This document shows positions 1 to 64,000 of a DNA stretch of 64,000 nt, piece after piece (positions within the stretch are counted from its first letter, which is position 1; every line of letters starts with the position of its first letter). This stretch comes from Halomonas piscis (GTDB taxonomy: Bacteria > Pseudomonadota > Gammaproteobacteria > Pseudomonadales > Halomonadaceae): the NCBI RefSeq assembly GCF_031886125.1, contig NZ_CP119391.1, positions 1,178,001-1,242,000 of the forward strand, in the 5' to 3' direction. A model generated the notes under the pieces. It had not been told where the DNA came from, searched no databases, and worked only from the letters and a program-made list of their open reading frames with translations. The position numbers and the translations under genes are program-made.

Positions 1-231
1 TAGGTCCTTGCCGAACACCGTAATAGCGCCGGCTTTGGGGCGCAACAAGCCAATAATACTGCGCATTAATACCGACTTGCCGCTACCCGAGCCGCCCACC
101 ACTCCGAGTATTTCACCCTGCCGCAGGTCCAGATCAAGGTCCTCATGGACGACATGGCTGCCAAAGCTGTTTTCCAATCCACGTACCCGGATCAGTGGGT
201 CTTCTATCTGAGCGTCTGCGGCCTGATTCAC
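1..231 (-). CDS. MlaF/Ttg2A-type ABC transporter ATPase (N-terminal part, cut by window edge)
   Basis: Only the first 77 codons are present. The reading frame opens with GTG at 229-231, which overlaps the TGA of the upstream permease by four bases (GTGA), so the two are translationally coupled. It reads into a Walker A motif GGSGSGKS followed by VLMRSIIGLLRP, which is typical of the Mla/Ttg2 phospholipid transport ATPases. Together with the MlaE permease it would power lipid movement between inner and outer membrane; the MlaD substrate-binding subunit is expected beyond the window. The order permease then ATPase differs from the usual mlaF-mlaE-mlaD order. Confidence 0.88.
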   Translation of the reverse strand, partial: MNQAADAQIEDPLIRVRGLENSFGSHVVHEDLDLDLRQGEILGVVGGSGSGKSVLMRSIIGLLRPKAGAITVFGKDL

Positions 232-1340
232 CAGCCCATCTCCATAAAGAAAAGCGCCGCGGCGGCATCAAGCAGAATAACCATAAAAATCGACTGTACC
301 ACGCTGGACGTGGTGTGCTCGCCTACCGACTGAGCGCTGCCGCTGACCTTGAAGCCTTCCTGGCAGCCGATCAAGGCGACCACAAAGGCGAATAACGGCG
401 CTTTGCTTAGCCCGATCAAAAAGTGCTTCAGCGGGATGTCTCGCTGTAAGATGGCAAGAAACTGGGTAAGCGAGATGTCCAGTGCCAGCAGACAGACCAG
501 GGCGCCACCGATCAGCCCGCAGACCATGCCGACGAAGGTAAGGATCGGCATGGTCACCATTGTTGCCAGCACCCGGGGGAGCACCAGCAGTTCCATCGGA
601 TCAAGCCCCTGGACGCGGATGGCATCGAGTTCCTCGTGGGCTTTCATGGCGCCAAGCTGGGCAGTGAAGGCGCTGGCCGTGCGGCCGGCAACCAGTATAG
701 CGGCCAGCAACACGCCAAACTCGCGAAGGAAGGCGAAAGCGACCAGATTCACCGTATATATCGTGGCGCCGAAGTCGCGCAGCACCGTGGCGCCCAAAAA
801 GGCCATCACGGCGCCCACCAGGAAGGTCAGCAGGGCGACGATAGGCAGGGCATTGAGGCCCGTCTGATGGATCTGTGCGACTAACGACGTCAGACGCCAG
901 CGACGCGGCCGCCAGATACCGGCGGCAAGCGTTGCCAGCGCCAGGCCCATGAAGCCCAAAAGCTGGCGCTGCTGATGCCAGAGGGTTTCAACCCGCCGGC
1001 CGGTTTCGGCCAGGAAGTCCTTTACCGGTTGGGCAGGGCGGGGTTGGGGAGGGGCGCTTTGTGCCATGGCATCGGCTACGGTACGCAGCAGGGCCCGGCG
1101 CTCAGCCGGAAGCTCGGGGGCCCAGTCGTCGATGGCCGCGAGTCGCTCGGCGCCAATGAGCTTTGCCAGCAAAGCGGCACCGGCCGTATCCAGGGCGTCA
1201 AGCTGCGAGAGATCCAGCGCTGGATGGTTTTTCGTTTGCTGCTCAACCTCATTTCTCAGGCGGGAAAAATGCGCCAGCGTCCAGTCGCCAACAAGGCGCA
1301 GGTGGCCGTCTGACGGCGAAATGTGTCCGGGTTGTGTCAT
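228..1340 (-). CDS. MlaE-family lipid ABC permease with N-terminal STAS domain
   Basis: The protein has two parts: about 110 N-terminal residues resembling a STAS domain (DLSQLDALDTAGAALL), then a five-to-six-helix MlaE permease with the family core (REFGVLLAAILVAGRTASAF, MKAHEELDAIRVQGLDP). MlaE proteins form the membrane channel of a phospholipid ABC transporter. I chose the ATG at 1338-1340 because GAGGAG lies eight bases upstream; an in-frame start 72 bases further upstream lacks a good ribosome site. MlaE with a fused STAS domain is a known variant. The ATPase gene overlaps its stop codon. Confidence 0.9.
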   Translation of the reverse strand: MTQPGHISPSDGHLRLVGDWTLAHFSRLRNEVEQQTKNHPALDLSQLDALDTAGAALLAKLIGAERLAAIDDWAPELPAERRALLRTVADAMAQSAPPQPRPAQPVKDFLAETGRRVETLWHQQRQLLGFMGLALATLAAGIWRPRRWRLTSLVAQIHQTGLNALPIVALLTFLVGAVMAFLGATVLRDFGATIYTVNLVAFAFLREFGVLLAAILVAGRTASAFTAQLGAMKAHEELDAIRVQGLDPMELLVLPRVLATMVTMPILTFVGMVCGLIGGALVCLLALDISLTQFLAILQRDIPLKHFLIGLSKAPLFAFVVALIGCQEGFKVSGSAQSVGEHTTSSVVQSIFMVILLDAAAALFFMEMGW

Positions 1341-1537
1341 GCCTGTACTCCTCGCCGAGCCATGTGGCTGTGACGTTAAGCAACTTGCCGTTGAACGATT
1401 TATTTTGCGCATTGCCCACTGTTTCCAGTCCAGGAGGACGCTGGAATGGTGTCTGTCCCTGCCTTGGGCCGCGAGCTGCGGATCAGGTCTCTATTCCTGT
1501 CCAATTATACATACAATCATGTACTTAAATAGCAGCG

Positions 1538-1980
1538 TTATCGTTCCATCAGGTAATCGCCCACGGCGCGGTAGGCGGGTAGCGAGGTCGCATCGCTGGC
1601 CGCGTTGGCCGCGTTGGCGGTTTTGGCAAAGGCATCTGGATCGCCGCCCTGGCGAATGCTCTCGATGGTCTTGGCGGGGATCAGCTGCTCACCATCGAGC
1701 TCGCCGCGATCGAGCACCAATTGCCCCCGGCGGCCCATATCGCGCAGCGTGGCGTTAAAGCCGCCGCCGGCAAACGGTGTGCCGATCGAGTCAACGGTGT
1801 AAAAGGCTTCGCGCTCGGTGCCCGGGTGCGACCATACCCGCTCGGCCAGCCAGTCGGCGACGCTTTGCCCGGTGCTGCGAGCAATCAGCCAGCCCAGCGC
1901 ATCGGCGCCTGATCGTCCAGCGCACCTTCGGCCACCAGCGTTTCGCCCACCAGCCCGGTGATGGATTTAGTCACCGACAT
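1538..1980 (-). pseudogene. Relic of a serine hydrolase (beta-lactamase / 6-aminohexanoate-dimer hydrolase type)
   Basis: Reading the minus strand from about 1980 gives SVTKSITGLVGETLVAEGALDDQA, with the SxxK nucleophile motif of class C beta-lactamase-like hydrolases. The frame then shifts near 1905 and continues as ALGWLIARSTGQSVADWL, then FAGGGFNATLRDMGRRGQL down to 1538. The N-terminal third and an internal stretch are missing and the two parts are in different frames, so no functional enzyme can be made. The truncated 5' end lies next to an IS30-like end at 1993-2026, which suggests an old insertion or deletion. Confidence 0.75.
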
Positions 1981-1992
1981 CACCCCCGTGCA

Positions 1993-2026
1993 GTCCACAG
2001 TGTCGCAGTTATTCTATGAATCCAGG
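1993..2026 (+). repeat. Solo end of an IS30-like element
   Basis: The stretch ending ATTCTATGAATCCAGG closely matches the right terminal inverted repeat of the IS30 element at 31526-32629, including the GTCCA-AGTG bases further inside. No transposase lies beside it. It sits directly against the stop codon of the universal stress gene and beside the hydrolase relic, so it is probably the scar of a lost IS30 copy. Confidence 0.6.
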
Positions 2027-2500
2027 TTAACGTTCGTCGCTCTCGCTGGTTTCGTCCGTTGCTTTCATCAGTGTTGGCAGCACCAGTACGGAACAAGGTG
2101 CGTTAGTGACTACATATTCAATTGTGGCCCGGCGCATTGGCCAGCGGCTACTGCCGGCTCCCTTGGACACCAGAATAATCAGGTCCACACAGGTCTTGGC
2201 CGCCAGCGCCACTAGCTTTTCAGCAGGTTTGCCAGCTGCTACGTGGAGAGTGACGCCATCCTGCATAGCCATAGGCAGATACTTGCGCACCAGCAAGCGA
2301 AGGTTTTCCCGGGCTTCTTTTTCCCGCTCTTCCGGCTTTTCCGGGGTAACATGGGGGAAAAAACCCGCCCCACCTGGATTGCATACCGTGCCAAGAAGCA
2401 ACTCACCGTCCTCACTCAGTAATTTCACGCCTTCTTCCAGTGAGCGCTTGCCTTCGCCATCATCTTCAGAGTCTATGGCTAGCAGTATCTTATGATACAT
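2027..2500 (-). CDS. Universal stress protein, UspA family
   Basis: A 157-residue single-domain Usp. It begins with the family's first strand (YHKILLAIDSEDDGE) and ends with GSSRWPMRRATIEYVV then CSVLVLP, matching the ATP-binding end of the fold in altered form. The start overlaps the 3' end of the BCCT carrier gene by 11 bases, so both are probably co-translated. In Halomonas elongata the Usp protein TeaD is coupled to the ectoine carrier TeaABC; by analogy this one may modulate the adjacent osmolyte carrier. That role is inferred from gene order only. Confidence 0.88.
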   Translation of the reverse strand: MYHKILLAIDSEDDGEGKRSLEEGVKLLSEDGELLLGTVCNPGGAGFFPHVTPEKPEEREKEARENLRLLVRKYLPMAMQDGVTLHVAAGKPAEKLVALAAKTCVDLIILVSKGAGSSRWPMRRATIEYVVTNAPCSVLVLPTLMKATDETSESDER

Positions 2501-4091
2501 CTTGATTCTCCTTTTTCGGTACGGCAGTCGCCTTCACTTCCGGGAATGCACGCCCCTGCACGAGTTCATTGACGGAATATCCTCGATAATCGGCTCTCAC
2601 TGCCCGAAATAGCGAAACCGCCATAAATATCAGCAACAGGCAGAACGGTAGCCCAAGAGATGTGATCACGTTCTGTAACGCATCCAGTCCGCCAGCAAGA
2701 AGTAGCGTTGCCGCAATAACGCCCTGAGCTGCTGCCCAAAAAATACGCTGGCGCACCAGCGACGGCTGATCGTCTCGTCGGGTCAGCATATCAATGACCA
2801 GAGACGCTGAGTCAGAAGACGTCGTGAAGAAAATGACGATGATGATAATGCTGAGCAATGACGCCACATTCGCCAGCGGGAACGCCTCAAGAAACGCAAA
2901 AATCGCCACCGAAGGGTCCTGCTGCACTTGTTCTGCCAGTGCCACCTGTCCGTTTATTTCAACGTGAATGGCGGAAAGTCCAAACACGCCAAACCAAACC
3001 AGAGTGAAAGCGGTCGGTGCAAACAGCACACTGATAACAAACTCTCGGATAGTCCGGCCCCGGGAAATCCGGGCAATAAAAATACCCACATAGGGCGCCC
3101 AGGAAATGGTCCAGGCCCAGTAAAATAGGGTCCACTGGCGCTGCCAGCCAGACTCGGTGAATGTCTGCGTCCAGAAGGAAAGCCAGGGCAGGTTGTCAAA
3201 ATAATCACCCGCCGCCTGAACCATTCCCTCGGCCATGAACACCGTTGGGCCCACAATCAGTACAAAAAGAATCAGTAGCAGCGCGAGAAAAATATTGATC
3301 TGAGACAGGTGGCGCACGCCTTTGTCCAGCCCCAATGCCACCGACATGGCAGCGATACTGGCGATCACCGCAATCAGTACCACCTGTACCCACCCTGTTG
3401 AAGGAACACCAAACAGATAAGATAGCCCGCTATTAAGCTGCAAGGTGCCAAGGCCAAGGGAAGTGGCCACACCAAACAGCGTGCCCAGCACGGCTATCAC
3501 ATCTACCGCCCAGCCCAGGGGTCCGTATACCCGCTTACCCAGAATCGGATAGAACAGGCTGCTGATGCGCATAGGCAGATTGTGTCGGTAGGCGAAATAA
3601 CCGATGGCCAGCCCGGGCATGGCAAATATGGTCCAGGTGTGCAGGCCAAAATGATAAAGCGCTAACGTCATGGCATCACCGGCCGCCCGTTTACTGCCAG
3701 CACTAACTCCTTCAAATGGCGGGTTGGCAAAGTGTGAAATTGGCTCAGCCACACCCCAGAACATAAGAATTGTGCCTATGCCGGCGGCAAACAGCATGGT
3801 GAACCAGGTAAGGTTGGAGTAGTCCGGCCGGGAATCATCACCGCCCAGGCGGATAACACCATAACGACTGACCGCCAGCCCGAGCAGAAACACCAGTAGC
3901 GCGGAAACCGACACTATGTAGAACCAGCCCAGGTTCCTGGCGACCCACCCCGTGAGAACACCGAACGAGTCAGCAACAGCTTGGTCGAAAGGAATAGCCA
4001 GTATTACAAACAGCGAAGCTATTGCCGCAGATGTAAAAAAGACACCGGGGATGGTCTGAAGCCCAAGCAGGCGTTGTAACCGTTCCAGCAA
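2490..4091 (-). CDS. BCCT-family betaine/choline/carnitine-type transporter
   Basis: A 533-residue carrier with about twelve membrane helices. It shows the BCCT hallmarks: the glycine-rich helix AAGIGTILMFWGVAEPISHF and the tryptophan-rich signature FYWAWTISWAPYVGIFIARI followed by SRGRTIREFV. BCCT carriers import compatible solutes such as glycine betaine, choline or ectoine, mostly with sodium or protons. The start is TTG at 4089-4091, with AGGGAG about eight bases upstream. The C-terminus is short, without the long regulatory tail seen in BetP-type carriers. It is followed by an overlapping Usp gene. The substrate cannot be told from sequence. Confidence 0.92.
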   Translation of the reverse strand: MLERLQRLLGLQTIPGVFFTSAAIASLFVILAIPFDQAVADSFGVLTGWVARNLGWFYIVSVSALLVFLLGLAVSRYGVIRLGGDDSRPDYSNLTWFTMLFAAGIGTILMFWGVAEPISHFANPPFEGVSAGSKRAAGDAMTLALYHFGLHTWTIFAMPGLAIGYFAYRHNLPMRISSLFYPILGKRVYGPLGWAVDVIAVLGTLFGVATSLGLGTLQLNSGLSYLFGVPSTGWVQVVLIAVIASIAAMSVALGLDKGVRHLSQINIFLALLLILFVLIVGPTVFMAEGMVQAAGDYFDNLPWLSFWTQTFTESGWQRQWTLFYWAWTISWAPYVGIFIARISRGRTIREFVISVLFAPTAFTLVWFGVFGLSAIHVEINGQVALAEQVQQDPSVAIFAFLEAFPLANVASLLSIIIIVIFFTTSSDSASLVIDMLTRRDDQPSLVRQRIFWAAAQGVIAATLLLAGGLDALQNVITSLGLPFCLLLIFMAVSLFRAVRADYRGYSVNELVQGRAFPEVKATAVPKKENQDVS

Positions 4092-4121
4092 GGTGGTTCT
4101 CCCTGTTAGTATCCGAAAAAA

Positions 4122-4262
4122 TTAGCAATGTTGCATAAAAGTTCGCTTCAGCTTCAGCCGGCGGACCAGCGAGCGGAATGCGCCTTGGCAGCGCGAGCGG
4201 TCCAACCAGCGCGTCTGCCCTAACGCCGCCGCATACTGCGCCTCGGTCCCATAGCGTTCGTC
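4122..4262 (-). pseudogene. Remnant of an IS1595-type transposase N-terminus
   Basis: The minus strand reads DERYGTEAQYAAALGQTRW followed by a cysteine-containing stretch and a stop at 4122-4124 (46 codons). This resembles the N-terminal region of IS1595/ISXO2 transposases (RYGTEAQC..AL...RWP.GF.CP.C). No other part of the element remains. It lies in the gap between the RND pump and the BCCT carrier. The similarity is short, so the call is tentative. Confidence 0.4.
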
Positions 4263-4284
4263 ACATCAACAGGACGCATTTCCA

Positions 4285-7200
4285 TCAGATCCAGCCGCGC
4301 CGCGCCAGTACGTAATAGAGCAGTGGCACCACCAGAATGGTCAGCAGCGTGGATACGATCAGGCCGAAGATCAGCGAGATCGCCAGGCCGTTAAAGATCG
4401 GGTCGCTCAGGATGAAATAGGCGCCGACCATCGCCGAGATCGCGGTCAGAGCGATAGGCTTGATGCGTACCGCGCCGGCCAGCACCACCGCGTCGTCCAG
4501 CGCCACGCCTTCATCAAGTAGTTGCTTGATGAAGACTACCAGCAGGATGGAGTTGCGCACGATGATCCCGGCCAGCGCGATCATGCCGATCATGCTGGTG
4601 GCGGTGAACTCCCGACCGAGCAGGGCATGCCCCGGCAGGATGCCGATCAGGGTCAGCGGAATTGGCGCCATGATCACCAGCGGCAGCACATAGGAGCGAA
4701 ACTGGGCCACCAGCAGCAGGAAGATCATGAACACGCCCACGCTATAGGCCGCCCCCATATCGCGGAAGGTCTCGAAAGTGATCTGCCATTCGCCGTCCCA
4801 CTTGAGTGCGCCAAGCTCCGCCAGGGGCGGCTGGCGGATAAAGTACTGGGCTGGGCTTTCCGGTTCACCGTTCAACTCACTCACCAGCGCGAACATGCCA
4901 TACAGCGGCGAGTCTATCTTGCCCGCCATGTCAGCGGTGACGTAGGTTACCGGCAGCAGATCCTTGTGATAGCGCGCCCCCTGCCAGGCCGGCTCGCGGA
5001 ACTCGGCGATACTCGCCAGCGGGATCAGCTCGCCGCCGCGGCTTCTCACCGCGAGCGACAGCAGCGCCGCCTGCTGCGCCTTGTCGCCTTCCCTGAGGAT
5101 GACCCGGATGGGCACCGGGTACTTGGCATGCTCATCGTGCAGATAGCCGAGGCTGTGCTCTCCCAGCGCGGTCTGGATCGTTTCCACCACCTGGGCCTGG
5201 GAAACGCCGAGACGCGCCGCCCGGGCCCGGTCCACCACCAGATCCCACTGGCGGGTGGGTGCGGTCAGGGTGGTATCGATGTCCACCACCCCCTCGATGC
5301 TCGCCATGCGTTCGGCCAGGCTTGTGGCGAGTTCCGCTCGGCGCCGGTGATCCGCGGCGTAGACTTCCGCCACCAGCGGTGAGAGCACCGGCGGCCCCGG
5401 GGGTACTTCCACGATCTTTACCGCCGCATCAAAGCGTTCGCCGATGGCCTGCAGCGCCGGGCGGATGGCCGTGGCGATCTCGTGAGACTGGCGCTCCCGC
5501 CGGGATTCCTCCGCGAGGTTGATCTGGATATCGCCCTGGTAGGGGTCGGCTCGCAGATAATACTGACGCACCAGGCCGTTGAAGTTCAGCGGCGAGGCGG
5601 TGCCGGCATAGGCCTGCCAGTTGGCGACCTCATCCACGGTTTCCAGATGTTCGCCCAGGGCCAGCAGCACCTGCTGGGTGCGTTCCATGGGGGTGTGCTC
5701 CGGCATGTCGACGACGATCTGCAGCTCAGACTTGTTGTCGAAGGGCAGCATCTTGAGGATCACCGCCTGGAATATCGGCAGGGCGGCGGCCAGCAGCATC
5801 AGGCCGATCACGCCCAGGGCGAGCCGCCGCCGACGCCAGCGATGCGCGCCAAGAAACGGCGTGAGCAGCCGACCGAACCAGCGTCGGGTCGTGGGATTGA
5901 CGCCCTCGGCGGAATTGGTCGCCTGCTCCTCGGCCTGGGCGGCGACGCCTTTTTGATGGGCCAGCAGGCGCAGGGCCAGCCAGGGCGTTACCATGAAGGC
6001 GACGATCTGCGAGATCACCATGCCCGCAGAGGCGTTGATGGGGATCGGGCTCATGTAGGGCCCCATCAATCCGGTGACGAAGGCCATGGGCAGCAGTGCC
6101 GCCATGATGGTGAGGCTGGCCATGATGGTCGGCGTGCCTACCTCGTCCACCGCCACCGGGATGATGTCCTTGACCGGATGGCGGCTGGTGCGGATGCGGC
6201 GGTTGATGTTCTCGGTGATCACGATGCCATCGTCCACCAGGATGCCGATGGAGAAGATCAGCGCGAACAGCGATACCCGGTTCAAGGTAAAGCCCCAGGC
6301 CCAGGAGAAGACCAGGGTCAGCAGCAGCGTGACCAGCACCGCCACACCGACGATCAGCGCCTGGCGCCAGCCCATGGCGGCGAGTACCAGCAGCACCACG
6401 CCCAGGGTCGCGGAGATCAGGTCCGAGATCAGCTGGCGGGCCTTCGCCGAGGCGGTTTCGCCGTAGTCGCGGCTGACCACCACCTCGATGCCTTCCGGTA
6501 GCGCTCGATTGCGCAGGCCTTTCAGACGCCGCTCGATGGCGGTGGTGATATCGATGGCGTTTTCCCCCGGCTTCTTGGCGATGGCCAGGGTCACGGCGGG
6601 GTACAGCTCGCCGGCGGTTCCGGGCCGTTCGCTTGCCGCCGGACCGAAGCCCATCATCACGCTGTGATCCGGATTGCTGTCGCCTCGGCTGACCTCGGCC
6701 ACGTCGTCGAGAAACACCGCCGCCCCTTCGTGCATGCCGACCACCAGCCGGCGCAGGGTCTCGACATCGGCAAGTAGCGTTCCCGTCTTGAGCGGGATCG
6801 ATACGCCGTCGCGGGTGATGCGGCTCTCCTGGGTGCTGGCGTTGGCGGCGCGCAGGGCGTCCTCGATATCCCCCAGGGTGAGGCCGAAGCCCTTGAGCAG
6901 CGCGGGATCGAAGCGCACCTCCACCCGGTCCGGGGTACCGCCCACGGTGTAGATGTCGCGGGTACCGGGCACCCGCTTGAGCGCCACCTCCAGGGTGTGG
7001 GCGAGCCGGGTCAGCTCCGCGCCGGTGCGACTGCCGCTCGGGTCGTACAGGGTGAGGGTCATGATGGGCACGTCGTCGATGCCCTGGGGCTTGACCAGCG
7101 GTTGGCTGGCGCCGAGATCTGCCGGCAGCCAGTCCTGGTTGGAGTAGACCTGGTTATACAGCCGGACCAGCGCTTCCTGACGGCTAAGGCCCACCTCGAA

Positions 7201-7512
7201 CTCCACGGTGATCACCGCCTCACCCTGGCGCGACACCGAGTAGACGTGCTTGATGCCTTCGATCTCGCTCATTACCTGCTCCGCGGGAATGGCGATCAGG
7301 CTTTCCACCTCGGCGACGCTGGCGCCGGGCAGGCCGACGAAGATGTCCGCCATGGTGACGTCGATCTGGGGCTCTTCCTCCTTGGGCGTGATCACCACCG
7401 ACAGGATACCCAGCAGGATCGCCATCAGCGCCAGCAGCGGGGTCAATTGAGAGTTCTGGAAGACGCGAGCGATGACGCCGGAGGGGCCGACCGAAGGCAA
7501 GGGATGACTCAC
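4285..7512 (-). CDS. RND-family efflux permease (AcrB/HAE superfamily)
   Basis: About 1,075 residues, the usual size of an RND trimer subunit, with two repeated halves each holding a large periplasmic loop. The N-terminus has the first membrane helix then ITPKEEEPQIDV, and the TM4 region reads LIFSIGILVDDGIVITENINRRI, carrying the acidic residues of the proton relay. I placed the start at the GTG (7510-7512) whose GTGA overlaps the stop of the adaptor gene, rather than an ATG 33 bases upstream inside that gene. It is the last gene of an operon that begins with an octaheme cytochrome c, an unusual partner for an RND pump. The substrate is unknown. Confidence 0.92.
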   Translation of the reverse strand: MSHPLPSVGPSGVIARVFQNSQLTPLLALMAILLGILSVVITPKEEEPQIDVTMADIFVGLPGASVAEVESLIAIPAEQVMSEIEGIKHVYSVSRQGEAVITVEFEVGLSRQEALVRLYNQVYSNQDWLPADLGASQPLVKPQGIDDVPIMTLTLYDPSGSRTGAELTRLAHTLEVALKRVPGTRDIYTVGGTPDRVEVRFDPALLKGFGLTLGDIEDALRAANASTQESRITRDGVSIPLKTGTLLADVETLRRLVVGMHEGAAVFLDDVAEVSRGDSNPDHSVMMGFGPAASERPGTAGELYPAVTLAIAKKPGENAIDITTAIERRLKGLRNRALPEGIEVVVSRDYGETASAKARQLISDLISATLGVVLLVLAAMGWRQALIVGVAVLVTLLLTLVFSWAWGFTLNRVSLFALIFSIGILVDDGIVITENINRRIRTSRHPVKDIIPVAVDEVGTPTIMASLTIMAALLPMAFVTGLMGPYMSPIPINASAGMVISQIVAFMVTPWLALRLLAHQKGVAAQAEEQATNSAEGVNPTTRRWFGRLLTPFLGAHRWRRRRLALGVIGLMLLAAALPIFQAVILKMLPFDNKSELQIVVDMPEHTPMERTQQVLLALGEHLETVDEVANWQAYAGTASPLNFNGLVRQYYLRADPYQGDIQINLAEESRRERQSHEIATAIRPALQAIGERFDAAVKIVEVPPGPPVLSPLVAEVYAADHRRRAELATSLAERMASIEGVVDIDTTLTAPTRQWDLVVDRARAARLGVSQAQVVETIQTALGEHSLGYLHDEHAKYPVPIRVILREGDKAQQAALLSLAVRSRGGELIPLASIAEFREPAWQGARYHKDLLPVTYVTADMAGKIDSPLYGMFALVSELNGEPESPAQYFIRQPPLAELGALKWDGEWQITFETFRDMGAAYSVGVFMIFLLLVAQFRSYVLPLVIMAPIPLTLIGILPGHALLGREFTATSMIGMIALAGIIVRNSILLVVFIKQLLDEGVALDDAVVLAGAVRIKPIALTAISAMVGAYFILSDPIFNGLAISLIFGLIVSTLLTILVVPLLYYVLARRGWI

Positions 7513-8555
7513 TGACTGACCTCTCCCTCGGCGATATCGAGCCACTCGCTGCCGAACAGAGCCTCCGGGGCCGTCGCCACCCGTTCGCCTTCGTCGAGCC
7601 CGGCCAGCACCTCGACCCGGCCGTCGCGCTCGATGCCGGTGCGGACCTGGCGCAAACGCGGACGATCGTCGTCATCCAGCACGAAGACCGCGGTCAGCTC
7701 GCTGTGGTGGAAGACCGCGCCGGCCGGCACCCACAGCGCCTCGCGAGTGGCCACCGGCACGTCCACCTTGACCAGCATGCCCGAATAGAGCCCTTCGCCG
7801 GGCTCCGGCAGCGCCAGGCGCAAGCGAAACGTGTGGGCCTGCTCACTCGCATAGGGATAGAAGGTCATCTCGCCGGTCTTCAGGATACGGCCGTTTGCCA
7901 GCGTCACCCGGGCCTGGCGCTGGACCCTGACCAGGTCGGCGTAGCGCTGGGGGAGATCAACCACTACCCGCAGCTTCTTCAGCGACAGCCCGGTCAGCAA
8001 CGGCTGACCGGGACTGACCGACTCGCCTACCTCGACGTGTCGTTCGATCAGGATGCCGCTATAGGGAGCGCGGACGCGAGTGTATTCCAGCTGCTCCCGA
8101 GCCTCGGCTAGAGCGGCCCCGGCGCGACTCACGCCGGCCCGGGCGCTGGTCAACGCATTACGGGCCTGGTCGAAGTCCTGTTGCGAGACCAGGTTACGTT
8201 TGCGCAGGGACTGCGACCGAGTGAAGCGCTGACGAGCATCTTGCAAACTTGCCTGGGCGTCCTCAAGGCCAGCCCGGGCCTGATCGCGCCGGGCACGCTG
8301 TTCGCTGTCCTCCAACTGCACGATCAGCTCGCCGGCGGCCACCCGGTCGTCCACGTCGAAGGGCAGGCGCATCACCGTGCCCGAGGTTTGGGCGGAAACC
8401 GTGCTCTGCTGCACAGCCTCGATCATTCCGTCGAGTCGCAGCGACTCGTGCAGGGCATCCCGCTTGACCTCTGTGACGGGAATTTCCGCCTGGGCGCCGA
8501 GACTGAACAGGACGACGGCGAAACCGCACAGCAGAAGGCGACATACAGGGATCAT
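7509..8555 (-). CDS. RND efflux periplasmic adaptor (membrane fusion protein)
   Basis: A 348-residue HlyD/AcrA-like adaptor. A signal peptide (LLLCGFAVVLFSLGAQA) is followed by a lipoyl half-motif (SGTVMRLPFDVDDRVAAGELIVQLED), a long coiled-coil hairpin (about residues 85-150), the second lipoyl half (APYSGILIERHVEVGESVSPGQPLL) and a beta-barrel domain. It links the inner-membrane RND pump to an outer-membrane channel; no TolC-like gene is seen here. The stop overlaps the GTG of the pump gene, and the start lies nine bases after the cytochrome b gene. Confidence 0.92.
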   Translation of the reverse strand: MIPVCRLLLCGFAVVLFSLGAQAEIPVTEVKRDALHESLRLDGMIEAVQQSTVSAQTSGTVMRLPFDVDDRVAAGELIVQLEDSEQRARRDQARAGLEDAQASLQDARQRFTRSQSLRKRNLVSQQDFDQARNALTSARAGVSRAGAALAEAREQLEYTRVRAPYSGILIERHVEVGESVSPGQPLLTGLSLKKLRVVVDLPQRYADLVRVQRQARVTLANGRILKTGEMTFYPYASEQAHTFRLRLALPEPGEGLYSGMLVKVDVPVATREALWVPAGAVFHHSELTAVFVLDDDDRPRLRQVRTGIERDGRVEVLAGLDEGERVATAPEALFGSEWLDIAEGEVSQ

Positions 8556-8564
8556 TTTGAAGGA

Positions 8565-9227
8565 TTACCTCCTGCTGGGCGGGCGCCGCGTCTCGACGAA
8601 TTCTCGGCCGGACACGCCTTTTGCGGGCGGGCGCTCCCGGGTGTCTTCATAGCCGGTGATCATGGGCTTGACCATGCTGAAAACCGTCTTGCCCATGGTG
8701 GCCATATAAACGTGGCCGATCACGAAGATCAGCATGGCAAAGGCCGCTGCGGTATGTACCAGGGCTACATTGCCCAGGGTAATGCTGTCTTGCAGCCAGG
8801 CGGGCCAGTGATTGTAGAAAAGATACAGCAGCCCCGAGACCCAGATGGCCGGGGAGATCACCAGCTTGAAACCCAGATAGGCCAGGCGCTGCAGCGGATT
8901 GTGCTTGGCCTGGGTGGTCTGGCGGAAAGGGTGTTCGGCGCCGGTGAAAGTGCCGATCAGATAATAGTGGATCACCGCGCCCAGCCTGTCGGCGGTGGGG
9001 ATGTACTGGCGCCACTCGCCGGTAGTGAGGTGCCAGAAGATCGCCAGGATCCACAGGCCGATCAGCGCGTAGGCCGCGAACCCGTGCAGCCGGGCTGCCG
9101 GGCCGAAGCCCAGCGCCTGGTAGCTGCCGTGAATCTCGAAGCCGGTGAACATCAGAAAGAAGATCAGCGCCGCCTGGCTCCAGTGCCAGAAGCGTTCGAA
9201 GCGCTTGTAGATCATTTCGCGTTTCAT
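8565..9227 (-). CDS. Membrane cytochrome b (cytochrome b561 / Ni-hydrogenase-type fold)
   Basis: About 220 residues with four predicted membrane helices and histidines placed for two b-type hemes (FWHWSQAALIFFLMFTGFEIHG, LHGFAAYALIGLWILAIFWH, LVHTAAAFAMLIFVIGHVYMA). Such proteins pass electrons between quinones and periplasmic cytochromes. The ATG at 9225-9227 has GGAGG upstream and overlaps the TGA of the octaheme cytochrome gene (ATGA), pointing to a joint redox complex: quinol to cytochrome b to octaheme cytochrome. Longer upstream reading is rejected because of this ribosome site. Confidence 0.85.
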   Translation of the reverse strand: MKREMIYKRFERFWHWSQAALIFFLMFTGFEIHGSYQALGFGPAARLHGFAAYALIGLWILAIFWHLTTGEWRQYIPTADRLGAVIHYYLIGTFTGAEHPFRQTTQAKHNPLQRLAYLGFKLVISPAIWVSGLLYLFYNHWPAWLQDSITLGNVALVHTAAAFAMLIFVIGHVYMATMGKTVFSMVKPMITGYEDTRERPPAKGVSGREFVETRRPPSRR

Positions 9228-10822
9228 GAGCGTTTCCTCCGACGCCGAGTCACGATTCGTCCGCCGGCGTGGGTCAGGCTGCCGGCCAGCACCAGCAGGG
9301 CGGCGCTCCAGCCCAGGCGATCCAGCCAGATGCTGCGGTCCCGGGCGGGAAGATAAAAATCGGACAGCGCCGCCAATCGCCCGTTGCGGGAGTGGCATTC
9401 ACTGCACGCCAGGGCGTCTTCGCTGGGCGCTACCATATGGGTGATCGGCCAGTGCATGCGGGTTTCCACGAAGTTGAATTCGCCGCTGTAGGGCTGATCG
9501 GCGTATTCGGTGCCGGCCTTCAGCGCTTTGGCCCAGTCAAAGTTTGTCCACAGTGCGGTATCGTCGTCGGCGCTGTAGACGTGGTTGACCAGCAGATGCT
9601 TGTTGATCGGATCATAGGGCTGCTTGCCCTGCATGATCTTGAACGGCCAGATGCGCGAATCCGGATCTTCGTGGCTGCCCTTGAGGCTGTTGATCTCGAT
9701 GGGCTGCTGGCTATCGTCGAGCGGATCGGTGCGCAGCGTATAGCGGACGTCACCGTCGAACCAGCGATACTCGGGCACTACGTTCTCATCATGGCGGAAG
9801 TTGCCCTTGGTGCTTAGGTATTCCAGATTGCCGTCCTCGTCGCGTATCTTGAGCGGCTCGCCATCCTCGCCGAGCCGTCCGGCAGTGGACTAGTCCCACC
9901 AGGTCCTGGTGGCGACGCCGCCGCGAGCGAATTCGGGGATATGGCAGCTCTGGCAGGCGACCTGATCGACGTGTTCGTTGAGCTTGGTGGATCCATGCGG
10001 TTCGACGCCGTGACAGGATTCGCAGGAAGCCCGCGAAAAGTCGGTGTGGCCCGGCACGTCGATGCCCTGGGTATCCCGGGCCGTAGCCAGATAGCGGCTG
10101 CCGCTAACGCTGTGCGCCGAGGTGGTGTGGCAGTCGGCGCAGGCAAGGTCGGCGCCGTTTGCGGACATGTGCACGTCCAGCGACAGGGGAGCATTGATCA
10201 GCGATGAATCCAGATCGCCGTGCTTCACGCCGTCGTCGCCGCCGCCGTAGAAGTGGCAGCTGCCGCAGTTCTGCTTGTCGGACGGGCCGATGTGTTGGGC
10301 AACCCGGGCCAGATCGGGCGGCTGTCTGGCCCCTTCGTCGGCAGGGTCGAGGAGTTCGTAAGCGGGATGCCCGGCACCGGTGGGGGATTTCCAGTAGTCG
10401 CCGGTGGTGTCGTGGCAGACCAGACAGTCGACGCGGTTATTGGCAATCGGTGGCTCCTGGCGCATGTCCTTCCAGCCGTAGCCGGTGTGGCAGCTGGTGC
10501 AGAAGGGCTCGTTGGAGGCCACCGAGCCGCAGAAGCTGTTGACCACGTGGCGCTTGCCGAGGAGCTGTCGAGTCTCGGGGTGCAGATACTCCCAAGTCCA
10601 GTGAGTGGTCGCCTGGAGTTGATCGGCGGCTTCGGTGTGACAGCCAAGGCATGCTTCGGTGACGTCGGGCCCCGAGTCGAAAGGGCCTTGCAGCTCCTCG
10701 AAGCGTTTGTGATCTGCCGTTGAGGGCACGGTGCGTTCCAGCGCTGGCGTCGCGCTCGACACAAGCGCCAGTAAGGTAGTCGCGAGCCCCCACAGGATTC
10801 GCCGTGTCAATGCTTTATTCAT
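9224..10822 (-). pseudogene. Octaheme c-type cytochrome (tetrathionate reductase/OTR family) with in-frame amber codon
   Basis: A signal peptide (ILWGLATTLLALVSSATPALE) is followed by seven CxxCH heme motifs (CLGCH, CTSCH, CLVCH, CGSCH, CADCH, CESCH, CQSCH). A TAG at 9890-9892 comes after TRTWWD. The same frame continues with STAGRLGEDGE, an eighth motif CSECH and a C-terminal membrane anchor ending in RRRRKRS. Seven plus one hemes equals the family's eight, so this is one gene with a stop where the family commonly has Trp (WDWSTAGR); TGG to TAG is a single change. OTR proteins reduce tetrathionate, nitrite or hydroxylamine in the periplasm. Mutation, suppression and sequencing error all remain possible. 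Confidence 0.82.
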
Positions 10823-10904
10823 GCTCCCCCCCCTTTGAGCCGCTGTCCCGCTTTGTCCGCGCTCTCCCGAAACCGGTCAATTTCCAGTGCGATCTCTTGT
10901 CGCA

Positions 10905-10980
10905 TTGTCGTTGGGGTCTATTTACAATGTTATAGAAAATATTATATTAAAAAATAAATTAAAAAGCTATAGTGTAACGA
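10905..10980 (+). promoter_or_regulatory. AT-rich divergent promoter region
   Basis: A sharply AT-rich block lies between the octaheme cytochrome operon (leftward) and the DsrE-like gene (rightward). A plausible rightward promoter is TTTACA at 10921-10926 and TATATT 16 bases later. The contrast with the surrounding high-GC DNA is marked. It could also bind a nucleoid protein; no clear FNR or NarL site was found. Confidence 0.45.
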
Positions 10981-11042
10981 CCTTCTCTACATTCGGGGAG
11001 GAGCGCTCTCCCGCCGGGAGACACATATCAAGGAGAAAACCA

Positions 11043-11516
11043 ATGAACTCATCACGCTTAACTCGTTTCTTCCTGCCGCTGGCTACTCTCGCTTTGGGGC
11101 TTGGTGCCAGCCTTGCTTCCCACGCAAGCTCCGAAGCATCCGCCGAGCAAGGTGCCGCAGAGAAAGCCATGGTGATCGTCACCAGCGATTCGCTGCAGAC
11201 CCAGGGCATGGCTATGGTGCTGTCCCGCACCATGCAGCAGCAGGGCGCGGAGTTGAACATCCTGCTCTGCGACCAGGCCGGGGATCTGGCGATCGCCGAC
11301 TACCAGAGCGAATCCGCCCTGGCGCCCAAGGACATGAAGCCCGAAGGGTTGCTGCAGATGATCATGGACGACGGGGCGAAGGTAGCGGTCTGCGCGCTCT
11401 ACCTGCCCAATAGCGACTATCAGGAAAGCGATCTGCGCGAGGGCGTGAGCGCCGCCGAGCCCGGTCCCATGGCCGAAATGATGCGCGATCCGGATACCAA
11501 GGTCTTCCACTTCTAG
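11043..11516 (+). CDS. Exported DsrE-like protein
   Basis: A 157-residue protein with a signal peptide (MNSSRLTRFFLPLATLALGLGASLASHA), then a DsrE-type fold: MVIVTSDSLQTQGMAMVLSR, LNILLCDQAGDLAI and AKVAVCALYLPNS, each of the latter two with a cysteine where DsrE-family proteins carry theirs. DsrE proteins handle sulfur; exported versions occur beside periplasmic sulfur or thiol oxidation genes. AGGAG precedes the ATG at 11043. It is transcribed away from the octaheme cytochrome operon and followed by a cytochrome, so a shared role in periplasmic sulfur redox chemistry is plausible but inferred. Confidence 0.72.
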   Translation: MNSSRLTRFFLPLATLALGLGASLASHASSEASAEQGAAEKAMVIVTSDSLQTQGMAMVLSRTMQQQGAELNILLCDQAGDLAIADYQSESALAPKDMKPEGLLQMIMDDGAKVAVCALYLPNSDYQESDLREGVSAAEPGPMAEMMRDPDTKVFHF

Positions 11517-11588
11517 TCGCTACGCCGGCGGCCGCGCTCGATCGGCGTCTTCGTGACGAGCAAGCCAACCTGAAGCGAGGTGCAAGCC

Positions 11589-12110
11589 ATGAACAAGAAG
11601 CAGAGCTATCGAACCATCCTGTCCGTCGCGATGCTGGCGAGCCTGGCAACGAGCGGCGCGGTTGTCGCCGCGCAGCCCGTGGGGCCTGATTTGACCGATA
11701 AGCTGCGTGGCCTGCTGGTCAAGGAGATGGTCGAGATCGAGGCGGCGATGCAGGAGACCTACAGCGCCATCATCCAGGGCAAGCATAATGAGGTGGCGCA
11801 GAAGGGGCAGGCCATCCACGACAGCTTTATTCTCGAGCAGTCCCTGACCGAGCAGGATGAACAAGATCTGGTAGCGGCGGTGCCCCAGGAATTCCTGCAG
11901 ATGGACGGGCGCTTCCACCGGCTGGCGGCGTCGCTGGCCGAGGCGGGCAAACAGCAGGATACCCAGGCCCAGGTCAATACCTTCAACCGCATGACCGAAT
12001 CCTGCGTGGCCTGTCACAGCCGCTACGTGACGGATCGTTTCGAGGGGCTGGATAACCAGTCATTCCCCGCGGCCTGGGGACATGACGCAGGCGGTGACTC
12101 TCAAGGCTGA
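11589..12110 (+). CDS. Cytochrome c'-like monoheme protein
   Basis: About 173 residues: signal peptide (TILSVAMLASLATSGAVVAAQP), a mostly helical body and one heme motif near the C-terminus (SCVACHSRYVTDRF). The helical fold with a C-terminal CxxCH is characteristic of cytochrome c' and related four-helix cytochromes. The ATG at 11589 is chosen because GAGG lies ten bases upstream. It forms a pair with the DsrE-like gene 72 bases before it. Likely an electron shuttle or ligand-binding cytochrome for the redox enzyme encoded opposite. Its 3' end overlaps the convergent helicase gene by ten bases. Confidence 0.72.
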   Translation: MNKKQSYRTILSVAMLASLATSGAVVAAQPVGPDLTDKLRGLLVKEMVEIEAAMQETYSAIIQGKHNEVAQKGQAIHDSFILEQSLTEQDEQDLVAAVPQEFLQMDGRFHRLAASLAEAGKQQDTQAQVNTFNRMTESCVACHSRYVTDRFEGLDNQSFPAAWGHDAGGDSQG

Positions 12111-14965
12111 TTCGCGCCCTCCCCAGACCGATCTATCTCCAGGACACGGCGCAGGGTGTCCAGACGATCCCGCTGCCACCGATCATGGTCGTGCAGGAAA
12201 TCGGCGCCAAACCGGCGAGCCTCCTGGGGAGAAAGAGTTTCCGCGAAGCGGCGGATGTCCAGGTCCTCCAGCGGGAACCGCTGGTGCAACGGGATCCACG
12301 CCGAGCCGTCGCGAAGCTTCAGGGCCGGGTTGAGCGCGTAATGGCCGCGTTTCAGGCGCAGGAACAGCTTGCGGTTGTAGCGATCCTCGCGCCGGAGCTC
12401 GTTCTTGGACAGGATGCTCGAGAGATACTGCCGTCGCTTGCGGCGCGGCGGCAGGACCCGGTCGGGAAGCCGGGCCACCCAGGCCTCGATATCCTGGGCG
12501 GTGTAGCCCTGGTGCCATACCATGGCCGGGCCGAGATGGCGATAGAACATGGCCTGAAGGAGCTCAAGAAGGAAGGTCTCCATCAGTCGGCGATCGAGCT
12601 TTACCAGGCGGCCGTCGACCTGCACGCCAAGGCTCGCCGGCGCCAGCAGGGGATAGAGGCCGGCCAGGCGCTGGCGGGCGAAGGCGTCGTCGAGCATCGC
12701 CTGCTCCAGGGCGAAGTGCAGGGCGGTGAAGCCATTGTTAGCGGTCAGCATCGGGTCGGCGCCCCGCTCGATCAGCTGCTCCACCAGAGTGGCGTTGCCC
12801 AGCCGCGCCGCGATCATCAGGGGTGTGAGGCCGAAACGCGTGCGATGATCCACGCCGTAGCGCTGGGTATCCCGGAACACCGCCGTAGGATGCTTCATCT
12901 CGTAGCTCATGAAATGGTTACGGTGGAGCTGGCGCATCGCCTTGCTCTCGGCGTCCAGGGCGGGCTTAAAGCCGGCCTCGGCAAGGGCGTTCAGGGTGGG
13001 GCGGTGATGGTGAAGCAGGGCGTATTCGAAGAGCTCGAGGCGCTCCTTCTTGCCGCCCTCGGCGAGGACCCGATCGCGTAGCGCCTCGAAGCCGGCGCGG
13101 TCCAGCACCGTCCAGGGCACCGGCTGTTCCTCCAGTATCTGCTCGCGAATCGCCTGGGCCTGCTCGTCCTTGCCCTGAAGCTCGAGGCGCCTGGCCTCAT
13201 GCTGCCAGTCCTCGAGGGAGGAGTCGTCCTGCTCCAGCTGGAGTTCACCTTCCAGGCTTTCCACTTGCAGGAGTTTCAGCACCGGATGGTCGAGCCGCGT
13301 CTCCACCAGGTAGACATGGCGCACCGCCCGGGTCACCGCCACGTAGAGGGCATTGATGAAGAACTTGTAGATCTCCAGCGATTTATCGTGCTTGTCCTTG
13401 GCGCGGCGGTAGCTGAGCTCCTCGCGCTCCAGCGCCTCGGAGTCCACGCCCCTGGCGATCTTCTGGAACATCTCTGCATCATCGCTGATCACGTTGTAAA
13501 GGATGACGCTGTCGTATTCCAGCCCCTTGGCTTCCTGGATCGAGAAGACCAGGGGGGTGCGGAACCAGCGCCTGGCCTCCGCTTTCTGCTCAGGATGCAG
13601 TACCACCACCGCGAAGCGCGTGGAGCGCGCGGTGCGGCTGTCGAGCTCGTGCTTGAGCGCTTCCCGGTTCTCCAGCAGCTGTACCTGCCCCGACTGCTCG
13701 ACGGCGCTGCGCACCAGGTAGTTGCTCTCGCGATCCACCGAGCCGAAGCGCGCATGCTTGAGCTTGAGGATGCGGTTGGCCAGCGCCGTGACCAGCGGCG
13801 CGTTGCGATAGTTGGCGTGCAGGATGCGCACCACTTCGCCGTGACCGGTCAGGCCGCGCTCATGAAAGAACAGCGACTTGACGCTGGCCCAGGAGAAGAA
13901 GTTGGGGTGCACGATCTGGTTGGCGTCGCCGCTGAGCAGGAACTGACCGGGCTCGCGCAGGGTGTGCAGGATCAGGTAGAGCTGCACGTTGGTGATGTCC
14001 TGTACCTCGTCGACCACCACGAAGTCGTAGCTTGGCCGCACGAGGGCGAGGTGATCGTGGGCGACCAGGTTGGGATCATAGAGCCCCTGCTCATCGAGGA
14101 AGACGAGGTAGCGCTCGAAGAGGTCATAGACCCGGGGTCGATCGGTTTCCGGAAATATCGATTGCTTGACGCCGAGCTCCAGGTACTCCTCCCGGGAACG
14201 CCAGCCGCCCTCGGTGACCGGCCCGGTGATCACGCCGCGGATCTCCTCGTAGAGCTTGTGCGGATCGCTCAGACCGCTGCCCTGGCGATGGCGCTGGAAC
14301 CAGGCCTGGAAGTCGCGGGTCTCGACCTGCCGCCCCTGCGGCACCTGGATGCTTTCCAGCAGCTCCTGAAACGACAGGAAGTCCACCGACTGGTCTGGGT
14401 TGTCGTAGCCGTGGGCGTAGTAGAGATCCCGGGCGCTGGTCACCAGATAGGAGGAAAGGCTGACGTAGAGCACCTCGCCAATGGCTTCCTTGAGCTTCTC
14501 GAGAATCAGCGCCGTCTTGCCGCTGCCGGCGGAACCGACCACCACCAGCGGCGGCGGGGAGGCGAAGATATCTTCCTGCTCATCGTCGAAGGTCAGGATC
14601 TTGTCGAGCAGATGGAAGCGTTCGCGGGTTGGATGCAGATAACCCAGGGACTCAGCGTCCGCTTCTTCCGGGGTGGCAATGCGCGGAATCTTGTCCTCGT
14701 CGATCACCGCGTCGCCGGCCAGGAAGCGCGAGCGCTCGTAGGCGTGGTTGCGCAGGTATTCGAGTATCAGACAGCAGGTCTCGCCCGCGTGCCGGTAAAG
14801 CGAAAACAGCACCCGGTCGCGCTTGTTGAGCCGTGCCCGATAGAGGTTGTCGCCGATCTTGCGAACATCGGCCTGGCGAAAGTTGTCCGCCTCCAGGGCG
14901 GTGCGCAGCTTCCGGAAACCGGGAATCGATTCCGCGTCTAGATCGCTATAAAGCAAGACTCGCAT
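12101..14965 (-). CDS. UvrD/Rep-type helicase with RelE-like N-terminus and ankyrin repeats
   Basis: About 954 residues. Residues 1-85 look like a RelE/ParE toxin fold (KIGDNLYRARLNKRDRVLFSLYR then LILEYLRNHAYERSRFL). A superfamily 1 helicase core follows: Walker A GSAGSGKT near residue 145, Walker B with DEVQD, motif III (LLSGDANQIVHP) and VFSIQEAKGLEYDSVILYN with YVAVTRA near residue 550. The last third has ankyrin-like repeats (FGLTPLMIAARLGNATLVEQLIERGADP then NGFTALHFAL) and a basic C-terminal domain. The ATG at 14963-14965 starts at the conserved beginning of the RelE-like part; no strong ribosome site is seen. The function is unknown, perhaps nucleic-acid repair or defence. Confidence 0.75.
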   Translation of the reverse strand: MRVLLYSDLDAESIPGFRKLRTALEADNFRQADVRKIGDNLYRARLNKRDRVLFSLYRHAGETCCLILEYLRNHAYERSRFLAGDAVIDEDKIPRIATPEEADAESLGYLHPTRERFHLLDKILTFDDEQEDIFASPPPLVVVGSAGSGKTALILEKLKEAIGEVLYVSLSSYLVTSARDLYYAHGYDNPDQSVDFLSFQELLESIQVPQGRQVETRDFQAWFQRHRQGSGLSDPHKLYEEIRGVITGPVTEGGWRSREEYLELGVKQSIFPETDRPRVYDLFERYLVFLDEQGLYDPNLVAHDHLALVRPSYDFVVVDEVQDITNVQLYLILHTLREPGQFLLSGDANQIVHPNFFSWASVKSLFFHERGLTGHGEVVRILHANYRNAPLVTALANRILKLKHARFGSVDRESNYLVRSAVEQSGQVQLLENREALKHELDSRTARSTRFAVVVLHPEQKAEARRWFRTPLVFSIQEAKGLEYDSVILYNVISDDAEMFQKIARGVDSEALEREELSYRRAKDKHDKSLEIYKFFINALYVAVTRAVRHVYLVETRLDHPVLKLLQVESLEGELQLEQDDSSLEDWQHEARRLELQGKDEQAQAIREQILEEQPVPWTVLDRAGFEALRDRVLAEGGKKERLELFEYALLHHHRPTLNALAEAGFKPALDAESKAMRQLHRNHFMSYEMKHPTAVFRDTQRYGVDHRTRFGLTPLMIAARLGNATLVEQLIERGADPMLTANNGFTALHFALEQAMLDDAFARQRLAGLYPLLAPASLGVQVDGRLVKLDRRLMETFLLELLQAMFYRHLGPAMVWHQGYTAQDIEAWVARLPDRVLPPRRKRRQYLSSILSKNELRREDRYNRKLFLRLKRGHYALNPALKLRDGSAWIPLHQRFPLEDLDIRRFAETLSPQEARRFGADFLHDHDRWQRDRLDTLRRVLEIDRSGEGANQP

Positions 14966-15166
14966 GGGGGTATGGGCCGTGTTTGTCTGGCGGGTACGCC
15001 AGGATGCCGAGATGTCCTGCCGCGCAGGAGCTGGTCGTTGCAAAGCACGATTGTTGCAGAGGTCCGATTAGAGAGCAAAGAGGGGGTAAGCAAAGCTCAG
15101 GGAGCAGCGGCATAATGCCGAGGCGTCGCGCCAGCCACCAGCGCAGCAGAAGGCGCTCATGGCTTG

Positions 15167-15481
15167 CTATGCTACGACTTTTAAACCGACGGCACCACAG
15201 ATGATAAAGGTCAGGAACACAAGGCGGAGACGGCTCATGGGCTCCTGGAAGAATACCACGCCCATGATGACGGCCCCTGTGGCTCCCAGCCCGGTCCAGA
15301 TCGCATAGGCGGTTCCCAGAGGGATCTCGCGCATCGCCAGGGCAAGAAAGTAAAAGCCCAATGAGAAGACGACGATAACCGTCAGCAGCCATTTCCATGA
15401 GTTTCTTTTCAGATACATGTTGATGCTGGCAACGCCAAAGATTTCTCCGAAACTGGCAATAAACAGGTAGATCCAAGCCAT
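15167..15481 (-). CDS. SMR-family small multidrug/guanidinium-type exporter subunit
   Basis: A 104-residue, four-helix protein with the conserved glutamate of the first helix (FIASFGEIFGVASINMYLK) and the WTGLGATGAVIMG signature of the small multidrug resistance family. Its ATG (15479-15481) follows directly after the TAA of a second SMR gene, so the two probably form an obligate heterodimer like YkkCD. SMR proteins export quaternary ammonium compounds or guanidinium by proton antiport. No guanidine riboswitch was recognised upstream. Confidence 0.87.
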   Translation of the reverse strand: MAWIYLFIASFGEIFGVASINMYLKRNSWKWLLTVIVVFSLGFYFLALAMREIPLGTAYAIWTGLGATGAVIMGVVFFQEPMSRLRLVFLTFIICGAVGLKVVA

Positions 15482-15841
15482 TTATGCACGGCCTCCCTTT
15501 GAGGTCGGAGCCTTTTCAAGTGGCTTCTGGTCAGCTCCAGTGGTGAGCTGAACCCCGACAACCCCAACAATGATAGACAGGATAAACAGCCCCTTGAGGA
15601 AGGTAAACGGCTCGCCGAGCAGGGTGAAGTCGATAATGGCGATGGCGGCCGCACCGGAGCCTGTGAAGGTTGCATAGACCGCCCCGGAAGGCAGCACGGC
15701 GCAGGCCTTGATGATGAAATAAAAGCTGAAGATGAGAGCGACAACCGTTCCAGACCACATCCAGAGATTGTCTGAATACTTCAATCCCAGGACCCAGAAA
15801 ATTTCTACAAATGCCGCCCAGAAAACATAAGTCCAACCCAT
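15482..15841 (-). CDS. SMR-family exporter, partner subunit
   Basis: About 119 residues with four membrane helices, the first-helix glutamate (FWAAFVEIFWVLGLKYS) and the TFTGSGAAAIAIIDF signature. A hydrophilic C-terminal tail (ADQKPLEKAPTSKGGRA) is longer than in EmrE, as in one partner of paired SMR proteins. The start at the ATG of MGWTYVFW is chosen; an in-frame start nine bases upstream is possible. The upstream 150 bases contain no riboswitch that I recognise. Confidence 0.85.
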   Translation of the reverse strand: MGWTYVFWAAFVEIFWVLGLKYSDNLWMWSGTVVALIFSFYFIIKACAVLPSGAVYATFTGSGAAAIAIIDFTLLGEPFTFLKGLFILSIIVGVVGVQLTTGADQKPLEKAPTSKGGRA

Positions 15842-15995
15842 TAATCGCACCCTGAAAAGCTAGCTATCCTTTAAGCGTAGTGAGAGCTCATGCTACATGA
15901 TTGAAGGTGTTACCCTGTCATGAAGGCATTTATTCAGTGTTTTCCTGACTTGTTATGCCACTATATTACTTGAACTCAGGGGACATGAGGAAATC

Positions 15996-18383
15996 ATGAC
16001 GGCTCAACCCGAACCGCTTGCCGCTGACCGGCTCTACCGACATTGCGACCCGGATTCGCTGGATTTCGAGACCAGCGACGAACTCAAGCCGCTCGACCAG
16101 CTGATCGGCCAGGATCGAGCTCTTGGGGCGCTGCGCTTCGGTACCGGCATCCAGGGGCAAGGCTACAACTTGTTCGTGCTCGGGCCAGCCGGTGCGGGAA
16201 AGCACGAGATCGTGAAGCGTTTCCTGCATGAGCGCTCAAATCAGGCATCAACACCTTCTGACTGGTGCTACCTGCACGATTTCAAGCAGGGCAGGCATCC
16301 GCGACTCATTGAGTTGCCGGCGGGGCAAGGCAAGCGGTTTCTCCGAGATCTCGAGCAGCTGGTCGAGGAATTGCAGCACGCCATTCCCGCCACCTTTGAA
16401 AGCGACGAGTATCAAAGCCGCCTGCACGAGATCAAGCAGGAGCTCGGCCAGCGCCAGAGCGAAGCGTTTCGCGAAATTGGCAAGGAAGCCGAGCAGGACC
16501 ATATCGCCCTGATCCAGTCGCCCAACGGCTTCAGCTTCGCTCCGCGCGACGACGAAGGCGAGGTGATGGAAGTAGAAGTGTTTCAGGAGCTTCCAGAAGA
16601 GCGTCGCGAAGCCATTCAGCACACCATCGCGGCGCTGCAGGAGAAACTGCAGAAAGCGGTCCAGCAGATGCCACGCTGGCGCAAGGAGGTGCAGCAGCGC
16701 ATTCAGGAGCTCAACGAAGAAATGGCCGCAGCCTCGGTGGGGCCGCTGCTCGAGGAGCTGCGCGAGACGTATCGTGATCACCCCGGAGTTGTCGAGCACG
16801 TCAATGCCGTCCAGAAGGACGTAACCGAGAACGTCAATGCGCTGATCAGCCAGGAATCGCCCGGCGAAGGCTCAATGGCATCGGTCTTCAGCCGCTATCA
16901 GGTCAGCCTGCTGGTGGACAACGCCGAGCAGCAGGGCGCGCCGGTGATCTACGAGGACATGCCGACCTATCAGCAGCTGGTAGGGCGGGTGGAGCATCAG
17001 GTCCATCAGGGGGCGCTGCTGACCGACTTTCGCCTGATTCGAGGCGGTGCTCTGCACCGCGCCAACGGTGGCTACCTGATCCTGGACGCCGCCAAGGTGC
17101 TGACTCAACCCTTTGTCTGGGAGGGCCTCAAGCGCTCTCTCTACGGGGCACGCGTCAAGATCGAGTCCCTGGAACAGCTCTACAGCCTGGCCAGCACCGT
17201 TTCCCTGGAGCCTGAGCCCATGCCGCTGGACCTCAAGGTCGTGCTGATCGGCAATCGCATGCTGTATTACCTGCTGTGCGCTCATGACCCGGACTTCCTG
17301 GAGCTGTTCAAGGTGCAGGCGGATCTTGAGGAAGACGTGGAGCGCGACGCGGACACCCAGCAGCTCTATGCGCGCCTGTTCGCCACCCTGGCCCGGGAAG
17401 CCGAGCTCAAGCCACTCGGGCGCGATGCCGTGGCGCGGCTCATCGAGCACGCCAGCCGCCTGGCCGACGACAGCGAGCGACTGTCCGTTCAGCGCCGCGC
17501 TTTCCGCGATCTGCTGCGCGAGGCGGACTATTGGGCCGCCGAGGCAGAAAGCGATCGCATCGGCGCCGCGCACGTGCAGCACGCCATCGATCAGCAGGTC
17601 TATCGCGCTGCGCGGATCCACGAGAGCATGGAGCGCTCGATCCTGCGCGATATCATGCTCATCGATACCGCCGGGGAGGCCCTGGGGCAGGTCAACGGCC
17701 TGTCGGTGATTCAGCTTGGCGGCCAGGCCTTCGGGCGTCCCACTCGCATTACTGCCACGGCGCGTCCTGGGCGCGGTGGCCTGGTGGATATCGAGCGCGA
17801 GGCCAAGCTCGGCGGCAACATCCACTCCAAGGGGGTGATGATCCTGTCGCGCCTGCTGGCCTCGCGCTATGCGGGTGAATCAGCCATGTCGCTGTCGGCG
17901 AGCCTGGCCTTCGAGCAGTCTTACGGCATGGTCGACGGTGACAGCGCCTCCGTGGCCGAATTTTGCGCTTTGCTCTCGGTGCTTGCCGAGGCGCCGCTGC
18001 GCCAGTCCCTGGCGGTGACCGGTTCCGTCAATCAGCACGGGCAGGTACAGGCAGTGGGCGGCGTCAACGAGAAGATCGAAGGGTTTTTCGATATCTGCCA
18101 GGCGCGGGGGCTGGACGGCAGTCACGGCGTCCTGCTGCCCAGGGCCAACGCGGTGCACCTCATGCTGCGCAGCGATGTGGTAGAGGCGGTGCGCGCCGGA
18201 CAGTTCAAGGTCTATGCCATCGATAGCGTGGACGAGGCCATCGGCCTGCTGACCGGCCTCGTCCCCACCGATACCCTCAATCGGCGCGTCGCTGATCGCC
18301 TGACCAAGTTCGCCAACATCGGTCGCCAGCAGAGCGACGGCGACAACCGACAGGATGCGAACCGCCATGACGACTCACGATGA
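15996..18383 (+). CDS. Lon-like ATP-dependent protease (LonB-type, AAA plus Ser-Lys peptidase)
   Basis: A 795-residue protein. The N-terminal AAA part has an atypical Walker A (GPAGAGKHE, near residue 63) and a long helical insertion (about residues 130-290), as in the AAA_32-type Lon-related proteases. The C-terminal peptidase carries the catalytic serine in GMVDGDSASVAEF and the lysine in GGVNEKIEGFF. It would degrade damaged or regulatory proteins in the cytoplasm. GAGG lies upstream of the ATG. The last 17 bases overlap the start of a Usp gene, implying a stress-response operon. Confidence 0.9.
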   Translation: MTAQPEPLAADRLYRHCDPDSLDFETSDELKPLDQLIGQDRALGALRFGTGIQGQGYNLFVLGPAGAGKHEIVKRFLHERSNQASTPSDWCYLHDFKQGRHPRLIELPAGQGKRFLRDLEQLVEELQHAIPATFESDEYQSRLHEIKQELGQRQSEAFREIGKEAEQDHIALIQSPNGFSFAPRDDEGEVMEVEVFQELPEERREAIQHTIAALQEKLQKAVQQMPRWRKEVQQRIQELNEEMAAASVGPLLEELRETYRDHPGVVEHVNAVQKDVTENVNALISQESPGEGSMASVFSRYQVSLLVDNAEQQGAPVIYEDMPTYQQLVGRVEHQVHQGALLTDFRLIRGGALHRANGGYLILDAAKVLTQPFVWEGLKRSLYGARVKIESLEQLYSLASTVSLEPEPMPLDLKVVLIGNRMLYYLLCAHDPDFLELFKVQADLEEDVERDADTQQLYARLFATLAREAELKPLGRDAVARLIEHASRLADDSERLSVQRRAFRDLLREADYWAAEAESDRIGAAHVQHAIDQQVYRAARIHESMERSILRDIMLIDTAGEALGQVNGLSVIQLGGQAFGRPTRITATARPGRGGLVDIEREAKLGGNIHSKGVMILSRLLASRYAGESAMSLSASLAFEQSYGMVDGDSASVAEFCALLSVLAEAPLRQSLAVTGSVNQHGQVQAVGGVNEKIEGFFDICQARGLDGSHGVLLPRANAVHLMLRSDVVEAVRAGQFKVYAIDSVDEAIGLLTGLVPTDTLNRRVADRLTKFANIGRQQSDGDNRQDANRHDDSR

Positions 18384-19215
18384 TGATCGCCTGATCCAGC
18401 GGGTCGTGGTACTGCTCGACGGCAGCCGTCGCGCCCAGCTGCTGCTCGACGAGGCCGCGCGGCTGGCCAAGCGCGAAGGGGCGGAGCTCGTGGGACTCTT
18501 CGTCGAGGACACGGAACTGCTGCGGGCCGCCAGTCTGCCCCTCGGCGGCGAGATCGGCCTGGTGTCGGGAAGCCTGCGCCCCGTAGCACCGGAGGCGCTG
18601 GAACGCCGCCTGCGCCAGCAGGCGGGTCGTCTGCAGGCGCTGCTTGCCGCCACGGCAGGCCGCCATGCGCTGCGCTGGCGTCTCGAGGTCAATCGCGATC
18701 GCCTCGAGGCGGCGGCCTTAGCCGCCACCATGGCGGACGATTTGCTCGTGCTTTATCGGGCTGGCTGGCGGCATCCGCCCGAGGGAGGCTTCGCCAGTCG
18801 AACCCTTAGCCGCATGCTTGGCGCCGCCCGCTGCCGGGTGATGATGCTCGGCGAGAGGGTCTCGGCGGGCGCGCATCCCATTCTGGTCTTCCAGCCGCCG
18901 GACGAGGCCGGCCAGCGCGCCATGAACGAAGCGCTGCGCCTAGCGCAGGCTACGAACCAGGAACTGCTGGTGCTATTGCCTCCTGGTGTCGAACGAGACG
19001 AACGCACCCGAGCGGCCATCGAGGCCTGGAGCGCGCGTCAGGACCGACGTCCGCGCTATCTGGCCTTTGAGGGCGATATCATGGCGCTGATCGCGCTGTT
19101 GCAGCGGGAGCGCGCCGGTGCGCTGGTGCTGCCCCGGGGGCATGCGCTGCTGCGCGGCGTGGCCGGCGAACATTTGCTGGAGGCGAGTGATAGTGCGCTG
19201 ATTGTCGTTCCTTAG
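18367..19215 (+). CDS. Universal-stress-like protein (UspA superfamily, two-domain)
   Basis: A 282-residue protein with a clear N-terminal Usp half (QRVVVLLDGSRRAQLLLDEAARLAKREGAELVGLFVED) and a second, more divergent half (HPILVFQPPDEAGQRAMNEALRLAQATNQELLVL). The ATP-binding glycine loop is not obvious. The ATG at 18367 lies inside the end of the Lon-like gene, so the two are translationally coupled. It may sense stress for, or act beside, the protease. That link is by gene order only. Confidence 0.78.
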   Translation: MTTHDDDRLIQRVVVLLDGSRRAQLLLDEAARLAKREGAELVGLFVEDTELLRAASLPLGGEIGLVSGSLRPVAPEALERRLRQQAGRLQALLAATAGRHALRWRLEVNRDRLEAAALAATMADDLLVLYRAGWRHPPEGGFASRTLSRMLGAARCRVMMLGERVSAGAHPILVFQPPDEAGQRAMNEALRLAQATNQELLVLLPPGVERDERTRAAIEAWSARQDRRPRYLAFEGDIMALIALLQRERAGALVLPRGHALLRGVAGEHLLEASDSALIVVP

Positions 19216-19241
19216 GTTAAAACTGTTGAGGAGGAAGCACC

Positions 19242-20675
19242 ATGACACGACACGTGAAGCTGGTGATTCTGGGTGCCGGTACGGCAGGGTTGACCGCGCT
19301 GAGCGAGGCACGGCGCTACACCGACGACGTGCTGCTGATCAACGCCGGGCCCTACGGCACGACCTGCGCGCGAGTCGGCTGCATGCCGTCGAAGGCGCTG
19401 CTCGAGGTGGCCCATGCCTACGGGCGCCGCGACTGGCTGGCGGCCAACGGTATGCAGGGCAGCGAGTTGCTGCGCATGGATCTGCCGGCGGTCATGACGC
19501 ATGTGCGCACCCTGCGCGATCGCTTTGTGGCCGGGCCGGTGGGCACGGTCGAGTCACTCGGCGAGCGCAGCGTCCACGGGCAGCCGCGCTTTCTCGATCC
19601 CACTACGCTTGAGGTCAACGGCGAGCGTATCCAGGCCGAGAACGTGATCATTGCCACTGGTACTCGGCCCAATCTGCCCGAGGCGTGGCGCAGTCTTGGC
19701 GATCGCGTGGTGACTTCTGATGAGGTCTTCGAGCTCGAGGCGCCGGGTAAGCGCCTCGGGGTGGTTGGTCTCGGGCCGATCGGCGTGGAACTGGGGCAGG
19801 CGTTTGCCCAGCTCGGCTGCGAGGTGCATGCGTTCACCCGCGGGCCCAGCGTGGCGGGGCTGAGTGACCCACAAGTTAATGCCAGCCTGATCGAGGTGCT
19901 TGAGCGCCAGATGACGGTCGCTACGGAGGCGGATGTGTCGCTGCACCAAAGTGATACGGGCGTGATGGTTCAGAACAGCGGGAAAGAAGTGGAGGTTGAC
20001 TGGGTACTGGCCTCGCTGGGGCGGCGTCCCAATATCGAGGGTCTGGGACTCGAAAACCTGGGGGTAGAGCTCGACGAGCGGGGCGTGCCTCTGTTCGACG
20101 AATCGACGCTGCGTATCGGTGAGCTGCCGGTCTTTATCGCCGGCGACGTGGATGGCCTGCGCCCGCTGATGCACGAGGCGGCGGACGCGGGAAGAATCGC
20201 CGCCTATCACGCCCTGCACCCGGACGCCGAATGCCTTGCCCGACGCACGCCCCAGGGCATCGTTTTTACCGAGCCGGGTGCGGGCCATGCTGGCCTGACG
20301 TCGCGGCAGCTGCCCGACACCGGCATCGTCACCGGCAGCGCCGACTTCAGCAAGCAGGCCCGGGCGCTGATGGCCGGCCGCAACGCGGGCTGCCTAAAGC
20401 TATACGCCGACGAGAGTGACGGGCGCCTACTCGGCGCAGAGCTGGTCGCCCCCGACGCGGAGCACCTGCTGCATCTGCTGGCCTGGTCGATTCAGCAGCA
20501 GATGACCGTCGACCAGATTCTCGAAATGCCGTTTTATCATCCGGTCGTCGAGGAGGGCATGCGCACCGCCTTGCAGGCCGCGCGTCGCGAACTCGGCAAG
20601 CGGCGTACCCAGCCTGACCTGCCGCTGTGCCACGAACCGGCGGACTGGGCGCTGGGTGGAAGCGCTCGGGTCTAG
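19242..20675 (+). CDS. FAD-dependent pyridine nucleotide-disulfide oxidoreductase (dihydrolipoamide dehydrogenase-like)
   Basis: A 477-residue class I flavoprotein reductase. It has the FAD dinucleotide fold (VILGAGTAGLTALSEARRY), the redox disulfide CARVGCMPSK, the NAD(P) fold (RLGVVGLGPIGVELGQAF), the second FAD site (PVFIAGDVDG) and the C-terminal catalytic pair in YHPVVEEGM. GAGGAGG precedes the ATG. It is not next to any 2-oxoacid dehydrogenase genes, so it is likely a stand-alone disulfide or quinone reductase rather than the E3 subunit. It follows the Lon-like and Usp genes in the same direction. Confidence 0.88.
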   Translation: MTRHVKLVILGAGTAGLTALSEARRYTDDVLLINAGPYGTTCARVGCMPSKALLEVAHAYGRRDWLAANGMQGSELLRMDLPAVMTHVRTLRDRFVAGPVGTVESLGERSVHGQPRFLDPTTLEVNGERIQAENVIIATGTRPNLPEAWRSLGDRVVTSDEVFELEAPGKRLGVVGLGPIGVELGQAFAQLGCEVHAFTRGPSVAGLSDPQVNASLIEVLERQMTVATEADVSLHQSDTGVMVQNSGKEVEVDWVLASLGRRPNIEGLGLENLGVELDERGVPLFDESTLRIGELPVFIAGDVDGLRPLMHEAADAGRIAAYHALHPDAECLARRTPQGIVFTEPGAGHAGLTSRQLPDTGIVTGSADFSKQARALMAGRNAGCLKLYADESDGRLLGAELVAPDAEHLLHLLAWSIQQQMTVDQILEMPFYHPVVEEGMRTALQAARRELGKRRTQPDLPLCHEPADWALGGSARV

Positions 20676-20812
20676 CCGGTATTGACGAGAGGTGACTGAA
20701 AGCAGCACAAGGCAGGTCAGATCAATTGCTTTGGATCAATCAACCAGGATCAATCGCCTGTTATTCTTATAGCGCTGGGAGGTAGTAAACGATCTGACGA
20801 GAGGTAATGGAA

Positions 20813-21184
20813 ATGAAGAAGCAACGACTGACAATTGCTCTTGCGGCGGCAGCTGCCGTTTCGCTGGGCGCTGCGGTGATGTTCACTACTTCGGTGCTGG
20901 CCCAGACCGATGATCAGCCCATCTTTGGTAGCCAACTCATGAATGACCAGGAGCGTCAGGCGCACCGTCTGCAGATGCGTAATGCCGATACCCCGGAAGA
21001 ACGCCAGCGTATTCGCGCTGAGAATCATGAAGAGATGCAGAAGCGTGCTGAAGAGCAAGGAATAACCCTGCCCGAGGTACCGCCAGCGCGCGGAATGGGA
21101 CAGGGTATGCAGCAGGGTCAGGGTCAAGGCATGCAGCAAGGCCAGGGCCAAGGACGTGGTCAGGGTATGCAGCAGGACCAGTGA
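20813..21184 (+). CDS. Small exported protein with Gly/Gln/Met-rich C-terminal repeats
   Basis: A signal peptide (LTIALAAAAAVSLGAAVMFTTSVLA) is followed by a charged helical stretch (NDQERQAHRLQMRNADTPEERQRIRAENHEEMQKR) and a low-complexity tail built of GQGMQQ units. The helical part resembles small periplasmic proteins found near metal or envelope stress genes, but I cannot name a family. The ATG at 20813 gives better spacing from AGAGG than the one at 20807. The Met-rich repeats could bind copper or other soft metals; this is speculation. Confidence 0.65.
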   Translation: MKKQRLTIALAAAAAVSLGAAVMFTTSVLAQTDDQPIFGSQLMNDQERQAHRLQMRNADTPEERQRIRAENHEEMQKRAEEQGITLPEVPPARGMGQGMQQGQGQGMQQGQGQGRGQGMQQDQ

Positions 21185-21197
21185 ATCGACCGGTTGG

Positions 21198-21227
21198 GTG
21201 CTGCACTTATTGCTACTTGAATTCAGG
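21198..21227 (+). repeat. Second solo IS30-like end
   Basis: GTGCTGCACTTATTGCTA followed by CTTGAATTCAGG matches, as a reverse complement and with a three-base insertion, the left terminal repeat of the IS30 element at 31526-32629. No transposase adjoins it. Like the scar at 1993-2026 it probably marks an IS30-family element that was lost or truncated. Confidence 0.5.
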
Positions 21228-21362
21228 GGTCGTCGTACGTACCACAGGCGCTCCCACGATGGCGTGGCACGGTATTGACTCTGCCCAGCCCCTTGTTTCT
21301 CCCGGATGTGAGCCTGCAGCTGGAGGGCCAGCTGCTGTGCTGCCTCGCTGGGCCGCCCGGGA

Positions 21363-21473
21363 CTACGATGCAGGGTAATCTTCTAGAACGGTAGCTTTGA
21401 CAACCCCTCTTCGCTGCCCAGCTGCCAGGGTGAAGCCACCCTTATCCACCACGGCGACGAACGTCTTGAGCGC
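21363..21473 (-). pseudogene. Remnant of a LysR-type regulator N-terminus
   Basis: The minus strand reads ALKTFVAVVDKGGFTLAA and then loses the expected recognition helix, ending at a stop at 21363. This is the start of a LysR helix-turn-helix domain (normally LKTFVAVVDxGGFTxAAexL). Only about 30 residues remain. Confidence 0.45.
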
Positions 21474-21495
21474 TGGCGTGAACCAGGCCAAAGCC

Positions 21496-21672
21496 CTGCG
21501 CCAGTGGGAAGCGGAAAATTCTGGCTGATGGGCGTTGGCGGGATCACCGGCGCGCTCTACTTTTATTTTCTGGCGCTGAGCGAGGGCGATCCCGCCAAGG
21601 TGACCCTGGTGACCTATACCTGGCCTGTGGGATTCATGCTCGTGGCCGACTGGCTTGCCGGGCGTGGGTTGC
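21496..21672 (+). pseudogene. Remnant of an EamA/DMT-family transporter
   Basis: The frame reads KFWLMGVGGITGALYFYFLALSEGDPAKVTLVTYTWPVGFML, two membrane helices typical of DMT-superfamily permeases of the EamA type. Both ends are missing, and the sequence runs into unrelated DNA and REP-like repeats. It lies back to back with a LysR relic, a common pairing in intact genomes. Confidence 0.5.
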
Positions 21673-21774
21673 GCTCTTGCCGCCAACCAGGCATATGACG
21701 CCTTTCCCCCCGGTTCCCATGCCCGCCATGCCGCCGCTGGGTTTGCTGCGGTGGTTCCCCACCTCACTCGCCAC

Positions 21775-21985
21775 CTGCTGTGGTCATAGCCCTGGTGGAA
21801 GCAGGATGTGGTGGGAGCTGGATGGCATGCCCACCCAAGCCCGGGCAGGCCTGCGGCCTGCATCGCCCGATCAATCGGCCTCTTACAAAAGCCGTTAGAG
21901 CCGTTGAAGCTGTGGGAGGGTGGCTGTGCCGCGCGACCGGCTTGAGCGCAGGCCTTCGGCCTGCTTTCGCGCACTGAAGTGCGCT
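21775..21985. repeat. REP-like palindromic repeats, copy group 1
   Basis: This stretch holds GTGGGAGCTGGATGG, the hairpin CAGGCCTGCGGCCTG and later CAGGCCTTCGGCCTG plus GCGCACTGAAGTGCGC. The same modules recur at 23410-23545 and 35941-36440. The outer GTGGGAGC motif resembles Pseudomonas REP elements. The group is cut on its right side by the IS110 element. Confidence 0.6.
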
Positions 21986-21990
21986 TATAT

Positions 21991-23390
21991 GGACCCGTCC
22001 TGTTGTGCAAGCCAGAAGCAACAACGCATAAGAGTGAGGACTGCACGCTTATATCCGGCCTATTGATGGCACTTGCCGTGCCTGGCCCTGATGGAATACG
22101 CGCTCTCTGCTCTGATCTCCCACTCGGCCTCGTGATGGGCCTGCGCACTTTACAGAGTGACAGAAAGCCGGTCTGACCCGTTATGCCATCGAAGCATCTC
22201 GCCTGCGCAACCTCGGGGTTGGGTAACTTATCGCATGCTAAGCTATATTCCCTGTTTGTTCGGTATCATCAAGCGGCCTCCTGTGGCTGATAGCGCCGTT
22301 CATGGGCCAATAGCGACCAGCAAATCCGCGCCATCTTGTTCGCCAGGGCCACAATGGCCTTGCGTTGCCCAAGACGCGCCGCTAACGAGCAGGCCCAACG
22401 GGACAGCCGGTCGGGATGTTCCTGACGTTGGAACTGGCGTAATGCCGCGCGGGCACCGTGCACCAACTGCTTTCGAACCTCGCCATTGCCGCGTTTGGTG
22501 ATCCCCATCAACTGGTTGCGACCCCCGCTGGAATGCTGGCGTGGCACTAGCCCCAACGAGGCGCTGAACTGACGTCCGTTGGGGAATCGCGCCGGATCGC
22601 CCAGATGGCTGAACAACAGCGTCGCATTGATCGGGCCGATGCCGGGCAGACTCATCAGCCGCTGCATGTCATCTGATGCCCTGGCCAGACGCTGCAGACG
22701 CTTGTCATAGCGCGCGATCCGGGCATCGTTCTCGAGCCATTGATCGAGCAGGTCGTTCAGCAGGGTGTAGAGTTCTTCCCCCAGCCGCGCCCGTTGCTCG
22801 TCCAGCCGCTCACGAATAACGCCCTGGCGTATCACCGCGTGCCCCTGCGACACGATTAGACCAAACTCGCCCAGCAGGCCGCGCAGCTCGTTGCCGACGG
22901 CGGTGCGTTCGCGCACTAACCGACTGCGTACTCGGTGCACTGCTTGCAGGGACTGTTGTGCTTCCGTCTTGATCGTCACTCGAGGCGTGGCCGGGCGCGC
23001 CGCAGCCTCGGCGATAGCCGCGGCATCGCGCGCATCGTTCTTGTGGCCCAGCACGAAGGGCTTGACCGCCTGCGGTGGCAGTAGCTCGGCCTCATGGCCC
23101 AGCGTGCCAATGTCTCTCGCCCAGTAATGAGCGGAGCCGCACGCTTCCATGGCGACGTGGCAAGGCGGAATTTGGGCCAGCGTCAAGCGTAACTTCTCTC
23201 GCCGGACTTGCTTGCTGAATACTTTGTGACCGTGCGCATCCACGGCATGCAGTTGAAAAACGTGTTTCGCCAGGTCAATGCCTATAATGCTAATCTGTTT
23301 CATGGATGGATCCTCCTTCACCGATGCCGTCAGTGTTCTGTGCACTGCTGGCTAGATGTTATATCCAGCTTGGCACAGAAGGACGGGTCC
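21991..23390. mobile_element. IS110-family element bounded by imperfect inverted repeats
   Basis: GGACCCGTCCTGTTGTGC at 21991 is mirrored at 23366-23390 (reverse complement GGACCCGTCCTTCTGTGC). Between them lies one IS110-family transposase gene on the minus strand plus about 280 bases of non-coding DNA downstream of it. REP-like repeats flank both sides, and REP sequences are known targets of several IS110/IS1111 elements. The true ends are uncertain because IS110 elements often lack terminal repeats. Confidence 0.5.
22269..23303 (-). CDS. IS110-family transposase (DEDD, RNA-guided type)
   Basis: About 344 residues. The N-terminal RuvC-like domain shows the DEDD residues: GIDLAKHVFQLHAV, AMEACGSAHYWARD and KNDARDAAAIAEAA. 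The C-terminal Tnp_20 domain shows LPGIGPINATLLF and the serine-containing SASLGLVPRQHSSGG. The ATG at 23301-23303 is preceded by GGAGGATCC. IS110 transposases use a non-coding bridge RNA made from the element to choose donor and target sites. The gene appears intact. Confidence 0.9.
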   Translation of the reverse strand: MKQISIIGIDLAKHVFQLHAVDAHGHKVFSKQVRREKLRLTLAQIPPCHVAMEACGSAHYWARDIGTLGHEAELLPPQAVKPFVLGHKNDARDAAAIAEAAARPATPRVTIKTEAQQSLQAVHRVRSRLVRERTAVGNELRGLLGEFGLIVSQGHAVIRQGVIRERLDEQRARLGEELYTLLNDLLDQWLENDARIARYDKRLQRLARASDDMQRLMSLPGIGPINATLLFSHLGDPARFPNGRQFSASLGLVPRQHSSGGRNQLMGITKRGNGEVRKQLVHGARAALRQFQRQEHPDRLSRWACSLAARLGQRKAIVALANKMARICWSLLAHERRYQPQEAA

Positions 23391-23409
23391 ATCCCATTTC
23401 CCACTCTGC

Positions 23410-23545
23410 TGCTGGGGCTGTGGTCATAGCACTGGTGGAAGCAGGATGTGGTGGGAGCTGAATTTATTCAGCGATGGCATCCCCACTCAAGCCCGGGCAG
23501 GCCTTCGGCCTGCATCGCCCGATAAATCGGCCTCCCACAAAATTC
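23410..23545. repeat. REP-like palindromic repeats, copy group 2
   Basis: The stretch repeats the pattern of 21775-21985: ATAGCACTGGTGGAAGCAGG, GTGGGAGCTGAATTTATTCAGC (inner hairpin), CAGGCCTTCGGCCTG, then CCTCCCAC. It lies between the IS110 element and the 3' end of glyA and could also act as a transcription terminator or mRNA stabiliser for glyA. Confidence 0.6.
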
Positions 23546-24814
23546 TCAGTCCGTATACACCGGGAACTGCGCGCAGAGCTCGGCGACCTGTTCTTTGACG
23601 CTGGCTTCAATGGCGGCGGTGTCGTTGCCGTTGGCGAGCACGTCGAGCACGTCGCAGATCCACCCGGCCAGGCGGCGGCATTCGTCGGTGGTGAAGCCGC
23701 GGGTGGTCACCGCCGGCGTGCCGATGCGCAGGCCCGAGGTGACAAAGGGGCTTTGCGGATCGCCGGGCACGGCGTTCTTGTTGACCGTGATGTTGGCGCG
23801 GCCCAGCGCGGCGTCGGCATCCTTGCCGGTCACGCCCTGCTTGATCAGCGACAGCAGAAAGAGGTGGTCCTCGGTGCCGCCGGAGACGATGTCATAGCCG
23901 CGCTCCATGAAGACGTCGGCCATGGCCTGGGCGTTTCTGACCACCTGCTCCTGGTAGGTCTTGAACGCCGGCGCCATGGCTTCCTTGAAGCACACGGCCT
24001 TGGCGGCGATGGCGTGCATCAGGGGGCCGCCCTGGCCGCCGGGGAAAACAGCCGACTGGAGCTTTTTCTCCATGGCCTCGTCGTTCTCGGCGGAAAGAAT
24101 AATGCCGCCCCTCGGGCCGCGCAGGGTCTTGTGCGTGGTGGAGGTGACGACGTGGGCGTGGGGCATGGGATTATCGTAGAGGCCGGCGGCAACCAGCCCG
24201 GCGACGTGGGCCATGTCGACCAGAAAGTAGGCGCCGACCTCGTCGGCAATCTGGCGAAAGCGAGCCCAGTCAATGATGTGGGAGTAGGCCGAGAATCCGG
24301 CAATGATCAGCTGCGGCCGGTGCTCCCGGGCAAGCTCGGCCACCTGGTCGTAGTCGATCAGCCCCTGGTCATCCAGACCGTACTGAACGGCGTTGTACTG
24401 CTTGCCGGAGAAGTTGGGCCGGGCGCCGTGGGTGAGGTGGCCGCCGGCATCGAGGCTCATGCCGAGGATGGTGTCGCCGGGCTTGAGCAGCGCCTGAAAC
24501 ACGGCGCTGTTCGCCTGGGAGCCGGAGTGCGGCTGGACGTTGGCGTAGGTTGCGCCAAACAGCTCCTTGGCATAGTCAATGGCCAGGCGCTCGGCGATGT
24601 CGACGAATTCGCAGCCGCCGTAGTAGCGCTTGCCCGGGTAGCCTTCGGCGTACTTGTTGGTCAGCTGGGAGCCCTGGGCTTCCATGACTCTGGGGCTGGC
24701 GTAGTTTTCAGAGGCGATCAGCTCAATGTGTGCTTCCTGGCGCTGCACCTCTTGGGACATGGCATCAGAAAGGGCGTCATCGAACCCGGCAATGGTCATG
24801 CTGCGGCTAAACAT
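23546..24814 (-). CDS. glyA: Serine hydroxymethyltransferase
   Basis: A 422-residue PLP enzyme converting serine and tetrahydrofolate to glycine and 5,10-methylene-THF. Hallmarks are [20 protein letters not shown] near the N-terminus, [17 protein letters not shown], and the PLP lysine in [14 protein letters not shown]. The ATG at 24812-24814 ([13 protein letters not shown]) fits the family; the longer upstream frame has no homology. It is a housekeeping gene and intact, unlike most of its neighbours to the right. Confidence 0.96.
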
Positions 24815-25119
24815 CGGCGCGAACCTCGTAATGAAGGGCAAACGGAAAACCAAACGATCATTATGGTAACGCAGCGCCAGACGGGTTTCATCGCATGTTT
24901 CGCAGCGGGCGGATGAAAGGGGCTCATGGCCATGCAGGCGCATCGTTCATGACTTTCTGCCGCTCCGTGGATGTAGCATTCACTCGCCCATGCCCATACA
25001 CTACGTGCGGGCGTTTTCGGGAGGAAGACGCCAGTAATTTAATGTAGTCTATTGTATCATTTTGCAGCCAAGCATCGTCATATCGGTAGGGCAAGGGAAT
25101 GCGCCCGGTACAATCCCCG
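24815..25119. other. Intergenic region between glyA and the capsule operon
   Basis: About 305 bases between divergently transcribed genes, presumably holding the promoters of both. A leftward CATAAT at about 24865 could be the glyA -10 box. An AT-rich stretch at 25035-25065 may be the promoter for the capsule operon whose leader carries the ops element. I see no riboswitch or small gene. Confidence 0.35.
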
Positions 25120-25131
25120 GGCGGTAGCGTG
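25120..25131 (+). promoter_or_regulatory. ops element (RfaH recruitment site)
   Basis: GGCGGTAGCGTG is an exact match to the E. coli operon polarity suppressor (ops) sequence, where RNA polymerase pauses and RfaH loads. It lies 22 bases before the first codon of the capsule operon and in its direction, the expected place. An RfaH gene is present in the window at 43616-44134. RfaH bound here would suppress Rho-dependent termination through the long, horizontally variable polysaccharide operon. Confidence 0.85.
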
Positions 25132-25153
25132 CCTTTTTGATGGAATCCCCCGC

Positions 25154-25585
25154 ATGTACAAACACAACCTAAGGTCTTCACCGGCGCACCGCCTGAGCGT
25201 GCCCGCGTCCGTTTATCGCCTGGCGAGCGTGCTCGCTGCCGGCGCGCTGCTGGCCGGCTGTGCCCAGGTACCTTACGACGCCTCAGACGGCGAGCGCGGC
25301 TATGTGTTGAGCCACGACGGCGCCCGGCCGATTCAGAATGCGACGCTTAACGGCTTTCTCGACCAGACGCCGGGCAACAGCGCCGTGACCGTCGCCACCA
25401 GCCCCTGGGGCAACAACGTGGAAGTGGTGGCCGAATCGCGCTACTTTGCCGCCAGCGGCCGTGAGTGTCGTAAATTACGCATCGTGACGCCATCCCGGGA
25501 AACGAACAAAGTGCTGGTATGACGCACGGACAACGGCTGGGCAGAGCAGCGTCTGGTCACGCAAACGGCAGAGGGGCGCCCGTAA
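25154..25585 (+). pseudogene. Capsule-locus surface lipoprotein (DVU3141-like) with in-frame TGA
   Basis: The gene starts at ATG 25154 with a lipoprotein signal (LASVLAAGALLAGCAQ, lipobox Cys). A short domain ends with AASGRECRKLRIVTPSRETN, then a TGA at 25520-25522. The same frame continues RTDNGWAEQRLVTQTAEGRP to a TAA at 25583-25585, directly before the ATG of the exporter gene. Small envelope lipoproteins of this kind end in a conserved Cys..GW motif; TGC or TGT to TGA explains the break. As it stands the product lacks its last 21 residues. It is the first gene after the ops site. Confidence 0.65.
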
Positions 25586-26335
25586 ATGTTATCGCGTTTA
25601 TCAAGAGTTTCGACGGGCCAGGCCACCGACGGCCGGCCAGCGGCCAGCGCGTGCAAGGCCGCCGCACGGCTAGCCCTTGTCGCTTTGGGCTGTGTACTGC
25701 TCCCGGCGACGGCAGGCGCCCAGACGCTAAGCCTCCCCGACAGCATTGTGCCCCAGGAGACCCAGCGCGATAGCACCGGGGAGGCGAGCAGCACCAGACA
25801 GAGTCGCGAGGGCCAGCGCGGCGGCCAGCAGGAAGAGGCGGAACAGCCCAGAGCGGACTGGCGCAGCGGCACTTACGGGCCGGTGTCCCAGGAAAAGCAG
25901 GACGAGCTGATCGACAGTTTGAAGCCGTTTGGTGCCAACCTGTTTGAAGGTGGGTTTCGCGGCGCCATGGGGGATGGCCTGAATCCGAGCTATCGCGTCA
26001 AGCCCGGCGATCAGGTCACCGTCAGGGCCTGGGGGGCCATGAACATGGATCGGGCTCTGCCGGTCGACGTTCAGGGCAATATCTTTATCCCCAGCTACGG
26101 GCCCTTGGATATCGAAGGGCAAAACAGCGCCCAGGTCGATGCCAGCGTGCGCCGGGCCATTACCTCGGTCTACCCGGAACAGGTGCAGGTGTATACCAAC
26201 CTGCAGGGGGTTCAGCCGGTGGCCGTCTACGTCACCGGGTATGTCGAAAACCCCGGCCGCTACGCCGGCACGCCAAGCGACTCCCTGCTGTACTTCCTCG
26301 ATCAGGCCAACGGCATCGATGAGGATCTGGGCAGC
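25586..26335 (+). pseudogene. Wza/KpsD-family polysaccharide export protein, C-terminus deleted
   Basis: About 250 residues remain: a signal peptide ending near ATAGAQ, a low-complexity linker (residues 60-90), the Poly_export domain (SYRVKPGDQVTVRAWGAMN, PVDVQGNIFIPSYGPLDIEG) and the start of an SLBB domain (VAVYVTGYVENPGRYAG). At about 26335 the frame runs into glycosyltransferase sequence read in the wrong frame and then stops. The missing half includes the ring-forming and outer-membrane segment, so it cannot form an export channel. The ATG follows the previous gene's TAA with no gap. Confidence 0.82.
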
Positions 26336-27623
26336 TCACGACGACTGCCTTTCTCCCTATGCGCTGTTTCATGTGGCCGAGACGCTGCAGCGTCATCCGG
26401 ACGCCGGGCTGCTATACAGCGATGAAGACAAGCTCAGCGAAAGCGGCAAGCGCTTCGATCCGCACTTCAAGCCGCAATGGAACCCGGACCTGCTGTTGGC
26501 GCAGAACTATATGGCCCACCTGGGCGTGTATCGCACTGAGTGGGTTCGCGCGGTTGGCGGCTTTCGCGAGGGTTTTGAGGGCAGCCAGGATCACGACCTG
26601 GCGCTGCGCGTAAGCGGGCGGCTGGCCGCCGAGCAGATTGTGCATATACCCCGGGTGCTCTACCACTGGCGGGCCGGGAAAGGCTCCACGGCGCTGGACA
26701 GCAGCGAGAAAGACTATACCGCGCAGGCCGGACTGGCAGCGGTGCGCGATTACCTGGCGTCTCGGGTGCCCGCCGCAGAGGTAAGCGTGGGCGACTATCC
26801 CAATACCTACCGGGTACGCTGGCCGTTTCCCGAGCGCCTGCCGCTGGTCAGTTTGCTGATACCCACCCGGGATGGGGTGGATATACTCAGGCCCTGCGTA
26901 GATGCCATTCTTGAGCACACCCGCTATCCCCGATTTGAAGTGCTGATCCTGGATAACCAGAGTCGCTGCAACGACACCCTGGATTATATGCGCGATATTT
27001 CCAACCGGGATCAGCGGGTGCGAATACTGCGCTGGGATGAGCCGTTTAACTATTCGGCGATCAATAACTTCGGCGCTCTGTACGCCCGGGGCGATATTAT
27101 TGGGCTGGTCAATAACGATATCGAACCCATCAACCCCGACTGGCTAAGCGAGATGGTCCGCCAGGCCTGCCGGCCGGAGATCGGCTGCGTGGGGGCCAAG
27201 CTTTACTATCCCAACGATACGATTCAGCACGCGGGAGTGATTCTTGGGCTTGGCGGGGTGGCGGGGCATTCGCACAAATACTTTCCGCGTCGGCATCCGG
27301 GGTATTTTTATCGCCTGCATTTGGCGCATAATCTCTCAGCCGTGACCGGCGCCTGTCTGCTGATGCGCAAGGCCCTGTTTAAAGAAGTGGGCGGCTTGAA
27401 TGAAGAGCACCTGGCCATTGCTTTCAACGACGTGGATCTGTGCCTGAAAGTGCGTGAGGCGGGCTACCGCAATCTGTGGACACCCTATGCCGAGCTCTAT
27501 CACCATGGGTCGGTCTCTCGGGGGGAGGATGATAATCCTGTCAAACGCGCCAGAGCACGAGCCGAACAGGATTATATGCGTCGCACCTGGCGTGACGTGC
27601 TTGATCATGACCCGGCTTACAAT

Positions 27624-28957
27624 CTGACGAATCCCCACGAATATGTTGCTACTCGCCGCATAGGCTCTGCTCCCTGACTTCCTCGCGAAGTCGTGCTCGG
27701 AGGGTTGTCCAAGCAGGCCAAGGCACGGCGTCGGGTAGATGACGACGAAGACATTCCAAGCCCAGGCGCCACACGGAAAGCACGCTCCGGTGCCGGATAC
27801 TGTTGCTCTGATAGCGCCGCTGTTGCCCCCGGGCTCGGACATCCAGGCCGGCCACCATCATGGCCACGTTCGCCAACATGGCGATCAGCAGCAGGACCTC
27901 GATGCGCTTGCCCTGGCGAGACTGATGCATGCCGAAGCCCAGCCCGAACAAGGGACTTTTGACATCGCGAAACCCTTCCTCAATCTGCATGCGCTGTCGG
28001 TAGATCGTTACCACTTTATTCGCCAGCGTTGAGCGGTCCGGCAGATTGCTGACCAGCACCCAGGGCTCCTGCTGACGCCGGGCGATCGTCCGGCTGCCGC
28101 CGTCCCGAGAGATCCGGCCTTGTTTATTGCGATGCTTACGTCCCCGTGGCGGTCGATAATAGAGCACCATCTGAGCGCGGAACGGATGGTTTTCGGCGAT
28201 CCGGACGGAGCCCCACGCCTGCGGTTCCGATGTCGCGTGTTGAAACAGGGTCTTCACGGGTTGCCATGCTTCGCCTGACGCCTGGTAACGGGCGGGCTGA
28301 CGGACCCGTCCAACGATATACCAGCCGCGCGCTTCAACGGCCCGAAACCACGGGTTACGAAAGCCGGCATCGGTCACCAGGATCGGCGTGGCCTTGTCGG
28401 GCAGGATCCTTGCCAGCGCATCCAGCAGATAGGCTTCACAGTATGGGCATCCTTCCTTGTGATGAACCTTCTCGAAGATGGGCAGCGATCGCCCGGCGAA
28501 GGGCACCGCCGCACGCAGCAGGAAATGCCTGCCGCGGTCATCAATCGGCGACCAGTCCACCAGAATCAGTGGGCGCGTTGTATGGCCGATCAGCAGCGAG
28601 GCCATGAGCCAATAGAACAGCGGTCGTTCCTGATGAAGGTGAGGGTTGCCTAATAGTCGATCGACTCGTTTGATGGCGTGCTTGGCATCCGTCGAGCTCG
28701 GCAACGCACGGCCAATGGCCGTTAATCCCAGACGTCGCTCGCCCAGCAGAGCGCCAACGGTATCGAGGACGGTCTGTAGCCGCTTGGCATGGATCACGGA
28801 GAGTGAAGACGTCAGCAAGTTATGCAAGAATCGAGGGGCCTGCATGGGTCTCCTTCGCATGTTGTTGTGTGTCGTAACTCACAACATGCATGACTCATGC
28901 AGGCTTTTTCAATCCTATCATGCTGATTTTATTACCCATTTCATGGGGATTCCTCAG
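27624..28957. mobile_element. IS4-family (IS10 subgroup) insertion sequence, 1,334 bp
   Basis: Terminal inverted repeats CTGACGAATCCCCACGAA (left) and CTGAGGAATCCCCATGAA (right, reverse complement) resemble IS10 ends. The target duplication GCTTACAAT is present at 27615-27623 and 28958-28966; nine bases is the length IS10 makes. One transposase gene fills the element on the minus strand. Removing the element with one duplication copy restores the glycosyltransferase frame exactly. Confidence 0.93.
27649..28845 (-). CDS. IS4/IS10-family DDE transposase
   Basis: About 398 residues with the DDE catalytic residues in PLILVDWSPIDD, PILVTDAGF and the YREK signature YRQRMQIEEGFRDVK. The N-terminal helical domain KHAIKRVDRLLGNPHL is typical of the IS10 subgroup. 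The ATG of MQAPRFLHN is taken as start. The gene looks complete and the element probably moved recently. Confidence 0.92.
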   Translation of the reverse strand: MQAPRFLHNLLTSSLSVIHAKRLQTVLDTVGALLGERRLGLTAIGRALPSSTDAKHAIKRVDRLLGNPHLHQERPLFYWLMASLLIGHTTRPLILVDWSPIDDRGRHFLLRAAVPFAGRSLPIFEKVHHKEGCPYCEAYLLDALARILPDKATPILVTDAGFRNPWFRAVEARGWYIVGRVRQPARYQASGEAWQPVKTLFQHATSEPQAWGSVRIAENHPFRAQMVLYYRPPRGRKHRNKQGRISRDGGSRTIARRQQEPWVLVSNLPDRSTLANKVVTIYRQRMQIEEGFRDVKSPLFGLGFGMHQSRQGKRIEVLLLIAMLANVAMMVAGLDVRARGQQRRYQSNSIRHRSVLSVWRLGLECLRRHLPDAVPWPAWTTLRARLREEVREQSLCGE

Positions 28958-29126
28958 GCTTACAATCCAAATTTAACGCTGGCGCACGAAGATTTTTCGC
29001 TGCGTTGAGAGGAAGCTGCTGCGTTGAGGCGAAGAAACGTGAAACGATAAGGAACGGGGTTAGCAGGATTCACGCTGGCCAAAATTGAAGCGCATGAATA
29101 TTAAAAATAGCCGGGGGAGAAGAACA

Positions 29127-29756
29127 ATGCAGAGCGCAGAGCATTATTGGAAAAGAACCGGCTGCGTGGCCGGCATCGCCGTATCAGCGCTGGCGGCAGG
29201 GCCGGCGTTTTCCTGGCACGAGCCGGAAAATGCCGCTCGCTGGGCGAATGATGGCTGGTCGCTTGGGGTGCATACCGGACGATCAGTCGAGGAAAGCGTG
29301 CACTCGGGAGAAGCCTTCCTTCCGTTTAAGTGGAATTTCGAAGATTACTATCTGACCAGCGTGGGCTTGCGCAAGGAGATGGTGCGGCTATGGCAGCACT
29401 CGCGCATTTTCACGGAGCTGAATCTGTCCTGGGTCAGCGGTGATCAAGACTACGGCGAGGTGTTTCTGACGCCAACCATTACCTGGGATACCTTCCCCTG
29501 GGACAGCAGCGTGGACACCACGGCATCGCTTGGGGTGGGGGTTTCTTACACCACCCAGGCGGTCGAGATCGAGAATATCGACCAGCGCTGGCTGGCGTCG
29601 ATGATATTCGAGCTCGATATGCAGCCGGCCAGCTGGGAAAGCTGGTCCGTCTTCACTCGCCTTCACCACCGCTCCAATGCGTTTGGTCTCTTTGGCGACG
29701 AGTCGAGTCAAAAGGGCAGTAATTTTCCTTCGATCGGGGCGCGCTACCATTTCTGA
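29127..29756 (+). CDS. Outer-membrane beta-barrel, PagL-like lipid A deacylase candidate
   Basis: A 209-residue exported protein (signal GCVAGIAVSALAAGPAFSW) with alternating beta-strand character and a C-terminal aromatic YHF as in barrels. Near the C-terminus FTRLHHRSNAFGLFG matches the His-x-Ser-Asn active-site region of PagL, which removes a 3-O acyl chain from lipid A. The ATG at 29127 has GGGAG at good spacing; upstream TTG and ATG starts are less likely. It sits within the capsule locus, where it may tune the outer leaflet. The assignment is moderate. Confidence 0.6.
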   Translation: MQSAEHYWKRTGCVAGIAVSALAAGPAFSWHEPENAARWANDGWSLGVHTGRSVEESVHSGEAFLPFKWNFEDYYLTSVGLRKEMVRLWQHSRIFTELNLSWVSGDQDYGEVFLTPTITWDTFPWDSSVDTTASLGVGVSYTTQAVEIENIDQRWLASMIFELDMQPASWESWSVFTRLHHRSNAFGLFGDESSQKGSNFPSIGARYHF

Positions 29757-29765
29757 GGCGGCTGA

Positions 29766-30821
29766 ATGATCGAACAGTCACGCTGGCTGCTGTTAAGCGA
29801 CGGGGCACGGCCGACCGAGGATATCTATTTTCTCGCCTCGGTCGTGCCCCTTTTGCGTTCTGCAGGCCACGATGCGGGCCGGCTGGACGTGCGCGGTTGG
29901 CGCTGGCGGCTGGCGCGCTGGGTGCTGACGCGCCAGCCCGGCGCCCATTTGGTACTGTGCCGCACGCTGCCGGCCCATGCGCTGCGCTGGCTGGAACGCT
30001 ATCGAGAAGCTTTTGGGCGCATCGTGTATGTGATCGACGATGATTTGGCTGCCGCGAGCGAAGATCCCGGCCTGCCGCCGGCCTATCGCAAGCGCATGGC
30101 TCGGGCCGCCCGGCAGCAGCCGCGGCTGCTGGCGCTGGCCGACGAGGTGGTAGCGTGTAGCCCCGCGCTGGCCGGCCAGCTACGTGAGCGGCATGCCAAT
30201 GTGCGGATAATGACGCCGCCGTTGATCGCGCCGCTGCCGGATCTTACCCATTTGGCCCATGGGCCGTCGCGGGCACGCCCCTGGCGCATCGGCTTTTACG
30301 GCACCCGGGCGCACGGGAACGACCTGAATCGCATTGCCCCGGCCCTTGAGGCGATACAGCGCGAGCGTCACGATACCGAGCTGGAACTGATGCTGGGCGA
30401 GCACGCGCCCGGGGAACTGGCGGCGCTGCCGCGGACAGTCTGCCCGGCGCCGCTTTCGTGGAAAAAATTTCGTGCCTGGCAGGCGCACCGGCGGGTGCAT
30501 ATCGGGCTGGCGCCGCTTTTGGGGACGCCGTTCAATCGCAGCAAGTCGTTTATCAAGTTTCTGGATATTGCCGCCATGGGCGGGGTTGGCATCTATTCCC
30601 GCCGCGCACCCTATACCGATATTGTCGAGCACGGCGTCAACGGATTGCTGGCGGGCGATGATCCTGGCGAGTGGCAGCGTACTATCGAGTGGCTGCTGGA
30701 TAATCCTGGAAAGGCGTGCCATATGAGCGCGCAAGCCGCCAGTGATGCCAAGCAGGTTGGTGACTTGTCGCGTTCCACTACTGTATGGCTGCAACGATCG
30801 CTGCCAATTGTGCGGCCCTGA
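29766..30821 (+). CDS. Glycosyltransferase (GT-B fold, family 1-like)
   Basis: A 351-residue cytoplasmic protein with two Rossmann-like halves: IVYVIDDDLAAASEDPGLPPAYRKR and PWRIGFYGTRAHGNDLNRIAPALEAI, then VHIGLAPLLGTPFNRSKSFIKFLD and DIVEHGVNGLLAGDDPGEW, which resembles the nucleotide-sugar binding region of GT-B enzymes. The gene starts nine bases after the previous one. It probably adds a sugar to the capsule repeat unit; donor and acceptor are unknown. No lesion is seen. Confidence 0.75.
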   Translation: MIEQSRWLLLSDGARPTEDIYFLASVVPLLRSAGHDAGRLDVRGWRWRLARWVLTRQPGAHLVLCRTLPAHALRWLERYREAFGRIVYVIDDDLAAASEDPGLPPAYRKRMARAARQQPRLLALADEVVACSPALAGQLRERHANVRIMTPPLIAPLPDLTHLAHGPSRARPWRIGFYGTRAHGNDLNRIAPALEAIQRERHDTELELMLGEHAPGELAALPRTVCPAPLSWKKFRAWQAHRRVHIGLAPLLGTPFNRSKSFIKFLDIAAMGGVGIYSRRAPYTDIVEHGVNGLLAGDDPGEWQRTIEWLLDNPGKACHMSAQAASDAKQVGDLSRSTTVWLQRSLPIVRP

Positions 30822-30941
30822 TAAGCGGCTGTTCATTTTGTTCTGCTTTATGCTGTACATCTGCGATGTTTTTGGGCGAGGCTGGCGGGCGCAACTAATA
30901 CTCATTACTGGTAATCTTGGATAACGCGAAGCTATAACTAT

Positions 30942-31490
30942 ATGATATACGAATCTCTTTCTATTCCTGATGTTATTCTATTAACCCCGCATGTTTTTAG
31001 TGACGAGCGCGGTTTTTTTCTTGAAACCTTTCGCCAATACGACTTTGAACAGCATTGCGGCCAGTACACGCTGGTGCAGGATAATCATAGCCTGTCAACG
31101 CGGGGTATACTGCGCGGCCTGCATTATCAGTGGGAAAGACCTCAAGGAAAACTGGTGCGAGTGACGCGTGGCGAAGTATTTGATGTTGCCGTGGACCTGC
31201 GACAGAGCAGCGCGACTTTTGGTCAGTGGGTAGGCGCGAGACTAAATCAGGATAATAAGCAAATGCTCTGGATTCCGCCTGGTTTTGCCCACGGTTTTTA
31301 TGTCATGAGCGAGGAAGCCGAATTTCAATACAAATGTAGTGATTATTATAATCCAGGTGACGAGTACTGTATTCGCTGGGATGACCCTGGACTAGCCATA
31401 CGGTGGCCGTTAACTCATGATAATAAGCCCCAGGTATCAACAAAGGACAAGCAGGGCTTCTCTTTTTCCTGTGCACCTATGTTTCCATGA
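30942..31490 (+). CDS. rfbC: dTDP-4-dehydrorhamnose 3,5-epimerase
   Basis: A 182-residue RmlC with the catalytic histidine in LRGLHYQWERPQGKLVRV and the tyrosine region YKCSDYYNPGDE. It converts dTDP-4-keto-6-deoxyglucose to dTDP-4-keto-L-rhamnose. The other rml genes (A, B, D) are not in the window, so it stands alone. Its base composition is clearly more AT-rich than that of its neighbours, suggesting separate acquisition. An IS30 element follows 35 bases after the stop and may have replaced the rest of the pathway. Confidence 0.92.
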   Translation: MIYESLSIPDVILLTPHVFSDERGFFLETFRQYDFEQHCGQYTLVQDNHSLSTRGILRGLHYQWERPQGKLVRVTRGEVFDVAVDLRQSSATFGQWVGARLNQDNKQMLWIPPGFAHGFYVMSEEAEFQYKCSDYYNPGDEYCIRWDDPGLAIRWPLTHDNKPQVSTKDKQGFSFSCAPMFP

Positions 31491-31525
31491 TGTTATTCGT
31501 TCGGCGCGTGGTTACTCTGCGCTGA

Positions 31526-32629
31526 TCCTGAATTCAAGCAACAAGCGCAGCACCTGCGGTATCCAGGGCTCCTGAATATTCCCCCAGGAACACCTGTGCC
31601 GGTGTGCGATAGCCGAGACGCTTTCGGGGTCGGTCATTCAGCTTCTCGACCACCTTGCGCAGCTTGGCATCGGTGACCTGTCGAAAGTCCGTTCCCTTGG
31701 GGAAGTACTGTCGTATCAAGCCATTGGTGTTCTCATTGGTCCACGCTGCCCGGAGCAGTAGGGATCGCAGAAGTACGTCGCTGCCGTTACCGCCTGGGCC
31801 ACGGTCTCGTGATCAGCGAATTCCGAGCCGTTGTCCAGGGTGATGGTCTGGACAGCACCGCGGCGAGGTTTTAGCAGCCGAATCATGGCCTTTTGCGTCA
31901 GCTCCGCCGAAAGCCTCGGCAACCGTGCCGCCAGCAGATAGCCGCTACGGCGCTCGACCAGCGTGACCAAGCCCGACTGCTTGTGCCCCTGGACCACGGT
32001 GTCACCCTCCCAGTGGCCAATGAAGCGCCTTTCATCGATCTCAGCCGCGCGATGCTCGATGCCCACGCGGTTGGGAATCTTGCCGAGTCCTGCGCTCTTG
32101 GCTTGATCCTGATGCTTGCTGCACCGTTTGGGCTGGCGGAGGTGCTTCCAGAGATCGCCACCGCAGGCCTTGTCATCCCAGATTAAGGAATAGATCCACT
32201 GGTGACTGACGCCGCCGCCAGACAAGGGCCCCATGAAACCGCTTATCTGCTCTGGGCTCCACTCCTCTCGCAGCCGGTCGACGACAGCGGCAATCATGCT
32301 GGGCAAGCGCTTTGTCCTCTTCCAGGCAGTGCGTCGCCGATGATCACTGCAGGCCTGCGCCTGCTCAGGCTCGTAACCGCTGTCGGTAGCGTTGCGGCGC
32401 AGCTCCCGGCTGACCGTGCTGTTGTGGATGCCAAGCTCTCTGGCGATCTGACGTCGGCTCATGCCCAAGTCATGACGGGCATAGATCTGGTACCGTTGGG
32501 TCTGGGTCAGCTGTCGGTATCCCATGCTCTGCTTCACTTTGGTAGGTGAGCCGAGAAGGGTACCGGCGCTGCCCCTCCCGCCTCTACCTCGTGGTCCAAA
32601 GTGCTGCGGTTATTCTATGAATCCAGGAT
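31526..32629. mobile_element. IS30-family insertion sequence, about 1,104 bp
   Basis: Imperfect terminal repeats TCCTGAATTCAAGCAAC (left) and TCCTGGATTCATAGAATAAC (right, reverse complement) both continue into CGCAGCAC. A three-base TGA lies on each side (31523-31525 and 32630-32632), a size usual for IS30. The transposase inside is frameshifted. Two solo ends of the same kind occur at 1993-2026 and 21198-21227. Confidence 0.8.
31534..32537 (-). pseudogene. IS30-family transposase, frameshifted
   Basis: The N-terminal helix-turn-helix (YRQLTQTQRYQIYARHDLGMSRRQIARELG) and most of the DDE core (FIGHWEGDTVVQG, ITLDNGSEFADHE) are in one frame that ends after GQRGPMRTPMA at 31716. The expected continuation, with the catalytic glutamate in GTNENTNGLIRQYFPKGTDF, is in the next frame. 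One base seems to be missing near 31735. I see no slippery heptamer, so programmed frameshifting is unlikely and this copy is probably dead. Confidence 0.8.
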
Positions 32630-32665
32630 TGAGGGGCGCGATATCGCTGCTGAAGGAGTGTTGCC

Positions 32666-33295
32666 ATGTTTCGCGATCGTCTCGAGGCGGCCGAACGCCT
32701 TGCCCGCCAGCTTTCCCCTCTCCGGGGGCATGCCCCCCTGGTGCTGGCCATTCCGCGTGGCGCGGTGCCCATGGGGCGACATATCGCCGACGCCCTGGAG
32801 GGCGAGCTTGACGTGGTGCTGGTACGCAAAATCGGAGCGCCGGGAAGCCCGGAGTTCGCCATCGGCGCGGTCAGCGACAATGGCAGCGTCGCCCTGGACG
32901 ACGCAGCGAGGCATTTTCCCCAGGCGTCGGTGACCCGGGAGGTGGAAAAGCAGCAGACCCTGCTCGACGAACGCCGCCGGCGCTATACGCCGGTGCGAGC
33001 GCCCCTCGATCCGCGCGGGCGTGAGGTCGTCGTCGTGGATGACGGGAGCGCCACGGGCGCTACCATGGCGGCGGCGCTCACGCTTTTGGGGACGCGCGGT
33101 CCGCAGCGGCTGACTGCCGCCCTGGGGGCGGCGTCGCCCGATGCGCTGGCCCGGCTCGAGCCGCTGGCCGACGAGGTGGTCTGCCTGACGTCGCCTTCGG
33201 ACTTTCGGGGCGTGGGTCAGTTCTACGCCGATTTTGCCCAGGTGGAAGATGAGGAGGTCATCGCGCTGCTGAAGGGCGACAGGAATGCCCGCTAA
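32666..33295 (+). CDS. Phosphoribosyltransferase-family protein
   Basis: A 209-residue type I PRTase-like protein. The PRPP-binding loop VVVVDDGSATGATM is clear, and an N-terminal segment reads LAIPRGAVPMGRHIADAL with VLVRKIGAPGSPEFAIGAV. AAGGAG precedes the ATG. Proteins of this kind occur in many bacteria beside stress or dienelactone-hydrolase genes, and their substrate is unknown. It converges with the sulfate permease gene and has no link to nucleotide salvage genes here. Confidence 0.82.
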   Translation: MFRDRLEAAERLARQLSPLRGHAPLVLAIPRGAVPMGRHIADALEGELDVVLVRKIGAPGSPEFAIGAVSDNGSVALDDAARHFPQASVTREVEKQQTLLDERRRRYTPVRAPLDPRGREVVVVDDGSATGATMAAALTLLGTRGPQRLTAALGAASPDALARLEPLADEVVCLTSPSDFRGVGQFYADFAQVEDEEVIALLKGDRNAR

Positions 33296-33311
33296 GCCGC
33301 CTTGATCGCCG

Positions 33312-35036
33312 TCAAAACGGAAAGACCCAGGGCGTGAGAATCAGCACGCTGGCGGAGTAGGCAAGGCTCACCGGCAGGCCGGTCTTGAGAAAGTCAGCGA
33401 TGCGATAGTGGCCGGGGGAATACACCATCAGGTGCGTCTGGTAGCCAAAGGGAATCAGGAAACAGGCGCTGGCGCCGTACGCCACGGCCAGAATGAACGG
33501 CAGCGGGTCGGCGCCAAAGGCCTGGGCGGTGCTCCAGGCCACGGGAAAGGTCAGCGCGGCGGCGGCGTTGTTGGTGACGGTTTCGGTGAGCAGCAGCGTA
33601 AGCACATAGCAGCCGGCGAAGGCGGCAAAGACGCCGTAGCCGCTGAATAGCTGCTGCATGCCCCGGGCCAGCAGCGCGGCGGCGCCGGAGTTGTCCAGCG
33701 CCTGGGCCATGGCCAGCGCCGAGCCGATGATCAGCCACAGGGCAAAGGGGAAGCGCCGGCGAAGCTCGTCGACGGTGAGAATGCGGGTGGCCAAAAGCCC
33801 TGCCATCAGCAAAAGCAGGCCATGAAACAAGGGGATAAGCCCCAGGCTCGCGCCGCCGATGACGCCGGCGAAGCCGCCCAGCGCCGCCAGGCTTTGCCAC
33901 CGGCCAAGCTGGGGGCGGGTAAAGCTGCCGCTTAGCAGGTGAAAGTTGCGGTCGAGGTTGCGGTGCTGGCGGAAATCGGCGCTGACGGCCATCAGCAGGC
34001 AGTCGCCCACGCGCAGCGGTATCTGCCCCAGCTGGCCTTCCAGCCGTCTCTCCCCCCGCCGGATGCCCACCACCCCGGCGCTGAACATGCTGCGGAAATC
34101 GACCTCCTGCAGCGTTTTCCCGGGCAGCTCCGACTGGTGCGACACCACCACCTCGACCAGGTTGGTCGCGAGCAAATCGCTTGCCTGGTGGCCAAATAGC
34201 CTGAGCCCGGGAAAGCGCTTCAGCGCCTGCACCTTGTTGACCTCGCCGGTGAAGACCAGGGTGTCGCCGGGCTGCAGCAGCTCTTCCGGCGCCACCGGGC
34301 TGAGTAGCCGGCCGTCGCGTTCGATTTCCAGCAGGTAGAGACCGTCCAGATTGCGCAGGCCGTTGGCCTCGATGCTTTTGCCGGCCAGCGGTGAATCGTC
34401 GGTGAGCTCGGCGGCGAGAAAGTAGGCCAGGCGATCCTGGATGTTTTCCGCCGGATGGCTGGGCAGGCTGCCCGCCCGCCAGAGCAGCACCCCGAGCGAG
34501 ATCAGCGCAACGGGCAGACCGACCAGGGCAAACTGGAACATGCCCAGCTCCTCGCTGGTGGCGTTCAGGTAAAACGAGTTGACCACCAGGTTGGTCGAGG
34601 TGCCTACCAGCGTGGTGACCCCGCCCAGTATCGAAGCGTAGGAAAGCGGGATGAGCAGCCGCGAAGGCGCCAGCCGTTTCTGCCGCGAAACGGCCCCCAG
34701 AAACGCCGCGACGACGGCAGTATTGTTGAGAAAGGCCGACAGCACCGCGCCGGCCCCCATCAGCTTGGCCGTCGCCAGGCGCGGCCTGCCGCTCAGCAGG
34801 CGGTCGGACAGCCAGTCAAGCAGCGGCGAGCGCTCCAGCGCCAGAGAGACCAGCAGCAACAGCAGCAGGGTGGCCAGCGCCGGGTTGGTGTATTGCCGCA
34901 AAAGCGTCGCGGTATCCACCTGGCCGGTGAGCAGATAGAGCGTGGCAAGGCCGGTGAAGGCGGTCGCGGGCTTGACGCGCCCGCTGACCAGCACGGCGAG
35001 GAAGACGCACAGGGAAACAAGAACGGCCCAGGCCAT
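33312..35036 (-). CDS. SLC13/DASS-type anion permease with central TrkA-C (RCK_C) domains, probable sulfate importer
   Basis: About 574 residues: N-terminal helices with the DASS motif ILGGVTTLVGTSTNLVVNSF, two cytoplasmic RCK_C domains (about residues 200-370; EANGLRNLDGLYLLEIERDGRLL, LPGKTLQEVDFRSMFSAGVVGIRRG), then helices with LLTETVTNNAAAALTFPVAW. This layout is typical of bacterial sulfate or thiosulfate permeases. It lies 1.5 kb from the sulfate-activation genes cysD and cysNC, supporting sulfate as substrate. The divergent neighbour at 35172 is a possible regulator. Confidence 0.82.
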   Translation of the reverse strand: MAWAVLVSLCVFLAVLVSGRVKPATAFTGLATLYLLTGQVDTATLLRQYTNPALATLLLLLLVSLALERSPLLDWLSDRLLSGRPRLATAKLMGAGAVLSAFLNNTAVVAAFLGAVSRQKRLAPSRLLIPLSYASILGGVTTLVGTSTNLVVNSFYLNATSEELGMFQFALVGLPVALISLGVLLWRAGSLPSHPAENIQDRLAYFLAAELTDDSPLAGKSIEANGLRNLDGLYLLEIERDGRLLSPVAPEELLQPGDTLVFTGEVNKVQALKRFPGLRLFGHQASDLLATNLVEVVVSHQSELPGKTLQEVDFRSMFSAGVVGIRRGERRLEGQLGQIPLRVGDCLLMAVSADFRQHRNLDRNFHLLSGSFTRPQLGRWQSLAALGGFAGVIGGASLGLIPLFHGLLLLMAGLLATRILTVDELRRRFPFALWLIIGSALAMAQALDNSGAAALLARGMQQLFSGYGVFAAFAGCYVLTLLLTETVTNNAAAALTFPVAWSTAQAFGADPLPFILAVAYGASACFLIPFGYQTHLMVYSPGHYRIADFLKTGLPVSLAYSASVLILTPWVFPF

Positions 35037-35135
35037 CATGACGATATCCTTAACAACGGTAGGCTGGCTTGCCGTATGTTACGCGGGCTTTTATGATGGC
35101 GTCCATGAGGGCATCAATAGCGCTGCACTAAATTT

Positions 35136-35167
35136 TTTATAAGCGTTTATAAACAACAGGTTATAAT
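35136..35167. promoter_or_regulatory. Repeated TTATAA boxes between permease and regulator-like gene
   Basis: TTTATAAgcgTTTATAA (35136-35152) places two seven-base boxes exactly one helical turn apart, and a third TTATAA begins at 35161, overlapping a perfect TATAAT. The region lies between two divergent genes and looks like an operator plus promoter. Which protein binds is unknown. Confidence 0.45.
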
Positions 35168-35171
35168 TTGG

Positions 35172-35930
35172 TTGAGCATAAAACATTTTTCGCCTGAATC
35201 GGTTAGCGAGCGCCGTCTGGAAGCCGTCAGGCTGCGCCTGGACGGTGTCACGGTGGCCGAAGCGGCGCGCCGAACCGGCCTGTCGGCGCCCACGGTCACG
35301 GCGGCGTGGAAGGCGTTTTGCCAGGGGGGTTGGGCCGCCGTGCCGGTGCGCGAACGCGGGCGCCGCCGGGGCCGGGCGCCGCGCTTGACGGCGGGCGTGC
35401 AGCAGGCGCTTTGGCAGCGGATGGAAGCGCCGCCGCCGGCAGACGAGCCGGGCTGGACCGGCGCTGCGCTGGCCGCGGACGTTGGCACCGAGCAGGGCGT
35501 TACGCTCACCCGGCGCAGCGTGGAGCACTGGTGGGAAGACGAGGGGCTGAAACTCCCGGCCTGGCCGCTTGAGCAGTGGGGCGCCGAGCGCTCGTCCCGC
35601 GGGCGCTGGTTTCGCCAGACGGTGGCGCCGGTCTGGCAGCGCCTGCCGCGCGCCACCCAGCGCTGGCAGGGCGGCGTGCGCCGCGTTCGGCATCCGCGGC
35701 GCCGAGTGTATCAGCTATATTTTCACGGCCCCCGCGGGCGGCTGTGGATGCGTTGCTTCCCGCAGCCGCCGGGCGCCGATGACTATCTGCTGGCCTTTGA
35801 AGCGCTGGCGCAAAACGCCCCGGCAGGGCTGGTTTTCCACGGCGCGGACCTGGCGGCGAGCCCGGAAATTCAGGCCTGGCTTGCCGAACAGCCGGAATTT
35901 TATGTGTTCAGGCTGAGGGGAAGTGAGTGA
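35172..35930 (+). CDS. Domesticated IS630-like protein lacking DDE residues, possible regulator
   Basis: A 252-residue protein. The N-terminal half is a helix-turn-helix of the IS630 type (RRLEAVRLRLDGVTVAEAARRTGLSAPTVTAAWKAF) plus a winged-helix segment (LTRRSVEHWWEDEGL). The C-terminal half follows the outline of the DDE_3 domain (YQLYFHGPRGRLWMRCF, LVFHGADLAASPEIQAWLAEQPEFYVF), but the catalytic aspartates and glutamate are not in place. The start appears to be TTG at 35172, with no ribosome site. It is divergent from the sulfate permease. A DNA-binding role is inferred. Confidence 0.55.
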   Translation: MSIKHFSPESVSERRLEAVRLRLDGVTVAEAARRTGLSAPTVTAAWKAFCQGGWAAVPVRERGRRRGRAPRLTAGVQQALWQRMEAPPPADEPGWTGAALAADVGTEQGVTLTRRSVEHWWEDEGLKLPAWPLEQWGAERSSRGRWFRQTVAPVWQRLPRATQRWQGGVRRVRHPRRRVYQLYFHGPRGRLWMRCFPQPPGADDYLLAFEALAQNAPAGLVFHGADLAASPEIQAWLAEQPEFYVFRLRGSE

Positions 35931-35940
35931 GGTCGTACTG

Positions 35941-36440
35941 CGGCGGCCAGTCCTCTACCCGGTGGGAGCCGGCTGGCAGGCCTGCGGCCTGCATTCGCGC
36001 ACTGAAGTGCGCTCCCACCCTGCCGCTGGGACTATGGCAATAGTTTCCCCACCCTGGTGCCGGGGGAGAGCAATAGTTTTCCACTTTGGGAATAGGTTAT
36101 GGCAATAGCCCTGGTGGCAGCAGAAGGTGGTGGGAGCTGACTTTAGTCAGCGATGGAAGTGCCGCCAGGCGGATGGCAGGCCTGCGGCCTGCATTCGCGC
36201 ACTGAAGTGCGCTCCCACCCTGCCGCTGGGGCTATGGCAATAGTTTCCCCACCCTGGTGCCGGGGGGAGAGCAATAGTTTTCCACTTTGGGAATAGGTTA
36301 TGGCAATAGCCCTGGTGGCAGCAGAAGGTGGTGGGAGCTGACTTTAGTCAGCGATGGAAGTGCCGCCAGGCGGATGGCAGGCCTGCGGCCTGCATTCGCG
36401 CACTGAAGTGCGCTCCCACCCTGATATCGAGGCTGGGGGA
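35941..36440. repeat. Tandem REP array, about 200-bp unit, 2.5 copies
   Basis: The hairpin GCAGGCCTGCGGCCTGC occurs at 35976, 36176 and 36377 (spacing 200 and 201). Each is followed by GCGCACTGAAGTGCGC and CTCCCACC, and two of the three are preceded by GGTGGGAGCTGACTTTAGTCAGC. Between copies lie ATAGTTTTCCACTTTGGGAA and similar shared stretches. The three inner hairpins are framed by a GGTGGGAGC/GCTCCCACC outer pair. The array fills the gap before cysD; no gene is seen in it. Confidence 0.85.
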
Positions 36441-36558
36441 ACAGTTTCCCCACACTGCCGCCGGGGCTGGGGCAATAATTTTCTATCCCGGTGCTGGGGC
36501 AATAGCCCTGGTGTAGCAGACTGCGAAGAACGCTTTATCAATCAAGGAAATCCATGAC

Positions 36559-37461
36559 ATGACATCGCTGACCCACTTACAACGGCTGGAAGCCGAAAGC
36601 ATCCAGATCATGCGGGAGGTGGTCGCCGAGACGGAAAATCCGGTGATGCTCTATTCCGTGGGCAAGGACAGCGCGGTGATGCTGCACCTGGCACGCAAGG
36701 CCTTCGCCCCGGCGCCGCCGCCGTTTCCGCTGCTGCACGTGGATACGCGCTACAAGTTCCGCGCCATGTACGAGTTTCGCGACCGGATGGCCAGGGAAAG
36801 CGGCATGGAGCTGCTGGTCCACGTCAACCCCGAGGGCATCGAGAAGGACATCAACCCCTTTACCCACGGCTCCGCCATTCACACCGACGTGATGAAGACC
36901 GAAGGCCTCAAGCAGGCGCTGGACAAGTACGGGTTTGACGCCGCGTTTGGCGGCGCCCGGCGCGACGAGGAAAAGTCGCGCGCCAAGGAGCGGGTATTTT
37001 CCTTTCGCACCGCGCAGCACCGCTGGGATCCCAAAAACCAGCGCCCGGAGCTGTGGAAACTGTTCAACACGCGCCGCCACCAGGGCGAGTCGATCCGCGT
37101 GTTTCCGCTATCCAACTGGACGGAGCTGGATATCTGGCAGTATATCCACCTGCAGGGCATTCCCATCGTGCCGCTTTACTATTCCGCCGAGCGACCGGTG
37201 GTGGAACGCGACGGCACGCTGATCATGGTGGACGACGAACGCCTGCCGCTGGAGCCCGGCGAAGTGCCCATGATGCGCAAGGTGCGCTTTCGCACCCTGG
37301 GCTGCTATCCGCTAACCGGAGCGATCGAGTCCGACGCCGATACGCTGCCGGCCATCATTCAGGAAATGCTGCTCACCCATACGTCAGAACGCCAGGGCCG
37401 CGTGATTGATAACGACAGCGCCGCGTCCATGGAGAAGAAAAAGCAAGAGGGGTATTTCTAA
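36559..37461 (+). CDS. cysD: Sulfate adenylyltransferase subunit 2
   Basis: A 300-residue CysD with the PP-loop [19 protein letters not shown] and the family segments [25 protein letters not shown] and [18 protein letters not shown]. With CysN it makes adenylyl sulfate from ATP and sulfate. AAGGAAAT lies upstream of the ATG. Its TAA overlaps the ATG of cysNC by one base, ensuring coupled synthesis of the two subunits. Confidence 0.97.
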
Positions 37462-39365
37462 TGGCGCATGCATCCAACTTGATCGCCGACGATATCGATC
37501 AGTACCTGAAGGCCCACGAGCACAAGGGCCTGTTGCGATTTATTACCTGCGGCAGCGTGGACGACGGCAAGAGTACGCTGATCGGCCGGCTGCTTTTTGA
37601 GTCCAAACTGCTGTTTGAAGACCAGCTGGCTTCCATCGAGGCGGATTCCCGCAAGTTCGGCACCCAGGGCGACGAGCTGGACCTGGCGCTGCTGGTCGAC
37701 GGCCTGGCCGCCGAGCGCGAGCAGGGCATCACCATCGATGTCGCCTACCGGTTTTTCTCCACCGACAAGCGCAAGTTCATCGTCGCCGACACCCCGGGGC
37801 ACGAGCAGTACACCCGCAACATGGTGACCGGCGCCTCGACCGCCGACGCGGCGATTCTAATGGTCGACGCCCGCTACGGCATCCAGACCCAGACCCGGCG
37901 CCACAGCTTTTTGATGGCGCTGATGGGAATGCGCCACGTGGCGGTGGCGATCAACAAGATGGACCTGGTGGACTACGCCGAAGAGCGCTATAACGCCATC
38001 GTCGACGAGTATCGCGCCTTTGCCGAGCAGCTGGGGCTCGAGAACATCACCTTTATTCCGCTGTCGGCGCTCAAGGGCGACAACATCACCGAGCAAAGCG
38101 CCAACATGCCCTGGTACCACGGCACCACGCTGATGGGCTACCTGGAAACCGTCGAGATCGAGGACGAAGCGCTGCAGCAGGCGCCGCTGCGCATGCCGGT
38201 ACAGTGGGTCAACCGCCCCGACCTGGATTTTCGCGGCTTCAGCGGCATGATTACCAGCGGGCTGGTAAGGCCCGGCGACGCCATTCGCGTTCAGCCCTCG
38301 GGCAGCGGCAGCCGGGTGTCGCGGATTTATACCTTCGACGGCGACCTGGACGAAGCGGTAGCCGGGCAGTCGGTGACGCTGCTGCTGGAAGACGAAATCG
38401 ACATTTCCCGCGGGGACGTGATTTCCGGGGTGGATCAGCCGGCTCACACCGCCGACCAGTTTGAAACCACCCTGGTATGGATGCACGACGAGCCGCTGCT
38501 GCCCGGCCGGCCCTACCTGATGAAGCTGGGCACCCAGCTGGTGTCGGCCACCGTGACCGACATCAAGTACCAGATCAACGTCAACACCCTGGAGCACGCG
38601 GCGGGCAAGCAGCTGGAGCTGAACGGCATCGGCGTGTGCACCCTGAGCGTGAATAAAGCGGTTGCCTTCGACGCCTTCGAGCAGAGCCAGGATACCGGCG
38701 GCTTTATTCTCATCGACCGAATGACGAATAATACCGTGGGCGCGGGCATGCTGCATTTTGCCCTGCGGCGCAGCGATAACATCCACATGCAGCACGTGGA
38801 CATCAACAAGCAGGCGCGCGCGAGCGCCAAGCACCAGAAGCCGGCGGTGCTCTGGTTTACCGGACTGTCGGGGGCGGGCAAGTCGAGCATTGCCAACCTC
38901 GTGGAAAAGCGGCTTTACGCCCAGGGGCAGCATACCTATCTGCTGGACGGCGATAACGTGCGCCACGGCCTTAACCGCGACCTGGGCTTCACCGATGTCG
39001 ACCGCGTGGAAAATATCCGCCGGGTCGCCGAAGTGGGCAAGCTGATGGTGGATGCGGGGCTGATCGTGCTGTCGGCGTTTATCTCGCCGTTTCGCGATGA
39101 GCGCCAGCTGGCGCGGGACTTGCTTGACGACGGCGAATTTATCGAGATACACGTGGACGTGCCTCTGGACGTCGCCGAGTCCCGGGATCCCAAGGGGCTG
39201 TATCTCAAGGCCCGCCGCGGCGAGCTGAAGAACTTTACCGGCATCGACTCGGACTACGAGGCGCCGGAGGCGCCGGAAATTCACCTGCCCACCGCCGGCA
39301 TGAGCGAAGAAGAAGCGGCCGACGCCGTGATCGCCGTGCTGCGCGAGCGTGATCTGATACGCTAG
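37461..39365 (+). CDS. cysNC: Bifunctional sulfate adenylyltransferase subunit 1 / adenylylsulfate kinase
   Basis: A 634-residue fusion. Residues 1-440 are CysN, an EF-Tu-like GTPase ([37 protein letters not shown]). Residues 455-634 are CysC, APS kinase, with [21 protein letters not shown] and [16 protein letters not shown]. It drives sulfate activation with GTP and phosphorylates APS to PAPS. The stop codon TAG is part of the CTAG duplicated by the IS5 insertion, so the protein is unaltered. It forms an operon with cysD, and originally with cysQ. Confidence 0.96.
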
Positions 39366-40220
39366 GGTCTGTTGACGTTTCATGGCAGGGGTATTGGCAG
39401 GATAGGGGCAAGCTCACAGAATAAAGGTTCCTAAGCCAACAAACTGCAAGCCTGCCATGCCCCGACAAATGCTCACGGATGAACACTGGCCGAAGCTGAA
39501 ATCTATCCTGCTTCAACAAGGTATTTATGACAAGACCGATCTGCGTACCACGGTGGAAGGCATCCTTTATCGGATGCGAACCGGCTGCCCGTGGCGGGAC
39601 CTACCGGAGGCGTTTGGCCCCTGGAACACGGTCTACAAGCGCTTCAACGCCTGGTCAGCGAGTGGAAAGCTGATGAGGATTTTCATCTCTCTGGTGGAAG
39701 ATCCTGATGTCGAGTGGCTATTTATTGATGGTTCCTACGTCAAGGCTCACCAAGATAGCACTGGGGCTGCCACGGAAGATGCAGAAGCCATTGGCAAAAG
39801 TCGTGCAGGCAATACCAGCAAGATCCACTTGGCCGTGGATGCTTATGGGTTGCCGATCGCCTTCAGAATAACCGGGGGTGAAGTGCACGACAGCACGGAA
39901 GCCCAGGCATTGATTGACGGTTTGCCGGCAGGTGACGCGCTGGTGGCTGACAAAGGCTATGACAGTGAACGTATCCGTGAGCAGGTCGAAGCCAAAGGAA
40001 TGGCTGCCGTCATTCCACGCAGGCGTAACTCGAAAAAAGGAAATGCCAATCTGGACAGAGGGTTATATCGCTACCGGCATCTGGTTGAGAATGCCTTTGC
40101 TCGATTGAAACCGTATCGCGCCATTGCGACGCGCTACGATAAGCTCAAACGAAATTACGAAAGCATGGTGGCCTTGGCATGCGGCTTTTTATGGCTACCA
40201 ATGTGAAACGTCAACAGGCC
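39366..40220. mobile_element. IS5-family insertion sequence, 855 bp
   Basis: Terminal repeats GGTCTGTTGACGTTTCA (left) and GGCCTGTTGACGTTTCA (right, reverse complement). The four-base target CTAG is duplicated at 39362-39365 and 40221-40224. The element sits exactly on the cysNC stop codon and about 20 bases before the candidate omega RNA of iscB. One intact transposase gene reads toward iscB. Confidence 0.93.
39457..40206 (+). CDS. IS5-family transposase
   Basis: A 249-residue single-frame DDE transposase with the N-terminal DUF4096-type domain (LTDEHWPKLKSILLQQGIY, RTGCPWRDLPEAFGPWNTVYKRF). Catalytic residues are seen in LFIDGSYVKAHQD, ALVADKGYDSERIR and YRHLVENAFARLKPYRAIATRYDKL. It appears intact. 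Reading outward on the plus strand it could drive transcription into the iscB locus. Confidence 0.93.
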   Translation: MPRQMLTDEHWPKLKSILLQQGIYDKTDLRTTVEGILYRMRTGCPWRDLPEAFGPWNTVYKRFNAWSASGKLMRIFISLVEDPDVEWLFIDGSYVKAHQDSTGAATEDAEAIGKSRAGNTSKIHLAVDAYGLPIAFRITGGEVHDSTEAQALIDGLPAGDALVADKGYDSERIREQVEAKGMAAVIPRRRNSKKGNANLDRGLYRYRHLVENAFARLKPYRAIATRYDKLKRNYESMVALACGFLWLPM

Positions 40221-40237
40221 CTAGTCAGTAGAAGAAG

Positions 40238-40609
40238 CAAAAAGCCCCGCAAGGGGGACAACGCAACTGCCGTCGGCGAAGGACAATGCCGGCGGATTCG
40301 GGGACCTGACGAGGCATCTGACGTCAGCTACCTTTCCCTGAAGGGAGAGGCTTGTGAAAGCAAGCCCGGCTGACCAGGGAAAGCGGTAGTCAACCCGCTA
40401 CGTTGGTAACAGGTCGCCAAGACCCACCCCGCCGTGCTTCCTCAGCGGCGGGCTCTGGAAGGTCAGGATCATGCTGGCGCAAGGTAAAACGCCGAAGGTC
40501 TTGATCGCTGCCGCCAGGCAGGAGCCGGTTATCGACATTCCCGAGGGGAGACGGATCGAATGATCCGCGACACCAGGCCCGTAAGGGCATTAATACAGGA
40601 GAAAATCGC
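40238..40609 (+). ncRNA. Candidate IscB omega RNA (HEARO RNA)
   Basis: A 370-base non-coding stretch directly upstream of iscB, rich in hairpins: CCCCGCAAGGGG, GGCTTGTGAAAGCAAGCC, CCGCCG...CGGCGG around 40427-40452, TCCCTGAAGGGA, GGATCGAATGATCC and GCCCGTAAGGGC. IscB proteins work with such an RNA, whose 5' end supplies a short guide copied from the sequence beside the element. By position the guide would lie at about 40221-40240, right after the IS5 copy. The fold is my reading; the exact ends are unknown. Confidence 0.75.
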
Positions 40610-41977
40610 ATGGCGGTTTTCGTATTGGACAAACAGAAACGGCCCCTGATGCCGTGCAGCGAGAAGCGCGCCCGGTTGTTGCGGGAACGCGGTCGCGCTG
40701 TGGTGCATAAGCGCTATCCGTTCACGATCCGGCTCAAGGATCGGGTGGAGGGTGACACCCAGCCGCTGCGACTCGGCATCGACCCCGGCAGCAAGACCAC
40801 CGGGCTGGCGTTAGTGCGCGAGGATGCCGAGGATCGTCACCTGCTGTGCCTGATCGAGCTTGTCCATCGTGGCTTTCAGATTCGCAAGGCGCTGGAGCAG
40901 CGCCGAGCCTTTCGTCGCCGTCGTCGCCGTCAGAACCTGCGCTACCGGGCGCCACGCTTCAACAACCGCACCCGACCCAAGGGCTGGCTGGCTCCCAGCC
41001 TGCAGCACCGTGTCGATACCATCACGGCTTGGGTGAACCGGCTGACTCGTCTGGCGCCGGTCACTGCCATCAGTCAGGAGCTGGTGCGCTTCGATACGCA
41101 GAAGCTGGACAACCCGGAGATCAGCGGTGTCGAGTACCAGCAGGGCTCGCTGCTCGGCTACGAGGTGCGCGAATACCTGCTGGAAAAGTGGGGGCGCGAG
41201 TGCGCCTACTGTGGTGATACCGACACCCCACTGGACGTCGAGCATGTGGTACCTCGTGCTCACGGTGGCTCGCACCGCGTCAGTAACCTGACGCTGGCCT
41301 GCCACGCCTGCAACCAGGGCAAGGGCAACGGCACGCTGGACACTTTCTTCACCACCGACAAGGGGCTCAAGAAGCGACTCAAGGCTAACAACCTGTCGGC
41401 GGATGCTCGACAGGAGCGCGTGCAACGTGAGCTCAAGCGCCCGTTGCGGGATGCCAGCGCCGTCAACGCGACCCGTTGGGTGCTGTTCGGTGCTCTCAAG
41501 GCCACCGGTCTGCCGGTGACAGCAGGTAGCGGCGGGCGCACCAAGTACAACCGCCAGCGCCTCGGCATTCCCAAGACCCATGCCCTGGACGCCGCCTGCG
41601 TCGGCCCAATGGACGCCCTGCACCATTGGCAGGTGCCGACGCTGACGATCAAGGCCACCGGACGCGGCAGCTATCAACGCACCCGATTGACCCGGCACGG
41701 TTTCCCGCGTGGCTATCTGATGCGGCAGAAGCAGGTGCACGGTTTTCAGACCGGCGACATGGTGAAAGCCATCGTGCCCACCGGCAAGAAGGCCGGCATC
41801 CATACGGGCCGTGTCGCTGTGCGTAAAACAGGCAGCTTCAACATTCAGACCGAGCAGGGGGCAGTGCAAGGCATCTCGCACAAGCACTGCTTGCTGATCC
41901 AACGCGGTGATGGCTACGGCTACCGCCTCACCTCATCCATTCAACCAAAGGGAGGAGCGGGGCAGACGGTGGCGTAA
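40610..41977 (+). CDS. iscB: IscB RNA-guided nuclease (RuvC-HNH, Cas9 ancestor family)
   Basis: A 455-residue IscB. Domains in order: PLMP domain (VFVLDKQKRPLMPCSEKRARLL, residues 3-50), RuvC-I (LRLGIDPGSKTTGLAL), arginine-rich bridge helix (EQRRAFRRRRRRQNLRYR), RuvC-II (ISQELVRFDTQKL), HNH (CAYCG, LDVEHVVPRAHGG, SNLTLACHACNQGKGN; about residues 200-245), RuvC-III (PKTHALDAACVG), and a basic C-terminal domain. All catalytic motifs look intact. AGGAG precedes the ATG. It sits between cysNC and cysQ with no TnpA gene, as is usual for iscB, with a structured RNA region before it. Confidence 0.95.
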   Translation: MAVFVLDKQKRPLMPCSEKRARLLRERGRAVVHKRYPFTIRLKDRVEGDTQPLRLGIDPGSKTTGLALVREDAEDRHLLCLIELVHRGFQIRKALEQRRAFRRRRRRQNLRYRAPRFNNRTRPKGWLAPSLQHRVDTITAWVNRLTRLAPVTAISQELVRFDTQKLDNPEISGVEYQQGSLLGYEVREYLLEKWGRECAYCGDTDTPLDVEHVVPRAHGGSHRVSNLTLACHACNQGKGNGTLDTFFTTDKGLKKRLKANNLSADARQERVQRELKRPLRDASAVNATRWVLFGALKATGLPVTAGSGGRTKYNRQRLGIPKTHALDAACVGPMDALHHWQVPTLTIKATGRGSYQRTRLTRHGFPRGYLMRQKQVHGFQTGDMVKAIVPTGKKAGIHTGRVAVRKTGSFNIQTEQGAVQGISHKHCLLIQRGDGYGYRLTSSIQPKGGAGQTVA

Positions 41978-41979
41978 CA

Positions 41980-42030
41980 GGTCGCCCTGCGGGCGACGCG
42001 CTATCCCTCCCGGCACTGAAAATACCGGGT
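41980..42030 (+). other. Hairpins after iscB, probable right end of the iscB element
   Basis: GTCGCCCTGCGGGCGAC (41982-41998) is a perfect hairpin; CCCGGCACTGAAAATACCGGG follows. They lie between the iscB stop and cysQ. IS200/IS605-type elements end in such subterminal hairpins, so this may be the element's right end. Neither hairpin has a clear U-run, so a terminator is less likely. Confidence 0.4.
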
Positions 42031-42047
42031 ATCCCGCGCAAAATCTG

Positions 42048-42821
42048 ATGAAGATAGTAGACCAGAGATTGCTGGAGTCGGTTGAAGCCATTGCCCGCCG
42101 GGCAGGCAACGCCATCATGGATATCTACGCGCGCGACTTCAGCGTGGAAGAAAAGGACGACAAAAGCCCGCTGACCGAAGCAGACAAGGCAGCGCACGAC
42201 ATCATTGTCCGGGAGCTGGCCGAGCGGCAGGACGGCATTCCCGTGCTTTCCGAGGAGGACGTGGACGGCTTTGCCGGGCCGGACGCCAAGGGCCGCTACT
42301 GGCTGGTGGACCCGCTGGACGGCACCAAGGAGTTCATCAAGCGTAACGGCGAGTTTACCGTGAACATCGCGCTGGTTACCCAGGGGCGCGTGGTGCTGGG
42401 CGTGGTGGTAGCGCCGGCGCTGCAGGTCGCCTACGCGGCCGCGCTGGGGCTGGGCGCGTATAAAAGAAAAGCCGACGGCACGCGCCAGCGTATTCATGCC
42501 GCGACCAAGCCGGCCCCCGGCGAGACCTGGCGCGTGGTCGGCAGCCGCTCGCACCCCAGCCGGGCACTGCAGTCCTGGCTCAACAGGCTGGGCAGACACG
42601 AGATGCAGTCCATGGGCAGTTCGCTCAAGTTCTGCCTGGTGGCAGAAGGCAAGGCGGATGCCTACCCGCGCCTGGGGCCGACCTCGCTGTGGGACACCGG
42701 CGCTGCCCAGGCCGTGGTGGAGCAGGCCGGCGGCAGCGTCGCCCAGCTGGACGGCACGCCGCTCAACTACGCCAACCCCGAGCAGACGCTGAACCCGCAC
42801 TTTGTGGTCTGGGGGCGGTAG
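42048..42821 (+). CDS. cysQ: 3'(2'),5'-bisphosphate nucleotidase
   Basis: A 257-residue CysQ of the inositol monophosphatase fold. Metal-binding motifs are in place: LSEEDVDG, LVDPLDGTKEFIKRNGEFTVNIALV and LWDTGAAQAVVEQAGG. It hydrolyses PAP, the by-product of PAPS-dependent reduction or sulfation, to AMP. The ATG at 42048 matches the family start; the longer frame upstream runs through the iscB element's right end. It belongs with cysD-cysNC, from which it is now separated by the IS5 and iscB insertions. Confidence 0.94.
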   Translation: MKIVDQRLLESVEAIARRAGNAIMDIYARDFSVEEKDDKSPLTEADKAAHDIIVRELAERQDGIPVLSEEDVDGFAGPDAKGRYWLVDPLDGTKEFIKRNGEFTVNIALVTQGRVVLGVVVAPALQVAYAAALGLGAYKRKADGTRQRIHAATKPAPGETWRVVGSRSHPSRALQSWLNRLGRHEMQSMGSSLKFCLVAEGKADAYPRLGPTSLWDTGAAQAVVEQAGGSVAQLDGTPLNYANPEQTLNPHFVVWGR

Positions 42822-42828
42822 AAGAGGG

Positions 42829-43590
42829 CACAGCAAGGAGATCGCCACGTCGCTTCGCTCCTCGCGACGACAGTAGTGGGAAAGAGCGCACGCCCACTAC
42901 TCCATGGCGAGTGAAGTACTTGACTCCCTGGGTCATGGCGAGCGAGGCACTTTACTTCCTGTGTCATGGCGAGCGAAGCACATTACTTCCTGTGTCATGG
43001 CGAGCGAAGCACTTTACTTCCTGTGTCATGGCGAGCGAAGCACTTTACTCCCGGCGTCATGGCGAGCGAAGCGTGGCCATCTCGGGTTTGCCTGCCAGTG
43101 GCACAGCAAGGAGATCGCCACGTCGCTTCGCTCCTCGCGACGACAGTAGTGGGACAGAGCGCACGCCCACTACTCCATGGCGAGCGAAGTACTTTACTCC
43201 CGGCGTCATGGCGAGCGAAGCGTGGCCATCTCGGGTTTGCCTGCCAGTGGCACAGCAAGGAGATCGCCACGTCGCTTCGCTCCTCGCGATGACAGTAGTG
43301 GGAAAGAAAGCACGCCCACTACTCCATGGCGAGCGAAGCACTTTACTCCCGGCGTCATGGCGAGCGAAGCGTGGCCATCTCGGGTTTGCCTGCCAGCGGC
43401 ACAGCAAGGAGATCGCCACGTCGCTTCGCTCCTGGCGATGACAGTAGTGGGAAAGAAAGCACGCCCACTACTCCATGGCGAGCGAAGCACTTTACTCCCT
43501 GTGTCATGGCGAGCGAAGCGTGGCCATCTCGGGTTTGCCTGCCAGCGGCACAGCAAGGAGATCGCCACGTCGCTTCGCTCCTGGCGATGC
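42829..43590. repeat. Tandem array of 149-bp palindromic repeats
   Basis: TGGCCATCTCGGGTTTGCC begins at 43074, 43223, 43372 and 43521, exactly 149 bases apart. Each unit holds an inverted pair: GGCGAGCGAAGCGTGGCCAT and, opposed, AGATCGCCACGTCGCTTCGC. A sub-array of about 41 bases (CTTCCTGTGTCATGGCGAGC) is repeated three times around 42935-43050. Long open frames cross the array in several phases but reflect the repeat, not genes. The family is known as a dispersed palindrome in many bacteria. No CRISPR-type spacers are present. Confidence 0.88.
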
Positions 43591-43615
43591 CGCCTGGGAG
43601 GTGGTGCGATGGTGC

Positions 43616-44134
43616 CTAGGGAATCAGGTGGTCGCTGGGCACTTCGACCGGGCGCTGCTGCTGCAGCATGTTGAGCAATACCACGGCGCGCTCGGTGCCC
43701 TTGGCGTACTGGAAGACGGCGTCCAGGCCTTTGAACGGCCCGTCGGCAAGATTGACGTGGTCGCCGGCGGCAAAGCGGCTGTGGGGGCCGTCGGCGTCGT
43801 GGGGTGCGATGGCCAGCTGCTCGACCAGGGCGTCCGGCACGGCGGCGGGTATATGGCCGAAGCTGACAATGCGTAGCACCCCCCGGGTGGAGCGGATCGG
43901 GCGCCAGTTGCTGTTGATCTGATCGAGCCGGATAAACAGATAAAACGGAAACAGCGGCTCGCACACCGCGGTCAGCTTGCCCCGCCGGCGGCGCTTGCGT
44001 TCAAGCACCGGATGGAAAATCCGATAGCCCTGGTAGGACAGATGCTCGGCGGCGCGAAAGGATTCGCCGGCCTTGCATTGAATGACGTACCAGGCGGCCT
44101 TTGGGGCGTTGGATGACCGAGTATCGTCGCACAT
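43616..44134 (-). CDS. rfaH: Transcription antiterminator RfaH
   Basis: A 172-residue NusG paralogue: N-terminal NGN domain (AAWYVIQCKAGESFRAAEHL, PLFPFYLFIRL, STRGVLRIVSFGHIPAAVPDALVEQL) and a C-terminal KOW segment (FAAGDHVNLADGPFKGLDAVFQ). RfaH binds RNA polymerase paused at ops sites and prevents Rho termination in long capsule, LPS and secretion operons. AGGAG lies upstream of the ATG. It is the last gene of the capsule operon, 31 bases after the oxoamine synthase. A perfect ops site lies at 25120-25131. Confidence 0.9.
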   Translation of the reverse strand: MCDDTRSSNAPKAAWYVIQCKAGESFRAAEHLSYQGYRIFHPVLERKRRRRGKLTAVCEPLFPFYLFIRLDQINSNWRPIRSTRGVLRIVSFGHIPAAVPDALVEQLAIAPHDADGPHSRFAAGDHVNLADGPFKGLDAVFQYAKGTERAVVLLNMLQQQRPVEVPSDHLIP

Positions 44135-44165
44135 GAGCCGTCTCCTCTCACCGTCCTTGTTGAAT

Positions 44166-45512
44166 TCAGCGTAGCGTGCCGGTGCCGTCGAGCTGCTGAT
44201 GGACAACGTCCAGCGTGCGGTCGATCTGCTCCTGGGTATGGTCGCAAGAGAGAAAGAAACGCAGCCGGGCGCTGTTCTCCGGGACGGCAGGATACACGAT
44301 TGGCTGAACGTTGATACCCCGGTCGTAAAGCGCCTGGCACAGCCGGGTGGCCAGGGGGGAGTTGCCGACGATGACGGGGACCACGGCCGCGCCGATGCTG
44401 TAGCCGGTATCCAGCCCGCGCCGTTGCGCCTGGGCCAGAAAGTAGGCCGAAACAGCGTGCAGCCGGGCCACCCGCTCGGGCTCGGCGCGCATCAGCTCGA
44501 GCGCCCTGAGCGCCGGGGCGGCTACCTGAGCCGGCATGCCCACGCTGTAGAGAAAGCCCGGGGCAAAATAGCGCAGTATCTCGACCAGCGGCCGGGTGCC
44601 GGCAATGTAGCCCCCGCAGCCGGCCAGCGTCTTGCTCAGGGTACCCATCCAGATGTCGACGTCGCCGGGCGAGGTGCCGCAGTGCTCGTAAAGGCCGCGG
44701 CCGCGCTCGCCCAGCACGCCCAGGGCGTGCGCCTCGTCGACCATCAGCCAGGCGTCGTGGCGCTGCTTCAGCGCCACGAAGCGGTCAAGGTCCGGGGCGT
44801 CGCCATCCATGCTGTAAAGCCCTTCGATGATGATCAGCACGCGCTCGAAACGGTGGCGATGGCGCTCGAGCAGCGCGTCAAGGCGCTCGGCGTCGTTGTG
44901 CGGGAAGGGCATGCGTTTGGCGCCGGAGAGCTGGGTGCCGACCAGGGCGCTGTTGTGGATGTACTCGTCGTGGAGCACCAGGTCCCTGGGGCCGAGCAGG
45001 TAGCCAAGGGTCGAGACGTTGGTGGCGTGGCCGCTGACAAAGGCGACCGCATCCTCGGCCTCGTAAGCCTCGGCCAGGGCCTGCTCCAGCGCCTGATGAA
45101 TGGGGCGTTCCCCGGACACCGCGCGGCTGGCGGATACCGAGGTGCCGTAGCGCTCCACGGCGTCCCGGGCCGCCTGGTTGACCCGAGGGTCGCCGGAGTA
45201 GCCCAGGTAGTTATAGCTGGCAAAGTTGATGAACGTCCGGCCCTCGAGCGTGCTGGTGGCGCCGGCGGTGCCTTCGTGCACCTTGAAAAACGGGTCCGTG
45301 AGCCCCAGCCGGCTGGCGCCCTGGCGCATGAGGGCCAGGTGGCGGTAGCCGGGATGGGCGGTGAAATCGGTCCAGCTGCCGGCGCTGCCCGTCGCGGGCC
45401 TGCCGTCGGCGGCCTGGCCCGGGGGAGCCTGCCCGGCCGTCTCGGCGGCGCGCGCCGACGAGCGGCGCTTGGCCTGGGCCAGCAGCTTCTGTTTCAGCGT
45501 CGAATCGTCCAT
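44166..45512 (-). CDS. wcbT: Alpha-oxoamine synthase (WcbT-like; serine palmitoyltransferase/KBL family)
   Basis: A 448-residue PLP enzyme. After a variable N-terminus the fold-type I core shows FINFASYNYLGYSGDP, AFVSGHATNVSTLGYLL, VDEAHALGVLGERGRGLYEH and the PLP lysine in MGTLSKTLAGCGGYIAG. The family condenses an amino acid with an acyl thioester, releasing CO2 to give an alpha-aminoketone. Sitting 12 bases after the PKS, it most likely unloads the polyketide chain as an amino lipid, as Fum8 does in fumonisin synthesis. Burkholderia pseudomallei has a similar pair, WcbR and WcbT, in its capsule locus. The gene is intact. Confidence 0.85.
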   Translation of the reverse strand: MDDSTLKQKLLAQAKRRSSARAAETAGQAPPGQAADGRPATGSAGSWTDFTAHPGYRHLALMRQGASRLGLTDPFFKVHEGTAGATSTLEGRTFINFASYNYLGYSGDPRVNQAARDAVERYGTSVSASRAVSGERPIHQALEQALAEAYEAEDAVAFVSGHATNVSTLGYLLGPRDLVLHDEYIHNSALVGTQLSGAKRMPFPHNDAERLDALLERHRHRFERVLIIIEGLYSMDGDAPDLDRFVALKQRHDAWLMVDEAHALGVLGERGRGLYEHCGTSPGDVDIWMGTLSKTLAGCGGYIAGTRPLVEILRYFAPGFLYSVGMPAQVAAPALRALELMRAEPERVARLHAVSAYFLAQAQRRGLDTGYSIGAAVVPVIVGNSPLATRLCQALYDRGINVQPIVYPAVPENSARLRFFLSCDHTQEQIDRTLDVVHQQLDGTGTLR

Positions 45513-48500
45513 GTTGCGTGCCCGTTAATCAGAGGATGTCAGGCCGTTGTCGGGCGCTGGGAGCGTAGCGACGCCGTGGCGCTCGGCCAGGGTCTCCAGG
45601 TCATGAGCGTTTGCCGCGGTGGCTTCGCCGTCGCCTTTTTGCTGCACCTTATGCTGTAACACCGTGGCCAGCCGGCCAACCGTCGAGGCCTCGCCCAGCA
45701 CCATCACCGGCAGCTGAACGCCCAGCCGGCTTTCCAGCGCGGTCATCAGCTCGACGCCCATGAGCGAATCAAAGCCCATGTCGTAAACGGAACGATCGAC
45801 GTCGATATCGCTTTCGTCAAGCAGCAAAATGCCGGCAAGCTCGGCGCGCAGCACCGCCACCAGGGTGGCGTACTGCTCCTCCGGCGGAAGCGTCAGCAGC
45901 AGAGCGCCGATGTCTTCCCGCGCCTCCTGACCGGAGGCATCTTCCCCGGTGCGGGAGAGCTCGTCAAAGCGCGCGGCCCCTGCGGTGGGCAAAAAGCGGG
46001 AGAGCGCGCCCCAGTCCAGCTCCAGCACGCCAAGGCCGGCGCTGTCGGCCAGCAGCATGCGCTCGAGTACCGCCAGGGCCTCGTCGGAGTGGAGCGCCTG
46101 GCCGCCCAGGCGCTCCTGCAGCGCGTCCCGGGTGCGGGCGTTGCGCGCGAGAAAGCCGACGTCTTCGATGGCGCCCCAGCGGACGCCGGTGGCCGGCAGG
46201 CCGGCCTGCCGGCGGGCGGCCACCAGGCCTTCCAGCCAGTGGTTGGCGGCCACGTAGCTTGCCTGCCCGGGGTTGCCGAACAGCGTGGTCGCCGACGAGT
46301 ACACCACGAAGAAATCCAGCGGCAGAGCGCGCGTCAGGGCGTCCAGATGCCGGGCGCCGTCGATCTTGGGCGCGAGCACGGCGCTGAGCGTCTCGGCTTC
46401 CAGATGGCGGATGAGGCCGTCATCGATCACCGTGGCGGCGTGGACGACGCCGGCCAGCGGGCCGAGCTCGTCCCGGCCGCGCTGGATGACCCGGGCGAGC
46501 GCCTTGCGGCAGGTGACGTCGCAGGCCTCGGCGAGCACCTCGACGCCCCGACGGGCCAGCGCCGCCAGGGCGCTTTGCGCCTCTTCGCTTTGCGGACCGC
46601 GGCGGCTGAGCAATATCAGCCGCCGCGCGCCCTTGTCGACGAGCCACTGCGCCGTTTTCAGGCCAAAGCCCGACAGGCCGCCGGTGACCAGGTAGCTGGC
46701 ATCGGCCCTGAGCTCGAGCGAAGCGGGGGGCCGATCCGCAGGGGCCTGGCCGGCGGGCGTTGGCGCCTGCTCGTCGTAGGTAACCACGACCTTGCCGATT
46801 TGCCGGGCCTGCTGCATGTAGCGGAAGGCGTCCACCACCTGGGACTGGGCAAAGCGGGTATACGGCAGCGGGTGCAGCGTGCCGTCGTTGAACAGCGCCA
46901 TCACTTCGTTGAACAGCCGCCGGGTCAGCTCGGGCTTGAGCTGCATCAGCTGGTCCGAATCGATCCCGAAGTAGCTCAGGTTGTTGCGAAACGGCCGCAG
47001 GCCGACCCGGGTGTCGTCGTAGAAATCGCGCTTGCCAAGTTCCAGAAAGCGGCCGAAGGGGCGCAGCACCCGCAGGTTCTGGCTGATCGCTTCGCCGGCC
47101 AGCGAGTTGAGCACCACGTCCACGCCTTCGCCCCGGGTGTCTTCCAGAATGGCTTCGGCAAAGGTGAGCGAGCGCGAGTCGTAGCGCCGGGTGACGCCCG
47201 CCAGCTCCAGGAAGTCGTGCTTGTCCGGAGAGCCCGCCGTGGCGTAAATCTCTGCGCCCAGCCAGCGGGCAATCTGCACCGCGGCAATGCCCACGCCGCC
47301 GGCGGCGCCGTGGATCAGGACTCTTTCGCCGGGTTCCAGGCGCGCCAGGTGCTTGAGCGCGTAGTACACGGTGAAAAACGCGGTGGGAATCGTGGCCGCC
47401 GCGGCGTGGTCGAGGTGCTCGGGCAGGGGGGCAACGCTTGCGCGCCGGGCGATGAGCCGGTCGCTGAAGCTCGACGGGCCGAAGCCGACCACGGCCTGGC
47501 CGGGGGAGAGGTCGGTGACGTCCGCGCCCACGCGGGCGACTTCGCCGGCAAACTCGAGCCCCAGGGTCGGCCCGGCAAAGCCGTTTTCGATGGCCTCGTC
47601 GGCGAGCAGCCCCAGGGTATACATGACGTCGCGGAAGTTGAGGCCGGTGGCCTTGACCCGCACCTCGACGTCGTTGGCCCCCGGCTCGGGAAGCGTCCGC
47701 GACCGCCACGCCAGATTGCGCAGCTGGCCGGGCAGCTCAAAGCCGAGCGTCGTGGCCTGGCGAGAAGCGGGCGCCGCGCCGGGGCGCGCCCGCTCGGGCG
47801 ACGGCTGCGTGCGCAGGCGGGTGGCAAAGCGCGCGCCGTCGGCGGTAATCGCCAGCTCGTTGTCGTCGTCCGGGCGGAGCAGCGTGGCGGCGCAGGTCGT
47901 CACGGCGTCGGCGGTCAGGGCGGCGGGCAGGTCGAGCAGCATGACGCGCTGGCCCTGAGCCTCGTTGGCCAGGGTGCGGCCAAAGCCCCAGAGCGCGGCG
48001 TCGTTTGGGGCCGCCGGTGCCGGGTCGGCCTCGGCCGGGTGGCTTTCCTCCCAGAGGGCGGCCACGCCCCGGGTGGCAAGCCACAGCGTCGGGGGAGCCG
48101 CATCGCTTTCCGCCAGGGCCTCAAGCGCCAGCATCCACCGGCGGGCGCGCAGGCAGCGCTCGGCCGGGGCGTAATCGCCGGCCGCCATATCCACCACGTG
48201 CAGATCGCCTGAATAGGGCTGGCAGCCGGGCGATCAGCTGGCGGCTGGCTTCGGGGCGAGTCACATCGATGCTCACAAGCGCCAGCCGGGCCCGCTGCGC
48301 CGGCGCCAGCAGAGGAAGATCGTCGGCGCCCGTGTCGTCCAGCGCGTGCTGGTCGATCAGCGGAAAGCGCTCCTGCAGCTGCTGGGCCTGGTGGCGGGCG
48401 CTGTCGTGGGTGGTGACGGCGCGGTAGTGCCAGTCGGCGGAGGCCGTGGGCAAGCGCGCCAGCAGGCGCTGGCCGAGAAGCGGCGCGCAGGGCCCGGCTT

Positions 48501-51500
48501 CGAGCAGGGTCAGCCGCTGGCCCCGGGGCAGGGAAGCAAGCGCTTCCCGGATCAGAAACTCCAGCGCCTCGCTCAGGGCCTGCCAGCCAGGCTCGCCGGG
48601 GATAGCCGCGTTGAGCCGGCTGAGCTGATCCCGGCTAATATCCAGGGATTCCAGCGTCCGGGTGCCGCGCGCCAGGGCCTGGCGGTTGAGGCCCAGCCGC
48701 CCCACCAGCTGGGTCAGGGCAAAGTAGCCGGGGTAGTCGCGTACCAGCAGCTGCCAGACGGCCTCGGGCGGCAGCGCTTCGTCTTCGCCTTCAAGAAGCA
48801 GCCCTCCGCTGGAAAAGGCGTCGCTCAGGCTGTCCAGCAGCGGCGCGACCTCGCGGGCGTAGCGGCTGCCCGTGCGTTCGGCGTAGGTCGTGCCCAGGGC
48901 GAGCAGCTGAGCCAGGGCGGCCTCGTCTAGGGGAGGCGGCGCGGCGGCCAGCGGCGCCGGGGTGAGCGCGACATCCAGATAGCGGATCGCCGCCCCGGCC
49001 GCGCGCGTCAGGCGCACGGCCTTGAAGCGCGCTTCGCTTGCCGCAGCGACGGCGTTGCCCCGGGCATCGAACAGCCAAAAATCGGCGCTGAAGGAGTGCG
49101 GCGAGCGGCGGCGCATCACCGCCTGGGCGAGCACCGGCGTGCCGGCCTCCGGGTTCAGTTGAACGCGCTCGATGCGCACCGGCACAAAGGCCAGCGGCGT
49201 CTCGGCGTCGTGGTGCTCGGCGAGCAGGGGAATGAACAGCTGAAAGGCGCTGTCCAGAAGGCCCGGGTGCAGGTGAAGGCTCTCCTGCTGGGCGCGCGTG
49301 GCGTCGTCAGGGTCCAGCTCGCCGATGACGCTGTCGCCTTCCACCCAGCCATGGCCAAGCGCCCGGAAGGCGCCCTCGTAGTGAAGCCCCAGGCGTTCAG
49401 CCAGGGCCAGGTGGTCGGCGCGGGTGAAGTCCGGGGCGCGAGCGGGAAGCGCGGGAGCGCGGTGCCTGAGCAGCGAGCCGCGGCTTTCCTGCAGGCGCCG
49501 GGCAACGGCGTGGCGCTGCCATTCCCGGCCGCTTGCCGGCTCCCGGGAGGCGATGTGCAGGCGGCCGTCCGCCGGGTCCAGGCGCAGCCGCAGCGTGCGG
49601 CCGTGGGCGCCGTCCAGCAGCAGCGGCGCGAGGATGTCGAGCGCTTCCACGTCGAGCGGCGACGACGGCGCCTGCTGCCAGGCGGCCGCCAGCGCCAGTT
49701 CGACAAAGCCGGCCCCGGGGAAGACGGCGCCTTCGCCGACCACGTGGCCGGCAAGCCAGGGGAGGCGCTGGGTATCGAGCTGGCTTTCCCGGGCGTTGTC
49801 CTGCTGAGCAAGCGGGTAGCCCAGCAGCGGATGTTGATAGTAGCGCTTGAGCTGCCCCAGGCTGTCCGCGGTATCGGCAACCCAGTGGGACGTTCGCTGC
49901 CAGGCGTAGTGCGGCAGCGCGACGCTTTTCCCCGGGACGGGGAAAAAGCGCCGGGTATCCGGCACGCTGCCGCTTAGCAGCAGCTTGCCCAGGCTCTCCC
50001 GCAGCGCCAGGGGGCCGTCTGCTTGGCGTACCAGGGTGGCGATGACCTGGCCGCTCTGCTGCTGCTCGTGCAGCGCATCGCTGAGGTAGCGGCGCAGGAT
50101 CGGGTGCGCGCCCACCTCGACAAAAACGTTGTAGCCCTGCGGCACCAGGCTTGCCGCGGCCGAATGAAACAGCACCGGCCGGCGGATGTTGTGCCACCAG
50201 TAGCGGGCATCCAGCGCGGTGCCGGCCAGCGCCTCGCCGGTCACGGTGGAGATGAACGGCAGCCGCGTTGCGCCGGGAGCAAGGCCGTCCAGCGCCCGGA
50301 GCAGGCCTTCGCGGGTGGGGTCCATGGCCGCGCTGTGAAAGGCGTAGTCCAGCGGCAGCCGTCGGGCCACGATGCCGCCGTCGTGGAGGCGCTGCTCGAG
50401 CACCTTGAGCGCGTCGGCCGGGCCGGCGAGCGTGACCCCCTTGGGGCTGTTGATGCCGGCCAGGGCCACGGCGCTGAATTCGGGGTCGTCAAGCCACTCG
50501 CGTATGGCCTCGGCGCCCAGGGCCACCGCGGCCATGGCCCCCGTGCCCCGGGTGGTCTCTTGGTAGTGGCTGCGCAGGTAAATGACCCGGACCGCATCGG
50601 CGAGGCTCAGCGCGCCGGCGGCCCAGGCGGCGGCCACTTCGCCGACGCTGTGGCCCGTGACGGCAGCGGGCTCGACGCCCTGGTGCGCAAGCCACTCGGT
50701 CAGCGCGACCTGGAGCGCAAAGAGAGCAGGCTGGGCGATATCGGTATGGTCCAGGCGCTGGCTGCCTTCGCCCTGGCCGTCGTTACGGCCTTCCAGCTCG
50801 GCGCGCAGGGAAAAGCCCGCGTGCGGCTGAAACAGTGCGTCGACGCGGTCGAAGTGTTCGCCGAATACGGCGTCGTGGGCCAGAAGGTCGCGGCCCATGG
50901 CGGCCCACTGGCAGCCGTTGCCCGAGTACACGAACACCGGGCCGGCGGGGGCTTCCTGGCGCTCGCCGGTCACCACGCCGGCGGTGTCGCCGGCGGCCAG
51001 CCGGCCAAGGGCAGCGGCCGCTTCTTCGGCGCCAGGGGCAAAGCACAGCGCGCCGTGGGTCAGGTGCTCGCGATGGTGGCTCAGCGAATAGGCGATATCG
51101 TAAAAGGCGTCCGGCGAGCGGCGCAGCGTTTCGGCCAGGCGCTCGGCGTTGGCGGCGAGCGCTGCCTGGCTGCGGGCCGTCACGCGTACGGGCAGCGCCG
51201 TTTGGGGCTCGGCGGCGGGCGCGTTTTCATCGGCGGCTGCCGGCGTGGCGGGGGCGCTGCGCAAAATCACGTGGGCGTTGGCGCCGCCAAAGCCGAAGGA
51301 GTTGACGCCGACGGTCAGCTCGCCCCGGGGCTTAAGCGGCCGGGCCGCGGTGACGATATCCAGGTTCCAGTCGCGGACGCGAATCGCCGGGTTGAGCTCT
51401 TTGATGCCGATGGTGGCCGGCACCCGGCGATGCTTCAGGCTGTAGAGCGCCTTGGCCATGCCGGCGACGCCCGAGGCGGTTTCCAGGTGGCCAAGGTTGC

Positions 51501-52198
51501 TCTTGACCGAGCCAATGGGCAGCGGCCGGCGGCGCTGTTGAGCCAGCGCCTCGCCAATGGCCCGCGCCTCGATGGGATCCCCCACGGCGGTGCCCGTCCC
51601 GTGGGCTTCGAGATAGTCGATCTCGTCCGGGGCGATGCCTGCCTGGCGGTACGCCCGGCGCATCAGCTCCGCCTGGGCTTTGGGGTTGGGCACCGTCAGG
51701 CCGTTTTTGTGGCCGTCGGTGTTGACCGCCGAGCCGGCGACCACGGCGAGGATGCGGTCGTTGTCGGCGACGGCCTGGTCATAGTCTTTCAGAACGAAGA
51801 GCCCGCCGCCTTCGGAGCGCACGTAGCCGTCGCCGTCTTTATCGAAGACCCGGCAGCGCCCGGCGTCGGAGAGCATGCCGGCCTTGGAGAAGATCAAAAA
51901 GCCGAACGGGTGCAGGTGCAGGCTGATGCCGCCGGTGACGGCCATGGGAATGTCGCCGTTGCCGATGGCCTGGCAGGCCTGGTGAAACGCCACCAGCGAG
52001 GAGGAGCAGGCGGTGTCCAGGGTAAAGCTCGGGCCGTGAAGGTCGAACACGTAGACATCATGGATTGACCTGCCCCACCTCAACGTCGTGGGTTATGTTG
52101 AGGTAGGGCAACAACACAGAGCCACTATTGAGGGAGGCAGGTCATGAAACAGTCTAACGCAACTCAGCCAGCTATTGTCGAGCGCACTGTTGCCCAGC

Positions 52199-53395
52199 CA
52201 GGGCTATCGCAGTTGAGCGAACTGCCGGATGAGCGCCAATAGGTAGTCGTCGTTCCAGCCTGCTTGTTTCCGCTTGCCTTTCATTGAGCCCTTGGAAGGC
52301 TCCAGTTTGGCGACGTTAAGCGCCAGTCGACGTAGCAACGCCAGGTTTTCGGCACTGTGCCCACGCCGGCTCCGGTTCTGGTCTTCCTGCATCGTGACGT
52401 CGAGCACCCAGTGAAGGCGATTCTCGATGCCCCAGTGCTGGCGTGTTACCTCAATGAGCTGATCTGGTGACAGCGCATCGCTCAGCAGGTAGTCGGCGGT
52501 CTCCTCTGTGGCCTGCTCAGCCAGCTCACGGCGGCGAGTGATGCGCCCCACGGCCTTCAGGCCTGGCCACTGATGGGCGCTCTGCAGCCAGTCAATATCG
52601 GTGATCACCGTCGCCTGGCGTGACTCGACACGGCCATGACCGCTGTCAACGTGGGGCTCACCGGCGCTTGCTGTCTCCATCATGAATTGAACGTCGTCGA
52701 GCAAAGCCCTCTGGTTGTCTTTGACCGCCAGGGCATAGTGCCCGCCTTCCTCCGTAATCTGCTGGGAAAGGGCCCGCTGGCAATGCATGGCGTCGGCCGT
52801 CACCGTCACGCCAGAGAGAGACAGAAGCTTGAGCAGCTCCGGTACCGCCGTGATCTCGTTGGATTTTTCATCGACGGCGCGCTGGCCCAACACCAGGCGC
52901 TGATCGGCGGCCCAGACGCTGACAAGGTGGAGCGGCGACTTCGCTGCCGCTCGATCGTAGGAGCGCCGGAGTGTCTTGCCATCCACCGCGACGACTCCTT
53001 CTACCTGTTCCGCGAAGCGTGACATGAAGGAGAGAAAATGGTCGTGAAAGGCCGCCGGATCCAGGTGGCGAAAGACCCGGCTGAACGTGTCATGGCTGGG
53101 GATACCATGGGGCAGCGACAGGAAACGGCGCAGGAACGCTTCCTTTGACTGCCCGAACAACGCCATATCTGAACAGTCCTCCGCCCCGCAGAGGACCGCA
53201 CACAAGGCAATGAACAGGATCTCATCAAGCTCGTGACGGGCGTTGGTGCCCCTGGGATCGGGCAGATCAGAAAAGCAGCTGGTGACAGATGCCATATCAC
53301 TCCTTGATGCCGGCACAGAAGGGATACTGGTCAGAGTGCCTATGGCGTGGGCTGCGTGTCTATGGATGACTGCTTATCTAACTGCGATAGCCCTG
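52199..53395. mobile_element. ISAs1-family insertion sequence, 1,197 bp
   Basis: Perfect ends CAGGGCTATCGCAGTT and AACTGCGATAGCCCTG are flanked by the ten-base duplication GTTGCCCAGC at 52189-52198 and 53396-53405. It is inserted in the IS110 transposase gene about 55 bases after its start codon. Perfect ends and duplication suggest a recent event. Confidence 0.94.
52204..53295 (-). CDS. ISAs1-family transposase
   Basis: About 363 residues, with the N-terminal DDE_Tnp_1-associated domain (CFSDLPDPRGTNARHELDEILFIALCAVLCGAEDC) and the core GVVAVDGKTLRRSYDR, GVTVTADAMHCQRALSQQI and WGIENRLHWVLDVTMQEDQ. These are hallmarks of ISAs1 / H-repeat transposases. AAGGAG lies just upstream of the ATG at 53293-53295. 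The gene is intact. Confidence 0.93.
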   Translation of the reverse strand: MASVTSCFSDLPDPRGTNARHELDEILFIALCAVLCGAEDCSDMALFGQSKEAFLRRFLSLPHGIPSHDTFSRVFRHLDPAAFHDHFLSFMSRFAEQVEGVVAVDGKTLRRSYDRAAAKSPLHLVSVWAADQRLVLGQRAVDEKSNEITAVPELLKLLSLSGVTVTADAMHCQRALSQQITEEGGHYALAVKDNQRALLDDVQFMMETASAGEPHVDSGHGRVESRQATVITDIDWLQSAHQWPGLKAVGRITRRRELAEQATEETADYLLSDALSPDQLIEVTRQHWGIENRLHWVLDVTMQEDQNRSRRGHSAENLALLRRLALNVAKLEPSKGSMKGKRKQAGWNDDYLLALIRQFAQLR

Positions 53396-54553
53396 GTTGC
53401 CCAGCGGGTTAGTGCTGCCAGCAACGTCCACGCCGCTTATATTGGCCTGGACGTGCACAAGGCGAGTATCTCCGTGGCAATCGCCGAGGCCGGACGCCAA
53501 GCTCCCGAGTTCCGCGGCGAAATTCCGAACGAGCCTCAGGCCATCGATAAGCTGGTTCGTCAGCTGAGTCAGCGTTTCGATGGGCAGCCGTTGTTATTCA
53601 GCTACGAGGCTGGCCCCTGTGGCTACGGGGTCTATCACCAGATTCAGGCCAGCGGCCATGATTGCGAGGTCGTTGCCCCGACGCTGATTCCTCAGCGCGC
53701 AGGGGATCGCATCAAGACCGACCGTCGCGATGCCAAGATGCTGGCTCGCCTGTCGCGCTCAGGAGAGCTGACACCGGTCTGGGTGCCAACGCCGGAACAG
53801 GAGGCGATTCGCGATCTGACGCGTGCCCGGGAAGACATGAAAGCCGCTGAGCTCCGCGCCCGACAGCGACTCAACGCCTTCTTGTTGCGGCACAGCAAGA
53901 TCTACCCCGGCAAGAGCAAGTGGATACCGGCACACTTCCGCTGGCTGGAGACGGTGCGCTTCGACACCCCGGTTCAGCAGGTTGTGTTGCAGGAGTACGT
54001 CGACAACGTGAAAGATGCCCAGCGCCGTGTGGCGGGTCTCGAAAAACAGATGAGAGCGGTGTTACCAAACTGGTCACTGGCTCCGGTGGTCGAGGCCGTT
54101 CAGGCGATGCGGGGCGTGAGCCTGATCACGGCGATGACGGTGCTGGCCGAGCTGGGTGACATCAGTCGCTTCGACTCGCCCCGCCAGCTGATGGCCTACC
54201 TGGGCCTGGTGCCCAGCGAGCACTCGAGCGGGGGCAGTCGGCGCCAGGGCGGCATCACCAAGACCGGCAACGGCCATGTGCGACGAGTGCTGGTGGAGGC
54301 GGCCTGGAGCTACCGGTTCCCGGCCCGCAAGACGCGCATTATTGAGCAGCGCGCCGAGAAGACCTCGCCAACGGTGCAGGCGATCGCCTGGGAGGCGCAG
54401 AAGCGACTGTGCGGGCGCTACCGCCGCCTGGCTGCCACGGGCAAGGCCAAGCAGCAAGTCACCACGGCGGTGGCGCGAGAAATGGCCGGCTTCCTGTGGG
54501 CGATTGCCTGCGAAGCGATGGGCAAACCGCACGGCAGCCGGGCCACCGCATGA

Positions 54554-54824
54554 TGATCGCGCCTCAGTGCCTACGATTCAGGGAGCGTCGGGCCGGTGGG
54601 AGAACCCCTGACGCTCCTATGAGGCCCCCGCCCTGCGGGGCGGGGTGACCCTCGCTCGTAGACCAGGGTAGCTCCGCGACGAAGTGATGACAGGTCGGTA
54701 ACCAACCCACGAATACCAGAGAGATCCACCGTCGCTGATAGCCCCTCGCTTCCTGATCCGTAGGCATTGAGGACAATCACACGTAGCAGAGTCAACCGAC
54801 CCCTTGACGGGTCAATCCATACCA
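54554..54824 (+). ncRNA. Candidate guide (bridge/seek) RNA region of the IS110 element
   Basis: The 270 bases between the IS110 transposase stop and the element's right end hold no gene. They contain hairpins such as CCCCGCCCTGCGGGGCGGGG at 54628-54647 and GTCAACCGACCCCTTGAC. In IS1111-subgroup elements the RNA that pairs with donor and target DNA is encoded at this place. No loop matching the PKS target has been proven here. Confidence 0.4.
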
Positions 54825-55371
54825 GGAGAGACGGTTGGCGACAATGCTCGCCGTGTTGCCCGTGGCCGACGAGGCCTCCAGCGCGGAGAGGTCGTCGGTC
54901 ATGCGGTAGGCGTAGTCTAGGCTGGCCACCCCCAGATAGACGCCGCACTGGCTGCCGCGCAGAGCGGAGGGCGGGATGCCCGCGTCTTCAAAGCCCTCCC
55001 AGGCAAGCTCGAGCATAATGCGCTGCTGCGGGTCCATGTGGGCCGCTTCCCGGGGAGAAATACCGAAAAACGCCGCGTCAAAGCCACTGACGTCGCCCAG
55101 GCTGCCGGCGGCAAAGCTGACGCTGGTGCCGGGGTGGCGGCGGTCAGGGTGCCAAAAAGCTTCCTGACTCCAGCGCTCGGGGGCGACCCTTGTGACGAGA
55201 TCCTTGCCGTCTTGCAGGGCCTGCCAGAACGTAGCCGAAGCGGAGCCGGGGAAGCGATAAGCGGCGCCAATAATGGCAACGCGTTTTTTCATAAATCGTT
55301 CTCGATAGTGACGTTATGGAGATGGTGGCGACGTTATTGGTAGCGCCGTGGCCGTAAGCGGTGACGGGAGC

Positions 55372-56912
55372 TCAGCCGGCGCCTGCGTGCCGGAGCAGCG
55401 CGCGGCCAAGCTCGTGTGCCGCCAGCCGGGTGGGGGCGGCATCTATCGCGGACGTTTGCCGGGTTGACCATATCATATACGGCGACTCGCCGGCGGGTCG
55501 CGAGTAGTAGGCGTAGGCCTCGGGCAGAATGGGCACGTGGTCGCCGTAAAAGCCGAGAAGACCGGGTCGCGGGGCTTGCCCAAGCGCCCGCTTGAGTGCG
55601 CCGAGCATGGCGTCCGCTTCGCGCAGATGGCGCAGATATACCGCAAGGTGGCGCTGATGCTCGGGCAGTGGCCAGCCGGCCCCGGGCAGGGTGTCGGCCA
55701 GCAGATCGCGCCGGGGCGGCTCCAGCCCCAGCGGGCCATGGTTTTCCATGGTGATGACAAAAATGAACAGCGGCCTCTCGTCAGGCTCGGCAAGCAGCTG
55801 CGAGATTTTTCGGGCCACGGCGGCGTCGCCGATGTACTGGCCGTTTTTGTCTGCCGCGCTGAACGCCTGGTCGTCGATGAAGGTATCAAACCCCAGATGG
55901 GGCATCACCCGGTGGCGGGAGTAAAAGCGTGCCGGGTAGGGGTGCAGGCAAACGGTGCGATAGCCGGCCTCCCGGAATGCGGCGGCAAGGCTGGGAAACG
56001 CGCGGCGCGAAAGCGACCGGTAGGGGTTGAACTGGTGAATGCCCCAGTCGGCCGGGGCCAGGCCTGTGAGCACGGCGCACTCGGTGCGGACGGTGTTGGC
56101 GCCCCAGGCGGGGACGCCAAGCAGGCCGTGCTGAAGGGCCCGGCGGCGGGTGTCGTCCCAGTGGGAGAGGACGCCTTGAGCCACGTCGGAACACCAGGTC
56201 CGCGGGTCGGAAAACGATTCGTTCTGTACCAGCACCACGTGGGGGCGCTCGGCAGCGGGCAGCTGGGGGATGGCGGCTTGTTGACCGCGGCGAAAGGCGA
56301 CGCCTCGGCCGGCGGCGGCGCCCGGCGCAGCAGCGCGACGCCGTAGGCCCACAGCGACGCAAAAAGCCCGAGCGCCTCAAGGTCGCGCCCGGGGCAAAGC
56401 GTAAGGCCGGGCAGGCGGGCAACGCCGGCGGCGACCAGGGCGGCACCGAGGGCGCAGAGCGCAACCCCGGTCGCCAGAAAAGTCGTCAAACCGGCCGCGT
56501 ATAGCGAGCTGCCCTCCAGCAGAAAAAACGCCGCAATGGTCACCAGCCCGGCCAGGCTTGCGCCCGCTGCCAGGGCAATGCCGAAAAACGGCACGTACAG
56601 GCGCGGGTGGCGGACGGCGTCAATAAAATACTCGAAGTCCTGGCAGATGAAGGGCTCGTTCAGCGTGCGCGTTTTGGTATTGCTGGACTGCACCACCACC
56701 AGCTGCAGAGACAGGAGCGTCACCGTGGCGAACCAGGGGCGCTGCAGCAGCAGAAAAGCGATGCCCCAGAGCAGGCACCAGCTGCCCAGATGGACGGCGC
56801 CGGCCGCCACGCCGCGCCGCCAGAAGGGACGCGGGCGGGGGGCAAGCAGCGCCTCCAGCCCCAGGGAGGCCACCAGCCCCATGAGCAGCGGCCCCAGCGG
56901 GAGGCTACTCAT
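55372..56912 (-). pseudogene. LtaS-like sulfatase-fold membrane protein (WcbQ-like position), frameshifted
   Basis: The N-terminal half (start ATG 56910-56912, MSSLPLGPLLMGLV) has several membrane helices and runs open until about 56280. The C-terminal sulfatase-fold half is one frame off: HVVLVQNESFSDPRTW, GANTVRTECAVLTGL (nucleophile Thr region), and FYGDHVPILPEAY (metal site). Together they match alkaline phosphatase superfamily proteins like LtaS or OpgB that transfer phospho-polyol groups in the periplasm. The total length is not a multiple of three, so one indel is needed. Its start overlaps the SDR gene by eight bases. Confidence 0.75.
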
Positions 56913-57693
56913 CGTCGGCGCTCGGCAGGCGCTGATAGCCCAGAACCTTGAGCAGCCGCTGGGAGAGGCCCGCGGGCAACAGCCCCAGCCAGCGCGTGCC
57001 CCAGCCAAGCCAGAAGGGAAAGGCAATGCGCGCCCGGTTGGCCCGAATGCCGCGCTGGATGACTCGGGCGGCGCGCTCCGGCGGCCACTCGCCGGGCTTG
57101 GGGCCGGGCATGGCTTGACACATGGGAGAGCTGACGTAGCCCGGCATGACCACGCTGACGCCGATGCCGAAGGGGGCAAGCCAGCCGCGCAGCCCTTCGC
57201 CGTAGGCCTTGATGCCGGCCTTGCTGGCGCTGTAGGTGGGCGTGGTGGGCAGCCCGTACCACGCCGCCAGCGAGCTGACGAACGCAAGCTGGCCGCTGCC
57301 CCGGGCGCGCATGTGGGGGACCAGGTGCTGGGCCATGGCCACGGGCACGGCCAGGTTGAGCGCCAGCACGGCCTGGGCATCGGCGGCGGGCTCAAGGGCA
57401 CCGGGGGTGGCGGGGTGGGTGTTCTGGCCGGCGCAGGCAATGACGATGTCCGGCACCGCCACCGCGCATACCTCGTCCTCCAGCCAGCGGGCCAGCGACT
57501 CGGGGTCGGCCAGGTCGATGCGGGAGGTGGTGACCCGGGCCCCTCGGCGGCGGCAGCGCTCGGCCAGGGCCTCGAGCGCCTCCTGCCGGCGGCCGTGCAG
57601 AATCAGCCGGGTGCCGGCGGCGGCGTAGCGCCTGGCCAGAGCACCGCCGATGGCGCCGGTGGCGCCGGTGATCAATACGCACGTATCCGGCAT
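56905..57693 (-). CDS. Short-chain dehydrogenase/reductase (WcbP-like)
   Basis: A 262-residue classical SDR: cofactor motif VLITGATGAIGGALARRYA (TGxxxGxG), structural motif ACAGQ for NAAG, and the catalytic Ser and Tyr-x-x-x-Lys in FVSSLAAWYGLPTTPTYSASKAG. The start at ATG 57691-57693 follows the previous gene's TGA by one base. A hydrophobic C-terminal segment suggests membrane association. In this operon it may reduce the ketone made by the oxoamine synthase, as 3-ketosphinganine reductase does after serine palmitoyltransferase. That is inferred. The gene is intact. Confidence 0.82.
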   Translation of the reverse strand: MPDTCVLITGATGAIGGALARRYAAAGTRLILHGRRQEALEALAERCRRRGARVTTSRIDLADPESLARWLEDEVCAVAVPDIVIACAGQNTHPATPGALEPAADAQAVLALNLAVPVAMAQHLVPHMRARGSGQLAFVSSLAAWYGLPTTPTYSASKAGIKAYGEGLRGWLAPFGIGVSVVMPGYVSSPMCQAMPGPKPGEWPPERAARVIQRGIRANRARIAFPFWLGWGTRWLGLLPAGLSQRLLKVLGYQRLPSADDE

Positions 57694-57694
57694 C

Positions 57695-58958
57695 TCAGGT
57701 ATCGCCTTGGGGGAGGGTAAGGCCCAGCTGCTCAAGCGGGGAGGTTCGGGCCGTCAGGCGTTGGGCGGCGCCCTCGACGGCCAGGTCGATGCCCGGCTGA
57801 TTGTAAAAGCCGCCGTTGATCTGGGTGGCGTGCATGACGGTGCGGCGAAAGCAGGCAAAAAGCGTGGCGGATGGCGGCGTCGGCGCGCGCCAGAACGCGT
57901 CCAGCGAGCCCTGAAACGTCAGCCCCGGGAGCTGGTAGATCGGGTCGCCAAGGGCGATGGTGGGGCAGCCGTGGCCCAGCGCGACAAGCCCGGTGGTGCT
58001 GTTGACGGTAACGGTGCCGGCGGCGTGACGCGTAATGCGGTTGAGGTCGCCCGACTCCAGAAAAACCACCCGTGGCGCGATGTCGTATTCCCGGGCAAGC
58101 CGGTTGACCAGCCGCTCATAGCCGCAAAGGCCCTGGTCCAGCGGGTGGTTCTTGATGCATAGCACGGCGTCGCTCGGCGCATGGCGGGCAAAGGAGGCAA
58201 GCGTCGCGGCGATGACTTCCTGCATGTTGGCGTAGGCCGAATGATCGCGGATCTGGGCGTCGGTGTTGAGCTGCAGCGGCAGGATAAAAAACGGCCGGCG
58301 GCTCAGCAGCAGCGAGCGAATGCGGTTGTGATCCTTGACCCGGCGGTAGCGCAGCCAGGTAAAGCGACGTATATAGCCGGCGTATTCCCAGGGGGCGGTC
58401 AGCGACGAATGGTTGCGGTAGTGCGGGGCGACCAGCGGATTGGCCAGGCCCGCCAGGTGGTAGCAGACGTCGTGCAGCGCGCGAACTTTAAAGCGTGAGG
58501 TAAAGTGCGTCGGCGCTTGCGGTCGGGGCAGCGCCGAGGCGGCGTCGCGGAACCACGCCGGGTCCCGGGGGAGCAGCGAGTGGCCGTTGACGCCTTCGCG
58601 CTCGAGCGTGACCCAGATAAGGGCGAAAATAGCCTTCCTCGAACACGTGGGTGCGTATGCCCGCTCTTGGTGCGTTTTCCACCGCCGTGCGGTGAATCGG
58701 GCGGCGGTCGCCAAACACAATCTGGTCGGTGACGCCGTAGCGCTGCCATAGCGTCTGGACATAGTCGCCCAGCGCTTCCAGGCGGCCGCGAAAGAGGTGG
58801 CGGTGGTGCCCCTGACGCCCCCAGTAAACGATATCGCCGGCGTTGAAGTGCAGTTTGATGACCCGGTGCCCCTCGTGCTCCAGCCGCGAGGCCAGGCGCG
58901 CATTGAAAGGCGAGCAAACGCCCTGCAAAAAGAGAAATGTGCGCGTATCGGAGGCCAA
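57695..58958 (-). pseudogene. kpsS: Capsule Kdo-transferase KpsS (WcbO-like), frameshifted
   Basis: The N-terminal third reads FLFLQGVCSPFNARLASRLE, VIKLHFNAGDIVYW and THVFEEGYFRP. The rest, in another frame from about 58617, reads IWVTLEREGVNGHSLLPRDP, AVLCIKNHPLDQG and VTVNSTTGLVALGHGCPTIALGDPIY. All are KpsS hallmarks. One extra T in CCTTATC (near 58616-58622) explains the shift; without it FEEGYFRPIWVTLEREG is restored. KpsS adds the first Kdo to lysophosphatidylglycerol for group 2 capsules. The start is probably TTG at 58956-58958 next to the kpsC stop. Confidence 0.8.
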
Positions 58959-58960
58959 AT

Positions 58961-60944
58961 TCAGTACCTTCGGGTTAACAGACGGCGATACAGGCGGTAG
59001 CACTGCTGCGGCCAGCTCAGGCGGGTTGATTGTTGCCGCGCGATTTCCAGCAGGGTCACGACGGTTTCGGCGTTGCACAGCTGCCCGCTGGCCGGGTCCA
59101 CGTAGCCGGGATAGAGGATCAGACTGCCGGCGACCAGGTCGTCCAGGTCAAGGCGCCGCGTGCGCCTTGAGCAGCTCAGAAGATCCTGGGTGAGCCCCCA
59201 GCGTATGCACGCGCCGGCCCCGCAGCAGCGCTTCAAAGCCGGTAAGCGAGCTCATGGTGTGGACGCTGTCCACGCGCTCGAGCAGGCTGGCGATCTCGGC
59301 GTCGCTGACGTCCAGGTCGTAAAGCTGGCCGGCATGGCGGTCCAGCTGGCCCAGGCGAATGCCGGATACTACATCAGGGTGGGCCTTATATAAAATGCAG
59401 GCGTCGGGTCGCGCCGCGCGGACGGCCTCGAGCAGGGCGCTGTTGGTGCGGACCTGCGGCGAGCCGGCGGCCACGGAGGCGTCGGTTTCCACCTGGCCCG
59501 GCACCAGAATCAGCTCCCGGCCGTCGTCGGGCAGCGGGCAGGCTGCTGGGCCGGCCGTGACGTTGTATTTGGACAGCTTCAGGGCCACCAGGCGCTTTCG
59601 CAGCGCCCGGGCGCGCTTGCGCAGCTCCTCGTCGAAGGCGGCGCGATTGAGCAGGGTTTCCAGATCGCTCGGCCGGCGCGGGTCGTAGTAGATTCCTCGG
59701 CGGTCGAGCACCAGCGAGAGCGGGCGCGCCAGGTCAACGCCGAGCCCGGCCGAGCGGATAAAGCCGTCTTCCATGCGCCACAGCGGCGCCTGCTGGCGGT
59801 GAGCATGGTCGATCAGGGCGGCATCGATGCCCGAGGACCAGGCCAGGAGCGGCGCCCGGGAGGCCGGCAGCGCCTGTTGCCGAGGGTAGTGTGTCAGCGT
59901 GCCGGCGTCGCCGATAAAGTCGCCGACAAACTTTTGCTTCCAGCCGGAAAAGCCGCAGGCCAGCCAGTGACCCCGGCCGCGCTCGCGCTGGCGGCGCTGA
60001 TCGGCAAGCAGCGTAACGGTCTCGTGAAGCGTTGCCGGTCGCCCGGTATAGGGGTTGGCGTAGCGGCAATAGCGCAGGTACGCCGCGGTAAAGATCTCGA
60101 CCAGGGTGCGCTTGCGGCGGCGGCGCGAGCAGGTTTGGGTATCGTGGGTGAGCCCCCAGCCGGCATAAAAGGGCAGGCCGTGGCAGTACACCCGCTTGCC
60201 GGCCATGAGCGCCTCGAACCCCAGCTGGCTGGTCACCGTATGCACCTCGTCCACCCGGTCAAACAGCGCCCAGGGATTGACGTCCTCGCCGATCACCCGG
60301 CAGCGAGGATGCGCCGCCGCTGACGCCAGGTGGCCCCGCCGGGTGCCGGCAATGACGTCGGGGTGCGTCTTGATCCACAGCGTGGCGCCTGGGTGTCGCG
60401 CAAGGGCCGCGTCGAGCATGGCGTGAAAGGTGTTAGCGTCGGCCCGGCCGTATTCAATCGAGGCGTCGCCTGCGGTCTGGTCGATCAGCAGTACCCGGGA
60501 GGCGGGCAGATGATCCAGAGCGCTCTCGGGGGCGTGATTGTACTTGGACAGCCGGTAGCGGCGCAGCAGGGCCATGCAGCGCTCGGCCTCGGTGAGTTCG
60601 GCGGCGGAAAACGCGGCTTCGTTGAGGCAGGTTTCCAGATCCGAGGGGCGCGAGGCGTCGTAGTAAATGCCCTGCTTGTCGACCACCAGGCTAAGCGGCT
60701 GGTAGCCCTCTGCCGCCGGCGCCAGCGAGCGCAAAAAACCGTCTTCAAGCGCTATGTAGGGAATGCCATGCTTCAGCGCGTAGCGGCGCGCCCGGCGAGC
60801 GGTGGGCTTGAGCCCCCAGCCGAGCACATGGTCGGCCGGCTGACCCGGGCGGTAGCGGCGCAGCGAGAACTCGGGGAGAAACGTCGCCAGGGCGCGGATT
60901 CTGCCGATCCCCGAAGAGAAGTAGCACGCGGTGGGTAAGGCCAT
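58961..60944 (-). pseudogene. kpsC: Capsule beta-Kdo transferase KpsC (WcbA-like), small deletion in second module
   Basis: Two similar halves are seen, as in KpsC: module 1 with LWIKTHPDVIAGTRRGHL, TVTSQLGFEALMAGKRVYCHGLPFYAGWGLTHD; module 2 with ILYKAHPDVVSGIRLGQL, TMSSLTGFEALLRGRRVHTLG. At about 59197 the second module loses the expected LPFYAG part and shifts frame. The open frame ends at 59148, whereas the native C-terminus (WGLTQDLLSCSRRTRRLDLDDLVAGSLILYPGYVDP) continues out of frame to a TGA at 58961. KpsC builds the Kdo linker on phosphatidylglycerol. Module 1 is intact; module 2 is damaged. Confidence 0.85.
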
Positions 60945-60967
60945 GAAGGCGCTCGGAAAAGCAGAGA

Positions 60968-61003
60968 CAAAAAATGCCGCCCCCCGGAAGCGGGGCGCGG
61001 CAC
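60968..61003 (-). terminator. Rho-independent terminator after ompW
   Basis: On the minus strand a GC-rich stem (GTGCCGCGCCCCGCTTCCGG with its partner) is followed by ATTTTTT. It lies between the ompW stop and kpsC. A second hairpin, TTATGCCCGC/GCGGGCATTA, lies at 61034-61059. Together they should separate ompW transcription from the capsule operon. Confidence 0.75.
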
Positions 61004-61080
61004 TGTATATAACGCATGTCAGGCGACAGCGCTAATGCCCGCCTGGCAGCGGGCATAACGTCAGTGGCGAGCGCTGACTG

Positions 61081-61692
61081 TCAGAAGCGGTAGGTCAGAC
61101 CGGCGCCGACGGTGACCGGGTCCAGGCGAACGGTGCCGCTGCCGGTGCCGGTACCGTTGACGTTTTCTCTTTTCCAGTCGACGTCGGCGTCAACGTCGGA
61201 CCAGCGGGCGTAGCCGGTAGCGCTCAGGTTATCGGTGAGGGTCAGATCCAGACCTGCCTGGCCAACCACGCCGTACTCGTCATCGATGTCGATGTCAAAG
61301 CCGTCGATGGCGTGGATGTTGGAGTAGCGAGTGTAGTTCAGACCCACGCCGACGAAGGGCTGCACGCGCGCTTCATCAATACCGCCCAGCGGGTAGTAGT
61401 TAAGCAGCAGGTTGACCGGCATGCGCTTCATGGTGCCCAGGTCGTTGCTGGCCAGCCCGAAAAAGTCGTGCTTGACCTTTTCCCCGATGCCCAGCTCAAC
61501 GCCCATCTTGTCGTGGAAGAGATAGCCGCCGGAGAGGTGGAAAGAGTTCTCGTCGGAGATATTGTCGGTTTCGATATCGGCCTTTTCAAAGCTGGCGCGG
61601 ACATAGGTATCGCCCGCCTGATAGGCCATGGCCGCCTGGCTGGCGAGAACGGTAGTCGCTGCAACGGCGAACATCATCTTGGTCTTGCGCAT
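61081..61692 (-). CDS. OmpW-family outer-membrane protein
   Basis: A 203-residue eight-stranded barrel: signal peptide (FAVAATTVLASQAAMA), AGDTYVRASFEKADIETDN, GVELGIGEKVKHDFF, QPFVGVGLNYTRYS and a C-terminal LDPVTVGAGLTYRF ending in Phe. OmpW proteins form narrow hydrophobic channels and respond to salt, oxygen and envelope stress. AGGAGG lies before the ATG. Upstream is a possible operator TTCCCTACAATGCATTGG with a matching AGGGAA. The gene is intact. Confidence 0.88.
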   Translation of the reverse strand: MRKTKMMFAVAATTVLASQAAMAYQAGDTYVRASFEKADIETDNISDENSFHLSGGYLFHDKMGVELGIGEKVKHDFFGLASNDLGTMKRMPVNLLLNYYPLGGIDEARVQPFVGVGLNYTRYSNIHAIDGFDIDIDDEYGVVGQAGLDLTLTDNLSATGYARWSDVDADVDWKRENVNGTGTGSGTVRLDPVTVGAGLTYRF

Positions 61693-62012
61693 GGAACAAC
61701 CTCCTGAAAGGGGCGATCTTTAAACGGTGCCGTGGCAATAATGCACTGGAAAACAAAAAGGGAGCAAATTTCCCTGTAGGGTACCAATGCATTGTAGGGA
61801 ACACTGTTTGCAATTACCACTCAAAAAACGATTGAGGCTTGTCTGTCGTGCCTGCCGGCTCTGACGGAAGCAAGCTTCACGCAAGATTCTTGCAGTCGAA
61901 TGAAAGTTCCCGCGCGCGGCGCAGCCGGCGTTACCCCGTTAACGGCGTTTCTGTTATGCTGCGTCGATTGTTTTTTCGGCTTGAATTTTCTCCCTACGAT
62001 GGTGACCCCCTC
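61693..62012. other. Divergent intergenic region between ompW and the type I secretion operon
   Basis: 320 bases. Toward ompW it holds an AT-rich patch and two CCCTACA copies flanking ATGCAT (about 61773-61800). Toward the secretion operon it holds CCGTTAACGG and TTATGCT (61936-61960), which may be promoter parts. Open frames extend the ABC gene upstream here but show no coding character. Confidence 0.35.
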
Positions 62013-63767
62013 ATGGCAAAGCAACAGGAAGCAACGGATCTGCAGCGGGCGCTCAAGGCCTGCAAGGGTTCGTTTGTTGCGGTGGGTTTTTTCAGCATGT
62101 TTGTCAACCTGTTGATGCTGGTTCCGCCGATGTACATGCTCCAGGTGTACGACCGCGTTCTTTCGACCCAGAGTGAAGACACGCTTTTGATGCTTACCCT
62201 GCTGGTGATCTTCCTGTTCGCCATCATGGGCGGGCTGGAACTGGTGCGTTCGCGCATTCTCGTGCGCGTGGGCAATCGCCTGGATACCATGATCAACGAG
62301 CGCCTTTACAGCGCCATGTTCCGGCGCAGCCTGATGGCCCCGGGCGGGCAGAGCGCCCAGCCGCTCAGCGACCTGACCTCGCTGCGCCAGTTTCTCACCG
62401 GCAAAAGTCTGTTTGCGTTTTTTGACGCCCCCTGGGTGCCGATTTACATCGGCGTGATGTTCTTGTTTCACCCCTGGCTGGGGATTTTTGCCATCGGCGC
62501 CGGGCTGATTCTGGTGGCGCTTGCGGTTGCCAACGAAAAATCCACCCAGAAGCTGCTGTCCGAAGCCAACAGCGAGCACATCCAGGCCCAAAACCTGGCC
62601 AATTCCAACCTGCGCAACGCCGAAGTGCTGCATGCCATGGGCATGCTGCCCGGCATCATGGGCTGCTGGTCGAAGCGCCACCACGAATTTCTGGCCAAGC
62701 AGTCCAGAGCAAGCGACCGCGCCGGCGCGCTGACGAACGCTTCCAAGGTGTTCCGCATGATGGCCCAGTCGCTGATATTGGGGCTGGCCGCGCTGCTGGT
62801 GTTGAAAGGCGAGCTCACCGGCGGCATGGTAATCGCCGGCTCGATTCTCATGGGCCGGGCATTGGCGCCCATTGACCAGATGATCGGCGGCTGGAAAGGG
62901 TTCGTCGGCGCCCGGGGTGCCTATCAGCGCCTGAACGAGCTGCTGAGTCAGATTCCCGACGAGCAAAAGCGCATGTCGCTACCTGCGCCCGAAGGCTACC
63001 TGAGCGTGGAAAACGTGGCCGCCGCCCCTCCCGGTACGCGCATGGCCACTATCCGCGGCGTCAACTTTGCCGTGGACAAGGGGGAGCATATCGGCATCAT
63101 TGGCCCCAGCGCGGCGGGGAAGTCGACGCTTGCTCGGGTGCTGCTGGGCATCTGGCCAAGCCAGGTGGGCGATGTGCGCCTCGACGGCGGCGACATTACC
63201 CAGTATAACCGCGACGAGCTGGGTCCCCATGTGGGGTATCTGCCCCAGGACATCGAGCTGTTTGACGGCACCGTGAGCGAGAACATCGCCCGCTTTGGCA
63301 ACGTGGAACCGGAAAAGGTCGTCCGCGCAGCAAGGAAAGCCGGTGTTCACGAAATGATCCTGGAGCTGCCCAACGGCTACGACACCGTGATTTCCGGCGG
63401 CGGCGGAGCGCTTTCCGGCGGCCAGCGCCAGCGCGTGGGGCTGGCCAGGGCGCTCTACGGCGATCCGGTCTTTTTGGTACTGGACGAACCCAACGCCAAC
63501 CTCGACGACGCCGGCGAGCGCGCGCTGGCCGAGGCCATCGCCCGGCTCAAGGCGGAAGGCACCACGCTGTTTGTCATCAGCCACCGCCAGAGCGTGCTCA
63601 AGCACATGGATAAATTGCTGGTGATGAAAGAAGGCCAGGTCAGCATGTTTGGCCCGCGCGACCAGGTGCTGGCCCAGTTTGCCAAAAAGCCCCGGAGCAA
63701 GGTGGGGCAGCAGGGCTCGGCCCGGCTGTCTGCCGTGAACGGCGCGCGCGGCGGCGAGGAGTCATGA
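62013..63767 (+). CDS. Type I secretion ABC transporter (PrtD/LapB-like ATPase-permease)
   Basis: A 584-residue half transporter: membrane domain (VAVGFFSMFVNLLMLVPPMYMLQVYDRVL and later helices), then the ATPase with Walker A IIGPSAAGKSTLARVL, signature LSGGQRQRVGLARAL and Walker B VFLVLDEPNANLDD. It lacks the N-terminal C39-like domain of HlyB, as in PrtD/AprD exporters of proteases, lipases and S-layer proteins. The ATG at 62013 begins MAKQQEATDLQRAL. The adaptor gene starts one base after its stop. The secreted substrate is outside the window. Confidence 0.88.
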   Translation: MAKQQEATDLQRALKACKGSFVAVGFFSMFVNLLMLVPPMYMLQVYDRVLSTQSEDTLLMLTLLVIFLFAIMGGLELVRSRILVRVGNRLDTMINERLYSAMFRRSLMAPGGQSAQPLSDLTSLRQFLTGKSLFAFFDAPWVPIYIGVMFLFHPWLGIFAIGAGLILVALAVANEKSTQKLLSEANSEHIQAQNLANSNLRNAEVLHAMGMLPGIMGCWSKRHHEFLAKQSRASDRAGALTNASKVFRMMAQSLILGLAALLVLKGELTGGMVIAGSILMGRALAPIDQMIGGWKGFVGARGAYQRLNELLSQIPDEQKRMSLPAPEGYLSVENVAAAPPGTRMATIRGVNFAVDKGEHIGIIGPSAAGKSTLARVLLGIWPSQVGDVRLDGGDITQYNRDELGPHVGYLPQDIELFDGTVSENIARFGNVEPEKVVRAARKAGVHEMILELPNGYDTVISGGGGALSGGQRQRVGLARALYGDPVFLVLDEPNANLDDAGERALAEAIARLKAEGTTLFVISHRQSVLKHMDKLLVMKEGQVSMFGPRDQVLAQFAKKPRSKVGQQGSARLSAVNGARGGEES

Positions 63768-63768
63768 A

Positions 63769-64000
63769 ATGAGCGAGAACCAGCAGGAACAAGGGCAGAA
63801 GAAAGACCATCTGCCGACACGCCAGGAAATCGACGTAACGCCCAGAGGGCCGGCCACGATTGAAGGCGAGGCCAGCGAGCCTCTGCCCACCAGCGATAAA
63901 GGCTATCGCGGCCTGGGGTTTGCCATACTGCTTATTGCGCTGGGCGGCTTTGTGCTCTGGGCCACCACGGCCACGCTGGCCGTTGCCGTAGTTGCCCCGG
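63769..64000 (+). CDS. Type I secretion membrane fusion protein (HlyD family), N-terminal part
   Basis: 77 codons before the window edge: a hydrophilic N-terminus, PTSDKGYRGLGFAILLIALGGFVLWATTATLAVAVVAP, the single membrane helix of HlyD/PrtE-type adaptors. The ATG overlaps nothing but follows the ABC gene's TGA by one base, with GAGGAG upstream. It would couple the ABC exporter to TolC. Confidence 0.82.
   Translation, partial: MSENQQEQGQKKDHLPTRQEIDVTPRGPATIEGEASEPLPTSDKGYRGLGFAILLIALGGFVLWATTATLAVAVVAP

Follow-up and report, generated by a model that had tools for sequence, protein, structure and literature searches.

The window, by which we mean the whole 64,000-nt stretch of Halomonas piscis DNA analysed here, almost certainly carries an intact IscB transposon encoding a nuclease together with its own guide RNA, and this element directly abuts the cysQ start codon. 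Copies of the element and of its relatives insert directly 5' of ATGA, and their preference for the start codons of host genes is strongly supported. Judged from the sequences around the insertions, ATGA is very probably the target-adjacent motif (TAM) of IscB, a nuclease of the family ancestral to Cas9. What is new here is the insertion at the cysQ start, its recurrence in the genome and in relatives, the sharing of the right end with TnpB elements, and the place of the element as one of ten copies. We tentatively read the IscB and TnpB transposons of this clade as start-codon parasites (probability roughly 0.4), which would use the host ATGA as target and TAM, would replace the host Shine-Dalgarno (SD) sequence by a structured ribosome-binding site of their own, possibly switchable since its GGAGG could also pair with a conserved CCCTCC, and would draw both guide RNA and promoter from the leader of the host gene.

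An IscB element in front of cysQ

The protein matched the NCBIfam model guided_IscB (NF040563) with 446 bits against a cut-off of 175, as well as the Pfam models RRXRR and HNH, and the residues L13, M14, P15, D58, E157, H212, H324 and D327 were invariant when it was aligned with ten further IscB proteins (53-99% identity). The intact IscB proposed by the first-pass annotation was thereby borne out: the PLMP motif, the split RuvC, the Arg-rich helix and the HNH are all intact, no RuvC or HNH residue is lost across the 11 aligned proteins, and RNA-guided cleavage is the putative activity, the catalytic roles among the conserved residues being assigned from what is known of the family. A HEARO/omega RNA had likewise been claimed upstream of the gene, and the covariance model RF02033 matched there end to end, 5' of iscB, against a cut-off of 83 bits, as the sole match above the gathering score in the 64 kb (Table 1).

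The ends of the element were fixed by its copies. In the genome, searched as a single contig of 3.23 Mb, ten HEARO copies lie above the cut-off and eight IscB genes are full-length, six of them, including the window copy, being 98-100% identical to the query; two more copies are broken. When the ten copies are lined up at the first HEARO base, they agree rightward and are unlike leftward, and because they diverge exactly there the left end is placed at 40323. IscB guides sit 5' of the omega RNA, and divergence exactly at the first omega RNA base is what is expected of a guide derived from the flank. The right ends of nine copies read ...CAAAATCTG or a close variant (the consensus can also be written ...CGCGCAAAATCTG or a near variant), followed by ATGA in eight cases and by ATCA in one. 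Since the copies fix both ends, the element measures 1,725 bp. The span 40238-42030 proposed earlier does hold the element but misses its true ends: 40238-40322, including the putative guide, is host DNA, because the copies share sequence only from 40323 onward. Similarly, of the 370 hairpin-rich bases described as lying directly upstream of iscB, the first 85 are host leader, and the HEARO RNA follows them.

The element had also been described as interrupting a cysD-cysNC-cysQ operon. It does lie at the cysNC-cysQ junction, and an operon is plausible for the lineage because cysNC directly precedes cysQ in 18 of 29 loci from relatives; however, an IS5-family insertion sits between cysNC and the IscB element, so that the two genes are separated by two insertions. 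A 957-base query from the IS5-family region gave 39 matches in the genome, mostly near full length, and the cysNC stop codon comes from the terminal CTAG of this insertion, which sits at the 3' end of the gene. In many relatives, CysQ homologues start at the residue encoded by the ATG of the element-abutting ATGA. At the DNA level, no empty site was found for the window's own cysQ insertion. The closest matches in the named collection come from Halomonas and Vreelandella. Downstream of cysQ, at 42900-43620, lies a repeated block whose frames read HGERSVAISGLPAS... several times over.

An empty site was obtained at lptA. The joined flanks were searched in 37 genomes, of which 21 matched, and in 15 of 15 aligned relatives' loci the junction showed a gap of 0, reading AGGA...../ATGA (junction at the slash). 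At this one site the insertion is precise and duplicates no target sequence; it falls five bases beyond the lptA AGGAG.

Table 1. Features of the cysNC-cysQ region, in positions of the window
Feature	Position	Strand	Basis or remark
cysNC	37461..39365	+	PRK05506
IS5-family insertion, distinct from the IscB element	39362..40224	+	terminal inverted repeats, transposase NF033580, many genomic copies
Putative guide	40303..40322	+	last 20 nt of host cysQ leader, including weak Shine-Dalgarno GAGG at 40311-40314
Whole IscB element	40323..42047	+	1,725 bp; ends from 10 aligned genomic copies, 9 with right end
HEARO/omega RNA scaffold	40323..40556	+	Rfam RF02033, 108.1 bits, model 1-211 of 211
Shine-Dalgarno AGGAG of iscB	40597..40601	+	ATACAGGAGAAAATCGCATGG at 40593-40613
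iscB, 455 aa, intact	40610..41977	+	NF040563, 446 bits; alignment with 10 others
Element-borne Shine-Dalgarno-like tract GGGAGG	41950..41955	+
Stem P1, 5' strand GCGGGG	41957..41962	+	pairs with 3' strand; covariation among relatives
Hairpin P2, right end	41981..41997	+
Hairpin P3, right end	42009..42029	+
Stem P1, 3' strand TCCCGC	42032..42037	+
ATGA, predicted target-adjacent motif and captured cysQ start codon	42048..42051	+	ATGA at 83/87 sites
cysQ, 257 aa	42048..42821	+	TIGR01331; start codon abuts element; Met1 aligned with relatives' start codons

Insertion before ATGA and at start codons

We scanned 275 genomes of the family with a right-end pattern from which ATGA itself was left out, and further loci fitting the same pattern were added. 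A filter combining the hairpin motif with one of five tetramers reduced 108 distinct pattern matches to 88 true ends; 19 of the 20 rejected matches are without the hairpin motif (among them L223, which ATGA follows), and the rejected L183 fits it loosely, in apparent coding DNA. One end, L205, is without a boundary, leaving 87 sites. With IscB and TnpB elements of the own and related genomes pooled, ATGA stands directly after 83 of these 87 right ends, a count slightly biased toward ATGA by a boundary rule that tries G-ATGA first.

Both flanks are present at 63 of the ATGA sites, the other 20 having no left flank and being absent from the count, and a codon-usage model classed the 63 as 33 gene starts, 16 intergenic sites, 13 other edges and 1 internal site. 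Under the same model, random ATGA tetramers fell at starts in 148 of 2032 cases (7.3%) and internally in 851 of 2032 (42%), this set being host DNA flanking the elements plus the window, with a noisy 'start' class. The difference in starts has p ~3e-21, a few of the sites being related, and with internal sites excluded the comparison is 33/62 versus 12.5%. The 33 start calls are an underestimate because the codon model misses real starts, such as that of lptA. An ORF of at least 60 codons lies behind the element at 60 of the 83 ATGA sites, versus 34%, and overall about half to three quarters of the copies have a host gene start as their ATG. The right flanks of the 63 sites are nearly all distinct, with one pair above 60% identity. 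L127 and L225, which have the same left flank and first codons, resemble one old insertion.

Family models identify the genes behind the elements as, among others, argS, lptA, lpxH (at a contig edge), smpB, ubiA, rsmE and nth, with slmA and lptG behind TnpB elements; alaS, ispB, dapC and trkA are also found downstream of elements, at loci outside the 87 sites. Several of the genes entered, such as alaS and argS, we take to be essential, as known from model bacteria. In purD, lpxH, smpB, rsmE, nth, trkA and dapC the model match begins at residue 1-3; dapC was entered at GTGA, the GTG being its start. In the own genome, ORFs opened at the element end encode PurD (model positions 1-424, from residue 1), a Rep helicase and MsrB-like, DsbE-like and GST-like proteins; the starts of the last four were called from the ORF only, without homology, and the name GST-like is our own, with no NCBIfam match at 1e-10. 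Two further copies precede short ORFs, and the remaining one is that before ATCA. Because insertion takes place 5' of the start ATG, the element separates the host SD from the ATG and points the same way as the gene.

Plasmid records with third-party annotation were sampled as well: 18 of the 51 that matched were used, and 16 of these have annotation over the stretch. The next CDS starts at the element end in 5/16 (L311, L312, L313, L315 and L321), is uncertain in 2/16 (L317 and L323) and does not start there in 9/16. One of the five cases is parB, where the element lies between parA and parB.

A right end shared by IscB and TnpB elements

A full TnpB gene accompanies 18 of the 25 IscB-free right ends whose upstream sequence is long enough; in those inspected it reads the opposite way, and the other element end begins with TTGACTGCTC or a close variant. 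These TnpB elements also sit at ATGA, 12 of the 18 preceding an ORF of at least 60 codons, and seen from the TnpB side their flank is TCAT on the 5' side. By sequence comparison, the IscB and TnpB elements have a single transposon end and a single target in common, in opposite orientation; from the known guide positions we infer that the guide side of both would face the same host leader. L036 and L222, from different genomes, both have an element at the start of rsmE, IscB in one case and TnpB in the other, apparently as two separate insertions.

The last ~100 nt of both kinds of element follow one plan, consisting of a purine tract (typically AAGGAGG), the 5' strand of a stem P1, the hairpin P2, CCCTCC, the hairpin P3, the 3' strand of P1 and then ATGA, with a spacing from the P1 3' strand to ATGA of mostly 8-11 nt. 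The SD-like motif is present in 91 of 104 right ends and missing from 13, and the tract is kept in both the IscB (sense) and the TnpB (antisense) contexts; CCCTCC is conserved, and P2 is missing in some distant relatives. The strands of P1 differ among relatives and still pair. In Gammaproteobacteria the pairs GCGAGA/TCTCGC, GCGGGA/TCCCGC and GGGAAAC/GTTTCCC occur, and widely different ones are seen in distant phyla, namely GGCGGC/GCCGCC (Sulfobacillus), CGGCGT/ACGCCG (a myxococcotal MAG) and GCGGCAA/TTGCCGT (a chlamydial MAG). All these stems were picked for pairing, for which reason the count of 94/104 paired P1 stems is no test. A first pairing test was discarded as too loose, since chimeras and shuffles were poorly separated from the real ends (own strands 85/104, chimeras 53%, shuffles averaging 53/104), and was replaced by one anchored on the purine tract, in which own strands beat permuted ones and 0/1000 permutations reached the observed mean.

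Covariation was counted in an alignment of 14 TnpB-type ends (A3), of which L165, L166, L172, L174 and L179 lie at contig edges and are TnpB-type by similarity only. The whole structure shows 7 doubly changed pairs versus 1.6 in shuffles, a signal that vanishes once the partners are slid against each other. The subterminal hairpins P2 and P3 covary, and P1 is paired in 14/14 rows, with only one of its six pairs varying, in 2/14 rows. In our reading of this alignment, no start codon was seen at a normal linear distance from the tract. A larger alignment (A1), of 39 of the 50 non-redundant ends (left out were L182, L203 (twice), L204, L233, L252, L065, L068, L072, L077 and L079, 11 in all), was not used for pair counts because a variable linker length misaligned the P1 5' strand. 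RNAalifold recovers P1 unprompted in the 14 TnpB-type ends and prefers a GCGC:GCGC stem over P1 in 47 IscB ends. In single-sequence folding, the pair probability of P1 is ~0.58 in the window (0.32 for the last pair), 0.99 in L180, 0.32 in L193, and near 0 in L249, L035 and L255, where other stems win; the window right end has a folding z-score of only -0.63, and its SD tract is partly paired in the fold.

Domestication of bare ends was considered, but the evidence was rejected: of 7 sites with sufficient upstream sequence and neither an IscB nor a TnpB body, 6 have short ORFs, so that most of these sites do not stand at genes. Single suggestive cases are L054, L188 and L230. In the L054 copy, a truncated end before ispB located upstream of 4699, P2 and P3 are lost, with the SD-like tract, P1 and the start ATG kept. 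In L203, at ~2737-2800, two right ends stand back to back as a palindrome with ATGA flanking each, and no IscB or TnpB was found upstream of them.

Proposed mechanism, alternatives and known systems

From what is known of the family, the omega RNA would take its guide from the host leader, and IscB would recognise leader plus ATGA, that is, the empty site, with ATGA as TAM; it would cut alleles without the element, and repair would copy the element back. The last ~100 nt would provide an SD tract, a folded domain closed by P1, ~10 nt and the captured start codon, and as the tract adjoins P1 and the other P1 strand lies ~10 nt before the ATG, folding would bring the purine tract near the captured ATG. 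That the right end acts as a portable ribosome-binding site is a prediction which folding supports in part and which we hold to be slightly short of an even bet. Initiation supplied by the element is the simplest reading because splitting SD from ATG should silence the gene, yet alaS and argS carry the element; it would keep the host gene translated, and start codons would thus be tolerated, including those of genes essential in model bacteria. The iscB stop codon overlaps the host ATG in L313 and L315, which may offer a second route to translation of the host gene in some relatives. A single transcript from a host promoter would cover guide, omega RNA, iscB and host gene: with a guide positioned 5' of the omega RNA, transcription of the latter has to begin in host DNA, and the seat in the host leader would provide a promoter. 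We consider the chances of such promoter capture evenly balanced; a promoter scan of the region gave one sigma-70-like site, no more than chance.

The main competitor of the start-codon-parasite reading is survivorship, in which the transposase would need just ATGA/TCAT, intragenic insertions would be lost, and starts would be a common and harmless kind of ATGA. The right end would then be the transposase-binding end, its SD-like tract part of that or chance, and translation of the host genes would rely on a weak initiation at AAAATCTG-ATG that needs no SD, or on reinitiation behind iscB. The near absence of internal sites (1/63 versus 42%) fits this, as do the P2- and P3-like hairpins, which are typical of IS200/IS605 ends, and the iscB frames that end overlapping the host ATG; but the excess of starts persists when internal sites are excluded, cutting the SD off essential genes should do harm unless it is replaced, and the tract is kept in the sense as well as the antisense context. 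SD strength at the insertion starts is not clearly different from that at host ATGA starts (p=0.096), which is in line with survivorship, yet it does not decide between start codons that were chosen and start codons that merely survived. On balance we regard survivorship as a serious possibility, well below even odds.

The same comparison weighs against SD-guided targeting, in which the right-end CCCTCC would pair with a target AGGAGG on the same strand and steer insertion to SD-ATGA. SD energies are lower at insertion sites than at random ATGA (p=6e-5), and lower at insertion starts than in the full set of start-like host ATGs (p=0.011), and the conservation of CCCTCC would be accounted for; yet with host ATGA starts as the reference the difference is not significant, and some targets, such as both rsmE sites, have no SD, so we think such steering unlikely. 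Finally, an ordinary IscB element whose start codons reflect the coincidence of a small sample is very improbable: ATGA as TAM is enough to put some copies at starts, but the excess over random ATGA and the plasmid starts annotated by others both speak against it.

If start-codon parasitism is real, it would account for the persistence of RNA-guided transposons in compact genomes, which would not only avoid genes but also occupy the single kind of seat where an insertion can be made silent, and would link the choice of TAM to the start signal of the genetic code. Elements before essential genes would be difficult to lose and could regulate how the gene is translated, omega RNA guides are predicted to derive from translation-initiation regions, and a short natural part of ~100 nt may restore translation at an ATGA start. 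The comparison already brings together IscB and TnpB elements with one common end and target in opposite orientation.

The earlier claim that no TnpA is present held: there is none in the element and no standard TnpA in the genome, where one weak Y1_Tnp match (29.5 bits) presumably represents a REP-associated transposase. Because it contains no Y1 transposase, the element is at most a TnpA-less derivative of IS200/IS605, and a TnpA-less, IS200/IS605-like IscB transposon is probably, though not surely, the best explanation overall, the portable ribosome-binding site included. With IS200/IS605 elements carrying TnpB it has in common the lack of target duplication (at one site), hairpin ends, a fixed tetranucleotide at one end and TnpB sisters; it differs from them in being without TnpA. 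A search of 12 genomes gave 46 Y1_Tnp matches, spread over 10 of them, with none in G029 and G012, both of which have IscB copies, and among the 25 of 46 matches examined (4 of the 25 from G060, which has 21), no TnpA with these right ends was found.

Compared with described HEARO/IscB systems, the element agrees in the RF02033 match, in an IscB far over its cut-off and in an omega RNA 5' of the gene, and adds the start-codon preference, the end shared with TnpB and the SD-plus-stem right end. The first HEARO paper reportedly noted ATGA/GTGA beside insertions; if so, the motif would already be known, though not necessarily its meaning as a start codon. IsrB is without HNH. For DtIsrB, an OMEGA nickase, the part of PMC9581776 consulted gives a TAM of NTGA/TTGA with ATGA cleaved, which, in a comparison by TAM only, agrees with the ATGA of our element. 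The parts consulted of PMC9581776, PMC9755519, PMC8400943 and PMC11706934 do not describe the start-codon preference, the TnpB-shared end or the SD-plus-stem structure, and the titles and abstracts surveyed hold no description of start-codon insertion or of an SD in IscB or TnpB ends, which may already be in print. IStrons, according to the part of PMC4227781 consulted, are mobile elements that render their own insertion harmless to the host gene by splicing themselves out of RNA, whereas for our element a replacement ribosome-binding site is proposed instead.

Several further occurrences were noted. The right-end search gave three matches in phage records, and Allochromatium humboldtianum (L055) has three IscB elements with right ends within ~5 kb and ATGA after each. 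G060 is very rich in right-end pattern matches, with 35, and several IscB copies of G060 and G029 have one TAA within the aligned stretch.
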